Below are positions 1-64,000 of a DNA stretch of 64,000 bases, piece by piece. The notes below the pieces were generated by a model. It saw only the letters and a program-made list of their open reading frames with translations. It had not been told where the DNA came from and made no database searches. The position numbers and the translations under genes were made by a program. How positions within the stretch are numbered: the stretch's first letter is position 1; every line of letters begins with the position of its first letter. Source of the DNA: Burkholderiales bacterium (GTDB lineage: Bacteria > Pseudomonadota > Gammaproteobacteria > Burkholderiales > Burkholderiaceae_C); the NCBI GenBank assembly GCA_016185015.1, contig JACPOI010000016.1:62001-126000 (forward strand), given 5' to 3'.

Positions 1-335
1 GGCAGGTTGGGCACGGCCAGCAGCAGGGCCGCCATCTCGCCCTGCAGCTGCTCCAGGCGTGTCGCCGAGCTGTCGAGTTCGCCCTTGAGCGCATTGACCT
101 CGGCCTTGGCCGCCTCGGCCTCGTCCTTTTTGCCCTGGCCCATGAGCGCGCCAATCTGCTTGCTCAGGGTGTTGCGTTTGTTCTGCAGTTCTTCGGTACG
201 GGTCTGCAGGGTCTTGCGTTCGGCTTCCAGGGTACGGAAGGCGTCGGCGTCCAGGAAGGGCTGCGGGTTCTTGCGCGTCTGCAGACGGGCGAGCACGCCG
301 TCCAGGTCTTTGCGGAGCAGGGTGAGGTCTAGCAT
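1..335 (-). CDS. serS: Seryl-tRNA synthetase, N-terminal part (runs off the window)
   Basis: Charges tRNA-Ser with serine in the cytoplasm. Only the first 111 codons are present. They begin MLDLTLLRKDLDGV and continue as a long charged helix rich in E, K, Q and R (about residues 35-105). This is the coiled-coil tRNA-binding arm characteristic of class II SerRS. The catalytic domain lies outside the window. The ATG at 335-333 is the natural start because the conserved MLD N-terminus begins there. The structured repeat element lies directly upstream, so the promoter is probably within or beside it. Confidence 0.93.
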   Translation of the reverse strand, partial: MLDLTLLRKDLDGVLARLQTRKNPQPFLDADAFRTLEAERKTLQTRTEELQNKRNTLSKQIGALMGQGKKDEAEAAKAEVNALKGELDSSATRLEQLQGEMAALLLAVPNL

Positions 336-414
336 TTGAGTATTGTAGTTTTCGTTTTCTTGTCTCTGTTTTTCTTCGCCTTTCGCTGCTTTTTTCGCTG
401 CGCGGGCTTTGGTA

Positions 415-890
415 GCCCCCCTATCCCCCTATCCCCCTATCCCCCTATCCCCCCAGCCCCCTATCCCCCCAGCCCCCTTCCCACCCCCGCCGGGGCGGGA
501 AGGGGGAGCCTGATCTGGTTTCTGGTTTTCTGGCTACGCTTCTACGGGACGAACCGTCGCCACCGCCACTTCAGGCGGAGATTTTCGGGAAGCGGTCGTA
601 GTAAATGGGGCGGAAGTTGTCTTCCAACGGCGGTGGTCGTTCCGACCTACCGCTTTCGAGTCCAGAACCCCGCTCGACCACCTCTTTGTCTCGTCGCTGG
701 CGCGTAGCTGCCAGCCAGAGCCGCGCTGGCCCCGTGCCATTTACTACGACCAGCTCCGAGAAATGCCGGCACCCAAGCCCTGGCCGGGACCTACCCCCGT
801 AGAAGCGTAGCCGGCGCGAAGAAACAAAATCCAGGCCCCCCTTTCCACCCCGGCGGGGGTGGAAAGGGGCGGGGGGGGATAGGGGGGGGA
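415..890. repeat. Structured intergenic mosaic repeat, copy A
   Basis: This fills most of the gap between serS and ispH, where no credible gene was found. Each end is a GC-rich hairpin: 473-506 (CCCCCTTCCC pairing with GGGAAGGGGG) and 838-869 (a 14-bp stem with loop GGCG). The two ends are inverted relative to each other, and the 17-bp arm GGCTACGCTTCTACGGG at 532-548 recurs inverted at 796-812. An inner inverted pair is built on GGTCGTAGTAAATGG near 593-607 and 738-753. Two exact blocks, ACGAACCGTCGCCACC (549-564) and GCGGTCGTAGTAAA (592-605), recur in the same order in copy B near 28.8 kb. It looks like a non-coding dispersed element. Confidence 0.8.
421..476. repeat. 8-bp tandem repeat (CTATCCCC), seven units
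   Basis: Seven consecutive 8-bp units: five read CTATCCCC and two (453-460 and 469-476) read CCAGCCCC. The tract forms the outer edge of the structured repeat element between serS and ispH. The opposite edge of that element (about 870-890) carries a degenerate complementary G-rich run with GGGGATAGGGG. Such tracts are prone to slippage, so unit number may vary between strains. Confidence 0.9.
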
Positions 891-949
891 CTACAAAAGC
901 GCCGCCAGGCAAAACTGATGGAAAAAGGAAGGAAGGAAGAAGAGGAAAG

Positions 950-1897
950 TCAAACCTCCTGCTTCAACCCCTTAGGCAAAGGAAACTTGATCGTCTCCTC
1001 AATCCCATCCATCTTCCTCACCGCCACAGCGCCCAAAGCCCTGATGCGCTCAATCACCTGCTGCACCAGGATTTCCGGCGCCGAGGCGCCGGCGGTCAGG
1101 CCCACGCGGCTACGGCCATCGAACCATTCGGGCTTCAACTCGTCGGCGCTGTCCACCATATAAGCATCGGTGCCCAGCTTCTTGGCCACTTCGCGCAGGC
1201 GGTTGCTGTTGGAACTGGTGGGGCTGCCCACCACGATGACCACGTCCACCTGCGGGCTCAGCAGCTTGACGGCGTCCTGCCGGTTCTGCGTGGCGTAGCA
1301 GATGTCCTGCTGCTTGGGTTCGCGCACTTGCGGGAACCTGGCCTTCACCGCGGCCATGATGCTGGCCGCATCGTCCACGCTCAAGGTGGTCTGCGTGACC
1401 ACGGCCAGCTTGGCCGTCTGGACCAGCTGCACGCGGGCCACATCGGCCTCGTCTTCCACCAGGTGGATGCCGGAATCGAGCTGGCCCACGGTGCCCTCCA
1501 CCTCGGGATGACCCTTGTGGCCGATCATGATGAACTCGTAGCCTTCCTTGTGCAGCTTGGCCACTTCCACGTGCACCTTGGTCACCAACGGACAGGTGGC
1601 GTCGAAGATCTGGAAACCGCGTGCCTCGGCCTCACGCTGCACGGCCTTGCTCACGCCGTGGGCCGAGAACACCAGCGTGGCGCCGGGTGGCACGTCGCTC
1701 AATTCCTCGATGAAGATCGCGCCCTTGGCCTTGAGGTCGTTGACCACATAGGTGTTGTGCACGATCTCGTGGCGCACGTAGATCGGGCGGCCGAACTTCT
1801 GCAGGGCGCGCTCGACAATCTCGATGGCGCGGTCCACGCCGGCACAAAAACCGCGCGGTTCGGCCAGGAGAATCTCTGCCTGCGTACTCATGGTCAT
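950..1897 (-). CDS. ispH: 4-hydroxy-3-methylbut-2-enyl diphosphate reductase
   Basis: Last step of the MEP isoprenoid pathway: reduces HMBPP to IPP and DMAPP using an oxygen-sensitive Fe-S cluster. Three cysteines at the expected positions ligate the cluster: C18 ([13 protein letters not shown]), C102 ([11 protein letters not shown]) and C200 ([10 protein letters not shown]). The conserved [11 protein letters not shown] and [11 protein letters not shown] motifs are also present. Length is 315 aa, normal for the family. The start ATG overlaps the stop of the upstream FKBP gene as ATGA, so the two are translationally coupled. A second in-frame ATG two codons later is possible. Confidence 0.97.
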
Positions 1898-2343
1898 AGC
1901 ACCCCGATCAGTTGAACTTCAAAGCTCACCGGCTGGCCTGCCAGCGGGTGGTTGAAGTCGAACAATACAGCCTCTTCGCCCAGCTGGCACACCACGCCGC
2001 CGAACTGCCCCTTGCGGTCGGGTGTGGGGAAATGCACCACGTCACCCACCGCGTACTGCTCGTTAGGGTCGCCCAGTTCGCGCAATTCCTTGCGCGAGAG
2101 CCACTGCTGCATGTCGGGGTTGCGCTCGCCGTAGGCACCTGGGGGCAGCTGCACGGTGGTGTGCACCCCCTCCTCCAGGCCCAGCAGCGCCTGCTCCACG
2201 CCCGGGGCCAGTTCGCCCGTGCCGATGGTCAGCGTGGCCGGCTTGCCGCCGAAGGTATTGATGATGTCGCCGGCCGGCCCCGAGAGGCGGTAATGCAGCG
2301 TGAGGAAGGAGCCGGGCTGGACCCGGGCTGGGGTGGTGGTCAT
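1894..2343 (-). CDS. fkpB: FKBP-type peptidyl-prolyl cis-trans isomerase (SlpA-like)
   Basis: A cytoplasmic prolyl isomerase of 149 aa with the FKBP core followed by the SlyD/SlpA-type IF insert ([21 protein letters not shown] region) and the FDFNHPLAG signature. No His-rich metal-binding tail is present, which favours SlpA/FkpB over SlyD. It sits immediately upstream of ispH with a 4-bp overlap. The fkpB-ispH pairing is widespread in proteobacteria and supports the call. Confidence 0.9.
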
Positions 2344-2398
2344 GGAAGTCCCGATAAACTGGGCTCCATTGTAAAAACCTCAGCCCTTGACCCCCGTC

Positions 2399-3082
2399 AT
2401 GCCCCTGAAAGACCTTCCCCCCGACGCGCGACCGCGCGAAAAGCTGCTGTCGCGCGGCCCGGGGGCGCTGTCGGACGCCGAGTTGCTGGCCCTGCTGCTA
2501 CGCACCGGCCTGGCCGGCAAGGGGGTGCTGCAACTGGCGCAGGAACTGCTGGACGTCAAGACCGGCTTCGGCGGCATGGCCGGCCTGCTGCACGCCACGG
2601 CCGACGACCTGAAGCGCATCAAGGGCCTGGGGCCGGCCAAACGCGCCGAACTGGTGGCCGTGCTGGAGCTGGCCCGCCGCGCCCTGGCCGAGCAGCTGCG
2701 CGAACGCGCCGCGCTGGACACGCCACAGGCCGTCAAGGATTACCTGCAACTGCACCTGGCCAACAAGAAACACGAATGTTTTGCCGTGCTCTTCCTGGAC
2801 AACCAGCACAAGCTGCTGGCGCTGGAGGAGCTGTTTCGCGGCACGCTGGCGCAGACCAGCGTCTACCCGCGCGAAGTGGTGCTGCGCGCCCTGCACCACC
2901 ACGCCGCCGCCGTGGTGCTGGCGCACAACCACCCCAGCGGCACCGTACAGCCTTCGCGCGCCGACGAGGCGCTGACCCAGGCCCTCAAGGCTGCGCTGGC
3001 CCTGGTGGATGTGCGTGTGCTGGACCACGTGATCGTGGCACCAGGCCTGGCGCTGTCCATGGCCGAGAAAGGCCTGATCTGA
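2399..3082 (+). CDS. radC: RadC-family JAB-domain protein
   Basis: 227 aa with an N-terminal helix-hairpin-helix region ([13 protein letters not shown]) and a C-terminal JAB/MPN metalloprotease-like fold. The metal-site motif is visible as [16 protein letters not shown]. Despite the name, a role in DNA repair is not firmly established for the family. The ATG at 2399 gives [16 protein letters not shown], the conserved start; a TTG four codons upstream is less likely. It is transcribed divergently from fkpB-ispH. Its stop overlaps the start codon of the Smr gene by one base. Confidence 0.93.
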
Positions 3083-3723
3083 TGGTCACCGTGAAGTCCC
3101 TGGCTGACCTCAAGCAAGTCAAGAAGGCGATTGAGGCGCAGGCCAAGCTGGACGCCGAGCGCAAGATCGAGGCGGCGAAAAAGGCCCGACAGGCCACGGC
3201 GGACAAGGACTTGTTCCAGCAGGCGGCCGGCAAGGTGCAGCCCTTGACCCAGCCGGCCAAGGCCCAGCTCAAGAGCGCCAAGCCCCCGGCACGGCCGCTG
3301 CAGCACCAGCTGGACGAGCAAGCCGCGCTGCAGGAAACCCTGAGCGACGAATTCGACATCAGCACCCTGCTGGAAACCGACGAACACCTGAGCTACCGCC
3401 GCCCCGGCATTGGCCCCGACGTCACACGCAAGCTGCGCCGGGGCGACTGGGCCATCCAGCGCCAGCTCGACCTGCACGGCTTGCGCACCGAAGACGCTCG
3501 CGAAGCCTTGGGCCAGTTCATCCGCGAAGTGCACCAGCAGGGCATACGCTGCGTGCGCGTGGTCCACGGCAAGGGCCTGGGCTCACCGGGCAAGACGCCG
3601 GTGCTCAAGGGCCGGGTGCAGAGCTGGCTGGCGCAGAAGAAGGAAGTGCTGGCGTTTGTGCAGGCGCGGCCAGCGGAGGGGGGAGCGGGAGCGTTGGTGG
3701 TGTTGCTACAACCCGCAGGCTAA
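3082..3723 (+). CDS. Smr-domain protein (DNA/RNA endonuclease-like)
   Basis: 213 aa. The first half is low-complexity and charged (Lys/Ala/Gln-rich). The C-terminal half is an Smr domain with the signature LDLHGLRTEDAREALGQFI, followed by CVRVVHGKGLGSPGKTPVLK. Smr domains act as nickases or RNA endonucleases in several proteins, including the C-terminus of MutS2, but no MutS part is present here. The start codon lies in TGATG with the radC stop, so it is probably co-translated with radC. The specific substrate is unknown. Confidence 0.88.
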   Translation: MVTVKSLADLKQVKKAIEAQAKLDAERKIEAAKKARQATADKDLFQQAAGKVQPLTQPAKAQLKSAKPPARPLQHQLDEQAALQETLSDEFDISTLLETDEHLSYRRPGIGPDVTRKLRRGDWAIQRQLDLHGLRTEDAREALGQFIREVHQQGIRCVRVVHGKGLGSPGKTPVLKGRVQSWLAQKKEVLAFVQARPAEGGAGALVVLLQPAG

Positions 3724-3724
3724 G

Positions 3725-4129
3725 TCAGCCGGGCGTGTTTCTCATCCAGTCCGCTGTCCCGGCAAACGATTCGCGCAGCTTGCCGCGCAGTTCTTCATCC
3801 ACCCCCACCTCCCCCATGGCCTGATCCATGCAGGCCAGCCACTGGTCGCGTTCGACCAAGCCGATCTTGAAAGGCATGTGGCGTGCGCGCAGGCGCGGGT
3901 GGCCGAAGCGTTCGATGTAGTGATTCGGGCCACCAAGCCAACCGGTCAGGAACCAGGCCAGTTTCTGCCGCGCATCCGTCAACTCGCTGCCATGCGCGGC
4001 GCGCAGTTCCTTGTAGCCGGGCTCCAGGTCCATGAGGTCGTAGAAGCGTTCGACCAGGGCGTGAACCTTGTCTTCACCGCCGATCCATTCAAAGGCGGTA
4101 GCGGGCTTGGTGTTCTCTTCGGATGTCAT
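3725..4129 (-). CDS. Group II truncated haemoglobin
   Basis: 134 aa, the usual size for a 2-over-2 globin. Visible features are the E/Y-rich B helix (ALVERFYDLM), the LAWFLTGWLGGP segment, and HPRLRARHMPFKIG with the proximal His region followed by the conserved Trp (DQWLACMDQAM). These are typical of group II (YjbI/GlbO-like) proteins that bind oxygen or NO. The start MTSEENTK was chosen because homology begins soon after it; the longer upstream extension would overlap the permease. It converges with the Smr gene one base away. Confidence 0.9.
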   Translation of the reverse strand: MTSEENTKPATAFEWIGGEDKVHALVERFYDLMDLEPGYKELRAAHGSELTDARQKLAWFLTGWLGGPNHYIERFGHPRLRARHMPFKIGLVERDQWLACMDQAMGEVGVDEELRGKLRESFAGTADWMRNTPG

Positions 4130-4184
4130 GCCCGGATTATCCCAGCCGATCCGGAACGCAAGAACGCTAGCATTTCGATAGCAA

Positions 4185-6704
4185 TCAAGTAGCCGCCTGC
4201 CGCAAGGTCTGCACCACCGGGCGGCGCAGCACGGACCGCAGGCCCCACCAGCCGGCCAGCCAGGCCAGCAGCGCGCCGCTGACCGCGCCGACCGGCAGCA
4301 GCCACCAGGTGACGGTCCATTCGAAGTTGAAGGCGTAACGGGCCAGCGCCCAGCCCACCACGGCCGAAACCACCGCGGCCAGAGCACCGGCCAGCGCGCC
4401 CACGCCCGCGAGTTCGGCGCGTTGCACCTGGCGCAGCAGGCCGCTGCCCGCACCCACGGCGCGCATGATGGCGTATTCACGCGCGCGCTCCTCGCGCGTG
4501 GCGGTGACGGCGGCAAACAGCACCACCAGACCCGCGGCCAGTGTGAAGCCGAAGAGGAACTCCACCGCGCGGCTGACCTGCTCCAGCACACGCTGCACCT
4601 GGGCCAGGGTCGCGCTCAGGTCCACCACGGTGATGTTGGGGAACTGGCGCACCAGGGCGCTGTCGAAACCGGGCTTGTCCGGCGCGCGCAGCGCGGCCAG
4701 GTAGGTGACCGGCAGCTCCGGCATCCGGCTCACCGGATACAACGCGAAGAAGTTGGCGCGCATGGAACCCCAGTCCACCTTGCGCAGCGAGGTGATCGTG
4801 CTCTCCTGCTGCAGACCGGCGATGTCGAAACGCAGCTTGTCGCCGAGCTTGAGGTTCAGGGTCTTGGCGATGCCCTCTTCCATGCTGATGCCCTGGGCAT
4901 CCTCGGCCGTCCAGCGGCCCGCCACGATGGGGTTGTGGCCCGGCGGCTGCGCGCTGTGCGAGAGATTGAACTCGCGCTCGACCAGGCGCTGCGCCCGGTC
5001 GTCCTCGTAGTCCTGCGCCTGCACTGGGCGGTCGTTGATGGCCACCAGGCGGCCGCGGATCATGGGGAACCAGTCGTAGCCGCTGACACCCGCCTCGCGC
5101 AGCTGGCGCTGGAAGGCCTCGGCCTGGTCGGGCTGGATGTTGATGACAAACCGGTTGGGCGCATCGGCCGGCGTGGCCTGGCGCCAGCTGCGTATCAGGT
5201 CGGTGCGCAGCAGCACCAGCAGCAGCAGGGCCAGCAGGCCCACGGCCAGGCTGCTGACCTGCAGCACGGCGTAGATGGGCCGGGCCGAGAGCTGGCGCGT
5301 GGCCAGCACCAGCCAGCGCGGCGCAGTGTTCTCGCGCACCACACGGCGCAGCAGCAGCACCGCACCCCAGCTGGCCAGCGCAAAGACGGCCACGGCGCCA
5401 GCAAAGCCGCCCACGGTGATCAGTCCCAGCTTCAGGTCGCTGCTGGCCGCCAGCAGCAGCACGGCAAAACCCAGCACGCCCAAGCCCAGAACGCCGATCG
5501 ACATGGGCCGCAGCGTGCCCAGGTCACGCCGGATCACACGCAGTGCGGGCACCTGGGCCAGCTGCAGCACGGGCGGCAGGCCGAAGGCCAGCATGAGCGT
5601 GAGTCCCATGCCCAGGCCAAAGAACACGGGCCACAGGCCGGGCGCCGGCAAAGCCGTATCCACCAGGCCCGCCAGCAGCAGCACAAAGACGTGGTGCACG
5701 GCCCAGCCCAGCGCCACGCCCAGAGCGCCGCCGGCCAGGCCCACCAGCAGGAACTCCAGCGCATGGCTGCGCGCGATGGTGGCTTGCGACAGGCCCAGCA
5801 CGCGCAGCATGGCGCAATCGTCCAGATGCTGGTTGGCAAAGGAACGTGCCGCCAGGCCCACGGCCACCGCACTCAGCAACGCGGCCAGCAGGGCCACGAG
5901 GTTGAGGAATTTCTCGGCACGCTCCAGCGTCTGCGCCATTTCGGGCCGCCCACCCCGCAGGGCTTCGATGCGCACGCCGCGCAGCTGCTCACGCTCCACC
6001 GCTTCATTGGCGCGCTTGACGAAGGCATTGACCACCTTGTCCTCGCCGGCTACGGCCAGGCGATAACTCACGCGGCTCGCGGGCTGGATCAGTTGCGTGG
6101 CGGCCAGGTCGGCCTGGTGGATCAGCGCACGCGGAGCAAAGTTGATGAAACCGGCACCGCGGTCAGGTTCCACGCCGATCAGGCGCGTGACGCGCAGGGC
6201 TGCCTCGCCCAACAACAGCTTGTCGCCGACCTTCAGGTCCAGGGCATCGAGCAGGGCCGGATCGGCCCAGACCTCACCCCGCGCCGGGATATCGCGCGTG
6301 GCCACCGCCGGCGTGCCCGCTTCCGTGCTGACGGTGAGTTTGCCGCGCAGCGGGTAACCAGCCTCCACCGCCTTGAGCGACACGAGGCGCGTGGCACCGC
6401 CGTGCTTGTCGTCGGCACGGGCCATGGTCGGGAAACTCAGGGAGCCCGAGACCTGCAGGCCACTTGCTTGGGCCAGCGCCAGCAGGCTGGCGGGCGTGGC
6501 GTTGTCGCTGACGATCACCGCGTCCCCGCCCAGCAACTGGCGCGCATCGCGCTGCATGCCGCCCTTGAGGCGGTCGGCGAAGAAACCCACGGCGGTCAGA
6601 GCCGCCACCGCCAGTGTCACGGCCAGGATCAGCAGGCGCAACTGGCCGGCACGCAGATCACGCCAGAGGGTTTTCCAGGCGAGTTGCCAGAAGGTGATGT
6701 TCAT
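4185..6704 (-). CDS. FtsX-family ABC transporter permease (YbbP-like)
   Basis: 839-aa inner-membrane protein starting MNITFWQLAWKTLWRD, with one N-terminal membrane helix, a large periplasmic domain, and repeated FtsX-type membrane blocks near residues 260-400, 400-500 and 740-835. This two-FtsX-domain layout matches YbbP, the permease of the YbbA-YbbP exporter linked to lipoprotein or lipid handling. The partner ATPase is not adjacent on either side, which is unusual. The stop codon falls inside a short AT-rich motif (GATAGCAATC on the plus strand) that recurs elsewhere in the window. Confidence 0.85.
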   Translation of the reverse strand: MNITFWQLAWKTLWRDLRAGQLRLLILAVTLAVAALTAVGFFADRLKGGMQRDARQLLGGDAVIVSDNATPASLLALAQASGLQVSGSLSFPTMARADDKHGGATRLVSLKAVEAGYPLRGKLTVSTEAGTPAVATRDIPARGEVWADPALLDALDLKVGDKLLLGEAALRVTRLIGVEPDRGAGFINFAPRALIHQADLAATQLIQPASRVSYRLAVAGEDKVVNAFVKRANEAVEREQLRGVRIEALRGGRPEMAQTLERAEKFLNLVALLAALLSAVAVGLAARSFANQHLDDCAMLRVLGLSQATIARSHALEFLLVGLAGGALGVALGWAVHHVFVLLLAGLVDTALPAPGLWPVFFGLGMGLTLMLAFGLPPVLQLAQVPALRVIRRDLGTLRPMSIGVLGLGVLGFAVLLLAASSDLKLGLITVGGFAGAVAVFALASWGAVLLLRRVVRENTAPRWLVLATRQLSARPIYAVLQVSSLAVGLLALLLLVLLRTDLIRSWRQATPADAPNRFVINIQPDQAEAFQRQLREAGVSGYDWFPMIRGRLVAINDRPVQAQDYEDDRAQRLVEREFNLSHSAQPPGHNPIVAGRWTAEDAQGISMEEGIAKTLNLKLGDKLRFDIAGLQQESTITSLRKVDWGSMRANFFALYPVSRMPELPVTYLAALRAPDKPGFDSALVRQFPNITVVDLSATLAQVQRVLEQVSRAVEFLFGFTLAAGLVVLFAAVTATREERAREYAIMRAVGAGSGLLRQVQRAELAGVGALAGALAAVVSAVVGWALARYAFNFEWTVTWWLLPVGAVSGALLAWLAGWWGLRSVLRRPVVQTLRQAAT

Positions 6705-6774
6705 GGGGCTAGCTTAGGGGATTTTGCTAATGGCTGGTGTGACAGGGTTTTCTTGAGCTCAGGTCCCTGACGGG

Positions 6775-7060
6775 GCTACGTGCCGGGATGTGCGCCCGGC
6801 AGCGCACTCACTTTCTCTTGCTTCGCCAAGAGAAAGTAAGCAAAGAGAAGGCGAGCCGAAGTCAGGGCCCCTGCGGGGTACCTTGCGCTGCTCGCATCGG
6901 GCGGGGTCGGGCTAAACTCGCTGCGCTCAAACAACGCCCGCCCTGATCCGCCCGCTGCTGCGCTGCTCAGCCCTGCCACACGGCAGGCTTTTGGGTACTT
7001 TGATTTGGCGAAGCAAAGAAAAGTACCTCGCCCGCCGGGGCGAGACCCGGCAAAGTCACA
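6775..7060. repeat. Intergenic repeat with inverted hairpin ends (TTGCTTCGCCAA type)
   Basis: Fills most of the 382-bp gap between the permease and fdhD; no gene was found. The left end carries a hairpin at 6811-6836 (CTTTCTCTTG, loop, CAAGAGAAAG). The right end at 7005-7024 is the inverted counterpart: the 20-base arms match at 17 positions around TTGCTTCGCCAA. A GC-rich central part with short direct and inverted repeats lies between. Elements of this sequence type are, from general knowledge, common in intergenic DNA of Burkholderiales. A role is not known to me. Confidence 0.75.
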
Positions 7061-7086
7061 CAAGAGAGAACGCCAGAAGAAAAAAG

Positions 7087-7935
7087 CTACGCCGCTGCGC
7101 GCAACTTAGGCCCAGCCAGTTCCGGCTGCAAAACCAAGCGCTGCGAAGCCGTATAGCAATAGAAATGCCGCCCCGTAGCACGACCAATGGCACACAAGCC
7201 CACACGTTCGGCAACGGCGTGGCCCATCTGCGTGATCCCGCTGCGTGAGACAACAATCGGCACCCCCATCTGCGCCGACTTGATCACCATCTCGCTGGTG
7301 AGCCGCCCCGTCGTGTAGAAGACCTTGTCGTCTCCGCTCATGGCCGAAGCGTCCTGCAACCACATCCAGCCCGCAATGGTGTCGATGGCATTGTGGCGCC
7401 CCACGTCTTCCACGAAAAGCAGCATCTCCTCGCCGCGGAACAGGGCGCAGCCGTGCACCGAGCCGGCGGATTTGTAAGTGCTTTCCTGCAGGCGGATGGC
7501 ATTGACGATGCCATAGAGTTGGGCCTGGGTAAGCGTGGCTTCGGGCAGCTGGATCTGGTCCACCTCGTCCATCATGTCGCCGAACACACTGCCCTGGCCG
7601 CAGCCTGTGGTGACCACGCGCTTGGACGTGCGTTCCTCGATGTCGGTGATGCCCGCGCGGGTCTTGACAGCGGCAGCGCCCACGTCCCAATCCACGGTGA
7701 TGGATTCGATCTCGTCCACCGAGCGCACCAGGCGCTGGTTGCGCAGGAAACCGAGCACCAGCAGTTCCGGGTGGCCGCCCAGGGTCATGAGCGTGACCAG
7801 CTCGCGCTTGTCGACGTAGACGGTAAGCGCCCGCTCTGCGGGGATGGACAACAGCGTGGCCTCACCGTGTTCGTTGACGGCCGTGACCTCGCGCGTCAGA
7901 GGCGCCTGGGCTCGGGTGAGATGGGGCAGGGGCAT
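7087..7935 (-). CDS. fdhD: Formate dehydrogenase sulfurtransferase FdhD (FdsC-type)
   Basis: 282-aa cytoplasmic protein that delivers sulfur to the Mo-bis-MGD cofactor of formate dehydrogenases, an essential activation step. Family features are TVYVDKRELVTLMTLGGHPELL, the TTGCGQGSVFGD loop, and a C-terminal half with MVIKSAQMGVPIVVSRSG. E. coli FdhD uses a CxxC pair in the loop. Here the pair reads CGQG, so only one cysteine remains. It lies at the end of the membrane formate dehydrogenase operon but is separated from it by a strong terminator, so it probably has its own promoter. Confidence 0.95.
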   Translation of the reverse strand: MPLPHLTRAQAPLTREVTAVNEHGEATLLSIPAERALTVYVDKRELVTLMTLGGHPELLVLGFLRNQRLVRSVDEIESITVDWDVGAAAVKTRAGITDIEERTSKRVVTTGCGQGSVFGDMMDEVDQIQLPEATLTQAQLYGIVNAIRLQESTYKSAGSVHGCALFRGEEMLLFVEDVGRHNAIDTIAGWMWLQDASAMSGDDKVFYTTGRLTSEMVIKSAQMGVPIVVSRSGITQMGHAVAERVGLCAIGRATGRHFYCYTASQRLVLQPELAGPKLRAAA

Positions 7936-7954
7936 GGATGGCAGCGTACAACAA

Positions 7955-7984
7955 AACGGGCCGGGCTTTGCAGCCCGGCCCGTT
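7955..7984 (-). terminator. Rho-independent terminator of the membrane formate dehydrogenase operon
   Basis: A perfect 13-bp stem (AACGGGCCGGGCT with its complement) closes a 4-base loop. On the minus strand it is followed by a T-rich run. It lies 22 bp after the stop of the small Cys-containing protein and just before fdhD, so it ends the fdh transcript and insulates fdhD. Confidence 0.85.
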
Positions 7985-8005
7985 AGACCGCAAGGTTCGC
8001 GGGGA

Positions 8006-8341
8006 TCAGGATTTCTTGGCTTTTGCAGCTGCTGGCGCAGCAGGCGCGGCTGCTGCGGGAGCTGCAGCCGTGGCCGGTTTGTAGACGAAAGGACCGGGGT
8101 CAGCGCAAGGGGCGGTGGCCACGGGCTTGGCGTCCTTGCCGGCCTTGCCCGACTTGCGGTATTGGGCCGCGACCTTGTCCTGGGACTTGCACAGCTTGTA
8201 GCCGTCGACCTTGCCCGCGTGGGCCGTCTTGGCGGCAGCCTCGGCGGCCTTGGCCTTGGCCTCGTCGTTCGGAGCGGGCAGCTTGGCCAGGGCGGAGACG
8301 CTGAGGGCGCAAGCGGCGATGAATACGGCGATGGATTTCAT
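8006..8341 (-). CDS. Small secreted protein with two cysteines, fdh operon
   Basis: 111 aa. Residues 1-19 form a Sec signal peptide (MKSIAVFIAACALSVSALA). The mature part is Lys/Ala-rich with only two cysteines, in YKLCKSQDKVAAQY and TAPCADPGPFVY, and ends in a low-complexity Ala/Pro/Lys tail. No CxxCH haem motif is present. It is the last gene of the membrane formate dehydrogenase operon, 22 bp after the cytochrome b subunit. A periplasmic accessory or stabilising role is inferred from position only; the two cysteines could form a disulfide. I do not recognise a named family. Confidence 0.8.
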   Translation of the reverse strand: MKSIAVFIAACALSVSALAKLPAPNDEAKAKAAEAAAKTAHAGKVDGYKLCKSQDKVAAQYRKSGKAGKDAKPVATAPCADPGPFVYKPATAAAPAAAAPAAPAAAKAKKS

Positions 8342-8363
8342 GTGGGCCTCTCTTGTGGTGGGG

Positions 8364-9536
8364 TCAGGCTTTGAGGGGAGCACCGGGTGCGGCCGGCTGG
8401 GTGCGCTGCGCCGGGATCTTGCCGGCCTTGATGTCGTCGTACCAGAGCTCGTGGTGTTCCTTGGCCCAGGTCTCGTCGACATAACCGGTCTTCATGGCGC
8501 TGTAGGCGCCGGCCATGCCGAGCGTGCCCATGTAGATGTGGCCGATGAACATGGCCATCATCAGCACGGTGGCCACGCCGTGGACCATGTGCGCAATCTG
8601 CATGCTGCCGCGCTCGTAGATCATGCCCGGGACCAGCTTGTCCAGGAACAGGCCCGAGGCCACGACGATCAGGCCCAGGACGAACACGCCGCCCCAGAAC
8701 AGCACCTTCTCACCGGCGTTGAAACGGTGCGAGGCGACCTCGTGCCCGGACAGCAGGCCACCGCCCTTGACCAGCCAGGTGATGTCTTCCTTGCGCGGCA
8801 GGTTGTCCTTTACGAAGGTGCCGATGACGACCAGCAGCGAGACGGCAAACACCGGGCCGGCAAAGTTGTGCAGATTCTTCAGCACATAGGTCAGCCAGCC
8901 GAACAGCGTGCCGCCGATGACCGGGTGCAGGAAGTACTTGCCGAAGGCCATGACGATGCCCGAGATCGCCAGGATGGAGAAGGCAATGGCGTTGGCCCAG
9001 TGCGCCGAGCGCTCGAAGGCGGTGAAACGCTCGATCTTGCGACCGGTCTCGGCACCGTGCAGCTGTAGCGTGCCCTTGCGCCAGTAGAAGATGCCCACGG
9101 CGCCCAGCGCGATCAGGATCAGCGCGCCGCCGTAAGGAATGATCCACTTGTTGCGCACCTGGCGCCAGGCTTCACCGGCGTTGGTGAGCATGGAGCCCGG
9201 GTACTGCACGAAGGGCTGGATCAGGTTGCCGGCTTCGGGGGCCTGGTCCTTGGGCAGACTGCTGTAACCCGTCACGCCGCCGCCAACCTGGCGCCACACA
9301 GGCGCGTTGTTGCCGGGCTGCACCTGGGTGCGCTCGGCATTGGTCTGCGTCGCGTAACCCGGCTCCTCGCTGGCATCGGGTTTGACTTCGAAGATGTTCT
9401 GTCCCTTGATGCCACCGGCGGGGGCCGGTGCCGCCTTGGCAGGCGGTGCATCAAGTTTCAGTTTGTCCTGCTGGGCATGGACCGGTGCGGCCCAGCCCAG
9501 GGCCATGAGCATGGCCACTGCAAGCGCTTTTTTCAT
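8364..9536 (-). CDS. fdhC: Formate dehydrogenase cytochrome b556 (gamma) subunit
   Basis: 390-aa membrane subunit that passes electrons from periplasmic formate oxidation to quinone through b-type haems. It has a signal peptide (MKKALAVAMLMALGWAAPVHA) and a proline-rich periplasmic extension of about 110 residues. The four-helix gamma core follows from about residue 140, with candidate haem histidines in RSAHWANAIAF, NLHNFAGPVF, IAHMVHGVA and FIGHIYMG. E. coli FdnI is only about 215 aa, so the N-terminal extension is notable but fits the longer proteobacterial FdhC type. It follows the lipoprotein gene by 14 bp. Confidence 0.93.
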   Translation of the reverse strand: MKKALAVAMLMALGWAAPVHAQQDKLKLDAPPAKAAPAPAGGIKGQNIFEVKPDASEEPGYATQTNAERTQVQPGNNAPVWRQVGGGVTGYSSLPKDQAPEAGNLIQPFVQYPGSMLTNAGEAWRQVRNKWIIPYGGALILIALGAVGIFYWRKGTLQLHGAETGRKIERFTAFERSAHWANAIAFSILAISGIVMAFGKYFLHPVIGGTLFGWLTYVLKNLHNFAGPVFAVSLLVVIGTFVKDNLPRKEDITWLVKGGGLLSGHEVASHRFNAGEKVLFWGGVFVLGLIVVASGLFLDKLVPGMIYERGSMQIAHMVHGVATVLMMAMFIGHIYMGTLGMAGAYSAMKTGYVDETWAKEHHELWYDDIKAGKIPAQRTQPAAPGAPLKA

Positions 9537-9550
9537 GAGGCGTCCGATCT

Positions 9551-9772
9551 TCAGTTGACCCGGTTGTACTCGTTCTGGCCGTATTGGCCGCGCGCCTTGA
9601 GCTTGGACTCCCAGCTGGCCTTGTCGCCGGACTTCCAGCCCGGTTCGACATAAGCCTTGCCGGTGCCGGTGTAGGCACCTGCGTCCTGCTTGGCTCCACC
9701 GTTGGTCTGGGGCGACTCGCCGCAAGCGGCCAGCAGGAACGCAGCGGAAACGATGATCAGTGCTTTTTTCAT
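9551..9772 (-). CDS. Small lipoprotein within the fdh operon
   Basis: 73 aa with a lipoprotein signal peptide ending in LLAAC, so Cys17 is the predicted lipid anchor. The remaining 56 residues are hydrophilic and Gly/Lys/Tyr-rich (GTGKAYVEPGWKSGDKASWESK). The start codon overlaps the stop of the Fe-S subunit gene by 4 bp, which indicates translational coupling. The location between beta and gamma subunits suggests a periplasmic membrane-anchored accessory of the complex. No known family was recognised. Confidence 0.82.
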   Translation of the reverse strand: MKKALIIVSAAFLLAACGESPQTNGGAKQDAGAYTGTGKAYVEPGWKSGDKASWESKLKARGQYGQNEYNRVN

Positions 9773-10392
9773 GACTTGGCTCCTGCGGGTGCGGGCTGGC
9801 CGGCCTGGCGTGAGCCGTAGGCGGTGCCCCAGCCCCAGACTTCGGCGCCCTTGCCACGTTGCAGCACGCGGGTGCGGAAAATATCGGCCACCATGTCGCC
9901 GTCACCGGCGAGCAGGGCCTTGGTCGAGCACATCTCGGCACAGGCCGGCAGCTTGCCTTCGGCCAGGCGGTTGCGCCCGTATTTCTCGAACTCGGACTGG
10001 CTGCCGTTGGCCTCGGGGCCGCCGGCGCAGAAGGTGCACTTGTCCATCTTGCCGCGCACGCCGAAGGTGCCCTGCGAAGGGAACTGCGGTGCGCCGAAGG
10101 GGCAGGCGTAGGAGCAGTAGCCGCAGCCGATGCAGATGTCCTTGTCGTGCAGCACCACACCCTCGTCGGTGCGGTAGAAGCAGTTGACCGGGCAGACCGC
10201 CATGCAGGGTGCGTCGCTGCAGTGCATGCAGGCCACCGAGATGGATTTCTCGCCGGGCACGCCGTCATTGAGGGTGACCACGCGGCGGCGGTTCACACCC
10301 CAGGGGACTTCGTGTTCGTTCTTGCAGGCGGTGACGCAGCCGTTGCACTCGATGCAGCGCTCGGCGTCACAAACAAATTTCATTCGTGCCAT
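9769..10392 (-). CDS. fdhB: Formate dehydrogenase iron-sulfur (beta) subunit
   Basis: 207-aa electron-transfer subunit with four ferredoxin-type cysteine groups: CIECNGCVTAC (start), CMHCSDAPCMAVCP, CIGCGYCSYACP and CTFCAGG with a later CAEMC. These bind four 4Fe-4S clusters that relay electrons from the molybdenum subunit to the cytochrome. E. coli FdnH has an extra C-terminal membrane helix; none is visible here, so attachment must be through partners. A GGAG ribosome site precedes the chosen ATG (MARMKFVCD). It lies 11 bp after the catalytic subunit gene. Confidence 0.95.
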   Translation of the reverse strand: MARMKFVCDAERCIECNGCVTACKNEHEVPWGVNRRRVVTLNDGVPGEKSISVACMHCSDAPCMAVCPVNCFYRTDEGVVLHDKDICIGCGYCSYACPFGAPQFPSQGTFGVRGKMDKCTFCAGGPEANGSQSEFEKYGRNRLAEGKLPACAEMCSTKALLAGDGDMVADIFRTRVLQRGKGAEVWGWGTAYGSRQAGQPAPAGAKS

Positions 10393-10403
10393 GACGTTAC
10401 TCC

Positions 10404-13364
10404 TCAGGCTTTCTCGATGTTGCAGATCGTGGTCTTGGTTTCCTGCATCATGGTCACGCTGTCGTAACCATATGTAGTTGCCGTGTTGACCGCTTCGCCG
10501 CGCACGATGGGCGCCGCACCCTTGGGGTAGTAGGCCAGCATGTCGGCACCTTGCCAACGACCGGAGAAGTGGAAAGGCATCCAGACCGTGTCGGACGCGA
10601 CGCGCTCGGTCACCAGGGCCTGCACGTTCAGCTTGGCGCCGGTCGGGCTGTGCAGCCAGACACGCTCGCCGTTGCGGATGCCGCGCTCGGCCGCCGTCTT
10701 CGGGTTGATTTCCACGAAGGCTTCCTGCTGCAGTTCGGCCAGCCAGGGGTTGGAGCGGGTTTCCTCGCCGCCGCCTTCGTATTCGACCAGACGGCCGGAG
10801 GACAGGATGAGCGGGAACTTCTCATGCAGCTTGTCGGCGATGTTCTTGGTCTGCAAGCTCTTGTAGAGCGTGGGCAGGCGCCAGAAGGCCTTCTTGTCGT
10901 CGTGCGTCGGGTACTTGGCCATGAGTTCGGGCTTGGTACCGTAGAGCGGCTCACGGTGCTGCGGCACCGGATCGGGGAAGTTCCAGACCACGGCGCGTGC
11001 CTTGGCGTTGCCGAAGGGGTGGCAGCCGTGGTTCTGCATGAACACACGGATCATGCCGCCCGACGAGTCGGTCTTCCAGTTCTTGCCTTCGGCGGCCTTG
11101 GCTTCGGCTTCGGTGAGCTCACCCCACCAGCCCAGCTTCTTGAGCAGCACGTGGTCGAGTTCCGGATAACCGGTGGTGATGTCGGCGCCCTTGGAGTAGG
11201 AGCCGTCCTCGGCCAGCAGGTTCTTGCCTTCACGCTCCACGCCGAAGTTGGCGCGGAAGTTGCCGCCGCCGTCCATGACGTGCTTGCTGGTGTCGTACAG
11301 ATTGGGCGAACCCGGGTGCTTGAGCTCCGGGGTACCAAAGCAGGGCCAGGGCAGACCGAAGTAGTCACCCGACATGTCGTAGCCGGTTTCCTTGTCAACG
11401 ACCTTGCCCTTGCACTTGAGCGTCTTCACGTCGAAGGCGTTCATGTTGCGCATGTGGGCCTTCAGGCGCTCCGGGCTCTGGCCGGTGTAGCCGATGGTCC
11501 AGACGCCGCGGTTGATTTCGCGCAGGATGTCCTCGGGCATGGGCTCGTCCATGCCCTTGACCTTCTGCATCTTGTAGTTCTTGGACAGCTCCTTGGCGAA
11601 GCCGAGCTTCTCGGCCAGCTGGTGCATGATCATGTGGTCGGTGCGGCTCTCCCACAGCGGCTCGATGACCTTCTCGCGCCACTGGATGGAGCGGTTGGAG
11701 GCAGTGGCCGAACCACTGGTCTCGAACTGGGTGGCCGCCGGCAGCAGATACACCGCGCGGTTGGGGTTCAGGTCTTCCGGCTTGCCGGGCATGGCGGCCA
11801 TGGCCGCCGTGGCCGACGGGTAGGGGTCCACCACCACCAGCAGATCCAGCTTGTCCATGGCACGCTTCATCTCCAGACCGCGGGTCTGGGAGTTGGGCGC
11901 ATGGCCCCAGTAGAAGACGCCGCGCAGGTTGGAATCCTGGTCGATCAGCTCGTTCTTCTCAAGCACACCGTCGATCCAGCGCGACACGGTGATGCCGGGC
12001 TTGGTCATCATGGCCGGCGAGGCGAACTGCTTCTTGATCCACTCGAAGTCCACACCCCAGACGTTGGCGAAGTGCTTCCAGGAACCTTCGACGATGCCGT
12101 AGTAACCCGGCAGCGAATCCGGGTTGGGGCCGACGTCGGTCGCACCCTGCACGTTGTCGTGGCCGCGGAAGATATTGGTGCCACCGCCGGACTTGCCGAC
12201 GTTGCCCAGGGCCAGCTGCAGGATGCAGGAGGCGCGCACCATGGCGTTGCCGATGGTGTGCTGGGTCTGGCCCATGCACCAGACGATGGTGCCGGGGCGG
12301 CTCTCGTGCAGCATCTTCGCGACCTTGGCCATCTGGGCCTCAGGCACGCCACAGGCCTCTTCGACCGCTGCCGGGCCCCACTTGGCCAGCACGTCCTTCT
12401 TGACCTCTTCCATGCCGTAGACACGGTCGTTGATGTACTTCTTGTCTTCCCAGCCGTTCTTGAAGATGTGGTGCAGCAGGCCGAACAGGAAGGGGATGTC
12501 GGTACCGGAGCGGATGCGCACGAACTCGTCGGCCTTGGCGGCGGTGCGAGTGAAGCGCGGATCGACCACGATCATCTTGCAGCCGGTTTCCTTGGCGTGC
12601 AGCATGTGCAGCAGGCTGACCGGGTGGGCTTCGGCGGCGTTGGAGCCGATGTACAGGGCGACCTTGCTGTTCTGCATGTCGTTGTACGAATTGGTCATGG
12701 CGCCGTAGCCCCAGGTGTTCGCCACGCCGGCCACCGTGGTGGAGTGGCAGATGCGCGCCTGGTGGTCGCAGTTGTTGGTGCCCCAGAAGCTGACGAACTT
12801 GCGCATCAGATACGCCTGCTCGTTGCTGTGCTTGGACGAGCCGACGAAGTAGACGCTGTCCGGGCCGCTGGCCTTGCGCAGCTCCATCATGCGGGCGGTG
12901 ATCTCGTTGAGGGCGGTATCCCAGCTGATGCGCTCGTACTTGCCGTTGACCAGCTTCATCGGGTAGCGCAGGCGGTACTCGCCATGGCCGTGTTCGCGGA
13001 TCGAGGCGCCCTTGGCGCAGTGCGCGCCCAGGTTGATGGGCGAGTCGAACACCGGCTCCTGGCGCGTCCACACGCCGTTTTCCACCACGGCGTCAATGGC
13101 GCAGCCCACCGAGCAGTGGGTGCAGACCGTGCGCTTGACTTCGATCTTGCCGTCGCCGACAGCAACGCTGCTGGCGGCGTTGGCCTTCTTCACCAGCGTG
13201 AGCTGCGAAGCGGCCAGGCCGACGCCCAGACCCAGGCCCGAGCGACGCAGGAAGGCGCGGCGGTCCATGGTGGGCAGCGCTTGCGACAGGCCGCGGCGCA
13301 GGCTGTGCACAAAAGGCGAACGAGCCGTGGTCTCGGTCGCCGGGGATTTCTTGGTGAGCAACAT
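10404..13364 (-). CDS. fdhA: Formate dehydrogenase catalytic (alpha) subunit, periplasmic, molybdenum
   Basis: 986 aa; oxidises formate to CO2 in the periplasm. A Tat signal (MDRRAFLRRSGLGLG) begins near residue 33 after an unusual polar lead of 32 residues. It is followed by a 4Fe-4S motif (CTHCSVGC, later CAKGAS) and the Mo-bis-MGD domains. The metal ligand is cysteine (QARICHSTT), not selenocysteine as in E. coli FdnG/FdoG. It is second in an operon of Tat mini-protein, alpha, beta, lipoprotein, gamma and small Cys protein. A GAGAGA-type ribosome site lies just before the start. Confidence 0.96.
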   Translation of the reverse strand: MLLTKKSPATETTARSPFVHSLRRGLSQALPTMDRRAFLRRSGLGLGVGLAASQLTLVKKANAASSVAVGDGKIEVKRTVCTHCSVGCAIDAVVENGVWTRQEPVFDSPINLGAHCAKGASIREHGHGEYRLRYPMKLVNGKYERISWDTALNEITARMMELRKASGPDSVYFVGSSKHSNEQAYLMRKFVSFWGTNNCDHQARICHSTTVAGVANTWGYGAMTNSYNDMQNSKVALYIGSNAAEAHPVSLLHMLHAKETGCKMIVVDPRFTRTAAKADEFVRIRSGTDIPFLFGLLHHIFKNGWEDKKYINDRVYGMEEVKKDVLAKWGPAAVEEACGVPEAQMAKVAKMLHESRPGTIVWCMGQTQHTIGNAMVRASCILQLALGNVGKSGGGTNIFRGHDNVQGATDVGPNPDSLPGYYGIVEGSWKHFANVWGVDFEWIKKQFASPAMMTKPGITVSRWIDGVLEKNELIDQDSNLRGVFYWGHAPNSQTRGLEMKRAMDKLDLLVVVDPYPSATAAMAAMPGKPEDLNPNRAVYLLPAATQFETSGSATASNRSIQWREKVIEPLWESRTDHMIMHQLAEKLGFAKELSKNYKMQKVKGMDEPMPEDILREINRGVWTIGYTGQSPERLKAHMRNMNAFDVKTLKCKGKVVDKETGYDMSGDYFGLPWPCFGTPELKHPGSPNLYDTSKHVMDGGGNFRANFGVEREGKNLLAEDGSYSKGADITTGYPELDHVLLKKLGWWGELTEAEAKAAEGKNWKTDSSGGMIRVFMQNHGCHPFGNAKARAVVWNFPDPVPQHREPLYGTKPELMAKYPTHDDKKAFWRLPTLYKSLQTKNIADKLHEKFPLILSSGRLVEYEGGGEETRSNPWLAELQQEAFVEINPKTAAERGIRNGERVWLHSPTGAKLNVQALVTERVASDTVWMPFHFSGRWQGADMLAYYPKGAAPIVRGEAVNTATTYGYDSVTMMQETKTTICNIEKA

Positions 13365-13382
13365 GTCTCTCTCCAGCTTTGA

Positions 13383-13589
13383 TTAGAGGCGGGTGGTCTG
13401 GTAGTAGTGCTTGACGTGTTCGGACAGGTGGTAACCACCGCCCTTGGCAGGCGCCACCTTGGGTTCGGGGGCAGCCTGCTCAACCGGCTTGGCCGCCGGC
13501 ATCAGGCTGGCCACGGCGGCCACGGCACCGGCGGTGCCTGCACCTGCGAAGAGGGTGCGTCGTGACAATTTCCCTTGGGATTGGCTCAT
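13383..13589 (-). CDS. Twin-arginine mini-protein of formate dehydrogenase clusters
   Basis: 68 aa. The N-terminus carries a Tat-like signal (KLSRRTLFAGAGTAGAVAAVASLM), and a short tail ends GGYHLSEHVKHYYQTTRL. Short proteins of this type occur directly upstream of formate dehydrogenase alpha genes in many proteobacteria, and the HVKHYYxT ending fits that group. Its function is unproven; a structural or assembly role is inferred. The ATG at 13589 was chosen because AGGAG lies 8 bases upstream. It is the first gene of the fdh operon, 18 bp before fdhA. Confidence 0.85.
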   Translation of the reverse strand: MSQSQGKLSRRTLFAGAGTAGAVAAVASLMPAAKPVEQAAPEPKVAPAKGGGYHLSEHVKHYYQTTRL

Positions 13590-14019
13590 GCTGGGTCTCC
13601 TGAAAGGTTCCACTTAGGAACATAACTACATAACTGAACTCGCTGGAATTTAGCAACGCCACGAGGTTTCAGCAAGCGAGGTCTCCCTCGGTACGCGCCG
13701 GCCCCGGCCACGACGTGCACGAGGAAAAATTTTTAATTCAGAGGTCACTGATATAGAGATGCACGCGCAGTCCTCGGTCGAACTTGCAGCACGCCGCATG
13801 AATCAAGGGCTTGTGTGATTGCTGCACCGCCACAATCACCTGACGGCACGACAAGCTGACGACAGCTTCGCGACAACTTGTCGCACATCAAGTCACGCAG
13901 ATAAGAATGGTTCGCAAGCCAGCCGCGGTGCATGTTGTTGTTAGCGCATCAAAACCTTGATACCCGACCAAATCACTCAGCCGTGGTCGATAGAATCTCG
14001 CAACCTTTCCCGCCTTGCC
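13590..14019. promoter_or_regulatory. Divergent control region between the fdh operon and the two-component genes
   Basis: 430 bp without a credible gene. It must hold the promoters for the leftward fdh operon and the rightward regulator-kinase pair. An AT-rich patch lies at 13731-13758. A palindromic operator candidate lies at 13869-13885, and a smaller inverted repeat AAGCTG/CAGCTT at 13852-13867 precedes it. I looked for a sigma-54 GG-N10-GC promoter on both strands and found none with correct spacing. Confidence 0.6.
13869..13885. promoter_or_regulatory. Operator-like palindrome, site 1
   Basis: CGCGACAACTTGTCGCA is an 8+1+8 inverted repeat with one outer mismatch. The same sequence, differing only in the first and central bases, recurs at 21437-21453 upstream of DUF3305. 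It is 135 bp upstream of the regulator start. It is the natural candidate for the binding site of the Fis-type helix-turn-helix of that regulator. Confidence 0.65.
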
Positions 14020-15417
14020 GTGACCACAACGCCCCCCACTACCGACGCAAACAAGCTGGCCGATGGCTGGCCGTACTGGTCCATCCTGGTCGTCGACGAC
14101 GAACCGGGCATGCGCAACTTTCTGGTCAAGACCCTGGCGCCGCGCTGCCAGACCGTGATGGAAGCCGGCAGTGCGGAAGAAGGTGCCGAGCTGCTGCGCG
14201 GCAACCATGTCGACCTCATCATCCTGGACATCGCCCTGCCCGGCATGAACGGCGTGGCCTGGCTCAAGGAACTGCGCGAACACGGCTACACCGGCCAGGT
14301 CATCCTGATCACGGCCTTCGCGGACCTGGACACCGCCATCGAGGCGCTGCGCGCCGGCGCCTCGGACTTCATCCTCAAGCCCTTTCGCGTGCCGCAGATC
14401 CTCAACGCGGTGCGCCGTTGTTATGAGAGCGCCCGGCTGGCGCGCGAAAACTTCGTGCTGCGCCATGCGCTCTCGCGCAGCCAGTTCGCTGACAACGGCC
14501 TGGTCGGCCATACGACTCAGATGACCGAGCTCTCCGCCTCCGTGCGCCGCATCGCCACGGTCAACAGCACCGTGCTGCTGCAGGGCGAATCGGGCACCGG
14601 CAAGGAGCTCGTGGCGCGCGCCCTGCATGCCTTGAGTCCGCGGGCGCAGGGCCCCTTCGTGCCCGTCAACTGCGCCTCGGTCTCGCCCGAGCACATGGAG
14701 AGCGAACTCTTCGGCCATGCCAAGGGTGCCTTTGCCGGCGCCACCCGCGCGCGCGACGGCCTGTTCTATTACGCACAAGGCGGCACGCTTTTCCTGGACG
14801 AGGTGGCCGAACTGCCCCTGCCCTTGCAGGCTACGCTGCTACGCGCACTGGAAGACCTGAAGATCCGTCCGGTCGGCAGCCAGCAGCTGGTGACGATGAA
14901 CGTGCGCATCATCGCCGCCACCAACCGCTCGCTGCAGCAGGCCGTGGCCGAGGGGCGCTTCCGCAAGGACCTGTACTACCGGCTGCAGGTGGTGGAACTG
15001 GCGCTGCCGCCTCTGCGCGAACACAAGGACGACATCCCAGACCTGGTGCAGCACTTCATCGCCCGGCTCGCCCCCGTGCTGGGCGCCGCGCCGCTGCAGA
15101 TCACGCCGGCCGAGATGGACTACCTGATGCAGTACGACTGGCCCGGCAATGTGCGCGAGCTGCGCAACCTGATTGAACGCTCGCTGATCCTGGGCACGCT
15201 CAATGTCTCGGCGCTCTACACCATGGGCCAGCGCGCCGCAACGGCGCCCGCCGACAGTGGCGCGGAGCGCGGCGTGACCGACCTGCACACCCTGGAGCAG
15301 CAGCACATCCGCGCGGTGCTCGATTCGGTGCATGGCGACAAGACCCAGGCCGCGCAGCTGCTGGGCATCTCGCGCCGCACCCTGGAGCGGCGCTGCGCCG
15401 AATGGGCCCTGTCGTGA
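14020..15417 (+). CDS. NtrC-family response regulator with a non-canonical GAFAGA loop
   Basis: 465 aa. The receiver domain has acidic pocket D26-D27 and phospho-acceptor D70 (LIILDIALPG). The AAA+ domain has Walker A GESGTGKE, the loop GAFAGATRA where GAFTGA is expected, Walker B GTLFLDE, and a sensor region NVRIIAATNR. A C-terminal Fis-type HTH follows (TQAAQLLGISRRTLERR). The Thr of GAFTGA contacts sigma-54, so the Ala change questions classical sigma-54 activation. A GTG start at 14020 was chosen; a TTG 21 codons upstream is possible, and no clear ribosome site supports either. It overlaps the kinase gene and likely controls formate genes. Confidence 0.88.
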   Translation: MTTTPPTTDANKLADGWPYWSILVVDDEPGMRNFLVKTLAPRCQTVMEAGSAEEGAELLRGNHVDLIILDIALPGMNGVAWLKELREHGYTGQVILITAFADLDTAIEALRAGASDFILKPFRVPQILNAVRRCYESARLARENFVLRHALSRSQFADNGLVGHTTQMTELSASVRRIATVNSTVLLQGESGTGKELVARALHALSPRAQGPFVPVNCASVSPEHMESELFGHAKGAFAGATRARDGLFYYAQGGTLFLDEVAELPLPLQATLLRALEDLKIRPVGSQQLVTMNVRIIAATNRSLQQAVAEGRFRKDLYYRLQVVELALPPLREHKDDIPDLVQHFIARLAPVLGAAPLQITPAEMDYLMQYDWPGNVRELRNLIERSLILGTLNVSALYTMGQRAATAPADSGAERGVTDLHTLEQQHIRAVLDSVHGDKTQAAQLLGISRRTLERRCAEWALS

Positions 15418-17522
15418 GACTCCTCGCCAGCCTGCCGGCTGCGCTGGCGCCGCGCTGGCTCACGCACTCCATCCGCAATAAGCTGCTGGCCATGGCGCTG
15501 CTGCCGCTGCTGGTGGTGCTGCCCCTGCTGGTCGGCGCGCTGCTCATCTGGGGCAATGCCGCCTACGACCGCCTGCTGATCACCAAGGTGCGCAGCGACC
15601 TGGCCGTGGCACGCGGCTACTTTGAGCAAGTGCTGTCCGAGGTGGGCTCCTGCACCCACGCGGTGGCGGCCTCGTACGCACTGTTCCAGCCGCTGCAGCG
15701 GCGCGACCTGGCCACTGTCCAGGCCCTGCTGGCCCGGGAGAGCCAGCGCCTGGGCTTCGACTTCATCAACCTCTACCAGCTCGACGGCCGGCTGATCACG
15801 GCCGACTGGCTGGCCTCGGCCGTCCCGTCCTCCGAGATCCGCGCGCCGGCGCATGGGGCGGCCGCCATCCACGCCCGCATCAGCACCGACCAGGCCAGCC
15901 TGGCGCGGCTGGAGCCGGCCGAGCTGCTGGCGCTGGCCCCGCACCTGGCGCCGCGCATCCACATCCCGCTGATCCCGACACGCAGCGCCATCCCCACCAC
16001 CCGCAGCGTGGAAGACCGCGCCCTGGTCATGCTGGCCACCACGCCCGTGCGCGGTGCCGACGGCACTATCGTGGCGCTGCTGCGCGGTGGCGTGCTGCTG
16101 AACCAGAACCTGCCCTTCATCGACCACATCAACCGCATCGTCTACCCCGAGGGCTCCCTGCCCTTCGGCAGCCACGGCACAGCCACGCTGTTCATGGACG
16201 ACGTGCGCATCACCACCAATGTGCGCCTGTTCCAGGACGAGCGCGCCATCGGCACGCGCGTTTCGCAGGCCGTGCGCGAGGCCGTTCTCACGCACGGCGA
16301 AACCTGGCTGGACCGCGCCTTCGTGGTCAACGACTGGTACGTCTCGGCCTACGAGCCGCTGCTGGACGCCGCCGGCGAACGCGCGGGCATGCTCTACGTG
16401 GGCTACCTGGAAGAGCCCTTCCGCTACGTCAAGTACGGCATGCTGGCGCTGATCGTCGGCATCTTCGGGGTGGTGATGGTGCTGGCCGCGCTGTTTTCGC
16501 TGCGCTGGGCGCGCAGCATCTTCCGCCCGCTGGAGCAGATGAACCAGACCATGCAGCGCGTGGAAGACGGCGACACCGGTGCGCGTGTGGGCCTGGTCAC
16601 TGCGCGCGACGAGATCGGCGCGCTGGCCGGCCACCTGGACCAGTTGCTGGACGTGATCGACGAGAAAACCCGTGCCTTGCAGCGCTGGGCGCAGGAGCTT
16701 GATGCCAAGGTGGTCGAGCGCACGCACGAGTTGGCGCAGAGCAATGCCTCACTGCAGCAGGCGCAGCAGCAGTTGGTCAAGTCGGAGAAGCTCGCCGCCA
16801 TCGGACAGCTCACGGCCAGCGTGGCGCACGAGATCAACAACCCCATTGCCGTGATCCAGGGCAACCTGGACCTGATGCGCGAGACCCTGGGCGCGCAGGC
16901 AACCCCGGTCAGGGCTGAACTCACCCTGCTGGACCAGCAGGTCGAGCGCATGCGCCTGATCGTCACCCAGCTGCTGCAGTACGCGCGCCCCACCGAATAC
17001 GCGGGTTACGTGGAAGCGGTGGACGTGAACCAGACACTGGAAAACTCCCTGGTGCTGGTGGCCCACCTGCTGGCGCGTACGCGCATCGAGGTCGAGCGCG
17101 ACCTGTTGGCCACGGCGCGCGCCGGCGTGAACCGCCAGGAACTGCAGCAGGTGGTGATCAACCTCATGATCAACGCCATCCAGGCCATGCCCGAGGGCGG
17201 GCGCCTGCGCCTGCGCACGCGCAACCGGGAGGACGGCAAGACCGGCGTGCTGCTGGAGATCAGCGACAGCGGACCGGGCCTGACCGACCGCGTCAAGGAA
17301 CGCCTGTTCCGCCCCTTCTTCACCACCAAGAACGACGGCAACGGCCTGGGCCTGTGGATCAGCGTGGGCCTGGTGGAACGTTATGGCGGCAGCATCGAGG
17401 GCCTGAACCGGCGTGAACTCGGTGAAGACACGACGGGTGCGACCTTCCGCGTGTGGCTGCTGACGGAGCCCCTGGCGCCGCAAGACGCTTCGTCGGGGCC
17501 GATGGAAGCGCGACGAGCCTGA
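15402..17522 (+). CDS. Membrane sensor histidine kinase partner of the formate-locus regulator
   Basis: 706 aa. A membrane helix lies at about residues 30-52, followed by a large periplasmic sensing domain of about 290 residues (double-Cache type by layout), a second helix near 347-370, HAMP, a coiled coil, and a HisKA domain with the phospho-His in SVAHEINNPIAVIQGN. The HATPase follows with NLMINAIQAM, DSGPGL and NGLGLWI motifs. The ATG at 15402 overlaps the regulator stop by 16 bp. A GTG at 15414 in GTGA overlap is an equally good start. The signal sensed is unknown; position suggests formate or a related cue. Confidence 0.9.
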   Translation: MGPVVRLLASLPAALAPRWLTHSIRNKLLAMALLPLLVVLPLLVGALLIWGNAAYDRLLITKVRSDLAVARGYFEQVLSEVGSCTHAVAASYALFQPLQRRDLATVQALLARESQRLGFDFINLYQLDGRLITADWLASAVPSSEIRAPAHGAAAIHARISTDQASLARLEPAELLALAPHLAPRIHIPLIPTRSAIPTTRSVEDRALVMLATTPVRGADGTIVALLRGGVLLNQNLPFIDHINRIVYPEGSLPFGSHGTATLFMDDVRITTNVRLFQDERAIGTRVSQAVREAVLTHGETWLDRAFVVNDWYVSAYEPLLDAAGERAGMLYVGYLEEPFRYVKYGMLALIVGIFGVVMVLAALFSLRWARSIFRPLEQMNQTMQRVEDGDTGARVGLVTARDEIGALAGHLDQLLDVIDEKTRALQRWAQELDAKVVERTHELAQSNASLQQAQQQLVKSEKLAAIGQLTASVAHEINNPIAVIQGNLDLMRETLGAQATPVRAELTLLDQQVERMRLIVTQLLQYARPTEYAGYVEAVDVNQTLENSLVLVAHLLARTRIEVERDLLATARAGVNRQELQQVVINLMINAIQAMPEGGRLRLRTRNREDGKTGVLLEISDSGPGLTDRVKERLFRPFFTTKNDGNGLGLWISVGLVERYGGSIEGLNRRELGEDTTGATFRVWLLTEPLAPQDASSGPMEARRA

Positions 17523-17536
17523 ACAAGAGGCCGGCT

Positions 17537-18175
17537 TTACGCCAGCATGTCAAAGCCCTGCATCTCCACGCTCAGGAAGGCGCGGGTGAAACCAGCCAGC
17601 GCCGCGTAGAAACGCGCCGAGGGGTTGCCCTCGATCGCATCGCACATGGGGTTGACCCAGGGCTGCAGGTGGGCAGCGAAAAACTCGCGCTGTTTCGTCA
17701 GGTTGGCCACGGCCACGTCGTCGCCGGCGATCAGGTAACGCATCACCTCACAGAGGTAGGCGATGTGGTCCTCGGTCTCGGGCATGGTTTCGTCGCGCGC
17801 CAGGCCCAGGGCGGCCAGGTCATCGCGCAGCTTGGCCAGGGGCTTCTCATTGAGGAAGCCGCTCAGGTAGTGCGAGCCGAAGAGGTAGACCTCGGGCTTG
17901 CCGACGCCGCCGAACAGTGCGTTGTATTCCCTCGTGACCGTCTGCAGGTCCAGATCACGGGCCGCACTCACCAGGCCGCGCCAGGGTTCCTCCAGGAAAC
18001 CGCCCTCGGCGGGCGCTTCGGTGGCGGCCACCCGCAGCTGCTCCAGCAGTTCGGCGCCCGGGGGCGCGTAGTAGAGCGCGGCCAGCAGGCCATAGACCTC
18101 GGCGCGTGCGGTCTCCTCGTCGAGCGTGCCGCCTTGGGCCAGCAGGGCGTCGTTGGATTCAGGTTGGGTGCTCAT
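17537..18175 (-). CDS. TorD/DmsD-family molybdoenzyme chaperone
   Basis: 212-aa all-helical cytoplasmic protein. The family hallmark is visible as PEVYLFGSHYLSGFLNEKPLAKLRDDL, followed by ETEDHIAYLCEVMRYLI and a C-terminal HLQPWVNPMCDAIE region. Such chaperones bind Tat signals or apo-molybdoenzymes before cofactor insertion; here the client is most likely the periplasmic FdhA. It is the last gene of the DUF3305-DUF3306-ferredoxin-chaperone operon, 7 bp after the ferredoxin gene, and converges with the sensor kinase. Confidence 0.9.
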   Translation of the reverse strand: MSTQPESNDALLAQGGTLDEETARAEVYGLLAALYYAPPGAELLEQLRVAATEAPAEGGFLEEPWRGLVSAARDLDLQTVTREYNALFGGVGKPEVYLFGSHYLSGFLNEKPLAKLRDDLAALGLARDETMPETEDHIAYLCEVMRYLIAGDDVAVANLTKQREFFAAHLQPWVNPMCDAIEGNPSARFYAALAGFTRAFLSVEMQGFDMLA

Positions 18176-18182
18176 GGGCGGT

Positions 18183-20279
18183 TCAGAGGTCGGTGATTTT
18201 GGATTCGTTCGGGTTGCTGTAGATGTCGATCACGCGGCAGTCGCCACACATCTTCAGCCGCTCCAGGGCCTCGCCCTGGAACATGGAATGACCGGCCAGC
18301 TTGCCCAGCATGCCCTCGATGGCCTTGAGCGTGCCGAAAGGCTTGCCGCAGCGCACGCAGGCGTAGGGCTGCATCTCGTTGATCACCACGGCTTCCTTGC
18401 GCTGAGGCGTCAGACGCAGCTGCGGAATGAGCGACAGCGCCTTTTCAGGGCAGGTCTTGACGCACAGGCCGCATTGCACGCAGTTCTTCTCGATGAACTT
18501 GAGCTGCGGCGCGTTCGGGTTGTCCTGCAGCGCGCTGGCCGGGCAGGCGTTCACGCAGCTCAGGCACATGGTGCAGCTGTCCTTGTTGATGGCCAGCGCG
18601 CCCAGCGGCGAACCCTGCGCGGGCAAGGCGATCACTTCGGGCTTGGGCTCGGCCAGGGTGGCGTGCGTCAGCAGATGGTCCAGTGCCAGCTCCAGCGTGG
18701 CACGCTTGTCGGCCTGCACGGCGAAACCGGCGGGCTTGGCCACGCCCTGCGCGGCCGGCAGTTGCAGGTCGGCGTCCAGCGCGGCCAGGTCACGCGCATC
18801 GCGCGCGTGCAAGATGCGGAAGTGTTCGCCCTTGTAGCCCAGGCCGGTGAGGATGGCCTGCGCCACGTCCATCTGGGCGCGCACGGCCTCCAGGTACTGG
18901 GGCGCTTCCTCGCCCGTCATCAGCACCCAGACATTCGTTGCACCGTAGGCCACGGCCGAGAGCCAGACATCCAGGCCCAGCGAGGCCGTGTGCCAGACCG
19001 GCACGGGGATCACGCGCGCCGGCACGCCCAGCATGTCCGGGTCCACGCGCGCGGCGCGGCCCAGGTCGCCGATCATCCGGGTCCCGCCTTGCTGGCTGTG
19101 CAGCAGCAGGGCGGGCTGCTTGCCGCCGGCACGCAGGTAGGTGGAGAGCAGGGTCTTGAGCTTCACACCCTGCTCGCCCGCACGCGGGTAAGCAAAGGTC
19201 AGCGCACCGCTGGGGCAGACCGTGGTGCAGGCGCCGCAACCCACGCAGAGGTTGGGACTCACCTTGATCTGCTGGTGCTCGTAGTCCGAACTGATGGCCG
19301 AGGCCGAGCAGACGTCGATGCAGGCGCTGCAGCCCACCTTCTCGTTGCGGCTGTGCGCGCAGAGCTTCTGCTTGTAGACAAAGAACTTGGGTTTCTCAAA
19401 CTCGCCCACCAGGCCGCGCAGTTCGATGAGGGTGCGCTGGTTCTGGCCGTCCCACTGGAAATAACCCTGGGGCTTGGCGTGCTGGGTAAAGGCCGGCGTG
19501 CTGCGCAGGTCCAGCACCAGGTCGTAGGTCTCGCTGTCGGATTGCGGCTCGCGGGTGAAGTCGATGGCCCCGGCCACGCCGCAGGCCTTGACGCAGGACC
19601 GGTGAGATTTGCAGAGATTGCTATCAATTTGATAGTCGAAGCCGATCGCGCTCTCCGGGCAGGCGTCGATGCAGGCATTGCAGCGCGTGCACAGGTCCAG
19701 GTCGATGGGGTTGTTACGTTGCCACTTGAGTTCGAAGGCACCCAGCCAGCCGGTGAGCGCCTCGATCCTGCCGGCCATCACGGGATAACGGCGCTCCTGC
19801 AGACCGCCGTCCGTCCCGGGGCCGGTGCTGAAGATACTGACGTCCAGGCTGTCGGCCAGCAGCTCGGCCGCGCGCTCCGCCGCGTCCAGCGCACCGATGA
19901 TGAGCAGGCGCCCGGCGCTCTTGTAGGTGACGGTGGGCACGGGCTCGGCATCGGGCAGGCGCGCGGCAGCCAGCAGCGCGGCCATTTTCGGCATGGCCTT
20001 GGCTGCGTCCTTGCTCCAGCCCCCGGTCTCGCGGATGTTGACGAAGCGGATCGGCACCGACTTGGCGCCCTCGGTCTGATCGGCGATCTCGCCGAAGAGG
20101 CGGGCTTCCTGCGTGCAGGCCACCACCACGTCCTCGCCCTGGCCCAGCGCCTGCTGGAAGGCGCCGGCCTCGCGCCGGCACAGGGTGCTGTGCAGCGTCA
20201 GGTTTTCATTGAGGACCGCGCCCAGACCCTTGGGGTCCAATGGCATGGTCTTGTTGCAGTCGCAAATCAGGGTCGACAT
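18183..20279 (-). CDS. Large multi-cluster 4Fe-4S ferredoxin-like protein of the formate locus
   Basis: 698 aa. It starts MSTLICDCNKTMPLD and contains at least six ferredoxin-type groups: CTRCNACIDACPE, CKSHRSCVKACG, CSACIDVCSA, CVGCGACTTVCPS, CTMCLSCVNACPA and CVQCGLCVKTCPE. A C-terminal CVRCGKPFG...CGDCR pair may bind metal. No signal peptide is present, so it is cytoplasmic. It always appears in my recollection beside formate dehydrogenase genes; an electron-transfer or maturation role is inferred. Its start overlaps the DUF3306 gene by 74 bp. Codons around 19616-19625 contain the AT-rich GATTGCTATC motif, in-frame as QIDSNL. Confidence 0.85.
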   Translation of the reverse strand: MSTLICDCNKTMPLDPKGLGAVLNENLTLHSTLCRREAGAFQQALGQGEDVVVACTQEARLFGEIADQTEGAKSVPIRFVNIRETGGWSKDAAKAMPKMAALLAAARLPDAEPVPTVTYKSAGRLLIIGALDAAERAAELLADSLDVSIFSTGPGTDGGLQERRYPVMAGRIEALTGWLGAFELKWQRNNPIDLDLCTRCNACIDACPESAIGFDYQIDSNLCKSHRSCVKACGVAGAIDFTREPQSDSETYDLVLDLRSTPAFTQHAKPQGYFQWDGQNQRTLIELRGLVGEFEKPKFFVYKQKLCAHSRNEKVGCSACIDVCSASAISSDYEHQQIKVSPNLCVGCGACTTVCPSGALTFAYPRAGEQGVKLKTLLSTYLRAGGKQPALLLHSQQGGTRMIGDLGRAARVDPDMLGVPARVIPVPVWHTASLGLDVWLSAVAYGATNVWVLMTGEEAPQYLEAVRAQMDVAQAILTGLGYKGEHFRILHARDARDLAALDADLQLPAAQGVAKPAGFAVQADKRATLELALDHLLTHATLAEPKPEVIALPAQGSPLGALAINKDSCTMCLSCVNACPASALQDNPNAPQLKFIEKNCVQCGLCVKTCPEKALSLIPQLRLTPQRKEAVVINEMQPYACVRCGKPFGTLKAIEGMLGKLAGHSMFQGEALERLKMCGDCRVIDIYSNPNESKITDL

Positions 20280-20835
20280 GGTCTTGATCGTTCAGTTGGG
20301 CCGTGGCGGCAGGGGGCGGCAAACCGGTGTTTGCTGCCACCGTGGGTGGATTATCAGTTTGCGCAGCAGGCGCCGGGCTAGGGGTCAGCCCTGCCCCGGG
20401 CTTCTTGTCTTTCTCTTCCTCGTCATCGAAGAGATTCAGGAATTTCGCGCTGGCCATCTGGCGCAGCATGGATTCCGGCAGCGGGTCGGGGATGGAGTAG
20501 TCGTCGATGTAGACGTCCATGCGGTCCATCACATTGAAGTGCGGATCGGTGAACAACTGCTTCATGGCCGCATTCCTGACCTCGGGGTCCACGTCAGCAG
20601 CGACGAAACGCCTGAAGTCCGATTGCGGCGTCAGCGCCTGCGCATCCTGCAGCGTGGGCGGCGGCGGTGGCGGCTCGACCACGGGCGCGGCCTGCGGTGC
20701 AGCGGCCACGGCCTCGCTGCGCGCAGGCACCTGCGGGACCGGCTTCGCGACGGGCACGACCGGCTCTGCGATGGGCTTGCCCTCGCGCACCGCCTGCTTG
20801 CGTTGCGCCCAGCGGCCCAGGAAACCGTCAGCCAT
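20206..20835 (-). CDS. DUF3306 protein of formate dehydrogenase clusters
   Basis: 209 aa, starting MADGFLGRWAQRKQAVREGK. The N-terminal RW-rich motif and the core DFRRFVAADVDPEVRNAAMKQLF...HFNVMDRMDVYIDDYSIPDPLPESML are diagnostic of DUF3306. A Pro/Ala linker lies at about residues 25-65 and a disordered tail after about 155. The family is known only by its association with DUF3305 and formate dehydrogenase genes. The last 74 bp overlap the ferredoxin gene in another frame, because the disordered tail runs into it. The start overlaps the DUF3305 stop by 8 bp. Confidence 0.85.
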   Translation of the reverse strand: MADGFLGRWAQRKQAVREGKPIAEPVVPVAKPVPQVPARSEAVAAAPQAAPVVEPPPPPPTLQDAQALTPQSDFRRFVAADVDPEVRNAAMKQLFTDPHFNVMDRMDVYIDDYSIPDPLPESMLRQMASAKFLNLFDDEEEKDKKPGAGLTPSPAPAAQTDNPPTVAANTGLPPPAATAQLNDQDHVDPDLRLQQDHAIGPQGSGRGPQ

Positions 20836-21388
20836 GCTCGCCCCCGCCGAATTTCTTCTCCGTGCTCACGGAGGCCGGGTTGCCGAAGCGGTCGGTCAGC
20901 GGCTTGAAGCTGTCGGGCCGCTTGCGCTTCTTGGGTTCGATCTTGTAGTGCTCGTCGGCAAAGGCCTGGAACCAGGCCACCACATCGGGCGGCGCCGGCA
21001 CCTGCTCCACCGTCTCCTGCGCGTCGAGCCAGCGGCCGGCGTCGTGGTAACTCACCGACACGGCGGCGGGGCGCGGAATCGGTTCGTCGGACAGCGTGGC
21101 TTCCTCGTCCATGCGCCAGAGCACGAACCAGCAGGGCGCCGGCGTGGTGGCATTGAGGTAGTAGCCCTCGGCATCGTCGCGGAATAGTTCCACCGTGAAG
21201 TTCGGGTGCAGCCACTGTTCGCCGTTTTCGTCCTGGCGCAGCCGGCGTGGTTCGGTGCCGAAAGCGGGCTCGTGCATCACCACGTCGGCCAGCTCCCAGC
21301 GCCAGGTCTGCCAGCGGCTCATGGCGCCAGCAATGCGCACCTTGCGCATGATGACGGCGACTTGAAGGGAAGGCTGCTTGGTATTCAT
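20828..21388 (-). CDS. DUF3305 protein of formate dehydrogenase clusters
   Basis: 186 aa. The core SLQVAVIMRKVRIAGAMSRWQTWRWELADVV is typical of DUF3305, followed by an ENGEQWLHPNFTVELFRDDAEGYYLN segment. No signal peptide or cofactor motif is seen, so it is probably cytoplasmic. It is the first gene of the accessory operon that continues with DUF3306, the multi-cluster ferredoxin and the TorD-type chaperone. The ATG at 21388 was chosen because the conserved region begins soon after. An operator-like palindrome lies about 50 bp upstream. Its role is unproven; assembly of formate dehydrogenase is inferred from context. Confidence 0.85.
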   Translation of the reverse strand: MNTKQPSLQVAVIMRKVRIAGAMSRWQTWRWELADVVMHEPAFGTEPRRLRQDENGEQWLHPNFTVELFRDDAEGYYLNATTPAPCWFVLWRMDEEATLSDEPIPRPAAVSVSYHDAGRWLDAQETVEQVPAPPDVVAWFQAFADEHYKIEPKKRKRPDSFKPLTDRFGNPASVSTEKKFGGGEHG

Positions 21389-21436
21389 GTCAGGCGACAC
21401 TGTAGCGGATAGGAAAGACCCTGCATAAGAGTCCGT

Positions 21437-21453
21437 TGCGACAATTTGTCGCA
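21437..21453. promoter_or_regulatory. Operator-like palindrome, site 2
   Basis: TGCGACAATTTGTCGCA, a perfect 8+1+8 palindrome 49 bp upstream of the DUF3305 start. It differs from site 1 (13869-13885) only in the first and central bases. The spacing to the gene is compatible with an operator overlapping or just upstream of the core promoter. Confidence 0.7.
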
Positions 21454-21475
21454 CGCCCACTTCAAAGCACCGGGC

Positions 21476-21509
21476 ATAAAAAAGGCCTTGCGGCATGCCG
21501 CAAGGCCTT
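21476..21509 (-). terminator. Rho-independent terminator of the fds operon
   Basis: A perfect 28-base palindrome at 21482-21509 (arms AAGGCCTTGCGGCA and complement) is followed on the minus strand by TTTTTT. It lies 23 bp after the fdsA stop, separating it from the accessory operon promoter. Confidence 0.88.
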
Positions 21510-21531
21510 GGTCTTGTCCCATCGGGAGCGC

Positions 21532-24420
21532 TCAGCCCAGCATGGCCTCCGCCGCGCCGAAGCCCTGCGTCTTGGCCGGCGTGCCACCACGGCGGATGGC
21601 CACGGCGCAGTACTTGAACTCCGGAATCTTGGCGACCGGATCAAACGCGGCGTTGGTGATCAGATTGGCCGCCGCCTCGTAGTAGGCGAAGGGAATGAAC
21701 ACGGCGCCGCGCGGCGTGCCGTCGTCGCGGCGCAGGTGGATGGCCACCTGGCCGCGGCGCGAGGCCACCGTCACCACGTCACCGGGCGCCAGACCCAGTT
21801 CGGCCATGTCGTCACCGCACATGGAGGCGGTGGCGATGGGCTCGATGGCGTCGAGCACGCCCGAACGACGGGTCATGCTGCCGGTGTGCCAGTGTTCGAG
21901 CTGGCGGCCGGTGATGAGCACGAAGGGGAACTCGGCGTCGGGGCGCTCGTTGGCCGGGATGATGTCGGCCGGCACCAGCTTGACCTTGCCGTCGGCGGTG
22001 GGGAAGTCGTCGATGAAGACGGTGGGCTGGCCCGGGTCTTCGGCGCTCAGGCAGGGGTAGGTCACGCTGGATTCCTTCTCCAGCCGTTCCCAGGTGATGC
22101 CCGAGATGACGGCATGCATGGCCTGGCGCATTTCCTCGTAGACGGCAGCGACACCGGCGTGTTCGCCAGGGTAGTTCCAGTCCTGGTCCATGCGCTTGGC
22201 GATCTGCTGGATGATCCAGAGATCCGGCTTGGCCTCGCCCGGCGGCGTGACGGCCTGCTTGCCCATCTGCACCATGCGGTCGGTGTTGCTGACCGTGCCG
22301 GTCTTCTCGGGCCAGGCGGTGGCGGGCAGGATCACGTCGGCCAGCCAGGCGGTTTCGGTCATGAAGATGTCCTGCACCACCAAGTGCTTGAGCTCGGCCA
22401 GCGCGTGGCGGGCATGGTTCAGGTCCGGGTCGCTCATGGCGGGGTTCTCACCCTCGACGTACATGCCATGGATTTTGTGCGGATCGCTGTCGTCGACCAG
22501 GGCCTTGTGCATGATCTCCACCACGGTGTAACCGGGGCGGTTGTCGAGCTTGGTGTTCCAGAACTTCTCGAACCACTGGTGCACTTCCTTGTTGTCCACG
22601 CGCTGGTAGTTCGGGAACATCATGGGGATCAGGCCCGCGTCGCTGGCGCCCTGCACATTGTTCTGGCCGCGCAGCGGGTGCAGGCCGGAACCGGGCTTGC
22701 CGATCTGGCCGGTCACCGCGCACAGCGCGATCAGGCAACGGGCGTTGTCGGTGCCGTGCACGTGCTGGCTCACGCCCATGCCCCACAGGATCATGGAGGC
22801 CTTGGAGGTGGCGAACTCGCGCGCCACTTCACGCAGCTTCTGCGCAGGGATGCCGCAGATGGGCTCCATCGCTTCGGGACTGTAGCCCTGGACGTTTTTC
22901 TTCAGAGCTTCAAAGTTGCTGGCGCGCTTCTTCACGAAGTCCTTGTCCACCAGGCCCTCTTCGATCACCGTGTAGATCATGGCGTTGAGCATGGCCACGT
23001 CGGTGTCGGGCTTGAACTGCAGGGTGCGCCAGGCGTGTTTGCCGATATCGGTGATGCGCGGGTCGGCCAGCACGATCTTGGCACCGGCCTTGGCGGCGTT
23101 TTTCATCCAGGTGGCGGCCACCGGGTGGTTGGCCGTGGGGTTGGAGCCGATCACGAAGATGAGACCGGAGTGCTCCACGTCATTGACCTGGTTGGACACG
23201 GCGCCCGAGCCCACACCTTCGAGCAGGGCGGCCACGCTGGAGGCGTGACACAGACGGGTGCAGTGGTCCACGTTGTTGCTGCCAAAACCCGTGCGCACCA
23301 GCTTCTGGAAGAGGTAGGCCTCTTCGTTGCTGCCCTTGGCCGAGCCGAAACCCGCCAGGGCCTTGAGGCCGTACTTGTCGCGCAGTGCCTTGAGGCCACC
23401 ACCGGCCAGGTCCAGCGCCTCATCCCAGGTGGCTTCGCGGAACATGGTCCCGATGATGGACGGGTCCTCGCTCATCTGGCGGTTCAGCTCGTCGATGGCC
23501 TCCGGGTCCTTGGGCACACCGGCCTTGCGGATCAGCGGCTTGGTCAGGCGCTGCGGATTGTGCGCGTAGTCGAAACCGAAACGACCCTTGACGCACAGGC
23601 GGCTGTGGTTGGCCGGACCGTCGCGTCCGTCGACGCTGATGATCTTGTTGTCCTTGACGTTGTAGGTGATCAGGCAACCGACACCGCAGAAGGGGCAGAC
23701 CGAGTCGACCTTCTTGTCGACCTGCTGCGAACCGACACGGCTCTTGGGCATGAGGGCACCCGTGGGGCAGGCCTGCACGCACTCGCCGCAGGCCACGCAG
23801 GTGCTGTCGCCCATGGGGTCGTTCAGGTCGAACACGATCTCGCTGTGGCTGCCACGCATCGCGTAGCCGATCACGTCGTTCACCTGCTCTTCACGGCAGG
23901 CGCGCACGCAGCGGTTGCACTGGATGCAGGCATCCAGGTTCACGGCCATGGCCGGGTGAGAGATGTCGGCCTTGGGCTGCTCGCGGCGCAGGGCCTTGAG
24001 TGCGGGGCGCACGGTCACGCCCACCTGGTCGGCCCACTGCGACAGTTCGCCGTGCTGCAGCGCCTCGTCCTTTTCGTCCCACTTGTAGCCGGTGTCGGGC
24101 ATGTCGGACAACAGCATCTCCAGCACCATCTTCTGGCTCTTGACGGCGCGTTCGCTCTTGCTCTGCACCTCCATGCCGGCGGTGGCGCTGCGGCAGCAGC
24201 TGGGGGCCAGGGTGCGTTCGCCCTTGACCTCGACCACGCAGGCGCGGCAGTTGCCGTCGGCACGCATGCCTTCCTTGTAGCAAAGGTGGGGGATCTCCAT
24301 GCCCATGCGCTTGGCAACGGTCAGGATGGTTTCACCAGCGTAGGCCTGGGCCTTCTTGCCGTCGAGCGTGAACTCGACGATCTGCGGGGTGACTTCGTTG
24401 AGCTTGGCGGGTGCGTTCAT
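21532..24420 (-). CDS. fdsA: NAD-dependent formate dehydrogenase alpha subunit
   Basis: 962-aa cytoplasmic molybdenum subunit. Domains in order: a 2Fe-2S ferredoxin (about residues 14-90: CYKEGMRADGNCRACVVEV...CCRSA), a His/Cys 4Fe-4S region, two 4Fe-4S groups (CIQCNRCVRACRE and CVACGECVQACPT), a further 4Fe-4S motif CPFCGVGC, then the Mo-bis-MGD domains. The molybdenum ligand is Cys in HCTRLCHASSV. This is the FdsA/HoxU-like layout for formate oxidation coupled to NAD+. No Tat signal is present. The start overlaps the fused fdsG-fdsB stop by 4 bp. Confidence 0.95.
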   Translation of the reverse strand: MNAPAKLNEVTPQIVEFTLDGKKAQAYAGETILTVAKRMGMEIPHLCYKEGMRADGNCRACVVEVKGERTLAPSCCRSATAGMEVQSKSERAVKSQKMVLEMLLSDMPDTGYKWDEKDEALQHGELSQWADQVGVTVRPALKALRREQPKADISHPAMAVNLDACIQCNRCVRACREEQVNDVIGYAMRGSHSEIVFDLNDPMGDSTCVACGECVQACPTGALMPKSRVGSQQVDKKVDSVCPFCGVGCLITYNVKDNKIISVDGRDGPANHSRLCVKGRFGFDYAHNPQRLTKPLIRKAGVPKDPEAIDELNRQMSEDPSIIGTMFREATWDEALDLAGGGLKALRDKYGLKALAGFGSAKGSNEEAYLFQKLVRTGFGSNNVDHCTRLCHASSVAALLEGVGSGAVSNQVNDVEHSGLIFVIGSNPTANHPVAATWMKNAAKAGAKIVLADPRITDIGKHAWRTLQFKPDTDVAMLNAMIYTVIEEGLVDKDFVKKRASNFEALKKNVQGYSPEAMEPICGIPAQKLREVAREFATSKASMILWGMGVSQHVHGTDNARCLIALCAVTGQIGKPGSGLHPLRGQNNVQGASDAGLIPMMFPNYQRVDNKEVHQWFEKFWNTKLDNRPGYTVVEIMHKALVDDSDPHKIHGMYVEGENPAMSDPDLNHARHALAELKHLVVQDIFMTETAWLADVILPATAWPEKTGTVSNTDRMVQMGKQAVTPPGEAKPDLWIIQQIAKRMDQDWNYPGEHAGVAAVYEEMRQAMHAVISGITWERLEKESSVTYPCLSAEDPGQPTVFIDDFPTADGKVKLVPADIIPANERPDAEFPFVLITGRQLEHWHTGSMTRRSGVLDAIEPIATASMCGDDMAELGLAPGDVVTVASRRGQVAIHLRRDDGTPRGAVFIPFAYYEAAANLITNAAFDPVAKIPEFKYCAVAIRRGGTPAKTQGFGAAEAMLG

Positions 24421-26234
24421 GCTTGGGCTCCCAGTTCTTGCGGGAAGTATTTCTGGACACAGCGGATGGGGTTGGGTGCGGCTTGGCCCAGGCCGCAGAT
24501 GGAGGCGTCGGCCATGACCTGGCACAGGTCTTCCAGCGTCTCGTTGTCCCAGGTCTTGGCTTCCATGAGCTTGACGGCCTTGGCCGTGCCCACGCGGCAG
24601 GGCGTGCACTGGCCGCAGCTCTCGTCGGCGAAGAAACGCATCATGTTCACGGCGGCTTCGCGCGCCGTGTCCTTCTGGCTCAGCACGATGACGGCAGCCG
24701 AACCGATGAAACAGCCGTAGGGCTGCAGGGTGTCGAAGTCCAGCGGGATGTCGCCCATGCTGGCCGGCAGGATGCCGCCCGAGGCGCCACCCGGCAGGTA
24801 GGCATAAAGTTCATGGCCATCGAGCATGCCGCCGCAATACTGGTCGACCAGCTCGCGAATGGTGATGCCGGCCGGCGCCAGCTTGACGCCCGGGTGCTTG
24901 ACCCGGCCGCTGACGCTGAAGGAGCGCAGGCCCTTGCGGCCGTTGGCGCCAAAGCTGCTGAACCACTGCGGGCCTTTTTCCACGATGTCGCGCACCCAGT
25001 ACAGCGTCTCGAAGTTGTGCTCCAGCGTGGGACGGCCGAACAAGCCGACCTGGGCGATGTAGGGCGGGCGCATGCGCGGCTCGCCACGCTTACCTTCGAT
25101 GCTCTCGATCATGGCGGACTCTTCGCCGCAGATGTAGGCACCGGCACCGCGGCGCAGTTCGATCAGCGGTAGCGGGCAAGGCGGGTTGGCCTGCAGCTTG
25201 GCCAGCTCGGCCTCCAGCAGGGCGCGCGCGCCATGGTATTCGTCGCGCAGGTAGATGTAGCAGGCGCCCACGCCCACGGCGTAGGCGGCCACCAGCAGGC
25301 CTTCGAGGAAACGGTGCGGGTCGCGCTCCAGATAGGTGCGGTCCTTGAAGGTGCCGGGTTCGCCTTCGTCGATGTTCACGGCCATCAGCTTGGGCGCAGG
25401 CTGGTCGCGCACGATGCGCCACTTGCGCCCGGCGGGGAAACCGGCGCCGCCCAGGCCGCGCAGGCCCGAGTCTTCCATGGCCTTGATGATGGGCTCGACC
25501 TCACGCTGGCCGCTCAGCAGCGCCGCGATCATCTGGTAGCCGCCCTTGGCCTTGTAGGCATCAAAGCCCACGAAGTCGGGCGAGACCTGCTGCTGGCTCG
25601 GTGCGGGGGACACGGATTTCAGCGCCAGGGCCGCCGGGTCGAAGCTGGCCTTGCCGCTGGATTTGGGTTGGGTCGTGGCGGCGGCCTTCACGGCCTTGGC
25701 CACGCTCTCGGGCGTGGCGTGCAGCACCGGGTTCTGGTGCACCACGGCCACCGGGGCCTGCTCGCAGCGGCCCACGCAGGGCGCGTGGATCACGCGCACA
25801 TCGCCCGTCAGGGTGGTCTGCAGCTTGCTCATCAGGCTCTGGGCGCCACCCATCTCGCAGCTCAGGCCGTCGCAGACACGCACGGTCAGGCCGGGGGCCT
25901 TCTCGTCGCCCTTGACCACTTCGAAGTGGTGATAGAAGGTGGCCACTTCGTAGACCTCGGCCATGGGGATGTTCATCTCCTTGGCCAGCGCCACCAGATG
26001 GCGGTCATGCAGGCAGCGGTAGGCGTCGTTGAGCTTGTGCAGGTGCTCGATCAGCAGGTCGCGGCGGTGGCCGTTGGCCGGTTTGGCGCCGATCAGGGTG
26101 ACGACTTCGGCCAGCGACTTGTCGTCGGGCTGGCGGCCCTTGAGCTTGCTCTTGCGGCGGATGCGTTCACGCAGGTCGTCGACGGTGGCAACGACCACAG
26201 CCTGGACTTCGCCTTTGCGGCCTGGATGGTTCAT
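24417..26234 (-). CDS. fdsGB: Fused formate dehydrogenase gamma-beta subunit (FdsG-FdsB), NAD-reducing
   Basis: 605-aa fusion. Residues 1-165 are the thioredoxin-like 2Fe-2S NuoE/FdsG module, with VCDGLSCEMGG and APCVGRCEQAP cysteine pairs. A linker of about 50 residues follows. Residues 215-605 are the NuoF/FdsB module: GLRGLGGAGFPAGRKW (FMN/NAD region), YICGEESAMIESIEGKRG, and the 4Fe-4S ligands ESCGQCTPCR. In Cupriavidus and Rhodobacter these are separate subunits. It passes electrons from FdsA to NAD+. The ATG at 26234 has GAGGGA upstream. It is first in the two-gene fds operon; no fdsD is adjacent. Confidence 0.93.
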   Translation of the reverse strand: MNHPGRKGEVQAVVVATVDDLRERIRRKSKLKGRQPDDKSLAEVVTLIGAKPANGHRRDLLIEHLHKLNDAYRCLHDRHLVALAKEMNIPMAEVYEVATFYHHFEVVKGDEKAPGLTVRVCDGLSCEMGGAQSLMSKLQTTLTGDVRVIHAPCVGRCEQAPVAVVHQNPVLHATPESVAKAVKAAATTQPKSSGKASFDPAALALKSVSPAPSQQQVSPDFVGFDAYKAKGGYQMIAALLSGQREVEPIIKAMEDSGLRGLGGAGFPAGRKWRIVRDQPAPKLMAVNIDEGEPGTFKDRTYLERDPHRFLEGLLVAAYAVGVGACYIYLRDEYHGARALLEAELAKLQANPPCPLPLIELRRGAGAYICGEESAMIESIEGKRGEPRMRPPYIAQVGLFGRPTLEHNFETLYWVRDIVEKGPQWFSSFGANGRKGLRSFSVSGRVKHPGVKLAPAGITIRELVDQYCGGMLDGHELYAYLPGGASGGILPASMGDIPLDFDTLQPYGCFIGSAAVIVLSQKDTAREAAVNMMRFFADESCGQCTPCRVGTAKAVKLMEAKTWDNETLEDLCQVMADASICGLGQAAPNPIRCVQKYFPQELGAQA

Positions 26235-26320
26235 GGGTATGTCCCTCGGTTCGTAACTATGGGCGCAGTGTCCGCCCGGCCCCACGCCGGGTCAAATTGC
26301 ATGAAAACATGTTGTCATTC

Positions 26321-26345
26321 AAAAACTAAATGCTGCTATGCAGCA
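26321..26345 (-). terminator. Weak terminator after the LysR gene
   Basis: A 6-bp stem TGCTGC/GCAGCA with a 3-base loop lies at 26331-26345. On the minus strand it is followed by TTTAGTTTTT. It sits about 40 bp after the LysR stop and before the fds promoter region. The short stem makes the call tentative; it could equally be part of a regulator site. Confidence 0.4.
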
Positions 26346-26384
26346 AATAGCTAAAGAGGTGATCAAAACCGCCGGGAGACGGCT

Positions 26385-27338
26385 TCAGGCGTGCAAAAGA
26401 CCGCTGTGCGCGGCCGCGTGGCGCAACCAGGCCGCATCCTGCGCCAGGGTCAGGGCCGCCTCCAGCGGGCGCGAATGCCGCTCGGCCGTCTGGAACATGA
26501 ACCCGATGGAAGTACGCACTTCAGGACTGCTCAGCGGCCGGGCCTCCAGTTCCCGGTAGGCGCGCACCGCGCCGACCAGCGCCCCCGGCATGACGCAGCT
26601 GACTGCGCCGCCCACGGCACTGAGCGCCAGCGTCAGCAGGGAATTGGTCTCCAGCACCGGCTGGACCCGGACGCCCGCCTTGGCAAAGGCGCCGTCCACG
26701 ATGTGGCGGTTGTACATCTCGGAGGTCATCAGGCACAGCGGCAACTCGGCCGCCTCCTGCCAGGTCAGCGGCGCACCGAAGTGCATGCCCTGTGCGTCCG
26801 GCTGAGGCGGCAACGCCGCCTTGCGCACCAGGAAATAGTGCTCGGTGTACTGCAGCAGGGTCTGCAAGGCGCCGGTGCCGGGGCGCACACGCTCGATAAA
26901 GCCCAGGCCCATGTCCAGTGTGAGCTTCTCCAGCCCCTCCTCGATCTCCTGCGAGCTCATGGAGCGCACCACGGGCCGGATGCCCGGGTGGCGCGCCTGC
27001 AGCATGGCGGCAAAACGCGCCGCCACTGGTTCGGCCGAGGGCACGACACCGATGCCCAGGCGCCCCTGCGGCTGGCCGCCCACGCTGCTGAGATCCTGCT
27101 TGAGCAACTGTTCCTCGCGCAGCATGCGGCGCGCGCTCTCGAGCAGGCGCTCGCCCTCGGGCGTGAAACCCACGAAAGTGCGGCCGCGCTTGACGATGGA
27201 CGAGCCGAACTCCTCCTCCAGCGCGCGCAGGGCGTTGGAGAGGGCCGGCTGCGTGACGAAGCAGGCCTGGGCGGCACGGGCGAAATGCTTGTGCTCGTCG
27301 AGGGCGACGAGGTAGCGCATGGAGACGAGCAGGTTCAT
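26385..27338 (-). CDS. LysR-family regulator, probable activator of the fds operon
   Basis: 317 aa. The N-terminal winged helix (about residues 1-60) contains FARAAQACFVTQPALSNALRALEEEFGS. The remainder is a two-lobe effector-binding domain of normal length. It lies directly upstream of fdsGB in the same direction, the arrangement seen for FdsR-type regulators of soluble formate dehydrogenase, so an fds regulator is the best guess. The gap to fdsGB (150 bp) holds AT-rich imperfect inverted repeats suitable for LysR binding. Possible control of the divergent binding-protein gene cannot be excluded. Confidence 0.85.
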   Translation of the reverse strand: MNLLVSMRYLVALDEHKHFARAAQACFVTQPALSNALRALEEEFGSSIVKRGRTFVGFTPEGERLLESARRMLREEQLLKQDLSSVGGQPQGRLGIGVVPSAEPVAARFAAMLQARHPGIRPVVRSMSSQEIEEGLEKLTLDMGLGFIERVRPGTGALQTLLQYTEHYFLVRKAALPPQPDAQGMHFGAPLTWQEAAELPLCLMTSEMYNRHIVDGAFAKAGVRVQPVLETNSLLTLALSAVGGAVSCVMPGALVGAVRAYRELEARPLSSPEVRTSIGFMFQTAERHSRPLEAALTLAQDAAWLRHAAAHSGLLHA

Positions 27339-27414
27339 CGGTCCGCCATCTTGCCAGAACGTGAACTTGTGCTCTTCCGAGCCTCATTCCTAGGGGAAAA
27401 CACTGAAACGAAAA

Positions 27415-27443
27415 TTCAATTGATTCATTCAAATAACTATACT
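27415..27443 (+). promoter_or_regulatory. Candidate promoter for the ABC binding-protein gene
   Basis: TATACT at 27438-27443 is a good -10 element; 17 bp upstream lies TTCAAT, a poor -35. The surrounding 27400-27460 is strikingly AT-rich for this genome, as expected of a divergent promoter region beside a LysR gene. Confidence 0.35.
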
Positions 27444-27518
27444 TAATAACCAATTATGGGCAGCGCAGCCCGCAGACGCGCTCTGCATGCAGGCGGCGTG
27501 GTCTATCCAGGAATACCT

Positions 27519-28649
27519 ATGTTTCGACCTTTCGTATTGGCCATTGGATTGATGATGGGCGGGGTGGCGGTCGCGGGAGACCGCGGCGTCACACCCACCG
27601 AGATCCGCCTTGGCGCCTCCGCCGTGTTGAGCGGCCCCTTGGGCTCCCAGACGCTTGAGTTCGGTGAAGGCTCACGGCTGCTCTTCGATGCCGTGAACGC
27701 GGCAGGCGGTGTGCATGGCCGCAAGATCGTCTACACCACCCTGGACGACGGCTTCGACGTGAAGCGCGCCGTCGAAAACACCCGCAAGCTGATCGACGAG
27801 CAGGGTGTTTTCATGATCTACAACAACACGGGCACGGCCCAGACCGGGGCCATCCTGCCCCTGGCTGAGGAGAGCCGGACGATCATTTTTGGCCCCGTGA
27901 CCGGCGCCACGTCCTTTCGCAACAAGGTCAATCCCTACCTTTTCCACGTGAGGGCGAGTTATGCCGACGAGGCGCGCCGCATCGTGTCGCATCTGCAGGA
28001 GACGGGCATCAGCCGCGTCACCGTGCTGTACCAGGACGACGGCCTGGGCAAGACCCTGCTCGCTGAACTGCAGCAGGCCGCCGCGGCCGCCAAAATCAGC
28101 TTCAATACAGAGGTCAAACTCGACCCCAAGGCGCCGGACTACGCCGGTGCCGCTGCAGCCACCGAGCGCGCACAGCCCCAGGCCGTGCTGCTGGGCGCCG
28201 CGGGCGGCACCATGACCAATTACATCAAGGCAACCTTGCAGACCAGCCTGCGCCCGACCTTCTACGGCTTCTCGGTCGCCAACGTGGATTCGATCCGCCG
28301 TGACTTGAAAGAGCAGGCGCGCGGCATCGTGCTGGCGCAGGTCATGCCGCCTCTGCGCAATACCACCATCCCGGTGGTGGCCGAGTACCACCGAATCCTG
28401 CGCGAGAAGAATCCGGCGGCGATCCCATCGGCGTTCCAGCTAGAGGGTTTTGTCCACGCCAAGCTGCTCGTCGAAGGCCTGCGCCGCGCGGGGCGCAATC
28501 TGAGCACGGCGTCGTTCATCAAGGCCATGGAGGATGCCGGCGAGATCAGCTTCGGCCGTTTTGCGGCCAAGTACTCACCCAGCTCCCACAATGGATCGTC
28601 CTACGTCGAGCTGGCGATCGTGGACAGCACGGGGCAGCTGCGCTACTGA
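27519..28649 (+). CDS. ABC transporter substrate-binding protein, branched-chain amino acid (LivK) type
   Basis: 376-aa periplasmic protein with a signal peptide (MFRPFVLAIGLMMGGVAVAG). The type I periplasmic-binding fold is recognisable from TEIRLGASAVLSGPLGSQTLEFGEG, VNAAGGVHGRKIVYTTLDDGFD and VTVLYQDDGLGKTLLAEL. No permease or ATPase gene is adjacent, so the protein may feed a distant transporter or act as a sensor component. The ATG at 27519 has CCAGGA upstream and directly precedes the signal peptide. It is transcribed divergently from the LysR gene. Confidence 0.88.
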   Translation: MFRPFVLAIGLMMGGVAVAGDRGVTPTEIRLGASAVLSGPLGSQTLEFGEGSRLLFDAVNAAGGVHGRKIVYTTLDDGFDVKRAVENTRKLIDEQGVFMIYNNTGTAQTGAILPLAEESRTIIFGPVTGATSFRNKVNPYLFHVRASYADEARRIVSHLQETGISRVTVLYQDDGLGKTLLAELQQAAAAAKISFNTEVKLDPKAPDYAGAAAATERAQPQAVLLGAAGGTMTNYIKATLQTSLRPTFYGFSVANVDSIRRDLKEQARGIVLAQVMPPLRNTTIPVVAEYHRILREKNPAAIPSAFQLEGFVHAKLLVEGLRRAGRNLSTASFIKAMEDAGEISFGRFAAKYSPSSHNGSSYVELAIVDSTGQLRY

Positions 28650-28700
28650 GCATCGCCCGCTGAGTGGCGCGCTCAAGATATTTCTTGCCTAGCTTTTGTA

Positions 28701-29140
28701 ACCCCCACTCATCCCCCCGCCCTTCTCTACCCCCGCCGGGGTAGAGAAGGGGGCCTGGATTTGGCTTCTGGTGTTCTGGACCGGCTTCTACGGCACGAAC
28801 CGTCGCCACCATGGATGGTGGGCCGAGATTTCTGGCCTGCGGTCGTAGTAAAGGGATTCACGTCTACGCGCCAACGACGACGGCCGCAGTGCGGCCTGCC
28901 GTGAAGGAAAAAAACGCAGGAATATTTGGGAAGTCTGTCTCGTTGCTGGCCGGCGTAGCCGCCAGCGGTGGCGACCCGATCCGGACGAGTTCTCTACGAC
29001 CGTTGGCTCACCACTCTGGGCCAGCGAGGATGAGCGCGACCTCGCGCGCCTTAGAAGCGTAGCCGGCGCAAAGCAAGCAAATCAAGGCTCCCCTCTTTGC
29101 CCCCGGCGGGGGGCAGAGAGGGGCGGGGGGTGAGTGGGGG
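28701..29140. repeat. Structured intergenic mosaic repeat, copy B
   Basis: Fills most of the 569-bp gap between the binding-protein gene and apbC; no credible gene was seen. It is bounded by hairpins at 28721-28750 (13-bp stem, loop CGCC) and 29090-29123, inverted relative to one another. Outside them are CACTCATCCCCCC and its near-complement GGGGGGTGAGTGGGGGG. The blocks ACGAACCGTCGCCACC (28795-28810) and GCGGTCGTAGTAAA (28839-28852) are identical to copy A near 0.55 kb and in the same order. The interior between the blocks and the right end differs from copy A. Confidence 0.8.
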
Positions 29141-29218
29141 GTTGTTAAAAGCCCCGCCAGGGAAACGCTGTAAGAGGAAAGGCTCAGCAGGCCACAGGAA
29201 AAAAGGCGATCAACCCGT

Positions 29219-30310
29219 TCAGGTTTCCTTCGAAATCTTGATGCTCGGGAACTTGTTCGAGAAGTCCTTGTTCTTGGCCGCAATGGACACTGCTACCTGC
29301 CGCGCCACAGCCTTGTAGATGCCAGCGACTTCGCCGTCCGGGTCGGCCACCACGGTGGGCTTGCCGTTGTCAGCCTGCACGCGGATCTGCATGTTCAGCG
29401 GCAAGGCGCCCAGGTAGTCCATGCCGTACTCGGCCGCCATCTTCTTGCCGCCATCGACGCCAAAGATGTGCTCGATGTGGCCGCAGTTGCTGCACACGTG
29501 CACCGCCATGTTCTCCACGATGCCCAGGATGGGCACGCCCACCTTCTCGAACATCTTGATGCCCTTCTTGGCGTCCAGCAGGGCGATGTCCTGCGGCGTG
29601 GTGACGATGACCGCGCCGGTCATGGGCACGCGCTGGCTCAGCGTGAGCTGGATGTCGCCGGTGCCCGGGGGCATGTCGACGATGAGGTAGTCCAGGTCTT
29701 TCCAGTTGGTCTGGCGCAGCAGCTGCTCCAGCGCCTGGGTGGCCATGGGGCCGCGCCAGATCATGGCTTCGTCCTGCGCCACCAGGAAACCGATGGACAT
29801 GACCTGCACGCCGTAGTTCTCCAGCGGCTCCATAGTCTTGCCGTCGTCGCTCTCGGGGCGACCGTCGATGCCCATCATCATGGGCTGGCTGGGGCCGTAG
29901 ATGTCGGCATCCAGGATGCCCACGCTGGCGCCCTCGGCCGCCAGGGCCAGGGCCAGGTTGACGGCCGTGGTGCTCTTGCCCACGCCACCCTTGCCCGACG
30001 CCACGGCCACGATGTTCTTCACCTTGGGCAGCAGCGCCACGCCGCGCTGCACGGCATGCGCGACGATCTTGACGTTGAGATTGACCGAGACGTTGTTGAC
30101 ACCCGCCACGCCCTTGGCCGCGGCGATCAGCGCCTTGCGGAAACCGGGGATCTGGCTCTTGGCCGGGTAACCCAGCTCGATGTCGAAGGCAACGTCGCCG
30201 TCCTGGACAGTCAGGTTCTTGACGGCCTTGCTGGAAACGAAATCCTTGCCCGTGTTCGGGTCCACTACCACCTTGAGGGCGTCCAGCAACGCCTGTTCTG
30301 TCACTGCCAT
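29219..30310 (-). CDS. apbC: Iron-sulfur cluster carrier protein (Mrp/ApbC)
   Basis: 363-aa cytoplasmic P-loop ATPase that carries and donates 4Fe-4S clusters. An N-terminal MIP18-like domain (residues 1-85) precedes the ParA/MinD-type NTPase with deviant Walker A SGKGGVGKSTTAV. The CxxC cluster ligands are in VCSNCGHIEHIFG. The ATG at 30310 has AGGAG 8 bases upstream. It is monocistronic here and divergent from the patatin gene. The large Fe-S load of the nearby formate enzymes is consistent with need for such a carrier, but the gene is general housekeeping. Confidence 0.96.
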   Translation of the reverse strand: MAVTEQALLDALKVVVDPNTGKDFVSSKAVKNLTVQDGDVAFDIELGYPAKSQIPGFRKALIAAAKGVAGVNNVSVNLNVKIVAHAVQRGVALLPKVKNIVAVASGKGGVGKSTTAVNLALALAAEGASVGILDADIYGPSQPMMMGIDGRPESDDGKTMEPLENYGVQVMSIGFLVAQDEAMIWRGPMATQALEQLLRQTNWKDLDYLIVDMPPGTGDIQLTLSQRVPMTGAVIVTTPQDIALLDAKKGIKMFEKVGVPILGIVENMAVHVCSNCGHIEHIFGVDGGKKMAAEYGMDYLGALPLNMQIRVQADNGKPTVVADPDGEVAGIYKAVARQVAVSIAAKNKDFSNKFPSIKISKET

Positions 30311-30444
30311 TCGAATACTCCTGAAGAGGGCGTAGTCTAGCCTTGGCGGACATAACCCCGCCGGAGCGGGCAAATTGCACACCCCGGGATTTCCCGCAGC
30401 AGCCCTCGCCTCCCGGACGCCGACCCGCCCCGCATAATGGCTTC

Positions 30445-31710
30445 ATGGCCAGCGATGCCCCCGACGACAAGAGCCCGCCGCGCATCGGTCTGCTGCTGAC
30501 CGGCGGCGGCGCGCGCGCCGCCTATCAGGTCGGCGTGCTGCAAGCCCTGGCCGAACTGCGCCGCACCCGCGTGCCCGGTGCGCCCCCCTCCAGCCCCTTC
30601 TCTATCATCACCGGCACCTCAGCCGGCGCCATCAACGCGGCCTCGCTGGCCTGCGGCGCCGACGACTTCGACCTGGCCGTGCGGCGCATCGTCTCGGTCT
30701 GGGAGAACTTCGAGGCCAGCCAGGTCTACGAGGCCGACCTGCTGAGCGTGCTGCGCAGCGGCGCGCGCTGGATGAGCCTGCTGTCCCTGGGCTGGCTGAT
30801 TGCGCGCTGGCGCCGCATCAAGCCGCGCTCGCTGCTTGACAACAGCCCGCTGGAAGAACTGCTGCACACCATGGTGCCGCTGGAACGTCTGCCCGGCCTG
30901 ATCGCGCAGGGCCACCTTCAGGCGCTGGCGGTCACGGCCTCCAGCTACAGCTCGGGCCACCACGTCACTTTCTTTGAGGGCGACGAGGCGCTGCAGCCCT
31001 GGGTGCGCTCGCAGCGCCTGGCGGTGCGCGACCGCATCACGCACGAGCACCTGCTGGCCTCCTCGGCCATCCCCTTCGTCTTCCCGGCCAAGGCCCTGCC
31101 CATCAACGGCGGCACCGAATACTTCGGCGACGGCTCCATGCGCCAGACCGCGCCGGTGGCACCCGCCATCCACCTGGGCTCCGAGCGCATCCTGGTGGTG
31201 GGCGCAGGCCGCATGAGCGAGCCGCGCGACACCCTCCAGCGCGCCGCCCCTGGCACCTACCCGTCGCTGGCGCAGATCGCCGGCCACGCCATGTCCAGCA
31301 TCTTCCTGGACGCTCTGGCGGTGGACATCGAACGCATCCGCCGCATCAACCAGACCCTCAACCTGATCCCGCGCGAGGCGCGCCAGGCCAGTGCCCTGAA
31401 GCCGGTGGAGCTGCTGGTGATCTCGCCCTCCGAGCGGCTGGACCAGATCGCCGCCCGGCATGCCGACGCGCTGCCGCACGCCGTGCGCAGCCTGCTGGGC
31501 GGGCTGGGGGTGTCCTCGAAGAAGGCCGACGTCAAGGGCGGCGCCCTCACCAGCTACCTGCTGTTCGAGGCCGCCTACACGCGTGAGCTCATGGCCCTGG
31601 GCCACGCCGACACCCTGCGCCAGGAAGACGAGGTCTGTCGTTTCTTCGGCTGGGATCTGGTACAGGCCGAACCCCGTGTGGAACGCCGACGCGACCCGCT
31701 GCGCGTCTAG
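30445..31710 (+). CDS. Patatin-like phospholipase (RssA type)
   Basis: 421 aa. The patatin fold is shown by the oxyanion motif LLTGGGARAAYQVGVLQAL, the nucleophile elbow ITGTSAGAINA (Ser of GTSAG), and the catalytic Asp in YFGDGSMRQTAPV. It probably hydrolyses acyl ester bonds in lipids at the inner membrane. No signal peptide is visible. The ATG at 30445 (MASDAPDDKSPP) was chosen because the conserved region begins about 18 codons later. It is followed 59 bp later by metG. Confidence 0.9.
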   Translation: MASDAPDDKSPPRIGLLLTGGGARAAYQVGVLQALAELRRTRVPGAPPSSPFSIITGTSAGAINAASLACGADDFDLAVRRIVSVWENFEASQVYEADLLSVLRSGARWMSLLSLGWLIARWRRIKPRSLLDNSPLEELLHTMVPLERLPGLIAQGHLQALAVTASSYSSGHHVTFFEGDEALQPWVRSQRLAVRDRITHEHLLASSAIPFVFPAKALPINGGTEYFGDGSMRQTAPVAPAIHLGSERILVVGAGRMSEPRDTLQRAAPGTYPSLAQIAGHAMSSIFLDALAVDIERIRRINQTLNLIPREARQASALKPVELLVISPSERLDQIAARHADALPHAVRSLLGGLGVSSKKADVKGGALTSYLLFEAAYTRELMALGHADTLRQEDEVCRFFGWDLVQAEPRVERRRDPLRV

Positions 31711-31769
31711 CCCAGGCCGTTCCCGGCCCGGGCGACTAAAATTACGGGTTCCCTCCGGAAGATCCCCCC

Positions 31770-33836
31770 ATGCCCCGCAAACTCTTCGTCACCACCGCCC
31801 TGCCCTACGCCAACGGCAACTTCCACATCGGCCACATCATGGAATACATCCAGGCCGATATCTGGGTGCGGATGCAGCGCATGCTGGGCCACGAGGTGAA
31901 CTTCGTCGGGGCCGACGACACGCACGGCGCGCCCATCATGATCGCCGCCGAAAAGGCCGGCAAGACCCCGCAGCAGTTCGTGGCCGACATCGCCGCCGGC
32001 CGCGCACAGTACCTCAACGGCTTTCACATCCAGTTCGACAACTGGAGCTCGACCGACAGCCCCGAGAACCACCAGCTCGCGCAGCAGATCTACCTGGACC
32101 TCAAGGCCAACGGCCTGATCGCCAGCCAGGTGGTCGAGCAGTTCTTCGACCCCGAGAAGAACATGTTCCTGCCGGACCGTTTCATCAAGGGCGAGTGTCC
32201 CAAGTGCGGGGCGAAAGACCAGTACGGCGACAACTGCGAGGTCTGCGGCGCCGTCTACGCCCCCACCGACCTGAAGAACCCCTACTCGGCCCTGTCGGGC
32301 GCCAAGCCGGTGCTCAAAAGCTCCGAGCACTTCTTCTTCAAGCTGTCGGATCCGCGCTGCGTGGCCTTCCTCGAAGAATGGACGCAGGACGGTCGGCTGC
32401 AGCCCGAAGTGGCCAACAAGGTGCGCGAATGGTTCACCGTGCGCACCAACCCGGACGGCAGCAGCAGCGAAGGTCTGGGCGACTGGGACATCTCGCGCGA
32501 CGCGCCTTACTTCGGCATCGAAATCCCCGGTGCGCCGGGCAAGTACTTCTACGTGTGGCTGGACGCGCCCGTGGGCTACCTCGCCTCGCTCAAGAACCTG
32601 CTGGACAAACGCGGTCAGGATTACGAGGCCTATATGGCCGATCCGAAGCTGGAGCAGTACCACTTCATCGGCAAGGACATCGTCACCTTCCACACCCTGT
32701 TCTGGCCCGCCATGCTGAAGTTCAGCGGCCGCAAGACGCCGGACAAGGTCTTCGTGCACGGCTTCCTCACCGTGAACAACGGCGAGAAGATGAGCAAGAG
32801 CCGCGGCACCGGCCTGGACCCGCTCAAGTACCTGGCCCTGGGCATGAACCCGGAATGGCTGCGTTATTACCTGGCCGCCAAGCTCAGCGGCCGCAACGAA
32901 GACATCGACTTCAATGCCGACGACTTCATGGCGCGCGCCAACAGCGACCTGGTCGGCAAGTACATCAACATCGCCTCGCGCGCGGCCGGTTTCCTGAGCA
33001 AACGTTTCGGCGGCAAGCTGGGCAGCGACATCTCGGGTGACGGTGACGCCCTGCTGCAACACCTGCGCGATGGCGCCACCAACCTCGCCGAGCTGTATGC
33101 CGAGCGCGAGTACGGCAAGGCCCTGCGCGAGATCATGCTGCTGGCCGACCGCGTCAACGCCTACGTCGACCAGAACAAACCCTGGGAACTGGCCAAGCAG
33201 GAGGGCATGGACAGCCACCTGCACGATGTCTGCACCGTCTGCATCGAAGCCTTCCGCCTGCTCACCATCTACCTCAAGCCGGTGCTGCCGGCCCTGGCCA
33301 CCCAGGTCGAGAGCTTCCTCCAGGTCCAGCCCCTGATGTGGAGCGACGCGTCGCGCACACTGGGCGCCGGCCACGTCATCGGCGAGTACAAGCACCTGAT
33401 GCAGCGCGTGGACATCAAACAGCTGGAAGCGCTGTTTGAAGCCCCCGCCGCACCCGAGCCCGAGAAAGTGCTCCCTGGCGGCGAGGAACTGGCCCCCACC
33501 ATCAGCATCGACGACTTCGCCAAGATCGACCTGCGCATCGCCAAGATCGTCAACTGCGAGCCGGTCGAAGGTTCCACCAAATTGCTGCGCCTGACGCTCG
33601 ACGTGGGCGAAGGCAAGACCCGCAACGTCTTCAGCGGCATTGCTTCCGCCTACAAACCCGAAGACCTGGTGGGCAAGCTCACGGTGATGGTGGCCAACCT
33701 GGCCCCGCGCAAGATGAAGTTTGGAGTGTCAGAAGGCATGGTGCTCGCCGCCAGCCACGCCGACGAGAAAGCCGAGCCCGGCATCTACGTGCTCAACCCC
33801 TGGCCGGGCGCGCAGCCGGGCATGCGGGTACGCTAA
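31770..33836 (+). CDS. metG: Methionyl-tRNA synthetase
   Basis: 688 aa. Class I signature HIGH is in [10 protein letters not shown], and KMSKS in [12 protein letters not shown] zinc-binding insert [18 protein letters not shown] is present, as in the longer proteobacterial type. The C-terminal 110 residues are the OB-fold tRNA-binding/dimerisation domain ([19 protein letters not shown]). The protein is complete and normal in length. It converges with the diguanylate cyclase gene 3 bp downstream. Confidence 0.98.
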
Positions 33837-33839
33837 AGA

Positions 33840-35000
33840 TCAAGCTGGACAGGGCGCCACAATGTAGTGGGCTCTGCCGCTGCTCTTGACGCGGTACAGC
33901 GCCTCATCGGCGCAACGCACCAGGCTTTCGGCCACCAGGTCCTGCACGGCCACCACGGTGGCCACGCCGATGCTCACCGTCAGGTACTCCGCTACCGGCG
34001 AGTCCTCGTGCGGCATGTCGGCCCGGACGATCTCGTCCATGCAGCGCTGGGCCACCGTCATGGCCGCCTCGGCATCGGCCCCGGGCAGCAGCAGGGCGAA
34101 CTCCTCGCCGCCGTAGCGCGCCACCAGCTCCCCCGAGCGCTGGGCGCAGTCGTAGAGGATGCCGGCCACCTGCCGCAGGCAGGCATCACCGGCCAGATGG
34201 CCGTAGCGGTCGTTGTAGCGTTTGAAATGGTCGATGTCGATCAGCAGCAGCGAGATGGGCTGGCGGCTGCGCATGCTGCGCTGCCATTCGGTGTAGAGGT
34301 GCTGGTCGAACTGGCGGCGGTTGGCCAGGCCGGTCAGGCCGTCGGTGGCGGACAGCCGCTCCAGCTGCTGGTTGCTGCGCTCCAGCGCCATGCTCTTTTG
34401 CACCAGCTCGGTCACGTCCAGGCGCGCCATCACCAGGCAACCCGAGGGCGTGCTGATTTCGTACAGGTGCATCCAGCGCCCGTCGGGTCGTGAACGCAGC
34501 AACGGCCGGTTGAGCTGGCCGCGGCCAGCCAGCCGCTCGCGCAGCCAGTCCTCCTCGCGACCCAGGGCCTCGGGAATGGCGCCGTTCTCCAGCGCGCGGT
34601 GCATCATGGATTCGAAAGTCTGGCCGATCAGCTCACCGCCGTAGCGGTAGGGCGCCATCTCGGCGGCCGAGCGGTTGAACAGCACCAGCCGGTCATGCTG
34701 GTCATAGATGGCCACGCCCAGGGGCAGGGCCTCGATGGCTTCCTGCAGGCACTGGTGGCTCATTTCCAGGGATTGGCGCTCGTATTCGTCGTTGAGCACA
34801 TGGCGCACGACCGCACGGCCCAGCACCAGCAAGCCCAGGACCAGCACCCCACCCAGCACGGCCGCCAGAGCGGTCGGCAGTCCAGAGGGGGCCAGCAGGA
34901 CCAGGCCACCGCTCAGGCCGAGCGCCGCCAGGAGCACGAACACGCCCAGCACCGTCAGCCAGCGATGGCTTTTCATGCCTACGAAATCTGCCAGATGCAT
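33840..35000 (-). CDS. Membrane PAS-GGDEF diguanylate cyclase
   Basis: 386 aa. Two membrane helices (about residues 14-34 and 39-62) precede a PAS domain (about 75-195: EALPLGVAIYDQHDRLVLFNRSA) and a C-terminal GGDEF domain. The active site is GGEEF (RYGGEEFALLLPGAD), a catalytically competent variant. The RxxD inhibitory site is absent (RSGE instead). It makes the second messenger c-di-GMP. A strong hairpin with a T-tract lies in its presumed leader, 55 bp before the start codon, raising the possibility of attenuation. Confidence 0.9.
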   Translation of the reverse strand: MHLADFVGMKSHRWLTVLGVFVLLAALGLSGGLVLLAPSGLPTALAAVLGGVLVLGLLVLGRAVVRHVLNDEYERQSLEMSHQCLQEAIEALPLGVAIYDQHDRLVLFNRSAAEMAPYRYGGELIGQTFESMMHRALENGAIPEALGREEDWLRERLAGRGQLNRPLLRSRPDGRWMHLYEISTPSGCLVMARLDVTELVQKSMALERSNQQLERLSATDGLTGLANRRQFDQHLYTEWQRSMRSRQPISLLLIDIDHFKRYNDRYGHLAGDACLRQVAGILYDCAQRSGELVARYGGEEFALLLPGADAEAAMTVAQRCMDEIVRADMPHEDSPVAEYLTVSIGVATVVAVQDLVAESLVRCADEALYRVKSSGRAHYIVAPCPA

Positions 35001-35054
35001 CAACGGAGAACCTGATGAAAGGGAGGAGTCGAGCGGGCCTGCCTGAGAACGCAG

Positions 35055-35100
35055 AAAAAAGGGGGCACACCGACACTCCTCTTGTCGGTGCGCCCCTTTT
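35055..35100 (-). terminator. Terminator-like hairpin in the leader of the diguanylate cyclase gene
   Basis: A 14-bp stem with one G-U pair (35062-35075 with 35083-35096) and a 7-base loop is followed on the minus strand by TTTTTT and on the plus strand by TTTT. It lies between two divergent genes, where an ordinary terminator has no gene to end. It could be an attenuator for the leftward cyclase gene or the end of an unannotated small RNA. A second hairpin, GGCA/GCCGC type, lies at about 35132-35155. Confidence 0.65.
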
Positions 35101-35237
35101 GCCTGATGGCTGTGACAGCAGCAACTGAACTTTAGGCAAGCCGCAGCGGCCTGCCTATCCCCCAACAGGGTCATAGGGCAACACATTCCATTCCGCCAGG
35201 CGAAAAAAGAGCGCTGGCCAGCCGCTAAACTGGACAC

Positions 35238-36011
35238 ATGCCCAGTCCCCGGCCGCCCTCCCACCCCCACTGGTGGACCGATGTCCACCGCTCCCCGCTG
35301 GCCAACCTGCGCCTGGGCATCAGCCTGAGCTTCATCGCCGGGGCCACCAATGCCGGCGGCTTCCTGGCCATCGGGCAGTACACCTCGCACATGACGGGGC
35401 TGCTGTCCGCGGTGGCGGACCACCTGGTGCTGGGCCAGTTCGCCCTGGTGGCGGCAAGCCTGGCGGCCATCGCCGCCTTCGTGGGCGGCGCCATGACCAC
35501 CGCCCTGATGGTCAACTGGGGCCACCGGCGCCAGTTGCGCAGCGCCTATGCCCGGCCGCTGGCCCTAGAGACCGCGCTGTTGCTGGTGTTCGGCCTCTTC
35601 GGCGCGGCCATCAACCTGCACGCCGAGCTGTTTGCGCCGCTGACGGTGCTGCTGCTCTGTTACATCATGGGCCTGCAGAACGCGGTGATCACCAAGGTCT
35701 CCAACGCCGAGATCCGCACCACCCACGTGACGGGCCTGGTGACCGACATCGGCATCGAACTGGGCAAGCTGGTCTATTTCAACCGCTCACCCGCGCCGGT
35801 CAAGGTGCAGGCCAACCAGCGCAAGCTGCGCATCCACCTTGCGCTGGTCGCTGCCTTTTTTGCCGGTGGCGTGCTGGGGGCCTTGGGCTTCAAGCTCTGG
35901 GGTTACGTCACCACCGTGCCGCTGGCGGTGCTGCTCGGCCTGCTGGTTTCGGGCCCGCTGCTGTATGACCTGCGCAACGGTCGGCTGGCGCCGCCCGCGA
36001 CACCCGGCTGA
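35238..36011 (+). CDS. YoaK/DUF1275 family membrane protein
   Basis: 257-aa inner-membrane protein with about six hydrophobic helices. Family marks are ISLSFIAGATNAGGFLAIGQYTSHMTGLLSAVAD near the start and GLQNAVITKVSNAEIRTTHVTGLVTDIGIELG in the middle. The function of DUF1275 proteins is not established; transport is suspected. It is followed 43 bp later by a SulP transporter gene in the same direction, so the two may be co-transcribed. Confidence 0.88.
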   Translation: MPSPRPPSHPHWWTDVHRSPLANLRLGISLSFIAGATNAGGFLAIGQYTSHMTGLLSAVADHLVLGQFALVAASLAAIAAFVGGAMTTALMVNWGHRRQLRSAYARPLALETALLLVFGLFGAAINLHAELFAPLTVLLLCYIMGLQNAVITKVSNAEIRTTHVTGLVTDIGIELGKLVYFNRSPAPVKVQANQRKLRIHLALVAAFFAGGVLGALGFKLWGYVTTVPLAVLLGLLVSGPLLYDLRNGRLAPPATPG

Positions 36012-36054
36012 GAAAGCGGCGAGGGCCGGCAGGCCAGGCGTACACTGATTTGCC

Positions 36055-37737
36055 ATGCCCGCTGCCGAATCCGCTCGCACACTGGCCGCTTTCCGCCCCA
36101 AGCTGCTGGACACGCTGCCCGGCTACACGCGGGCCCGCTTCAGCCGGGACCTGGGCGCCGGCCTCACGGTCGGGGTGGTGGCCCTGCCGCTGGCCATGGC
36201 CTTTGCCATCGCCTCCGGCCTCAAACCCGAAGCGGGCCTGTTCACCGCCATCATTGCCGGCTTCCTGATCTCCGCCCTGGGCGGCAGCCGCGTGCAGATC
36301 GGCGGGCCGGCCGGCGCCTTCATCGTCATCGTCTACGGCATCCTGGAGCGCTACGGCCTGGCCAACCTGATCATCGCCACCGCCATGTCGGGCGTGCTGC
36401 TCTTCCTCATGGGCCTGTTCCGCCTGGGCACCCTGATCCGCTTCATCCCCATCGCCGTGGTGATCGGTTTCACCAACGGCATCGCCGTGCTCATCATGCT
36501 GTCCCAGGTCAAGGACTTCCTGGGCCTGGAGCTGACCAGCATGCCGGCCAGCTTCTTCGCCATGCTGGAGGCCCTGGGCCGTGCGCTGCACACCGTGAAC
36601 CCGGCGGCCCTGGCCCTGGCGCTGGGCACGCTGGCCCTGCTCATCGCCTGGCAGCAGGCCACGCCGCGCCTGGGCCCGCAGAAACCGCCTTTCTCGGGCA
36701 AGCTCAGCGTCGTGCCCGGCACCATCGTCGCGCTGGCGGCGGCCACCGCCGCCAGCCTGCTGCTGGACCTGCCGGTGGAGACCATCGGCAGCCGCTTCGG
36801 CGGCATCCCGGCCGCGCTGCCGGCCTTCGTCTGGCCCGAATTCAGCTGGAGCACCGTGCGCTTCCTGCTGATGCCGGCACTCACACTGGCCCTGCTGGGC
36901 GCCATCGAGTCCCTGCTGTGCGCACGCATCGCCGACGGCCTGACCGAAGACCGCCACGACCCCAACCAGGAACTGATGGCCCAGGGCATCGCCAACTTCG
37001 TCACGCCCTTCTTCGGCGGCATGCCGGCCACCGGCACCATCGCGCGCACCGTCACCAATGCCAAAAGCGGGGCTGTCAGCCCGGTGGCCGGCATGGTGCA
37101 TGCACTCACTTTATTGACCGTGGTTCTGGTCGCTGCCCCGCTGGCCCGGCATATCCCGCTGGCGGCGCTGGCCGCCATCCTGGTCTACGTGGCCTGGAAC
37201 ATGGGCGAATGGCGCGAATTCGTGCAGCTGCGCCAGTACCGACTGCCCTACCGCATCACCCTGCTGGCCGTTTTTGGCCTGACCGTGATCGTGGACCTGA
37301 CGGTGGCCGTGGAGGTGGGCCTGATCGCCGCCTGCCTGACCTTCATCTACCGCATCTCCAGCCTGACCCGGGCCGAGGCCGTCAGCGCGCAGGTCCAGCC
37401 CCTGCTGGCCGGCCAGGACGGGCAGGTGCGGGCCTGGCGGCTCTACGGCGCCCTGTTTTTCGGCGCCGTCAAGCTGGTGGAGGACATGGAGCGGCAGCTG
37501 CCCGCCCGGGCCCTGGTGCTGGACCTCAAGAACCTGATCTACGTGGATTCCTCGGGCGCCGACACCCTGCTGGACCTGGCACGCGGCTGCCAGAAGCACG
37601 GCGTGCGCCTGATCCTGTGCGGCTTGCAGCACCAGCCGCTGGACATCGCCCGGCGCAGCGGCCTGCTGGCGGCGCTGCCGGCGTCCGACGTCTGTCCGGA
37701 CCTGGGCCGGGGGCTCGCGGCAGCTTCAGCGTCCTGA
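36055..37737 (+). CDS. SulP-family anion transporter with STAS domain
   Basis: 560 aa. The membrane part (about residues 25-420) shows DLGAGLTVGVVALPLAMAFAIASGL and IGGPAGAFIVIVYGIL, typical of SulP. The C-terminal STAS domain (about 440-550) has LVLDLKNLIYVDSSGADTLLDL with the conserved Asp-Ser-Ser. Likely substrates are sulfate, bicarbonate or small dicarboxylates; sequence alone does not decide. No carbonic anhydrase gene is adjacent. Confidence 0.92.
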   Translation: MPAAESARTLAAFRPKLLDTLPGYTRARFSRDLGAGLTVGVVALPLAMAFAIASGLKPEAGLFTAIIAGFLISALGGSRVQIGGPAGAFIVIVYGILERYGLANLIIATAMSGVLLFLMGLFRLGTLIRFIPIAVVIGFTNGIAVLIMLSQVKDFLGLELTSMPASFFAMLEALGRALHTVNPAALALALGTLALLIAWQQATPRLGPQKPPFSGKLSVVPGTIVALAAATAASLLLDLPVETIGSRFGGIPAALPAFVWPEFSWSTVRFLLMPALTLALLGAIESLLCARIADGLTEDRHDPNQELMAQGIANFVTPFFGGMPATGTIARTVTNAKSGAVSPVAGMVHALTLLTVVLVAAPLARHIPLAALAAILVYVAWNMGEWREFVQLRQYRLPYRITLLAVFGLTVIVDLTVAVEVGLIAACLTFIYRISSLTRAEAVSAQVQPLLAGQDGQVRAWRLYGALFFGAVKLVEDMERQLPARALVLDLKNLIYVDSSGADTLLDLARGCQKHGVRLILCGLQHQPLDIARRSGLLAALPASDVCPDLGRGLAAASAS

Positions 37738-37823
37738 ACCCGGGGCCGGGGGGGCCCTCTGCCCCGAGTGGCTAAAATGGCCGGTTCCTGTTGCGTTCCG
37801 GTCCCACCAGAAGGTTTAGCCCC

Positions 37824-38033
37824 ATGCATCTCTTCCGCCGCCCTGACTACCAGTCCGACGCCACCCAGTTCATCAACCAGCTCAAGACCGAGAAGCCCGA
37901 CCTGGAAGCCCGCCAGCGCCAGGGCCGCGAGCTGCTGTGGGACACGTCCGTGGACCGCCAGGCGCAGGAGGGCTACCGGTCCGCCCGCGTGCAGCAGCAG
38001 CCCTACGTCTACCAGACCAGCGGCACCAAGTGA
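37824..38033 (+). CDS. DUF3460 small protein
   Basis: 69 aa, starting MHLFRRPDYQSDATQFINQLK and ending QQQPYVYQTSGTK. It is hydrophilic, with no signal peptide. DUF3460 proteins are short, of unknown function, and found mainly in Burkholderiales, usually directly upstream of scpA as here (31 bp). An internal VDRQAQEGYRSARV segment is typical. Confidence 0.85.
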   Translation: MHLFRRPDYQSDATQFINQLKTEKPDLEARQRQGRELLWDTSVDRQAQEGYRSARVQQQPYVYQTSGTK

Positions 38034-38064
38034 TCGCCGGGCCACGCCCGCCACAAAGCACGCG

Positions 38065-38922
38065 ATGAGCGACCCCCACGACAGCGCCGGCCTGCAGACC
38101 GCCGAGGCCCCGCACGCCGCGGCCATGCCCCAGGTGGTGGACCACGTGGCCGTGGCACGCCTGTACGGCGAGCCGCTGTTCACGATGCCGCAGGATCTGT
38201 ACATCCCGCCGGATGCGCTGGAGGTCTTTCTCGAAGCCTTTGAAGGCCCGCTGGACCTGCTGCTCTATCTGATCCGCAAGCAGAACTTCAACATCCTCGA
38301 CATCCCGATGGCGGCGGTCACGCGCCAGTACCTGACGTATGTGGACCAGGTGCGCGACCGCAACCTGGAGCTGGCCGCCGAGTACCTGCTGATGGCGGCC
38401 ATGCTGATCGAGATCAAGTCGCGCATGCTGCTGCCGCCCAAAAAGGCGGCCGAGGGCGAAGAGGCCGAGGACCCGCGCGCCGAGCTGGTGCGCCGCCTGC
38501 TCGAGTACGAGCAGATCAAGATCGCCGCCGCACAGCTGGGCAACCTGCCGCAGTACGGGCGCGACTTCCTCAAGGCGCAGGTCTACATCGAGCAATCGCT
38601 GCAGCCGCGCTTCCCCGAAGTGCACGTGGTGGACCTGCAGGAGGCCTGGGCCGACATCCTCAAGCGCGCCAAGCTTGTGCAGCACCACAAGATCTCGCGC
38701 GAGGAGCTCTCGGTGCGCGAGCACATGAGCATCGTGCTGCGCCAGCTGCAGGGCCAGAAATTCGTCGAGTTCGAGAACCTGTTCGACCCCGCCAAGGGCG
38801 TGCCCGTGCTGGTGGTGACCTTCATCGCCCTGCTGGAGCTGGCCAAGGAAAGCCTGATCGACATCACCCAGGCCGAGGTCTTCGCCCCGATCTACGTTCG
38901 GCTGGCGTATTCGCCCGCCTGA
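38065..38922 (+). CDS. scpA: Segregation and condensation protein A
   Basis: 285-aa kleisin subunit of the SMC-ScpAB condensin complex in chromosome segregation. The N-terminal kleisin motif is FEGPLDLLLYLIRKQNFNILDIPMAAVTRQYL, followed by ELAAEYLLMAAMLIEIKSRMLLP. The C-terminal winged-helix part includes FIALLELAKESLIDITQAEVFAPIYV. The N-terminal 40-residue lead is poorly conserved. The ATG at 38065 was chosen as the first in-frame ATG after the DUF3460 stop. scpB is not adjacent. Confidence 0.95.
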   Translation: MSDPHDSAGLQTAEAPHAAAMPQVVDHVAVARLYGEPLFTMPQDLYIPPDALEVFLEAFEGPLDLLLYLIRKQNFNILDIPMAAVTRQYLTYVDQVRDRNLELAAEYLLMAAMLIEIKSRMLLPPKKAAEGEEAEDPRAELVRRLLEYEQIKIAAAQLGNLPQYGRDFLKAQVYIEQSLQPRFPEVHVVDLQEAWADILKRAKLVQHHKISREELSVREHMSIVLRQLQGQKFVEFENLFDPAKGVPVLVVTFIALLELAKESLIDITQAEVFAPIYVRLAYSPA

Positions 38923-38950
38923 TCCCCTTCCAACCCCCTCCTGAACAACC

Positions 38951-40543
38951 GTGTCGCCGGCATCCCACTCCTTTGACGTCCTCATCGTCGGCAGCGGCCT
39001 GGCGGGCCTGAGCGCCGCCCTGCATCTGGCGAGCACCCACCGCGTGGCGGTGATCACCAAACGCGCACTCAACGACGGCTCCAGCCGCTGGGCCCAGGGT
39101 GGCATCGCCGCCGTCATGGGCGAAGGCGACACACTGGCCTCGCACGTGCAGGACACCCTGGTGGCCGGAGCCGGCCTGTGCGATCTGGAGGCCACGCGCT
39201 TTGTGGTCGAGAACGCACCCGTAAGCATCCGCTGGCTGCAGGACCTGGGCGTGCCCTTCTCGCAGGAAGACGGCCACCTGCACCTCACGCGCGAGGGCGG
39301 TCACAGCGAACGCCGCATCGTGCACGTGACCGACGCCACCGGCGCGGCCGTGCAGGACACGCTGATGAAGAAGGTGCGCGCCACCCCGAACATCACCCTG
39401 TTCGAACACCACATGCTGGTGGACCTGATCACCGCACCCAAGCTCGGCCTGAGCGACCAGCGCTGCCTGGGCCTGTACGCGCTGAACGAAGCCACCGACG
39501 TGGTGGACACCTTCAGCGCGCCGCACACCATCCTGGCCACGGGCGGCGCCGGCAAGGTCTACCTCTACACCACCAACCCCGACACCGCCACGGGCGACGG
39601 CATCGCTGCCGCCTGGCGCGCCGGCTGCCGTGTGGGCAATATGGAATTCATCCAGTTCCATCCCACCTGCCTCTACCACCCGCACGCCAAGTCCTACCTG
39701 ATCAGCGAAGCGGTGCGGGGCGAAGGCGGCAAGCTGCTGCTGCCGGAATCGGCCGGAGGCACCCGCTTCATGCCCGCGCACGATGCGCGCGAAGAGCTGG
39801 CGCCGCGCGACGTGGTGGCCCGCGCCATCGACTTCGAGATGAAAAAGCACGGCCTGGACTGTGTCTACCTCGACATCTCGCACCAGCCCAAGGCCTTCCT
39901 GCTGGAGCATTTCCCCAACATCTACGCGCGCTGCCTGGAACTGGGCATCGACATGGCCAAGCAGCCCATCCCCGTGGTGCCGGCTGCCCACTACACCTGC
40001 GGCGGCGTGGTCACCGACCTGGACGGACGCACCGACCTGCCCGGCCTGTACGCCGTGGGCGAGACCGCCTACACCGGTCTGCACGGCGCCAACCGCCTGG
40101 CCAGCAACTCGCTGGTGGAGTGCATGGTCTACGCGCGTGCCGCGTCCCTGGCCATCAGCCAGGAACAAGCCGCCGCCGTGCCCCCCCTGCCGGCCTGGGA
40201 CGACAGCCGCGTGACCGACGCCGACGAGGCCGTGGTCATCTCGCACAACTGGGACGAGCTGCGCCGTTTCATGTGGGACTACGTGGGCATCGTGCGGACC
40301 AACAAGCGCCTGGAGCGCGCAGCGCACCGCATCGAGCTGCTGCGCTCGGAGATCCAGGAGTACTACGCCAGCTTCCACGTCACGCGCGACCTGCTGGAGC
40401 TGCGCAACCTGGTCCAGGTTGCCGACCTGATCGTGCGCAGCGCACAATCGCGCCATGAGAGCCGCGGCCTGCATTTCAGCCGCGATTACCCGCAGACCAA
40501 CGCCACTGCCCAACCCACTCTCCTGGTGCCGCCCGCGCACTGA
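38951..40543 (+). CDS. nadB: L-aspartate oxidase
   Basis: 530-aa flavoprotein that oxidises L-aspartate to iminoaspartate, the first step of de novo NAD synthesis. The FAD-binding motif is [18 protein letters not shown]; the family motif [15 protein letters not shown] and the active-site region [24 protein letters not shown] are present. The C-terminal helical domain is complete. A GTG start at 38951 is the only credible one. It lies 28 bp after scpA and 11 bp before panD, which also consumes aspartate. nadA and nadC are not in the window. Confidence 0.96.
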
Positions 40544-40554
40544 GGACCCACGCC

Positions 40555-40980
40555 ATGCAACGCATCCTGCTCAAATCCAAGATCCACCGCGCCACCGTCA
40601 CCGACTGCGAGCTGCACTACGAAGGCTCCTGCGCCATCGACGAGAACCTGCTGGAAGCCGCCAACATGATGGAGAACGAACAGGTTCACATCTGGAACAT
40701 CAACAACGGCGAACGCTTCATCACCTACGCCATCCGCGGCGAGCGCGGCTCGGGCATCATCTCGGTCAACGGCTCGGCCGCACGTCGCGCCGCCGTGGGC
40801 GACCTGCTGATCATCGCAGCCTTCGCCCAGGTGCCCGAAGAGCAATGCAAGGGTTTCCAGCCCAAGCTGGTCTTCGTCGACGACCAGAACCGCATCAAGG
40901 AACAGCGCAGCCACATCCCGGTGCAGGAAGCCTCCCATGTGCCGGCGCATGCCGAGCACCACGGCGGCGACAGCGCCTGA
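40555..40980 (+). CDS. panD: Aspartate 1-decarboxylase (pyruvoyl enzyme)
   Basis: 141-aa proenzyme that makes beta-alanine from L-aspartate for pantothenate. The self-cleavage site Gly24-Ser25 lies in YEGSCAID and generates the pyruvoyl group on the alpha chain. The core [19 protein letters not shown] and [16 protein letters not shown] are typical. The C-terminal 15 residues are a short extension. It sits between nadB and bioB, 11 and 15 bp away, within a cofactor operon. Confidence 0.97.
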
Positions 40981-40995
40981 AGCAAGGAGTCCGAC

Positions 40996-42018
40996 ATGAG
41001 CATGACCACCGAACAAACCATCACCCTGCACCGCCCGAAAGCGGCCGCGCCCACGGCCCCCAAGGCCGAACGCTGGAGCGTGGACGCCATCGAGGCCCTG
41101 TTCAAGCTGCCCTTCCCCGAGCTGCTGTTCCGCGCGCAGACGGTGCACCGCGAGCACTTCGACCCGACCCAGGTCGAGTTCGCGACCTTGCTGTCCGTCA
41201 AGACCGGCGGTTGCTCGGAAGACTGCGGCTACTGCCCGCAATCGGCTTCCTTCGAAACCGGCGTGAAAGCCTCCAAGCTCATGGAGCTGGAAGAAGTGCT
41301 GTTTGCCGCCCAACGTGCCAAGGACGCCGGTGCCACCCGTTTCTGCATGGGCGCGGCCTGGCGCGAGCCCAAGGACCGCGACATCGAGAAGGTGGCCGAG
41401 CTGGTGCGCGGCGTGAAGGGGCTGGGCATGGAGACCTGCGCCACCCTGGGCATGCTGAATGAAGGCCACGCCGAACAACTGGCCGAGGCCGGCCTGGACT
41501 TCTACAACCACAACCTCGATACCGCGCCTGATTTCTACGGCGACATCATCACCACGCGCGTCTACCAGGACCGCCTGGACACGCTGGCGCGCGTGCGCGG
41601 CGCCGGTGTCAAGGTCTGCTCCGGCGGCATCGTCGGCATGGGCGAGAACCACCGCCAGCGCGCCGGCCTGATCGCCGAACTGGCCAACCTCAACCCCTAT
41701 CCCGAATCCGTGCCCATCAACAACCTGGTGCGCGTGGAAGGCACGCCGCTGGCCAACCAGGCGCCGCTCGATCCCTTCGAGTTCGTGCGCATGATCGCCG
41801 TGGCCCGCATCACCATGCCGAAAGCGCGCGTGCGCCTGTCGGCCGGCCGCCAGCAGATGGGCGAGGCCATCCAGGCCCTGTGTTTCCTGGCCGGCGCCAA
41901 TTCCATCTTCTACGGCGACAAGCTGCTGGTGACCGGCAATCCGGACACCGAGGCCGACGTGCAGCTGCTGCAGCGCCTGGGCATGAGCCCGGCCCAGCAG
42001 CCGCCCGGCAAGACCTGA
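40996..42018 (+). CDS. bioB: Biotin synthase
   Basis: 340-aa radical SAM enzyme that inserts sulfur into dethiobiotin. The radical SAM CxxxCxxC is C73-C77-C80 in [13 protein letters not shown]. The [17 protein letters not shown] and SAGRQQM motifs are conserved. An N-terminal lead of about 30 residues is extra compared with E. coli. No other bio genes are next to it; instead it lies in a pan/nad block. The ATG has AAGGAG 10 bases upstream. Confidence 0.97.
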
Positions 42019-42053
42019 GCCTCCCTTCCATCCAAGCAAGACTGGAGACCACC

Positions 42054-42944
42054 GTGAGCACCCCGACCTCCACCTCGAACAACGGCGCCTCGCCTTACGG
42101 CACGCTGCCCCCGGCCAGTGCACCGGCCACACGCAAGCCCATCAGCCTGCCGCGCCTGCAGGAGATGCACGCGCGCGGCGAGAAGATCACCATGCTCACC
42201 GCCTACGACGCCACCTTCGCGGCCACGGCCGACGCGGCCGGCGTGGAGTGCATCCTGATCGGCGACTCGCTGGGCATGGTCTGCCAGGGTTTGAGCAGCA
42301 CCGTGGGCGTTTCGCTGGAGACCATGCGCTACCACGTGGAAAGCGTCACGCGCGGCGTGCGCCGCGTGCAAGGCACGGCCTGGATCATCGGCGACATGCC
42401 CTACGGCACCTTCCATGAATCGAAGGAGCAGGCCTTTCGCAACGCGGCCGTGCTGATGCAGGCCGGTGCTCACATGGTCAAGATCGAAGGCGGCGGCTGG
42501 ACGGCTGAGATCGTGCACTTCCTGGTCGAGCGCGGCATTCCCGTCTGCGCCCACCTGGGCCTGACGCCGCAGACCGTGCACGCCCTGGGCGGCTACCGGG
42601 TGCAAGGCCGCGGCGACGAAGCGGCCGCCACGCTAAAGCGGCACGCGCTGGAACTGCAGGACGCCGGCGCCAGCCTGCTGGTGCTGGAGATGGTGCCCGC
42701 CGCCCTCTCGGCCGACGTGACCCAGGCCCTGCCCCGCTGCGCCACCATCGGCATCGGTGCCGGCGTGGACTGTGCCGGCCAGGTGTTGGTGCTGCACGAC
42801 ATGTTGGGCATGAACCTGGGCAAGATGGCCAAGTTCGTGCACAACTTCATGGCCGACGCCGGCAGCGTGCGCGGTGCCATGGAAGCCTATGTGAAGGCGG
42901 TCAAGGAAGGCACCTTCCCGGTCAACGCCCAACACGCCTGGTAG
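42054..42944 (+). CDS. panB: 3-methyl-2-oxobutanoate hydroxymethyltransferase
   Basis: 296 aa; makes ketopantoate from alpha-ketoisovalerate and methylene-THF. Motifs: [42 protein letters not shown] and [22 protein letters not shown]. The N-terminal 35 residues are low-complexity. A GTG start at 42054 follows a GGAGACC ribosome site; no better ATG exists. It is 35 bp after bioB and is followed by a short structured repeat before panC. Confidence 0.96.
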
Positions 42945-42951
42945 ATAAGAT

Positions 42952-43037
42952 TCCCCCTGAGCCGCCTGCGGCGTCATTCCCCGGAGGGGGACGGCGCCAG
43001 CGGCCCAGCCAAGCCGGTTCCGCGGCGCCCCGCGAAA
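42952..43037. repeat. Short structured intergenic repeat between panB and panC
   Basis: CCCCCTGAGCCGCC at 42953 pairs across the unit with the CCGGAGGGGG end near 42981-42990. An inner GCCGCC/GCGGC hairpin is nested, and a GGCGCC-rich tail ends at about 43035. Units of this type (C-run, small hairpin, G-run, then CAGCGGCCC...AAGCCGGTTC) are, from general knowledge, common between genes in Comamonadaceae. It may weaken or separate panC translation from panB. Confidence 0.65.
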
Positions 43038-43057
43038 CAAACCCCTCTGTCGTGACC

Positions 43058-43897
43058 ATGAAGCTCATTCATACGATTTCTGAACTCCGCGCGGAACTGG
43101 CCCACTACAAACGCCCGGCCTTCGTGCCCACCATGGGCAACCTGCACGAAGGCCACATCGCCCTGGTCAAGCAGGCCAAGCCCCTGGGCGATGTGACGGT
43201 GGTCAGCATCTTCGTGAACCGCCTGCAGTTCCTACCGCACGAGGACTTCGGCACCTACCCGCGCACGCTGGAAGCCGATTGCGCCAAGCTCGAAGCCGCC
43301 GGCTGCGACGTGGTCTTCGCGCCCAGCGAGGCCGAGCTCTACCCCGAGCCCCAGGGCTACAAGGTCCACCCGCCCGCAGAGCTGGCCGACATCCTGGAAG
43401 GCCACTTCCGCCCCGGTTTTTTTACTGGCGTGTGCACCGTGGTGCTCAAGCTCTTCAACATCGTGCAGCCGCGCGTGGCCCTGTTCGGCGCCAAGGACTA
43501 CCAGCAGCAGATGGTGATCCGCCGCATGGTGGCCCAGCTGGCCCTGCCCATCGAGATCGTGACCGGGGCGACGCTGCGCGCCGAAGACGGCCTGGCCCTG
43601 TCCTCGCGCAACGGCTACCTGAGCGCATCGGAACGCGCCGAGGCCGTGCAGCTCTCGCGCACCCTCAAGAGCATGATCGCCATGCTGCGCGCGGGTGAGC
43701 ACAACCTCGCCGCCATCGAACAGCACGCCATGCACACCCTGGCCGGCCGCGGCTGGAAACCCGACTACCTGACCGTACGCCGCCGTCACGACCTGCAGCC
43801 CCCGCAGCCCGACGACCTGACCCACGCCGACCGGCTGGTCGTCCTCGGCGCGGCCAAGCTCGGCACCACCCGCTTGATCGACAACATTGAGGTGTAA
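43058..43897 (+). CDS. panC: Pantothenate synthetase
   Basis: 279 aa; condenses pantoate and beta-alanine to pantothenate using ATP. Motifs: [18 protein letters not shown] (HIGH-like), [37 protein letters not shown] and [11 protein letters not shown]. The ATG at 43058 ([11 protein letters not shown]) matches the family N-terminus; a GTG two codons upstream is possible. With panD and panB it completes three of the four pantothenate enzymes; panE/ketopantoate reductase is not seen. The stop codon lies inside an inverted repeat. Confidence 0.96.
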
Positions 43898-44037
43898 ACC
43901 TCGATGTTGCGGCGCAGACTAACAACTGCCCGCAGGGCTTGTTAGTCGTAGCCACAATGACTTTTTGCGGTGAAGACTAACAATTGCCGCAGGCTTGTTA
44001 GTCGAAACCACAATCTAGAGGTCTAGGACCTTGAGAT
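43881..44037. repeat. Cluster of four inverted repeats between convergent genes
   Basis: Four hairpins stand in a row. The first (43881-43908, 12-bp arms, one mismatch) spans the panC stop. The second (43917-43947) and third (43975-44003) have identical 9-bp arms GACTAACAA/TTGTTAGTC, repeat at a 58-bp period, and are each followed by CCACAAT. The fourth (about 44010-44037) has arms CAATCT/AGATTG and AGGTC/GACCT. No long T-tract follows, apart from a TTTTT between copies two and three. Confidence 0.85.
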
Positions 44038-44041
44038 TGCG

Positions 44042-44983
44042 TCAACGCAAGAAGGCCTGCACCGCCGCCAGCGTGGCCGCCGGGTCTTCCTCCTGCGGCA
44101 CGTGGCCCAGCGGCTCGAACATCACCAGCTTCGAACCGGCAATGTCGGTCGCAAAACGCTGCGCGTAGGCCGGCGGAATCAGCCGGTCCTGCCCGCCCCA
44201 GAGGATGAGCGTGGGCAGCTTGAGCTGCTTGATGTCCTGCTCGCGCCCGGTATCGCGCTGCGACAGGCGCTTGCGCAGTGCGGCCCGGTTGCCTTCGCGC
44301 CGGGCGATGTCGGTGTACAGCGCTACCAGCTCTGGCGTGACGCGTGACGGGTCGCCATAGACATTGCGCACCGACTTCTCGATCAGGCCCGGCGGCAGCA
44401 CGTTGGCCATCAGGCTGCGCAGGCCCGGTGTGCCGGCCACGCGGAAACCCAGGGGGATGGAAACAGACTCGATGCGGTAACCCGCCGAGTCCACCAGGAT
44501 CAGGCGGTCCACGCGCTGCGGCAGCGCATGCGCCACGGCCCAGGCCACTTCGCCGCCCAGGGAGTTGCCGGCAATCACAAAACGCTGCACGCCCAGCTTG
44601 TCCATCAGCGCGGCGACAAAACGCACATAGACGTCCATGGAATAGTCGTTGGCCGCGTTCGGGCCGGTCAGGCCGAAACCCGGCAGGTCGAAGCGGATCA
44701 CACGGCGCGTTTTCTTCAGCTCGCTCGCCCACCCTTCCCAGGTGTGCAGGCTGGCCGCGGTGCCGTGCACCAGCACGATGGGTAGCGGGTCGGCGCGCGG
44801 GCCTTCGTCGCGCATATGCACCTGCAGGCCATCCACATCGATGAACTGCGAAGGCGGCGCGGCCCAGCGGGCCTTGAGCTGCTCCACCGGAATGTCGGGT
44901 GCCCAGGACCAGGCGATGAAGGCGCCCACCAGCAGGGCGAAGGCCAGGACGATGTAGGCCAGGATGCGCAGGATGAGTTTCAT
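44042..44983 (-). CDS. Membrane-anchored alpha/beta hydrolase
   Basis: 313 aa. A single N-terminal membrane helix (MKLILRILAYIVLAFALLVG) anchors an alpha/beta-hydrolase fold. The oxyanion region is VLVHGTAASLHTWEGW, the nucleophile elbow GNSLGGEVAW (Ser), the acid LWGGQDRLIPP and the catalytic His LGHVPQEEDP. Substrate is unknown; esters or lactones are likely. It is monocistronic or first-downstream of the small genes at 45.0-45.6 kb (58 bp gap). The hairpin cluster lies just past its stop. Confidence 0.88.
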   Translation of the reverse strand: MKLILRILAYIVLAFALLVGAFIAWSWAPDIPVEQLKARWAAPPSQFIDVDGLQVHMRDEGPRADPLPIVLVHGTAASLHTWEGWASELKKTRRVIRFDLPGFGLTGPNAANDYSMDVYVRFVAALMDKLGVQRFVIAGNSLGGEVAWAVAHALPQRVDRLILVDSAGYRIESVSIPLGFRVAGTPGLRSLMANVLPPGLIEKSVRNVYGDPSRVTPELVALYTDIARREGNRAALRKRLSQRDTGREQDIKQLKLPTLILWGGQDRLIPPAYAQRFATDIAGSKLVMFEPLGHVPQEEDPAATLAAVQAFLR

Positions 44984-45041
44984 GGAGAGTATCGAGTTGG
45001 TGGGCTGGGGGCAGTCTAGCCCCCGCACACCCTCCCCGCTG

Positions 45042-45233
45042 TCAAGCACCGGACAGGTTCTTGAAGATATGCCGCGCCAGCGCCCGCCAGAAATCCGCCC
45101 CTGAGTGTTCGCTGGCCAGGCGCGACACATCCCCATAGCCCTTGTGCAGGATGACGGCGATGATCAGCGCCAGCAGCGCGATGGCCACGATCTGCAACAC
45201 GGTCTTGAAGATCGCATCGGCGCGTGTGCTCAT
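45042..45233 (-). CDS. Small single-span membrane protein
   Basis: 63 aa. One strongly hydrophobic helix (about residues 10-30, TVLQIVAIALLALIIAVILH) is followed by a charged tail ending ARHIFKNLSGA. The start codon overlaps the stop of the DUF488 gene by 4 bp, which supports real translation. No family was recognised and no function can be given. Confidence 0.7.
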   Translation of the reverse strand: MSTRADAIFKTVLQIVAIALLALIIAVILHKGYGDVSRLASEHSGADFWRALARHIFKNLSGA

Positions 45234-45619
45234 GGGGCCACCCGCGCGCCGTGCTCGGCCAGCAGCTCGCGCAGCACGGCGCGGTGGCAATGCGCCTCGT
45301 CCTCGCAGTAGCAACCCACGGAGAAATGGCTCTGCTGCGAGAGCGCGGCCAGCAGGCTCAGCGCGTGGCTGGCCTCGGGCGTGGCCATTTCCTTGCGGTA
45401 GCGTCTGGTGAAGGCGGCCCACTGCGCAGGCGTGGTCGCTTCCTGCCCCAGCTTCATGGTCTCGACGCTGGGCGCCAGGTTGGGGAACCAGACGTCGTAC
45501 CAATTCTGGCTGGCGAACTCGCTTTTGGGTACGCCGCGCGGCGGGCGACGCACGGTGCCGATGCGGGTGCCCTCACCGGGCAGGCGCGGACTGCCGAGGC
45601 GAACGATCTGAACGGTCAT
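45230..45619 (-). CDS. DUF488 family protein
   Basis: 129 aa. Family marks are VPKSEFASQNWYDVWFPNLAPS and VGCYCEDEAHCHRAVLRELL, with the conserved CYC...CHR cluster suggesting a metal or nucleic-acid site. Function of DUF488 is not established. It is cytoplasmic by sequence and is translationally coupled to the following 63-aa membrane protein. Confidence 0.85.
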   Translation of the reverse strand: MTVQIVRLGSPRLPGEGTRIGTVRRPPRGVPKSEFASQNWYDVWFPNLAPSVETMKLGQEATTPAQWAAFTRRYRKEMATPEASHALSLLAALSQQSHFSVGCYCEDEAHCHRAVLRELLAEHGARVAP

Positions 45620-45680
45620 GCGCTATCTCCTGATCTTGCTGCCGGCATTGTGCAGCCCACCGGATCAGTACGGGTAGCGC

Positions 45681-46262
45681 TCAGGACAGCGCACGCATGG
45701 TGCGCGCCGCGTCCTGGGCCGCCTCCAGCGCATGCGGGGACGCATGGTCTGGCAGCAGATCCAGATGCTCCGCAAGATACTTCCAGTCTTGCGGATTCAG
45801 CTGCAGGAAATCCGGAAGCTCGCGACGCGGAACGCGGAAGTAGACATAAAAGGTCCCGCCCCCCACGGACTCCGGGCCGGCGTGCCGCCGCCCGGCGGCC
45901 AGCCTGCCTTCGATCTCGACAGACAGGCCGGCGGCCGTGAAGCGGGCCCGCAGTGCGAACCCCGTTACCAGGAGCCCCGTCCTTGTGATGCCCGGGGCAT
46001 GCGCCACCAACCCTTCCTCGAAAAGACCGAGGCGCGTGCCGTTCACGGCATAGTAGACGCCCTCTTGCAGGGCATCGACATCCTGCTCCCACGAGAACAT
46101 CTTGGGTGAACAAGGGTGCAGGGTAAGAATCCGGCGGGCAAACATCGGCTTGGCCGGGTCGGTGATGCCGATTTCGAAGTCGTTGAGGTGCACGCGGACG
46201 CTGTCCGCCTCCTGCGTGCCGTTGATCAGGATGCGCCCCTCAAATGTGCCGCTGGATATCAT
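45681..46262 (-). CDS. Hypothetical protein
   Basis: 193 aa, mixed beta-rich composition at the start (GTFEGRILINGTQEADSVRVHLNDFEIG), then VYYAVNGTRLGLFEEGLVAHAPGITRTG. There is no signal peptide, membrane helix or recognised motif. The ATG at 46262 has AGGTGA six bases upstream and is preferred over a GTG nine codons earlier. It stands alone between rsmD and the DUF488 gene. I do not recognise it. Confidence 0.65.
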   Translation of the reverse strand: MISSGTFEGRILINGTQEADSVRVHLNDFEIGITDPAKPMFARRILTLHPCSPKMFSWEQDVDALQEGVYYAVNGTRLGLFEEGLVAHAPGITRTGLLVTGFALRARFTAAGLSVEIEGRLAAGRRHAGPESVGGGTFYVYFRVPRRELPDFLQLNPQDWKYLAEHLDLLPDHASPHALEAAQDAARTMRALS

Positions 46263-46387
46263 GGCATTCACCTGATGTCTGTGCACCACCCGACCGTCAG
46301 ACCGTCAGGCACGCTGCGTGGATAGTTCGCCATGCATCCTCCCTGGATGAGCTTTTCCCCGACTTTATAGCAACGCCGGTCCTGCGG

Positions 46388-47002
46388 CTAGTTGCGCTGC
46401 ATCAAATGTGCATGCACCGCCCCGGCCTTGAGGTGCCGGTACAAGGTGAGCCCCAGCGGCGCCAGCTGCTCTTCATTCCAGGCCGAGGGGGCCTCCAGGT
46501 ACACATAACCACCCGGCGCCGTGGCGCGCGCGGCAGCCTGCATGGCGGCGTCAAACAGCTGGGCGTCAAAGGGCGGGTCGAGGAACACCAGATCGGCGGT
46601 GCCCGCCGGCCACTGTTTCAGCGCGCCGATACCGTCACCACGCTGCACCTGCACGGCCTGGGCGCCCAGCTGTTCCTTGATCTGCCTGAGCTGGATCACC
46701 AGCGCGGCGTCCTGCTCGATCAGGGTCACTTCCTTGGCACCGCGGGAAGCCGCCTCCAGCCCCAGGGCACCGGTGCCGGCAAAGGCATCCACGCAGCGCC
46801 AGCCGGTGAGGTCCTGGCCCAGCCAGTTGAACAGCGTCTCGCGCACGCGGTCTGGTGTGGGGCGCAGGCCGGGCTTGTCGGCCACGGGCAGCTTGCTGCG
46901 TTTCCACTGGCCGCCGATGATGCGCACCTCACCAGCGGGACGAGCGAGCGTCCTGGTCGCGGGCTTCGCGGCAGTTTTGCCAGCCGGTTTCTTACTGGCC
47001 AT
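46388..47002 (-). CDS. rsmD: 16S rRNA (guanine(966)-N2)-methyltransferase
   Basis: 204 aa. SAM-dependent enzyme acting on the 30S subunit. Motifs: VRIIGGQWKRSKL and RPTPDRVRETLFNWLG at the N-terminus, CVDAFAGTGALGLEAASRGA (SAM binding) and the catalytic DPPF (VFLDPPFDAQ). An N-terminal basic lead of about 24 residues is extra. Its start overlaps the M16 peptidase gene by 11 bp. The order M16-M16-rsmD on one strand with ftsY divergent is common in betaproteobacteria. Confidence 0.95.
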   Translation of the reverse strand: MASKKPAGKTAAKPATRTLARPAGEVRIIGGQWKRSKLPVADKPGLRPTPDRVRETLFNWLGQDLTGWRCVDAFAGTGALGLEAASRGAKEVTLIEQDAALVIQLRQIKEQLGAQAVQVQRGDGIGALKQWPAGTADLVFLDPPFDAQLFDAAMQAAARATAPGGYVYLEAPSAWNEEQLAPLGLTLYRHLKAGAVHAHLMQRN

Positions 47003-48335
47003 CACGGCCTCCCACCACCACGGTGACCATGCGCTCGGGCTGCAGCTTGCGCGCAAAGGCGGCCCGGATGTCGGCCACCGTCACCTTGGCCACCTGCTGG
47101 TTCCAGGTGTCGAGGTAATCGAGCGGCAGATTGTGGGCCGCGATGTTGGCCACGTTGTCCAGCAGCTTGCGGTTGTTGTCGATGCGCAGGGCAAAGCCAC
47201 CCACCAGGTTGTCCTTGGCGGCCTGCAGTTCGGCGGGTGTGGGGCCGTCGGTCACGAAACGGCGCAGCACCTCGCGCGCCACCTGCACGGCCTGCGCGGC
47301 CTGGTCGGGCCGGGTCTGCAGGCCAATGGTGAAGGCGCCGGCGTGCAGGCCGGGCGCGAAGTAGCTGTAGACGCTGTAGCTCAGGCCGCGTTTCTCACGC
47401 ACCTCTTCGGTCAGGCGCGAGACAAAACCGCCGCCCCCCAGGATGTAGTTGCCCACGGTCAGGATGAAGAAATCCGGGTCGTCGCGTTTGAAGCCGGGCT
47501 GGCCGATCAGCACATGGGCCTGCGCGGAATCGAAGGGAATGCGCTTTTCCACGGCAGCGCTCAGCGGCTGCACCTCGGCCACCGGGGGCAGCGCTTCGCA
47601 GGCCGCGGCGGGCAGGCGCGCGAGCAGTTGTGTGACCAATGCGTCGGCCTGCGCGCGCGTGACGGCGCCCACAATGCTCACCTTGGCGCGGCAGGGCTTG
47701 AGGTAACGCGCGTGCCAGGCCTGCATGTCGGCCACGCTGATGCGCGCCAGGGACTGCTCGTTCGTGTCATTCCCGTAGGGATGGCTGCCGAACACCGCCT
47801 GGTTGAAGGTGCGGCCGGCGATGGTAGCCGGGCGGGTGTTGGCTTCGCGCAGTGCGGCCACCGTGCGCTCGCGTTCGCGCGTCCACACGGCCTGCGGGTA
47901 AGCGGGCTCGGCCAGCTGGCGGGCCGCCAGGGTGGCGGCGCGGGCCAGCAGGTCGGGGTAGGTCAGCGAACGCAGCGAGAAACTCACGCGGTCACCGCCA
48001 TCGCTGCCGCCGAACGAAGCGCCCAGGTCGGCCCAGGCCTCACCGAGGGCGTTCTCATCCAGTGCGGGATCGCCGCCATTGGCGCGGATGCCCTTGCTCA
48101 TCAAGCCCACGCTCGCCGCTGTGAGGCCGGCCTGGGCCGCCGGGTCGCGCCGGCCACCGGCGTCGAACTCGATGCGCACGTCCACCATGGGCACGGTGGG
48201 GCTCTCCACCAGCCAGACACCGGCGCCGCTGGGCTGGGTCCAGTGCTGGATGGGGATGCCGGCCTGGACCAGACCCGCCAGACCGAAGAGCAAGGCACCA
48301 GCTACGTTTTTGATAGCAATCATTTGAACTTTCAT
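46992..48335 (-). CDS. M16 family peptidase homologue lacking the zinc motif
   Basis: 447 aa with a signal peptide ending near residue 25. The M16 fold is visible (VPMVDVRIEFDAGGRRDP, KRDDPDFFILTVGNYILGGGGFVSRLTEEVREKRGLSYSVYSYF), but the HxxEH zinc motif is absent, so it is the non-catalytic partner of an M16 pair. The R/Y-containing VREKRGLSYSVYS substrate-binding region is intact. The first codons contain the AT-rich repeat GATTGCTATC in frame (MIAIKN). It follows the active M16 gene by 9 bp. Confidence 0.9.
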   Translation of the reverse strand: MKVQMIAIKNVAGALLFGLAGLVQAGIPIQHWTQPSGAGVWLVESPTVPMVDVRIEFDAGGRRDPAAQAGLTAASVGLMSKGIRANGGDPALDENALGEAWADLGASFGGSDGGDRVSFSLRSLTYPDLLARAATLAARQLAEPAYPQAVWTRERERTVAALREANTRPATIAGRTFNQAVFGSHPYGNDTNEQSLARISVADMQAWHARYLKPCRAKVSIVGAVTRAQADALVTQLLARLPAAACEALPPVAEVQPLSAAVEKRIPFDSAQAHVLIGQPGFKRDDPDFFILTVGNYILGGGGFVSRLTEEVREKRGLSYSVYSYFAPGLHAGAFTIGLQTRPDQAAQAVQVAREVLRRFVTDGPTPAELQAAKDNLVGGFALRIDNNRKLLDNVANIAAHNLPLDYLDTWNQQVAKVTVADIRAAFARKLQPERMVTVVVGGRDGQ

Positions 48336-48344
48336 GACCACCCC

Positions 48345-49730
48345 TTAGTGACGGCTGCCGGCGGCGGGCTGGCGGCGCGGGCGGTTGGGGTCGGGTGGCT
48401 GGGGCAGCAGGTGCGCCACGGTGAGCTGGTCCTCACCAAAATAACGCGCGGCCACGGACTGCACCTGGGCCGCGGTGACACCGCGCAGGCGGGCCAGCAG
48501 CTGGTCGTTGGTGTCCAGCGGCAGGCCCAGCACCCAGTAAGTGCCGATCTCGCGCGCCTGGTTGAACAGCGAGTCGCGTTTGTAGACCTCGCTGGCGATC
48601 CATTGGGTCTTCACACGCTCCAGCTCGGCGGCGCTGATGCCTTCGCGGGCCACGCGGGCCACCTGCTCGCGCAATGCGGCTTCCACCTGGGCGGCCGTCT
48701 TGCCCGGGGCGGGCACGCCGTCGAGCACGAACATCTGCGGGCCGCGGCCCATGAGGCCATTGCTGGCGCCCGCGCTGTCGGCCACGCGGTCGCTGCCCTG
48801 GGTGAGTGCGCGCTCCAGGCGCGCGCCGCTGTAGCCGTCGAGCACAGCGGCCAGAACGGTCAGGGCCAGGGCATCGTCGTTGGCCGGGTCGGACTGGTTC
48901 AGCGAGCGCAGGCCCGGCACCTTGTAGGCCAGGCTCACATAAGCCTGTTCGGCCGGCGCCTTCACCTCCACACGGCGCAGGCCGGCCTGCAGCGGCTCGG
49001 TGCGCGGCTTGCGTGCGGGCACGGCACGCGGCGCGATGCGGCCATAGTGCTTGTCCGCCAGGCGCTTGACCTGCGCAGCGTCCACATCACCCACCACCAC
49101 CACCACGGCATTGGCCGGCACGTACCACTTCCTGTAGAACTCGCGTGCGTCGTCGGCGGTCATGCTCTCCAGATCGCTCATCCAGCCAACGATGGGACGG
49201 CGATAGGGCGAGGCCGTGTAGGCCGTGGCGTTGAGCGTCTCATACAGCAGGGCGCGTGGGTTGTCTTCGGTGCGCATGCGGCGCTCTTCCTTGACCACCT
49301 CGATTTCCTTCTTGAACTCGGCATCGGCCCAGCGGTTGTACGCGAAACGGTCGGCCTCCAGCTTCATCACGTCTTCCAGGCGGGTGGCCGGGATCTGCTG
49401 GAAATAACCGGTGTAGTCCGTGCTGGTGAAGGCGTTCTCGCGCCCGCCCAGCGCCGCCACACGGCGCGAGAACTCGCCGGCCTTGAGCGTGCGCGTGCCC
49501 TTGAACAGCATGTGCTCCAGCACGTGGGCCACGCCGCTGCTGCCGTCCACCTCGTCCATGGAGCCCACCCGCAACCAGACCATGTGCACGGCCGTGGGGG
49601 CGCGCCGGTCGGGCTGGACGATGAGCGTCATGCCGTTTTCCAGGGTGTATTGCTGGGCGCGTGGCTGCGCCAGGACCGGAGCCGCCAGCAGGGCAAAGAA
49701 GGCCAGAAGGAGGGGTGTGTAGCGTTTCAT
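48345..49730 (-). CDS. Secreted zinc metallopeptidase, M16 family (catalytic subunit)
   Basis: 461 aa with a signal peptide (MKRYTPLLLAFFALLAAPVLA). The inverted zinc motif HxxEH is H69-E72-H73 (VAHVLEHMLFKGT), with the third ligand region EIEVVKEERRMR downstream. Together with the following homologue it probably forms a heterodimeric periplasmic clamshell peptidase, as in the PqqL/pitrilysin group. It is the first gene of the M16-M16-rsmD set and is divergent from ftsY, only 29 bp apart. Confidence 0.92.
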   Translation of the reverse strand: MKRYTPLLLAFFALLAAPVLAQPRAQQYTLENGMTLIVQPDRRAPTAVHMVWLRVGSMDEVDGSSGVAHVLEHMLFKGTRTLKAGEFSRRVAALGGRENAFTSTDYTGYFQQIPATRLEDVMKLEADRFAYNRWADAEFKKEIEVVKEERRMRTEDNPRALLYETLNATAYTASPYRRPIVGWMSDLESMTADDAREFYRKWYVPANAVVVVVGDVDAAQVKRLADKHYGRIAPRAVPARKPRTEPLQAGLRRVEVKAPAEQAYVSLAYKVPGLRSLNQSDPANDDALALTVLAAVLDGYSGARLERALTQGSDRVADSAGASNGLMGRGPQMFVLDGVPAPGKTAAQVEAALREQVARVAREGISAAELERVKTQWIASEVYKRDSLFNQAREIGTYWVLGLPLDTNDQLLARLRGVTAAQVQSVAARYFGEDQLTVAHLLPQPPDPNRPRRQPAAGSRH

Positions 49731-49759
49731 AGAATGCTCTGATTCTAAGAACGCCCCAT

Positions 49760-50719
<960 letters not shown>

Positions 50720-50970
50720 GCATTACTTCACGCTTGGTGCACGTACGCGCCAACGGCTGGCGACGAATGGCCCGTCCATGGTCCCACGAGGGGAAACAAA
50801 CCTTGTAGGATGGGGACGCGAGGCCGAAAATTCTCAAGCCATCCCCCCTAGATCGCACTGCGCAGGAGCTCGTCGCCGACCGGATATCCTGGCAGCCGAC
50901 ACTGACCTTCCTGCACTACGCGATTGTCACGATCCTCTCGGGCAGTCTTTGCTTCGGAGCGGTCATCTTC

Positions 50971-53154
50971 ATGCTGCTGCCGCAATACAGCACCCTGGCC
51001 TGGGGCCAGCTGGCGATGTCCGCAGTGGCGCTGGTGGGCGCCTGGCTGCTGCGGCGCAAGCAGTACCAGGCCGCCGTGATCTGGATGGCCAGCGGGGTGT
51101 GGGTCACGATCACCGGGATCGCCCTGTTCCACGACGGCGTGCGCACGCCGATCTACTTCGCCCACCCCATCGTGGTCATCTTCCTGGGATGGGTGGTCGG
51201 CACGCGCGCTGCCATCGTCACGGTCGTGCTGACCTCGGCCACCACCATCGGCTTCATCGTGGCCGACGCCCTGGGCTGGCTGCCGGCGGCGGCCCCGACA
51301 CCACCGCTCCTGCACGGCATCGTGCAGGTCTTCGTGCTCCTGCTCTCCGCGGCCCTGGTCATCTACCTGGTGCAGGCCTACCGCGAGCGGCTGGAGCAGA
51401 TGCAGCGTGCCAACAGCGAGATCGCGCGCGCCAACGAGGTGCTGCGCCAGTCCGAGCTGAAGTTCGCCACGGCCTTTGCCTCCAGCCCGGTGGCGGCCTC
51501 CATCGTGACGGTCGAGGACGGGCGCATCCTCGCCGTCAACGAAAACTTCCAGCGTGATTTCGGCTGGGCCCGGACCGAGATGGAAGGGCGCCACGTGAAA
51601 GAGGTCGGGCTCTGGCTGGACCCGCAGCTGCGCCAGCAGTGGGCCGAGATGCTGCGCCGGCAGGGCCGCACACTGAACTTCGAGACCGTCTGGCGGCACA
51701 AGAACGGCGCGTTGCGCAACGTCAGCATTGCCGGTGAACTCATCGACCTCGATGGCGTAGCCTGCATCCTGGCCTACATCACCGACATCACGGCACGCAA
51801 GGCCGCCGAGGAACAGATCCAGCGCCTGGCCTTCTTCGATCCGCTGACCAACCTGCCCAACCGGCGCCTGCTGATGGACCGCCTGGAGCAGGCCATGAAC
51901 GCCTGCGCCCGCCATCAGCGCCTGGGCGCGCTGCTCTTCATCGACCTGGACAACTTCAAGACCCTCAACGACAGCTACGGCCACGACAAGGGCGACCTGC
52001 TGCTCAAGCAGGTGGGCGCACGCCTGGTCGAGGTGGTGCGCGACGGCGACACCGTGGCACGGCTGGGGGGTGACGAGTTCGTGGTGATGCTGGAGGACCT
52101 CAGCGGCGATGCCATGGAAGCCGCCACCCAGGCCGAAAGCGTGGGCCGCAAGCTATCGCAATCCCTCAACGAAAGCTACGACATCCGGCCGCTGAGCTTC
52201 CACAGCACGCCCAGCATCGGCATCACCTTGTTCGGCACGGAACACGAGAGCATCGAGGAACCGATCAAACGCGCCGACCTCGCCATGTACCAGGCCAAGG
52301 CAGCCGGCCGCAACACCCTCCGCTTCTACGACCCGCGCATGCAGGCCATGGTGGCCGCACGCGCGGCACTGGAACGCGACCTGCGCCTGGCCTTGCAGCT
52401 CGACCAGTTCGTGCTGCACTACCAGCCCCAGGTGCAGCGTGGCGGCCTGGTCACGGGGGTGGAAGCGCTGCTGCGCTGGCATCACCCTGAGCGCGGCCTG
52501 GTGCCGCCGGGTCAGTTCATCGCGCTGGCCGAGGAAACCGGTCTCATCGTCCCACTGGGGGAACACGTCCTGGACATGGCCTGCGAACAGCTGGCACGCT
52601 GGGCCGGCCAGCCGAGCGTGGCCCATCTGACGCTGTCGGTCAACGTGAGCCCGCGTCAATTCCAGCAGGACAACTTCGTGCAGCAGGTGCTGAATGCGCT
52701 GGCGCGCACCGGCGCGCCAGCGCAACGCCTCAAGCTGGAGATCACCGAGAACCTGCTGATCGCCAATGTGGACGAGGTGATCGCCAAGATGGCGCTGCTC
52801 AAGTCGCGCGGCGTCGGTTTCTCGCTGGACGATTTCGGCACCGGTTATTCCTCGCTGTCCTACCTCAAGCGCCTGCCGTTGGACCAGCTCAAGATCGACC
52901 AGGGTTTCGTGCGCGACATCCTGGTCGATGCGAACGACGCGGCCATCGCGCGCATGGTGATCGTGCTGGCCGAAAGCCTGGGCCTGGAAGTGATGGCCGA
53001 AGGGGTGGAGACGGCCGAACAGCAGCAGGCCCTGCACGCCCAGGGTTGCCACGCCTACCAGGGTTATCTCTACAGCCGCCCTCTGCCCATCGAGGCGTTT
53101 GAGCAATTGGCCCACCAGACCGGCTGGCCCATCCTGGAGCCACACCACCCCTGA
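50971..53154 (+). CDS. Membrane PAS-GGDEF-EAL c-di-GMP protein (start uncertain)
   Basis: 727 aa from the first ATG. N-terminal membrane helices (residues 1-135), PAS (about 165-280), GGDEF (RLGGDEFVVML with an RDGD inhibitory site just before) and EAL (GVEALLRWHHPERG, DDFGTGYSSLSYLK). It could both make and degrade c-di-GMP. The frame stays open upstream to 50809 and encodes another likely membrane helix (LTFLHYAIVTILSGSLCFGA) but has no ATG, GTG or TTG. The true start may be an ATT at 50830, preceded by GAGG, or the ATG given here. Confidence 0.9.
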   Translation: MLLPQYSTLAWGQLAMSAVALVGAWLLRRKQYQAAVIWMASGVWVTITGIALFHDGVRTPIYFAHPIVVIFLGWVVGTRAAIVTVVLTSATTIGFIVADALGWLPAAAPTPPLLHGIVQVFVLLLSAALVIYLVQAYRERLEQMQRANSEIARANEVLRQSELKFATAFASSPVAASIVTVEDGRILAVNENFQRDFGWARTEMEGRHVKEVGLWLDPQLRQQWAEMLRRQGRTLNFETVWRHKNGALRNVSIAGELIDLDGVACILAYITDITARKAAEEQIQRLAFFDPLTNLPNRRLLMDRLEQAMNACARHQRLGALLFIDLDNFKTLNDSYGHDKGDLLLKQVGARLVEVVRDGDTVARLGGDEFVVMLEDLSGDAMEAATQAESVGRKLSQSLNESYDIRPLSFHSTPSIGITLFGTEHESIEEPIKRADLAMYQAKAAGRNTLRFYDPRMQAMVAARAALERDLRLALQLDQFVLHYQPQVQRGGLVTGVEALLRWHHPERGLVPPGQFIALAEETGLIVPLGEHVLDMACEQLARWAGQPSVAHLTLSVNVSPRQFQQDNFVQQVLNALARTGAPAQRLKLEITENLLIANVDEVIAKMALLKSRGVGFSLDDFGTGYSSLSYLKRLPLDQLKIDQGFVRDILVDANDAAIARMVIVLAESLGLEVMAEGVETAEQQQALHAQGCHAYQGYLYSRPLPIEAFEQLAHQTGWPILEPHHP

Positions 53155-53225
53155 TTTCGCCGATCTGCGACACACTGCCGTACATGCAGCTTGTCGCCCC
53201 CCGGCAAACCCTGAATAATTTCCAC

Positions 53226-53495
53226 TAGGGCCTGTTCACACTAATTTCACAAGATGCGTTGCGGATCAAAAATGTCATGCGGTAGGCGCGTGGACTTGCC
53301 GGGGTAGGCCCCCGGCAAGTCCGCGCAACACCCCGCATGGCTTTTTTGGCCGCAACCCGGAGGGAACATGGTTAAAACCGCGCCGCTCGTTGTTGCACTC
53401 CTCGCCCAGGCGGCCTGCCTGGGCGTCGTCGCGCACCTAGATTGGCGCGGTTTTAACCATGTTCGCACTTGCGAAATTAGTGTGAACAGGCCCTA
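53226..53495. mobile_element. 270-bp MITE-like element with terminal and nested inverted repeats
   Basis: Perfect 23-bp terminal inverted repeats begin TAGGGCCTGTTCACACTAAT at 53226 and end as the complement at 53495; similarity extends another 10 bases inward. The outermost TA on each side may be a duplicated TA target, as made by IS630/Tc1-type transposases. Inside are a 13-bp hairpin (53292-53322) and a perfect 20-bp inverted repeat (53365-53384 with 53444-53463) enclosing a smaller GCCCAGG hairpin. No transposase is encoded. It fills most of the gap between the GGDEF-EAL gene and the caspase gene. Confidence 0.85.
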
Positions 53496-53527
53496 ACGTT
53501 CGGCCTCACAAGATCTGGAGACATGGC

Positions 53528-55207
53528 ATGACAACACGCCGCAATTTCATCAGGACCCTGGGCGCCTTGCCCCCGGCCCTGACACTGGGCACCGGCTGGG
53601 CCAGCAGCGATCCCTCGCGTCAGGCCCTGGTGATCGGCAACAGCAGCTATCTGGATGCGCCTCTGGCCAACCCGGTCAACGACGCCCGCGCCGTGGCGGG
53701 CCTGCTGGGCCAGGCCGGGTTCACCGTGGCCTCGCACCTGGACGCACGGCGCACCGACATGATGGCCGCCATCGAACGCTTCACGGCCGAAGTGCGCAAG
53801 TCCGACACCAAGCTCGTGATGTTCTATTTCGCCGGCCACGGCGCCCAGCTCGACTGGCGCAACTACCTGCTGCCGGTGGACGCCAAGGCCGAGAGCGCCG
53901 ACCAGCTGCGCCAGAGCTGCATCGACCTGAACTACCTGATCGGCGAGTTCGGCAAGTCCAAGGGCAAGACCTTCATCATCATGCTGGACGCCTGCCGCAA
54001 CAACCCCTTCGGCAGCAGCTACCGGCCTGAACAAAAAGGCCTGTCGCAGTTCGACGCGCCGGTGGGCAGCCTGCTGGCCTATGCCACCTCGCCGGGCAAT
54101 GTGGCCTCCGACGGCAGCGGCCAGAACGGGCTTTACACCGAGAACCTGCTGCGTGAACTCTCGGTGCGGGGCACCAAGATCGAGGACGCGCTCAAGCGCG
54201 TGCGCCTCAATGTGCGCCTGGCGTCCAACGGCGCCCAGATCCCCTGGGAGACCACCTCGCTCGAAAACGACGTTTTCATTTTCGATGGCGGCAAGTCCAA
54301 GCTCAGCGAGGCCGAGCAGGAGAAGCTGATCGAGGAAGACATGGCCGAATGGGGCCGCATCAAGTCATCGGGCAAGATCGACGACTACGCAGGCTACCTG
54401 CGCAAGTTCCCCAACGGCCGCTTCGCCGAGATCGTGCAGGCCAGGCTGGCGCGCCTGCTGGTCGAGGTCGAAAAATCCAGGCCCCAGGCCAGCGCGGCGC
54501 CTGCCAACGCCGACAACCGGCCCACCATCAAGCTCGGCCCGGGCCTGCCGGTCCCGGTTTTCATGGAGCCCACCCTCAACCCTTACTCCGCCGGCCGCTA
54601 TCCGCTGGGTCGCAATTTCACGGTGGGTGACATCTACAAATTGCGGCAGAGCGACACCCTGACCGGGGTGGAGGCACGCATGCTGACAGCGCAGGTCACG
54701 AAAGTGGACCGTGGCGCCGACCGGGTCGAGATGGACAACGGTGCCATCGTGACGGACCTGATGGGCAACGCGGTCAAGTTCGGCCCCGTTGAATACGATG
54801 CGCCTATACAGAACTACCCGGCAGAGTTGCAGATCGGCAAGAAGTGGCCCAGCGTCGGCCGCGTCACCATCAAGGGCAAGACTTCGGACTTCAACTTCGA
54901 CTATCAGATCACCCGCCGGGAAACCATCACGGTGCCCGCCGGGACCTTCGACACCTTCGTGATCGAAGCCCGGGGCTGGAACCGGACCTACGGCAGCAGC
55001 CTGAGCCATACGCTGTGGGTGGTGCCCGGGCTCAACGTGGCCGTCAAGCGCGAATACATCGCCCGCAACAACCGTGGCAACTACGTGACCACGGACCGTT
55101 TCGAGCTGGTGGAGCTGAGCCAGGGCAGCGTTGACGCCAGTTGTGCCGCGCCCCTGGGCGGCACGGCGCAGCGCAATCTCGTGATCAAGAGCAACTGCGC
55201 CAGCTGA
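53528..55207 (+). CDS. Tat-exported caspase-like (peptidase C14) protein
   Basis: 559 aa. A Tat signal (TTRRNFIRTLG) leads a caspase domain (about residues 30-255) starting RQALVIGNSSYLDAPLANPVNDA. The catalytic dyad is H104 (YFAGHGAQ) and C156 (IMLDACRNNPF). After an acidic linker comes a beta-rich C-terminal half (about 335-559) of unrecognised family, with DFNFDYQITRRETITVPAGTFDTFVIEARGW. Metacaspase-like proteins cleave after Arg/Lys. Periplasmic location is predicted. A role in cell death or stress is only a general possibility. The MITE-like element lies 33 bp upstream and may hold or alter its promoter. Confidence 0.88.
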   Translation: MTTRRNFIRTLGALPPALTLGTGWASSDPSRQALVIGNSSYLDAPLANPVNDARAVAGLLGQAGFTVASHLDARRTDMMAAIERFTAEVRKSDTKLVMFYFAGHGAQLDWRNYLLPVDAKAESADQLRQSCIDLNYLIGEFGKSKGKTFIIMLDACRNNPFGSSYRPEQKGLSQFDAPVGSLLAYATSPGNVASDGSGQNGLYTENLLRELSVRGTKIEDALKRVRLNVRLASNGAQIPWETTSLENDVFIFDGGKSKLSEAEQEKLIEEDMAEWGRIKSSGKIDDYAGYLRKFPNGRFAEIVQARLARLLVEVEKSRPQASAAPANADNRPTIKLGPGLPVPVFMEPTLNPYSAGRYPLGRNFTVGDIYKLRQSDTLTGVEARMLTAQVTKVDRGADRVEMDNGAIVTDLMGNAVKFGPVEYDAPIQNYPAELQIGKKWPSVGRVTIKGKTSDFNFDYQITRRETITVPAGTFDTFVIEARGWNRTYGSSLSHTLWVVPGLNVAVKREYIARNNRGNYVTTDRFELVELSQGSVDASCAAPLGGTAQRNLVIKSNCAS

Positions 55208-55219
55208 AGCCGCAAGGCC

Positions 55220-56284
55220 TCAGCGGATGACCAACCGGCCCGCCGCTGCGTCGGTGATCTCACCGATCTCGGCCGCGGCTTCGAAGCCATGCTGGCGGAA
55301 GATGGCCAGCACCTGCGCCACGCTCTCGGGCGCGCAGCTCACCAGCAGGCCACCGCTGGTCTGCGGGTCGGTCAGCAGGGCCTGGTCGACCTCGGCGTAG
55401 CCGGGGGGCAGCGTGACCGAGCTGCCATAGCCAGCCCAGTTGCGACCGGAAGCGCCGGTGACCATGCCCTGGGTGGCCAGCTCGCGCACACCCTGCAGCA
55501 GCGGCACCTTGTTCCAGTCGATCTGCACGGTGCAGTTGGCGCCGCGCGCCAGCTCCAGGGCGTGGCCCGCCAGGCCGAAACCGGTGACGTCGGTCAGCGC
55601 GTGCACGCCGGCCAGTTCGGCCAGTTCGGGGCCGGGCGTGTTGAGTTTCGTGGTGGTGGCGATCATCTGCGCATAACCGGCCGCGTCGAGCTTTTCCTTC
55701 TTCAGCGCGGCCGAGAGCACGCCCACGCCCAGCGGCTTGCCCAGGATGAGGCGGTCGCCCACGCGCGCGTCGGCATTGCGCTTGACGCGTTTCGGATGCA
55801 CCAGGCCCATGGCCACCAGGCCGTAGATGGGCTCCACGGAATCGATGGTGTGGCCGCCGGCAATCGGAATGCCCGCGGCTTTGCACACGGCCTGGCCACC
55901 GGCCAGGATCTTGCCGATGGTGTCGGTGGAGAGCACGCTGATGGGCATGCCCACCAGGGCCAGCGCCATGATGGGCTTGCCGCCCATGGCGTACACATCC
56001 GAGATGGCGTTGGTGGCGGCGATGCGGCCAAAGTCGAAGGGGTCGTCGACGATGGGCATGAAGAAGTCGGTGGTGGCGATCAGGGCCTGCTCGTCGTTGA
56101 TCTGGTAGACGGCCGCGTCATCGGCGGTCTCGATGCCCACCAGCAGTTCGGCCGGCACCGGCATGCCGCTGCCGCTCTTGAGGATTTCGGAGAGCACGCC
56201 GGGAGCGATCTTGCAGCCGCAACCGCCGCCGTGCGAAAGCGAGGTCAGGCGGGGTTCGGACTTGGGGAGGGTCATGTTGTTCAT
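55220..56284 (-). CDS. senC: Selenophosphate synthetase in a selenoneine operon (SenC/SelD)
   Basis: 354 aa; makes selenophosphate from selenide and ATP. The catalytic Cys/Lys motif is GGGCGCK (C22, C24, K25, equivalent to E. coli C17, C19 and K20). ATP-binding motifs include ETADDAAVYQI and TDFFMPIVDDPFDFGRIAATNAISDVYAMGG. It overlaps senB by 4 bp (ATGA). The operon context egtD-senB-this gene points to the SenC role of supplying selenophosphate for a selenosugar, rather than selenocysteine tRNA; the two cannot be told apart by sequence. Nearby formate dehydrogenases use Cys, not Sec. Confidence 0.88.
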   Translation of the reverse strand: MNNMTLPKSEPRLTSLSHGGGCGCKIAPGVLSEILKSGSGMPVPAELLVGIETADDAAVYQINDEQALIATTDFFMPIVDDPFDFGRIAATNAISDVYAMGGKPIMALALVGMPISVLSTDTIGKILAGGQAVCKAAGIPIAGGHTIDSVEPIYGLVAMGLVHPKRVKRNADARVGDRLILGKPLGVGVLSAALKKEKLDAAGYAQMIATTTKLNTPGPELAELAGVHALTDVTGFGLAGHALELARGANCTVQIDWNKVPLLQGVRELATQGMVTGASGRNWAGYGSSVTLPPGYAEVDQALLTDPQTSGGLLVSCAPESVAQVLAIFRQHGFEAAAEIGEITDAAAGRLVIR

Positions 56285-57255
56285 GTGAGATCCTGGAGCA
56301 GCGCCAGCAGGGCCGCACGTTCGGCAGCCGGCGCAAACAGCGGCGCGCGAAGGCGACATTTTGCCTGCAAGGCTGCGATCCTGCTCGACGCCTGCCCCAT
56401 GTCCACACGGCAGGCCTGCAGCAGTTGCGCAAGCGCGGCGGCATCCCCGCAGGGGAAGTAGCCGGGATAGTCCGGGCCCAGCATGCCCACATTGCCGGGG
56501 ATGTGCGAGGCCAGCACCGGCGTGCCGCTGCAGATGGCTTCCATCAGCACATGCGCACCGCCTTCCATGCGGCTGGCGTGGATCAGCAGGTGTGCGCGCT
56601 GGATGTGCCGGCGGGTGGCCTCGTGCGCCAGGCCACCGAGCCAGCGGTAGTTGGGACAGGCGGCCATGGTGGCGCGCGCCTGTGCGCCCAGCGCCGGATC
56701 GAGCGCCTCGCCGATGTGGTCAATGTGAATGTCGTGCCGCGCGCGCAGCAGCTGCGCTGCCTCGAACAGGGTCTGCGGCGACTTCTCCTCGCGCAGATGG
56801 CCCACCATGACGGCGCGCAGGTGCCGACCGGTCTTCTCCAGCGGCCGGCGCGTCGTGGTGGACTGGAAGATCACGCGCGCCTTGCCGCGGTGCCCGGCAG
56901 GCAGGGCCTGCGGCCCCTGCTCCTGCAGCACGACCAGCCGCTGCGCCAGCGCCAGCGAACGTTGCGCGGATTCGTCCTCTTGGATATCACGGTAGAGGTC
57001 GGTGCCCGTCAGCACCACGGCCAGGCCGCGGCCTGGCTGGGCCTGCGCCCAGGCCGCGATGGACGCCGCACTGCGCCGCGCATGCAGCGCCAGCATCGCC
57101 ACGGCATCGGGGTGCTCGCCAGGCTGCCAGGCCTTGACGATGCAGGTGCGGTAGTGGCCGGCCAGCAGGCGTGACCAGCGCCAGGCCGTCTGCCAGTTGC
57201 CATTGTTGGCGTCGGCCAGCGCCGGGCTGACGATCAGGACCAGCGGCGTGGCCAT
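56281..57255 (-). CDS. senB: Selenosugar synthase SenB-like glycosyltransferase
   Basis: 324-aa GT-B type glycosyltransferase-like protein. The start MATPLVLIVSPALADANNGNWQTAWRWSRLL is typical of the SenB family; the C-terminal half has the nucleotide-sugar region VMVGHLREEKSPQTLFEAAQLL and HASRMEGGAHVLMEAICSGTPVLAS. SenB couples selenophosphate to a UDP-sugar to give a selenosugar, a C-Se bond donor for selenoneine (established for Variovorax paradoxus). It lies between egtD (1 bp gap) and the selenophosphate synthetase gene (4-bp overlap), a tight operon that strongly supports the call. Confidence 0.85.
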   Translation of the reverse strand: MATPLVLIVSPALADANNGNWQTAWRWSRLLAGHYRTCIVKAWQPGEHPDAVAMLALHARRSAASIAAWAQAQPGRGLAVVLTGTDLYRDIQEDESAQRSLALAQRLVVLQEQGPQALPAGHRGKARVIFQSTTTRRPLEKTGRHLRAVMVGHLREEKSPQTLFEAAQLLRARHDIHIDHIGEALDPALGAQARATMAACPNYRWLGGLAHEATRRHIQRAHLLIHASRMEGGAHVLMEAICSGTPVLASHIPGNVGMLGPDYPGYFPCGDAAALAQLLQACRVDMGQASSRIAALQAKCRLRAPLFAPAAERAALLALLQDLT

Positions 57256-57256
57256 G

Positions 57257-58222
57257 TCAGGCTTGCGCCCAGTACACAGCAAACCAGCCACGCTCATCCG
57301 TCCAGGCCTGCACGCGCGCAAAACCCGCTGCGGCCAGCAGGGCCTGGAAATCGGCCAGGGCGTACTTGCAGGAGTTCTCGGTATGCATGCGCTCGCCCCG
57401 GGCAAAACGACGTTCGCCGTCAGGCCAGCGCACGGTGAGTTCGCGCCGGGCCTCCAGGTGCATCTCGATGCGCGAGGCCGTCTCGTTGAAAAAGGCCACG
57501 TGCGACCAGTCGTGCACGGCGAAGTCGCTGCCCAGCAGGCGGTTGAGGTGCAGCAGCAGGTTCTTGTTGAAGGCGGCCGTCACGCCCAGTGCGTCGTCGT
57601 AGGCCGGCTCCAGCAGTTCCCGCGGCTTGACCAGGTCCACCCCGATCAGCAGGCCGCCGCCCTGGGCCTGCGCACGCACCTGGCGCAGGAAGACCAGCGC
57701 CTCCTCGGGCGTGAAGTTGCCGATGCTGGAGCCCGGATAGAACAGCAGGTGCGGGCCCTCGCCCACCTCGGGCGGCAGCGTCAGCTGCGAGGAAAAATCC
57801 AGCCCCACACCCAGCATGTCCAGCGTGGGGAACTGGCGCTGCAGACACTGCAAGGCGTTGTTCAGGTAGTCCACCGAGATGTCCACCGCCACGTAACGCG
57901 CGGGCTGCAGCAGGCCGAACAGGCGCGCCGCCTTCTCGCAGTTGCCGGCGCCCAGGTCCACCAGCGTAGCGCCCCGGGGCACCTCCGCGGCGATGGCCGC
58001 ACCGTGCGCGGCCAACAGGGCGGCCTCGGTGCGCGTGGGGTAGTACTCGGGCAGCTCGGTGATGGCGTCGAACAGGCGCGAACCCAGCGGGTCGTAGAGG
58101 TATTTGGGCGAGGTCCGTGCCGGCGTGGCCAGCAGGCCCTGGGCCAGCTCCTGGCGCAGCGCCGCGCGGTCTTCATGGTGGAGCTGGATGAAACGTGGCT
58201 GGCGCAGCCCGGTGGATGACAT
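57257..58222 (-). CDS. egtD: L-histidine N-alpha-methyltransferase (EgtD)
   Basis: 321 aa; trimethylates histidine to hercynine with SAM, the precursor of ergothioneine and selenoneine. Motifs: SPKYLYDPLGSRLFDAITELPEYYPTRTE, VDLGAGNCEKAARLF (SAM), LLFYPGSSIGNFTPEEA, and ENSCKYALADF near the end. Length is normal for EgtD. The ATG at 58222 (MSSTGLRQPRF) was chosen. It is the first gene of egtD-senB-senC. The synthase that would join hercynine with the selenium or sulfur donor (SenA/EgtB) is not in the window. Confidence 0.92.
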   Translation of the reverse strand: MSSTGLRQPRFIQLHHEDRAALRQELAQGLLATPARTSPKYLYDPLGSRLFDAITELPEYYPTRTEAALLAAHGAAIAAEVPRGATLVDLGAGNCEKAARLFGLLQPARYVAVDISVDYLNNALQCLQRQFPTLDMLGVGLDFSSQLTLPPEVGEGPHLLFYPGSSIGNFTPEEALVFLRQVRAQAQGGGLLIGVDLVKPRELLEPAYDDALGVTAAFNKNLLLHLNRLLGSDFAVHDWSHVAFFNETASRIEMHLEARRELTVRWPDGERRFARGERMHTENSCKYALADFQALLAAAGFARVQAWTDERGWFAVYWAQA

Positions 58223-58324
58223 GCGGCCAATATATAGCAGTGCCCCCCCGCGGCGGGCACCCCGGCATTGTGGTTTCCACGGCTGGCGCCCCCTGCCATC
58301 CTGGCGCACAATGCCCGGTCTAGA

Positions 58325-58355
58325 TGTTTACACTAGACTTAAAAGTGTAGACAAT
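58325..58355 (+). promoter_or_regulatory. Promoter with overlapping operator-like inverted repeat
   Basis: TGTTTACACT at 58325-58334 and AGTGTAGACA at 58344-58353 form an inverted repeat with one mismatch. Within it lie TTTACA (58327-58332) and, 17 bp on, GACAAT (58350-58355), a plausible -35/-10 pair for the Bug receptor gene. An operator overlapping both elements suggests repression, for example by a GntR-type regulator not in this window. Confidence 0.6.
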
Positions 58356-58431
58356 TTGATCCTGAGACCGGCCACGCGCACACCAGACGGGCGGGCCGGC
58401 TCCACGCACTGCATTGATTTAGGAGACCTAC

Positions 58432-59397
58432 ATGAAACGTCGTACCCTGCTGGGCGCCAGCCCCCTGCTGCTGGCCCCCGGCCTGCTGCGCGCACAAAGC
58501 TACCCGAACAAGCCCATCCGCTACATCGTGCCGGTGTCGGCCGGCGGCGGCAGCGACATGGTGGGCCGCACCGTGACCGAGCGCTGGGGCAAGGTGCTGA
58601 ACCAGACTTTCGTGGTCGACAACCAGGGCGGCGGCGGCGGCGTCATCGCCAGCCAGAACACGGCCAAGGCCGCGCCCGACGGCTACACGCTGATGCAGGG
58701 CTACGTGGCCACGCACGGCACCAGCCCGGCCACGCGCAAGCTGCCCTACGACGCCATCAAGGACTTCACCCCCGTGGGCATGATCGGCGGCACCCCCAAT
58801 GTGCTGGTGGTCAATGCAGCCATTCCCGCCAAGGACGTCAAGGAGTTCGTGGCCTACCTGCGCGCCAACATGGGCAAGGTCAGCTACGGCTCGGCCGGCG
58901 CGGGCTCGCTCACCCACCTGACCATGGAGCTGTTCAAGCAGCAGATCGACTCCTTCATGGTGCACATCCCCTACCGTGGCGTGGCCCCGGCCTTCACCGA
59001 CCTGATCGGCGGCCAGACCCAGGCCATGTTCCCGGGCCTGGCGGCCGCCCTGCCGCACATCCGCTCGGGCCGCGTGCGCGCCCTGGCGGTGACAGGCCGC
59101 GCGCGCCACCCGCAGCTCAAGGACACGCCGACGCTGGACGAGCTGGGCTACAAGGGCTTCGACGCCATGCAGTGGTACGGCGTAGTGGGCCCGGCCCAGA
59201 TGCCGGCGGCCGTCGTCAAGCAACTCAACGACACGCTCAACACTGTGCTCAAGGCTCCGGACATGCGCGAGAAGCTCTCGATCGAGGCCATCGAACCCAT
59301 GCCCATGAGCCCCGAGGCCTTCGGCAAGTTCATGCGCGAGGACATCGCGCGCTGGACCAAGCTGGCCAAGGACCGCAACATCCAGCTCGACAGCTAG
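58432..59397 (+). CDS. Bug-type tripartite tricarboxylate transporter receptor
   Basis: 321-aa periplasmic solute-binding protein. A Tat-like signal (MKRRTLLGASPLLLAPGLLRA) is followed by the Bug core YPNKPIRYIVPVSAGGGSDMVGRTV, then NVLVVNAAIPAKDVKEFVAYL and IPYRGVAPAFTDLIGGQTQAMF. Such receptors, very abundant in Burkholderiales, often lack adjacent membrane genes, as here. It is followed by an MmgE/PrpD gene, probably the enzyme for the bound organic acid. AGGAG precedes the ATG. Confidence 0.93.
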   Translation: MKRRTLLGASPLLLAPGLLRAQSYPNKPIRYIVPVSAGGGSDMVGRTVTERWGKVLNQTFVVDNQGGGGGVIASQNTAKAAPDGYTLMQGYVATHGTSPATRKLPYDAIKDFTPVGMIGGTPNVLVVNAAIPAKDVKEFVAYLRANMGKVSYGSAGAGSLTHLTMELFKQQIDSFMVHIPYRGVAPAFTDLIGGQTQAMFPGLAAALPHIRSGRVRALAVTGRARHPQLKDTPTLDELGYKGFDAMQWYGVVGPAQMPAAVVKQLNDTLNTVLKAPDMREKLSIEAIEPMPMSPEAFGKFMREDIARWTKLAKDRNIQLDS

Positions 59398-59413
59398 ACT
59401 TCATCCCGTCTGT

Positions 59414-59442
59414 GACCCGGCGACCCCGGGTCGCTCCTTTTT
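59414..59442 (+). terminator. Short hairpin with T-run between the receptor and MmgE/PrpD genes
   Basis: GACCCGG (59414-59420) pairs with CCGGGTC (59426-59432); GCTCC and a T-run follow. It may be a partial terminator that lowers expression of the downstream enzyme relative to the receptor. Confidence 0.5.
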
Positions 59443-59465
59443 TCATAGCAACCGAAGATTCTTCC

Positions 59466-60836
59466 ATGGCCCGCAATACCCAGGTCACCGCCGACCACAA
59501 CGCCCCCGCCGTCACCCAAACCCTGGCCCGTTATGTGGCCAGCCATCCCTCACGCGGCTGGAGCGACGCGGTGGACCACGAAGCCCACCGCACCTTCATG
59601 AACTGGCTGGGTTGCGCCGTAGGCGCTGCGCAGCACGAGTCTGCGCACGCAGCACTCGGTGCGGTCGCCATGTTGCAACCGGCGCAACAGGCCAGCGTGC
59701 TGGGCCGCGCCGACAAGGTGGACATGGCAAGCGCCGCGCTGGTCAACGGCATCACCTCGCACACCTTCGACTTCGACGACACCCACCTCAAGACCATCAT
59801 CCACCCGGCCGGCCCCGTGGCCTCGGCCGTGCTGGCCCTGGCCGAGCACAAGGGCCTGTCCGGCCGTGCCGTGATCGACGCGCTGGTGCTGGGCATCGAC
59901 GTGTCCTGCCGCGTGGGCAACACCATGTACCCCGAGCACTACGACCGCGGCTGGCACATCACCGGCTCCACCGGCATGCTGGGCGCGGCCGCCGGCTGCG
60001 CGCGCCTGCTGGGCCTGGACGAGCACAAGACCGCCATGGCGCTGGGCATCGCCGCCTCGCAGCCCGTGGGCATGCGCGAACAGTTCGGCACCATGACCAA
60101 GCCCTTCCATCCGGGTGGCGCGGCGCGTGCCGGCCTGATGTCGGCGCTCTTGGCCAGCCAGGGCTTCACATCCAGCCCCAAGGCGCTGGAAGCCCCGCGC
60201 GGCATGATCCAGACCATCTCCACCAAGTACGCCTGGAACGAGATCAGTGATGAGCTGGGCAAGCGCTTCGAGATCTCCTTCAACAGCTACAAGCCTTTTG
60301 CCTGCGGCATCGTGATCCACCCCAGCATCGACGCCTGCTCGCAACTGCGCGCACAAGGTGTGAAGGCCGACGACGTGGAACGCATCGAGCTCAAGGTGCA
60401 CTCGCTGGTGCTCGAACTCACGGGCAAGAAGGAGCCGGCCGACGGCTTGCAAGGCAAGTTCAGCGTCTACCACGGCTGCGCCTGCGGCCTGATCTTCGGC
60501 AAGGCCGGTGAAGACCAGTACGCCGACGACATCGTGAACCGCCCCGACATGGTGGCCCTGCGCCGCAAGGTGGTGGCCACGGTGGACGACAGCATCGACG
60601 AAGCCAGCGCCGACGTGACCGCCGTGCTGAAAGACGGCCGCCGTGTGCACGTGTTCGTGAAACACGCCATCGGCTCGCTGGAAAATCCCATGACCGACGC
60701 CATGCTGGAAACCAAGTTCCACGACCTGTCCGACCCGGTGATCGGCAAGGGCAAGACCGCCGAACTGATCGCCGCCTGCTGGAAGCTGGGCAGCATCGGC
60801 GACGTGCGTCAGCTCACGGCACTCGCCCGTCCCTGA
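59466..60836 (+). CDS. MmgE/PrpD family dehydratase or isomerase
   Basis: 456 aa. Family marks are VNGITSHTFDFDDTHLKTIIHPAGPVASAVLALAE, YPEHYDRGWHITGSTGMLGAAAGCARLLGL and KPFHPGGAARAGLMSALLASQGFTS. The family contains 2-methylcitrate dehydratase, cis-aconitate decarboxylase and other acid dehydratases/isomerases. No prpB or prpC is nearby, so methylcitrate is not favoured. Pairing with a Bug receptor and an operator upstream suggests catabolism of an imported organic acid. It is cytoplasmic. Confidence 0.88.
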   Translation: MARNTQVTADHNAPAVTQTLARYVASHPSRGWSDAVDHEAHRTFMNWLGCAVGAAQHESAHAALGAVAMLQPAQQASVLGRADKVDMASAALVNGITSHTFDFDDTHLKTIIHPAGPVASAVLALAEHKGLSGRAVIDALVLGIDVSCRVGNTMYPEHYDRGWHITGSTGMLGAAAGCARLLGLDEHKTAMALGIAASQPVGMREQFGTMTKPFHPGGAARAGLMSALLASQGFTSSPKALEAPRGMIQTISTKYAWNEISDELGKRFEISFNSYKPFACGIVIHPSIDACSQLRAQGVKADDVERIELKVHSLVLELTGKKEPADGLQGKFSVYHGCACGLIFGKAGEDQYADDIVNRPDMVALRRKVVATVDDSIDEASADVTAVLKDGRRVHVFVKHAIGSLENPMTDAMLETKFHDLSDPVIGKGKTAELIAACWKLGSIGDVRQLTALARP

Positions 60837-60869
60837 AGCCCACCGCCGCTGTCGCTGCCGCGCTGCTGC

Positions 60870-61421
60870 TCAACAGCATCCGGCCGCAACGGCGGGGACG
60901 ACACCTGTTCTGCCCGCCAGCGAACTCACGGACGCTGCCTGCGGGGCCGGCAGGGGCATCTCCATGCCCCGGCTCGGCGCCAGGCGCAGGAAGGCGCCGA
61001 GGGCAATCAGCAGCAGGGCCGCGCTGACGATGATGGCCACCGGGTAATACAGATTGCCCGCCAGGTCCAGCTGGCTGTACTTGATGACCATCATCAGGCC
61101 TTCGAGCGCGAGCGCCACGCAGACCGTGCCGATGAATCGCGGCAGCGTGCGCCGCAGCATGACGATCACGTCGTGCTCCGCCTCGGCGCCGTAGCCGTAC
61201 TCCTTGCTGATCACCAGCGCCACCTCGAACACCGCCATCGAGATCACACTGGCATTGACGATCTTCACGATAATCTGCGTGATCTCATCGCCGTTCAGCA
61301 GATGCCCCACGGCCGCCACCAGCGTGGTGATGATGATGGTGGCTGAAATTCCGAAAAAAAGCAGCGTGAAGCCGCGTGCGAAGATTTTCTGGATGGCAAG
61401 TACAAACGCATCGTTTCTCAT
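60870..61421 (-). CDS. Hypothetical four-helix membrane protein
   Basis: 183 aa. Predicted membrane helices lie at about residues 16-38, 52-70, 95-115 and 130-152, with an acidic loop GYGAEAEHDVIVMLRR between. The C-terminal 35 residues are low-complexity and variable. No family was recognised with certainty. Its start overlaps the upstream gene stop by 4 bp (ATGA), so the two are co-translated. Function unknown. Confidence 0.7.
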   Translation of the reverse strand: MRNDAFVLAIQKIFARGFTLLFFGISATIIITTLVAAVGHLLNGDEITQIIVKIVNASVISMAVFEVALVISKEYGYGAEAEHDVIVMLRRTLPRFIGTVCVALALEGLMMVIKYSQLDLAGNLYYPVAIIVSAALLLIALGAFLRLAPSRGMEMPLPAPQAASVSSLAGRTGVVPAVAAGCC

Positions 61422-61873
61422 GTGGGTCCTTTGCTGGTCCCGGCGGCAGCCCGCCGGGCATTGATGAAACCGTTTTCGATCAGCGCCATCTGTTCGCGCA
61501 GTTGCAGCTCCAGTTGCAGGGCAGGCACCATGCGGCCGCGACGCCCCGAGTTCGGGAACACGTCGACCCGCACACCCAGCTCCGCCATATCCGGCAGCCA
61601 CTGGTCCAGAAAGGCCGACACCTCGATACAGGCCGGCACATAACCGTCCCAATCGCCGCTGGCGCAGGCCGAGGCATACACCGGGTGCGGCCAGACCGGC
61701 AAGCCGGCATGCCCTTGCGGATCGGTCAGCGTCACCCAGCCGCGCGGGTCCAGCAGGCCCCACAGACGTTCGGAACCCGCCGCCTCGCGCAGGAAGTACA
61801 GATAGCGTTCGTCCTCGGGCAGGGCCAGGACGGCCTGGCACTGCGGAGGCAAAGCCAGGAATGACTCAGGCAT
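61418..61873 (-). CDS. DUF2750-like protein
   Basis: 151 aa. The N-terminal part (LPPQCQAVLALPEDERYLYFLREAAGSERLWGLLDPRGWVTL) and HPVYASACASGDWDGYVPACIEVSAFLDQWLPDM resemble DUF2750, a small cytoplasmic family of unknown function. The last 40 residues are helical and Glu/Arg-rich. The ATG at 61873 was chosen over a TTG eight codons upstream. It is coupled to the downstream membrane protein gene. Confidence 0.65.
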   Translation of the reverse strand: MPESFLALPPQCQAVLALPEDERYLYFLREAAGSERLWGLLDPRGWVTLTDPQGHAGLPVWPHPVYASACASGDWDGYVPACIEVSAFLDQWLPDMAELGVRVDVFPNSGRRGRMVPALQLELQLREQMALIENGFINARRAAAGTSKGPT

Positions 61874-62076
61874 CACGCGCCCCGACACGGCCGCCAAGCA
61901 CCCGCCTGCTCAGGAAGGTGTTGCGCCCGGCACGTGTGTAGACCCAGTGCGTATACATCGCGTCCACCATCGGAAACAAGACACCAGCTTAGGCCAGGCA
62001 TGCACCGACGCAAAGCAAAACAATATTTTGTTTCCAACGTTACGGCCTGGCCGCGGCGAACGTTGATACGCGGCCC

Positions 62077-62340
62077 TCAGCGCGGCGGGCCGCCGCGCGC
62101 ACGCCGCTGTTCGCGTTGCATGTAGAGGTACAGCCCCTCCACCTTCTCGCGCGCCCAGGGGGTCTTGCGCAGGAAGGTGAGGCTGGACTTGATGCTCGGG
62201 TCCGCGCTGAAGCAGCGCACGGGAATACGCTCGGCCAGGCCGGGCCAGCCGTAGTGCGCCACCAGCGCGGTGACAATGGCCTCCAGCGTCAGGCCGTGCA
62301 GCGGGTTGCGCGGCTGGGCCGGTGGCGTTGGCGTGGACAC
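62077..62340 (-). CDS. VF530 family (DUF2132) protein
   Basis: 87 aa with a GTG start. The core [33 protein letters not shown] followed by [27 protein letters not shown] is diagnostic for VF530, a small proposed DNA-binding helical fold of unknown role. It lies 17 bp after the ProQ-like gene on the same strand and is probably co-transcribed. Confidence 0.85.
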
Positions 62341-62357
62341 GGGCGGCCCGTCCGGGT

Positions 62358-63071
62358 TCAGGTCGCCGCGCTGGCGGCCTGGGCGCGCCGCTTGCAGGCC
62401 AGCGCCGACTTGATGACGTCGCGCTCCTGCACGCCATACATCTCGGCGAACTCGCGCGGGCTCTTGCCGCTGGCCTCGAAGGCCTTGTTCAGTGCCTCCT
62501 GGCGGGCGATCCTGCCCGCGCTTTCGCTCAGCGCTTCGTCCAGCACGGCGGCGATCGCCTCGTCGCCGGGCTGCACGCGTTCCCGATAGTCCTGGGGGCT
62601 CAGGCCCGAAGCTTCGAAGGCGGCCGACAGCTGGGCGCGCAGCTTCGGGGACAGATCGTCCTTGGTGCGGGCCTGGCGACGGCGGTGCAGCTCCACCACG
62701 GCCTGGTACACATGCTCGGGTGCCACCTCTTCCACGGCCACCCCGTCCAGGTCATGCCGGGCCTTGGCCGCGGCCACGCACTGCAGGTAGGGCGTGGAGC
62801 GCACATGCACGGCCAGCGCGGCCTTGAGGCTGTCGCGCTGGAACACCTCGGGGTGCCGCGCCAGCAGGTCCTGGAAAATGCCGCGCTTGAGCGGCAGGAA
62901 CTCGGCACCGAACAGGTGGGGATACAAGCCGAAGAGCTGCTCCAACACCGGCAGTGCAGACTGCTTGCGATCGGCCAGGCTGGTCCTGCCTTCGGATTTG
63001 ACAGCGGGAGCCTCGGGGGCGGCCGGCGTTTGCGCCGGGGTTTCGGAAGACAGGGAAGTGCTGGTCGTCAT
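62358..63071 (-). CDS. proQ: ProQ/FinO-domain RNA chaperone
   Basis: 237 aa. A low-complexity lead (about residues 1-35) precedes the FinO/ProQ domain (about 38-150: [32 protein letters not shown] and [22 protein letters not shown]). A C-terminal region of about 80 residues, with two similar helical motifs ([16 protein letters not shown] and [15 protein letters not shown]), replaces the Tudor-like domain of E. coli ProQ. It probably binds structured small RNAs and 3' ends. The ATG at 63071 was chosen. Confidence 0.85.
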
Positions 63072-63144
63072 GGGTGTCGAATTTCGGAGAAGGCCACATT
63101 GTCCGTCACCCGGGCCCACATGTCTGCGCAGGTAGACTTGCCGC

Positions 63145-63975
63145 ATGACCTGGCACGCCTCGCTGCAACTCGATTACACCCGCGACGGCGCGCGTTGCCT
63201 GGCGCACTACCGCCACGAAGGCCCGCTGCGCATCCTGCAAAGCCTCTACCCCGAAGGCGAGAGCATCTGCCACAACGTGCTGGTGCACCCGCCCGGCGGC
63301 CTGGTGGGGGGCGACACGCTGGACATCAGAGTGAGCGTCGGCCCCGGCGCGCACGGCCTGGTCACCACCCCCGGCGCCACACGCTTCTACCGCAGCAGCG
63401 GTGAGGTCGCGCGCCAGCTGGTGCACGCGCGCCTGGAAGCCGGTGCGCGCCTGGAATGGCTGCCGCTGGAGGCGCTGGCCTACAACCAGTGCCGCGCCGA
63501 GAACCGGGCCGTGTTCGAACTGGCACCTGGCGCCGAACTCATGGGCTGGGACGTGACCGCCCTGGGCCTGCCGGCGGCAGACCTGCCGTTCACCGAAGGC
63601 ACCTTCGCGCAACACCTGGAGGTACCGGGCGTCTGGCTGGAGCAGGGCCGCATCGCCGCCAGCGACGCGCGCCTGATGGACGGCCCGCTGGGCCTGGCCG
63701 GCCAGCGCTGCATGGCCACGCTGTTTTTCGTGGCGGGCGAGCCCATTGCGCGCGCGCGGCGCGAAGCCGCACTGGACGTGGTGCGTGAACTGATAGCCGC
63801 GCACGCCCTGCGCGCCACCGCCGGCGCCACCAGCCCGCACCCCCAGGTGCTGGTGGTGCGCGTGCTGGCGCCGCTGGTGGAACCGGCCATGGGTCTGCTC
63901 AAGAGCCTGCGCGCCGCCTGGCGCCAGCAGCTCTGGCAGCTGGACGCCGTGCCGCCGCGCATCTGGGCGATGTAA
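63145..63975 (+). CDS. ureD: Urease accessory protein UreD
   Basis: 276-aa chaperone that helps load nickel into urease. Motifs: CHNVLVHPPGGLVGGDTLDIRVSVGPGAHGLVTTPGATRFYRS and WLPLEALAYNQCRAENRAVFELAPGAELMGWD. It is complete, with a TAA stop. In Burkholderiales ureD opens the ureDABCEFG cluster, so structural urease genes are expected beyond the window. It is divergent from proQ; the intervening 73 bp must hold both promoters. Confidence 0.95.
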   Translation: MTWHASLQLDYTRDGARCLAHYRHEGPLRILQSLYPEGESICHNVLVHPPGGLVGGDTLDIRVSVGPGAHGLVTTPGATRFYRSSGEVARQLVHARLEAGARLEWLPLEALAYNQCRAENRAVFELAPGAELMGWDVTALGLPAADLPFTEGTFAQHLEVPGVWLEQGRIAASDARLMDGPLGLAGQRCMATLFFVAGEPIARARREAALDVVRELIAAHALRATAGATSPHPQVLVVRVLAPLVEPAMGLLKSLRAAWRQQLWQLDAVPPRIWAM

Positions 63976-64000
63976 AGAACCGAAGGACTAAATGCGTGCG

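Follow-up and report, generated by a model that had tools for sequence, protein, structure and literature searches.

A selenoneine-type egtD-senB-selD operon and a predicted SenA-II synthase encoded in trans in a Burkholderiales genome

Judging from its sequence, the egtD-senB-selD/senC operon of the window (the whole 64-kb stretch of DNA analyzed) very probably encodes the EgtD, SenB, and SenC steps in the synthesis of selenoneine, a selenium antioxidant, with the final enzyme supplied in trans from another locus. The original prediction had described this as a selenoneine-type locus without its synthase, and had proposed either that SenA is encoded elsewhere or that the selenosugar feeds a different product. 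The absence of a linked senA was confirmed, as whole-genome searches with PF03781 and the SenA model found no SenA/EgtB-type gene in the window. At the genome level the description was wrong, since one SenA is encoded on contig C33.

The three genes form a tight operon on the minus strand in the order egtD, senB, selD/senC, and the close packing that had been predicted was borne out by a one-base gap between egtD and senB and an ATGA overlap between senB and selD/senC. The proposed identities of the three products also held, with each exceeding a curated cut-off and matching PDB structures. The egtD gene (57257..58222, minus strand; ATG at 58222, stop at 57257) encodes a histidine N-alpha-methyltransferase of 321 amino acids that scored 382.2 bits with the EgtD profile TIGR03438 (cut-off 290.9), also matched PF10017, and matched the EgtD structure 4uy6 (E 2e-58). 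Beginning one base past the egtD stop, senB (56281..57255, minus strand) encodes a selenosugar synthase of 324 amino acids with 451.8 bits (cut-off 300) for TIGR04348, named selenosugar synthase SenB in NCBIfam, and with the SenB chains 8fbx and 8jjn as top PDB matches (E about 1e-121); a non-SenB glycosyltransferase at 56.3-57.3 kb, the outcome named as fatal to the prediction, was not found. Alignment with Variovorax paradoxus SenB indicated that N20, T23, K158, E231, and the EGGAHV motif were kept, SenB residues whose role is given in excerpts of PMC10891094. The selD/senC gene (55220..56284, minus strand) encodes a selenophosphate synthetase of 354 amino acids, with 435.3 bits for TIGR00476 (cut-off 125), 547.8 bits for NF002098, and a match to PDB 3u0o (E 1e-98). 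When aligned with 3u0o, the N-terminal GCGCK motif was present with its cysteine (GGGCGCK in the sequence). The cysteine of this motif has a role in the enzyme. EgtD, SenB, and SelD were each found over cut-off in a single copy by profile searches of the genome, the remaining SelD matches being at most 48.8 bits. A -10-like hexamer, TATATT (58229..58234, minus strand), lies 6 nt before the egtD ATG and is a possible promoter for a leaderless or near-leaderless message; the 12 upstream regions of egtD viewed from this genus each have a TATA-type stretch at a similar distance. No 8-mer was common to the two sets of upstream regions at a level of at least 5 of 12 for egtD and at least 5 of 11 for senA.

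The whole-genome PF03781 search returned a single protein, on contig C33, and the SenA model led to the same place. This gene (C33:176031-177311) is the only senA of the genome, so that a contiguous sen cluster with senA beside senB and senC was not found. Its product scored 505.8 bits with the NCBIfam SenA model NF041186 (cut-off 420) and 240.3 bits with the EgtB model TIGR03440, below the cut-off of 360, while the top PDB matches were SenA structures (8ryz and 8k5i, E 3e-112). Residues H70, H164, and H168 align with H51, H134, and H138 of EgtB 4x8b, the Fe ligands of EgtB in the excerpted text of PMC13426267. Furthermore, Y379, N408, and Y409 align with the positions changed in PDB 8ux5 and conform to the hercynine-type pattern Y, N, F/Y; 8ux5 is the OvsA variant M401Y/Q430N/A431F, described in its title as hercynine-binding with selenoneine-biosynthetic activity.

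Phylogenetic analysis placed the C33 protein outside the clade of the characterized V. paradoxus SenA, to 27 sampled members of which it is 42-53% identical, and within a separate clade of 53 rows (SenA-II; support 100/100). The reading that the presence of a SenA solves the question was dropped after this placement, and a residue test was therefore needed. The model score alone does not show activity, since the NF041186 cut-off was also passed by two of seven scanned relatives that had lost a ligand (476.1 and 461.8 bits). Presence alone proves nothing either, because SenA-II persists in genomes without EgtD and was found without SenB in 35 of 71 genomes.

Across the family the SenA-II active site is usually damaged, and it is kept almost only where SenA-II is the sole SenA of a genome with SenB. 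The strict motif, which includes R364 and D365, was intact in 21 of 23 sampled genomes in which SenB is present and SenA-II is the only SenA, compared with 1 of 36 where a further SenA accompanies SenB and 1 of 48 lacking SenB. The final, relaxed motif, from which R364 and D365 were dropped with part of the data known, after senB-adjacent Polaromonas copies lacked one or both, was intact in 22 of 23 genomes of the first class (one unscorable row left out) versus 2 of 84 others (1/36 and 1/48, respectively), where the class with another SenA had been widened from senB-linked SenA to include G041, G122, and G209. This association is inflated by relatedness; were loss irreversible, about 17 separate loss events would have to be assumed. 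In a named set of genomes partly overlapping the sampled one, in which L252 and L262 were assigned to the class with another SenA on the basis of a second SenA unlinked to senB, the motif was intact in 26 of 28 versus 3 of 52. Under a prediction fixed before sequence retrieval, 54 SenA-II copies were expected to be decayed, and all 54 were. Within the V. paradoxus clade the relaxed motif was present in 26 of 27 rows, L101 being the exception. Departures from the rule comprised the loss of the site in G206, where SenB is present, and in L217 and L221 of the named set; G204 has lost R364 and is broken by the strict motif. Intact SenA-II was found outside the expected class in G091, G017, L187, L196, and L208, of which G017 and L187 are apparently one genome. 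The genome of the window belongs to the intact class, making its SenA-II most likely the predicted selenoneine synthase, supplied in trans, and lending support to the proposal that SenA is encoded elsewhere.

The two-locus layout, with senA remote, prevails in this Curvibacter/Hylemonella-type genus, where it occurs in 14 of the 19 genomes that have SenB. An egtD-senB-selD arrangement without senA in between was present in 16 of 26 genus genomes, 14 of which have a remote SenA, and the remote SenAs of the genus are of the SenA-II clade. Loss of a linked senA through assembly error was rejected: senA lies deep inside another contig and congeners agree, the two loci being about 1.8 Mb apart in a one-contig genome (G013). 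The anticipated variation of the senA locus among relatives was observed, with senA located between egtD and senB in another member of the genus (G005). In favor of the synthase assignment, SenA-II adjoins senB in G223, G115, G030, G204, and six Polaromonas loci.

The V. paradoxus sen cluster is senA-senB-senC (PMC9814287; excerpts of PMC10702425). The features in common are SenB, SenC, hercynine as co-substrate, and an enzyme of the SenA family whose catalytic residues agree; in the genome of the window, by contrast, senA belongs to another clade and lies apart from senB and senC, and the senB operon begins with egtD. In the egtD-senA-senB-selD clusters found in related genera (L161, L162, and L163, the second with SelD of another type) and in the same genus (L013), egtD, senB, and selD are ordered and oriented as in the window, but with senA on the opposite strand in the space that is one base here. 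Where SenA-II lies beside senB-selD (G223, G115, G030, and the six Polaromonas loci), the clade is the same, the relaxed motif is intact, and SenB and SelD are present, at one locus instead of two. OvsA, of ovoselenol biosynthesis, and EgtB share the fold and three-histidine site of the C33 SenA, yet identity is lower, and the C33 protein scores under the EgtB cut-off and carries residues of the hercynine type. By homology with V. paradoxus, SelD/SenC would provide selenophosphate, from which SenB, with a UDP-sugar, would form the selenosugar; EgtD would trimethylate histidine to hercynine; and SenA, an iron enzyme encoded on C33, would join hercynine and selenosugar to a selenoxide that would then collapse to selenoneine.

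The other proposal, in which another product is made from the selenosugar (alone or together with hercynine) and SenA-II does unrelated work, is improbable and not needed for this genome. Apart from the frequent occurrence of SenA-II without SenB, it draws on G014 and G015 of the genus, where SenB and SelD are present, SenA and EgtD were not found, and the SenA model gave only weak FGE-type matches, and on 10 of 250 family genomes in which SenB and SelD likewise occur and neither SenA nor EgtD was found; SenB N20, T23, K158, and E231 are kept in all 12. In the genome of the window, however, one operon would make both SenA substrates, and SenA-II keeps the iron site and hercynine-binding residues that are mostly lost elsewhere. 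Selenosugar without SenA may apply in other family genomes, and those with SenB in which SenA and EgtD were not found are the immediate places to look for additional products of the selenosugar.

A mainly sulfur-based pathway, in which a thiosugar is the sugar used by SenB and SenA and ergothioneine is the product, would fit the related folds of SenA and EgtB; it is very unlikely given that SelD lies in the operon, that the EgtB score is far under its cut-off, and that V. paradoxus SenB uses selenophosphate (excerpts of PMC10702425). That the senA contig is foreign to the assembly and the organism truly lacks SenA might be suggested by the 66 contigs and estimated contamination of 4.58%. There is scarcely any likelihood of this, as SenA (92%) and the three operon proteins (91-95%) are all closest to the same genome (G007) among the genus loci compared, and congeners assembled in one or four contigs have the same two loci.

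Damaged SenA-II copies still have intact reading frames and evolve under purifying selection, some 100 positions being at least 93% conserved, suggesting that SenA-II probably has a second role. Ligand-lost copies include those of Piscinibacter defluvii (L226) and Polaromonas jejuensis (L213). There is perhaps an even chance that SenA-II has two jobs, acting as selenoneine synthase in the lineage of the window and retained elsewhere after repeated loss of its hercynine and iron sites, in most other sampled carriers of which SenB is absent or is served by another SenA. The third histidine alone is lost, often to arginine, in 76 of 131 damaged copies, and many may therefore bind iron through two histidines and have acquired a new chemistry instead of being dead enzymes. 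Genes for a TRAP transporter and for tungstate uptake are frequent neighbors of SenA-II, and the second role may be tied to them. An AlphaFold model of an intact SenA-II (L185) was fair (mean pLDDT 73.6), with SenA as the closest structures; that of a ligand-lost copy from Hylemonella gracilis (L199) was poor (58.3) and was not used. No title or abstract among the matches listed from the open-licence literature dealt with SenA paralogues or damaged SenA.

These findings settle the question of the missing synthase, and caution against calling a sen cluster incomplete where senA simply lies in another part of the genome. Intact and damaged proteins are not told apart by the current SenA model, and anyone counting selenoneine producers from genomes therefore has to require SenB and inspect the residues; damaged SenA-II over the cut-off would be labeled selenoneine synthase in databases. 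SenA-II represents a natural experiment in which, within one protein family, site integrity follows the presence of the substrate supplier, and its damaged members raise the question of what else the protein does.

The operon occupies the minus strand of the window, with egtD starting at 58222, senB second, and selD/senC third and ending at 55220. The tight packing of the three genes in the original prediction was borne out: one base separates the egtD stop from the senB start, the senB/selD junction is an ATGA overlap, and all three products exceeded NCBIfam cut-offs (EgtD, TIGR03438, 382.2 bits, cut-off 290.9; SenB, TIGR04348, 451.8 bits, cut-off 300; SelD/SenC, TIGR00476, 435.3 bits, cut-off 125). 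Solved SenB structures were recovered with the window SenB in a PDB search (E about 1e-121), and alignment with a SenB structure found N20, T23, K158, E231 and EGGAHV, the SenB residues named in PMC10891094, all to be present. EgtD, SenB and SelD were each found above cut-off in one copy in the genome; with SelD single-copy, this selD presumably also serves whatever else the cell uses selenium for. A tctC-type gene begins upstream of egtD (58432, plus strand) and is oriented away from it, and a caspase-like (peptidase C14) gene (53528-55207) lies beyond selD and convergent with it; a caspase-like relative is also close to the operon in two further loci (L035 and L031). The inverted repeat TGTCTACACTTTTAAGTCTAGTGTAAACA (58325-58353), a possible operator, lies between egtD and the tctC-type gene divergent from it; similar sequences occur in loci L006, L009 and L038. 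A -10-like hexamer precedes the ATG of egtD (58222) and of the genome's senA (L003:6032) by approximately 6-8 nt, as in most of the congener regions compared, a distance that suggests leaderless starts for both genes.

The locus had been described as lacking its synthase, with a SenA encoded elsewhere as one alternative; the first description does not hold for the genome, and the alternative does. In the 66-contig genome (95.76% complete, 4.58% contaminated), where the window is C54:62001-126000, a PF03781 search yielded a single protein, on contig C33, and the SenA model NF041186 matched the same place only. This 426-aa protein (C33:176031-177311; L003:6032-7312) scored 505.8 bits against a SenA cut-off of 420 and 240.3 bits with the EgtB model, which requires 360, and its best PDB matches were SenA chains (E 3e-112). 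Since senA lies well inside a 242-kb contig, at 176-177 kb, the possibility that it is a broken-off piece of the window's locus was ruled out. The operon is probably a selenoneine supply unit of the ordinary kind; what is unusual is where its last gene lies.

Comparison of 26 genomes of the genus, including the window's own, revealed that this two-locus layout, with a remote senA, is usual. SenB, SenA, EgtD and SelD were above cut-off in 19, 15, 18 and 24 genomes, respectively, and the fetched loci of 16 had the order egtD, senB and a selD with senA not between them, counting two in which a contig end truncates a gene (L037, L041) and one with selD in two pieces (L031). In two of the 16, G025 (L020:3143-5425) and G010 (L021:6582-8867), the SelD is longer and of another type: egtD-senB is followed there, in place of selD, by a frame of about 760 aa whose C-terminus resembles SelD and whose N-terminus looks, by eye, like that of an oxidoreductase; its identity to the window SelD is 33%. 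A remote SenA was present in 14 of the 16, the G012 copy being interrupted by unread bases, and no SenA was found in G020 and G022 (83% and 85% complete), both with egtD-senB-selD. The distance from egtD-senB-selD to senA is 1.8 Mb in G013 (one contig) and 388 kb in G007. In G005 all four genes are together, with senA between egtD and senB on the opposite strand, a gene order shared by other genera (L161-L163). G014 and G015 carry senB-selD without EgtD and with only weak SenA-model matches, while G002, G003, G004 and G018 contain SenA-type genes without EgtD and without SenB above cut-off.

Of 250 genomes from the family, drawn evenly and each with a completeness of 90% or more, 92 contained SenB, 93 SenA above cut-off and 173 EgtD at 1e-60. 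Matches were listed down to about 373 bits for SenA and about 351 bits for EgtD; among them, SenA lay within 8 kb of SenB in at least 61 of the 92 SenB genomes, and a SenA above cut-off lay elsewhere in at least 16, at least nine of these with egtD beside senB as in the window. No SenA above cut-off was among the matches listed for 15, and three of these (G163, G239, G041) have a weaker SenA beside senB after all, so the linkage counts are lower bounds. Ten of the 250 had SenB and no SenA or EgtD match at 1e-60; SenB retains the four key residues in these ten and in G014 and G015. The corresponding loci (L015 from G015, L016 from G014, and L164-L173), where senB is accompanied by selD or by a different type of SelD and no EgtD or strong SenA match was found, are candidates for another selenosugar product.

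When 82 SenA-type proteins, hand-chosen from search matches rather than randomly sampled, were placed in a maximum-likelihood tree, the window genome's SenA fell in a 53-row clade (SenA-II; 100/100 support) separate from V. paradoxus SenA; 3 of the 22 senB-linked rows (V. paradoxus included) were inside SenA-II. The window genome's SenA shared 42-53% identity with the 27 members sampled from the other clade, and 41-92% with 107 further SenA-II proteins. SenA-II was carried by 71 of the 250 family genomes (conservative BLAST cut), of which 36 had SenB and EgtD, 29 EgtD only and 6 neither; occurring without SenB in many genomes, SenA-II is not tied to SenB, unlike the senB-linked clade. Its usual neighbours in the genus are divergent TRAP transporter genes upstream and, downstream, a convergent LysR-type regulator followed by tungstate-uptake genes. 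In the window's genome (L003:7258-11667) the regulator, with a PBP-like domain, overlaps the 3' end of senA-II; a LysR-type regulator takes this place in 36 of 108 SenA-II loci.

The EgtB iron ligands given in PMC13426267 (H51, H134, H138; chain numbering one higher) align with H70, H164 and H168 of the window genome's SenA and H71, H167 and H171 of V. paradoxus SenA. Differences between 8ux5, an OvsA variant titled as hercynine-binding, and another OvsA chain align with Y379, N408 and Y409 of the window genome's SenA (alignment read by eye). Among the first 52 scorable SenA-II, the full set of three histidines was found in 21 of 23 proteins from genomes having SenB but no other SenA linked to senB, and in 10 of the remaining 29. 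A prediction was fixed at this point, before 55 further copies were fetched: each of the 54 copies expected to be decayed proved so, and the one expected to be intact (G204) had all three histidines and, apart from R364, the whole motif. With 107 proteins in three classes, the class with another SenA having been widened in the course of the test, the strict active-site motif was intact in 21/23 with SenB and no other SenA, 1/36 with SenB and another SenA, and 1/48 without SenB. Corresponding values were 22/23, 7/36 and 8/48 for the histidines alone, and 22/23, 1/36 and 1/48 for the motif relaxed at R364 and D365, the unscorable G012 row being left out. Intact residues, single copies and this association across genomes make SenA-II the most likely enzyme to complete the operon's pathway in trans.

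The pattern was also seen in named genomes, using the best 80 of 205 matched loci (14 identical to rows already used), all of which fell in SenA-II; 29 were intact by the relaxed motif and 51 decayed. SenB was scored in all 80 and SenA in the 48 SenB-positive genomes. Intact copies made up 26/28 with SenB and no other SenA (the exceptions being L217 and L221), 0/20 with SenB and another SenA, which was beside senB in 18, and 3/32 without a SenB match. These last three assemblies span 2.8, 1.8 and 2.0 Mb and may have failed to capture SenB. About 17 losses are needed on the combined FastTree tree if loss is irreversible. Contrasts exist within genera: G223 versus G140 (g116), G204 versus G113 (g89), Polaromonas jejuensis (L213) versus Polaromonas copies beside senB, and Hylemonella gracilis versus most of the window's genus.

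Seven loci from SenB-less genomes (G116, G208, G140, G142, G083, G121, G070) have selD divergent from senA-II and 32-191 bp away, and in G223, G115 and G030 the same gap is filled by senB, with selD about 980 bp off. The simplest reading is that an ancestral senA-II/senB-selD cluster lost its senB by deletion; the window's lineage instead has these genes at two sites. SenBs served by SenA-II form a few sets in the SenB tree, not one (5 label changes; shuffled mean 21.8).

Damaged copies retain features of maintained proteins. Each of the 55 further SenA-II copies is one frame of 383-648 aa, and dN/dS ranged from 0.05 to 0.41 in 35 overlapping pairs of related ligand-lost copies (>72% identical; Nei-Gojobori), and from 0.06 to 0.20 in the eight intact pairs listed. 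Across 131 unique damaged proteins, conservation reaches 93% or more at about 100 positions; of these proteins, 76 keep the first two histidines and lose the third, 15 keep all three with the motif broken, and 40 show other losses. According to PMC13426267, evolved EgtB lost its activity and contained less iron when H51 or H134 was changed, while in one variant some non-native activity survived changes at H138; by this analogy many damaged SenA-II may still bind iron. In the first two sets, ligand-lost loci frequently, but not generally, have as neighbours dctQ (divergent upstream within 1.5 kb, 27/71) and tupB (downstream within 4 kb, 24/71). Two of seven scanned ligand-lost proteins, L213:5995-7230 (476.1 bits) and L226:5977-7200 (461.8 bits), have lost an iron-ligand histidine and still pass the NCBIfam SenA cut-off, and would therefore be named selenoneine synthase. 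More surprising than the question of the operon is a SenA lineage with many losses of the catalytic site in which the protein has nonetheless been kept.
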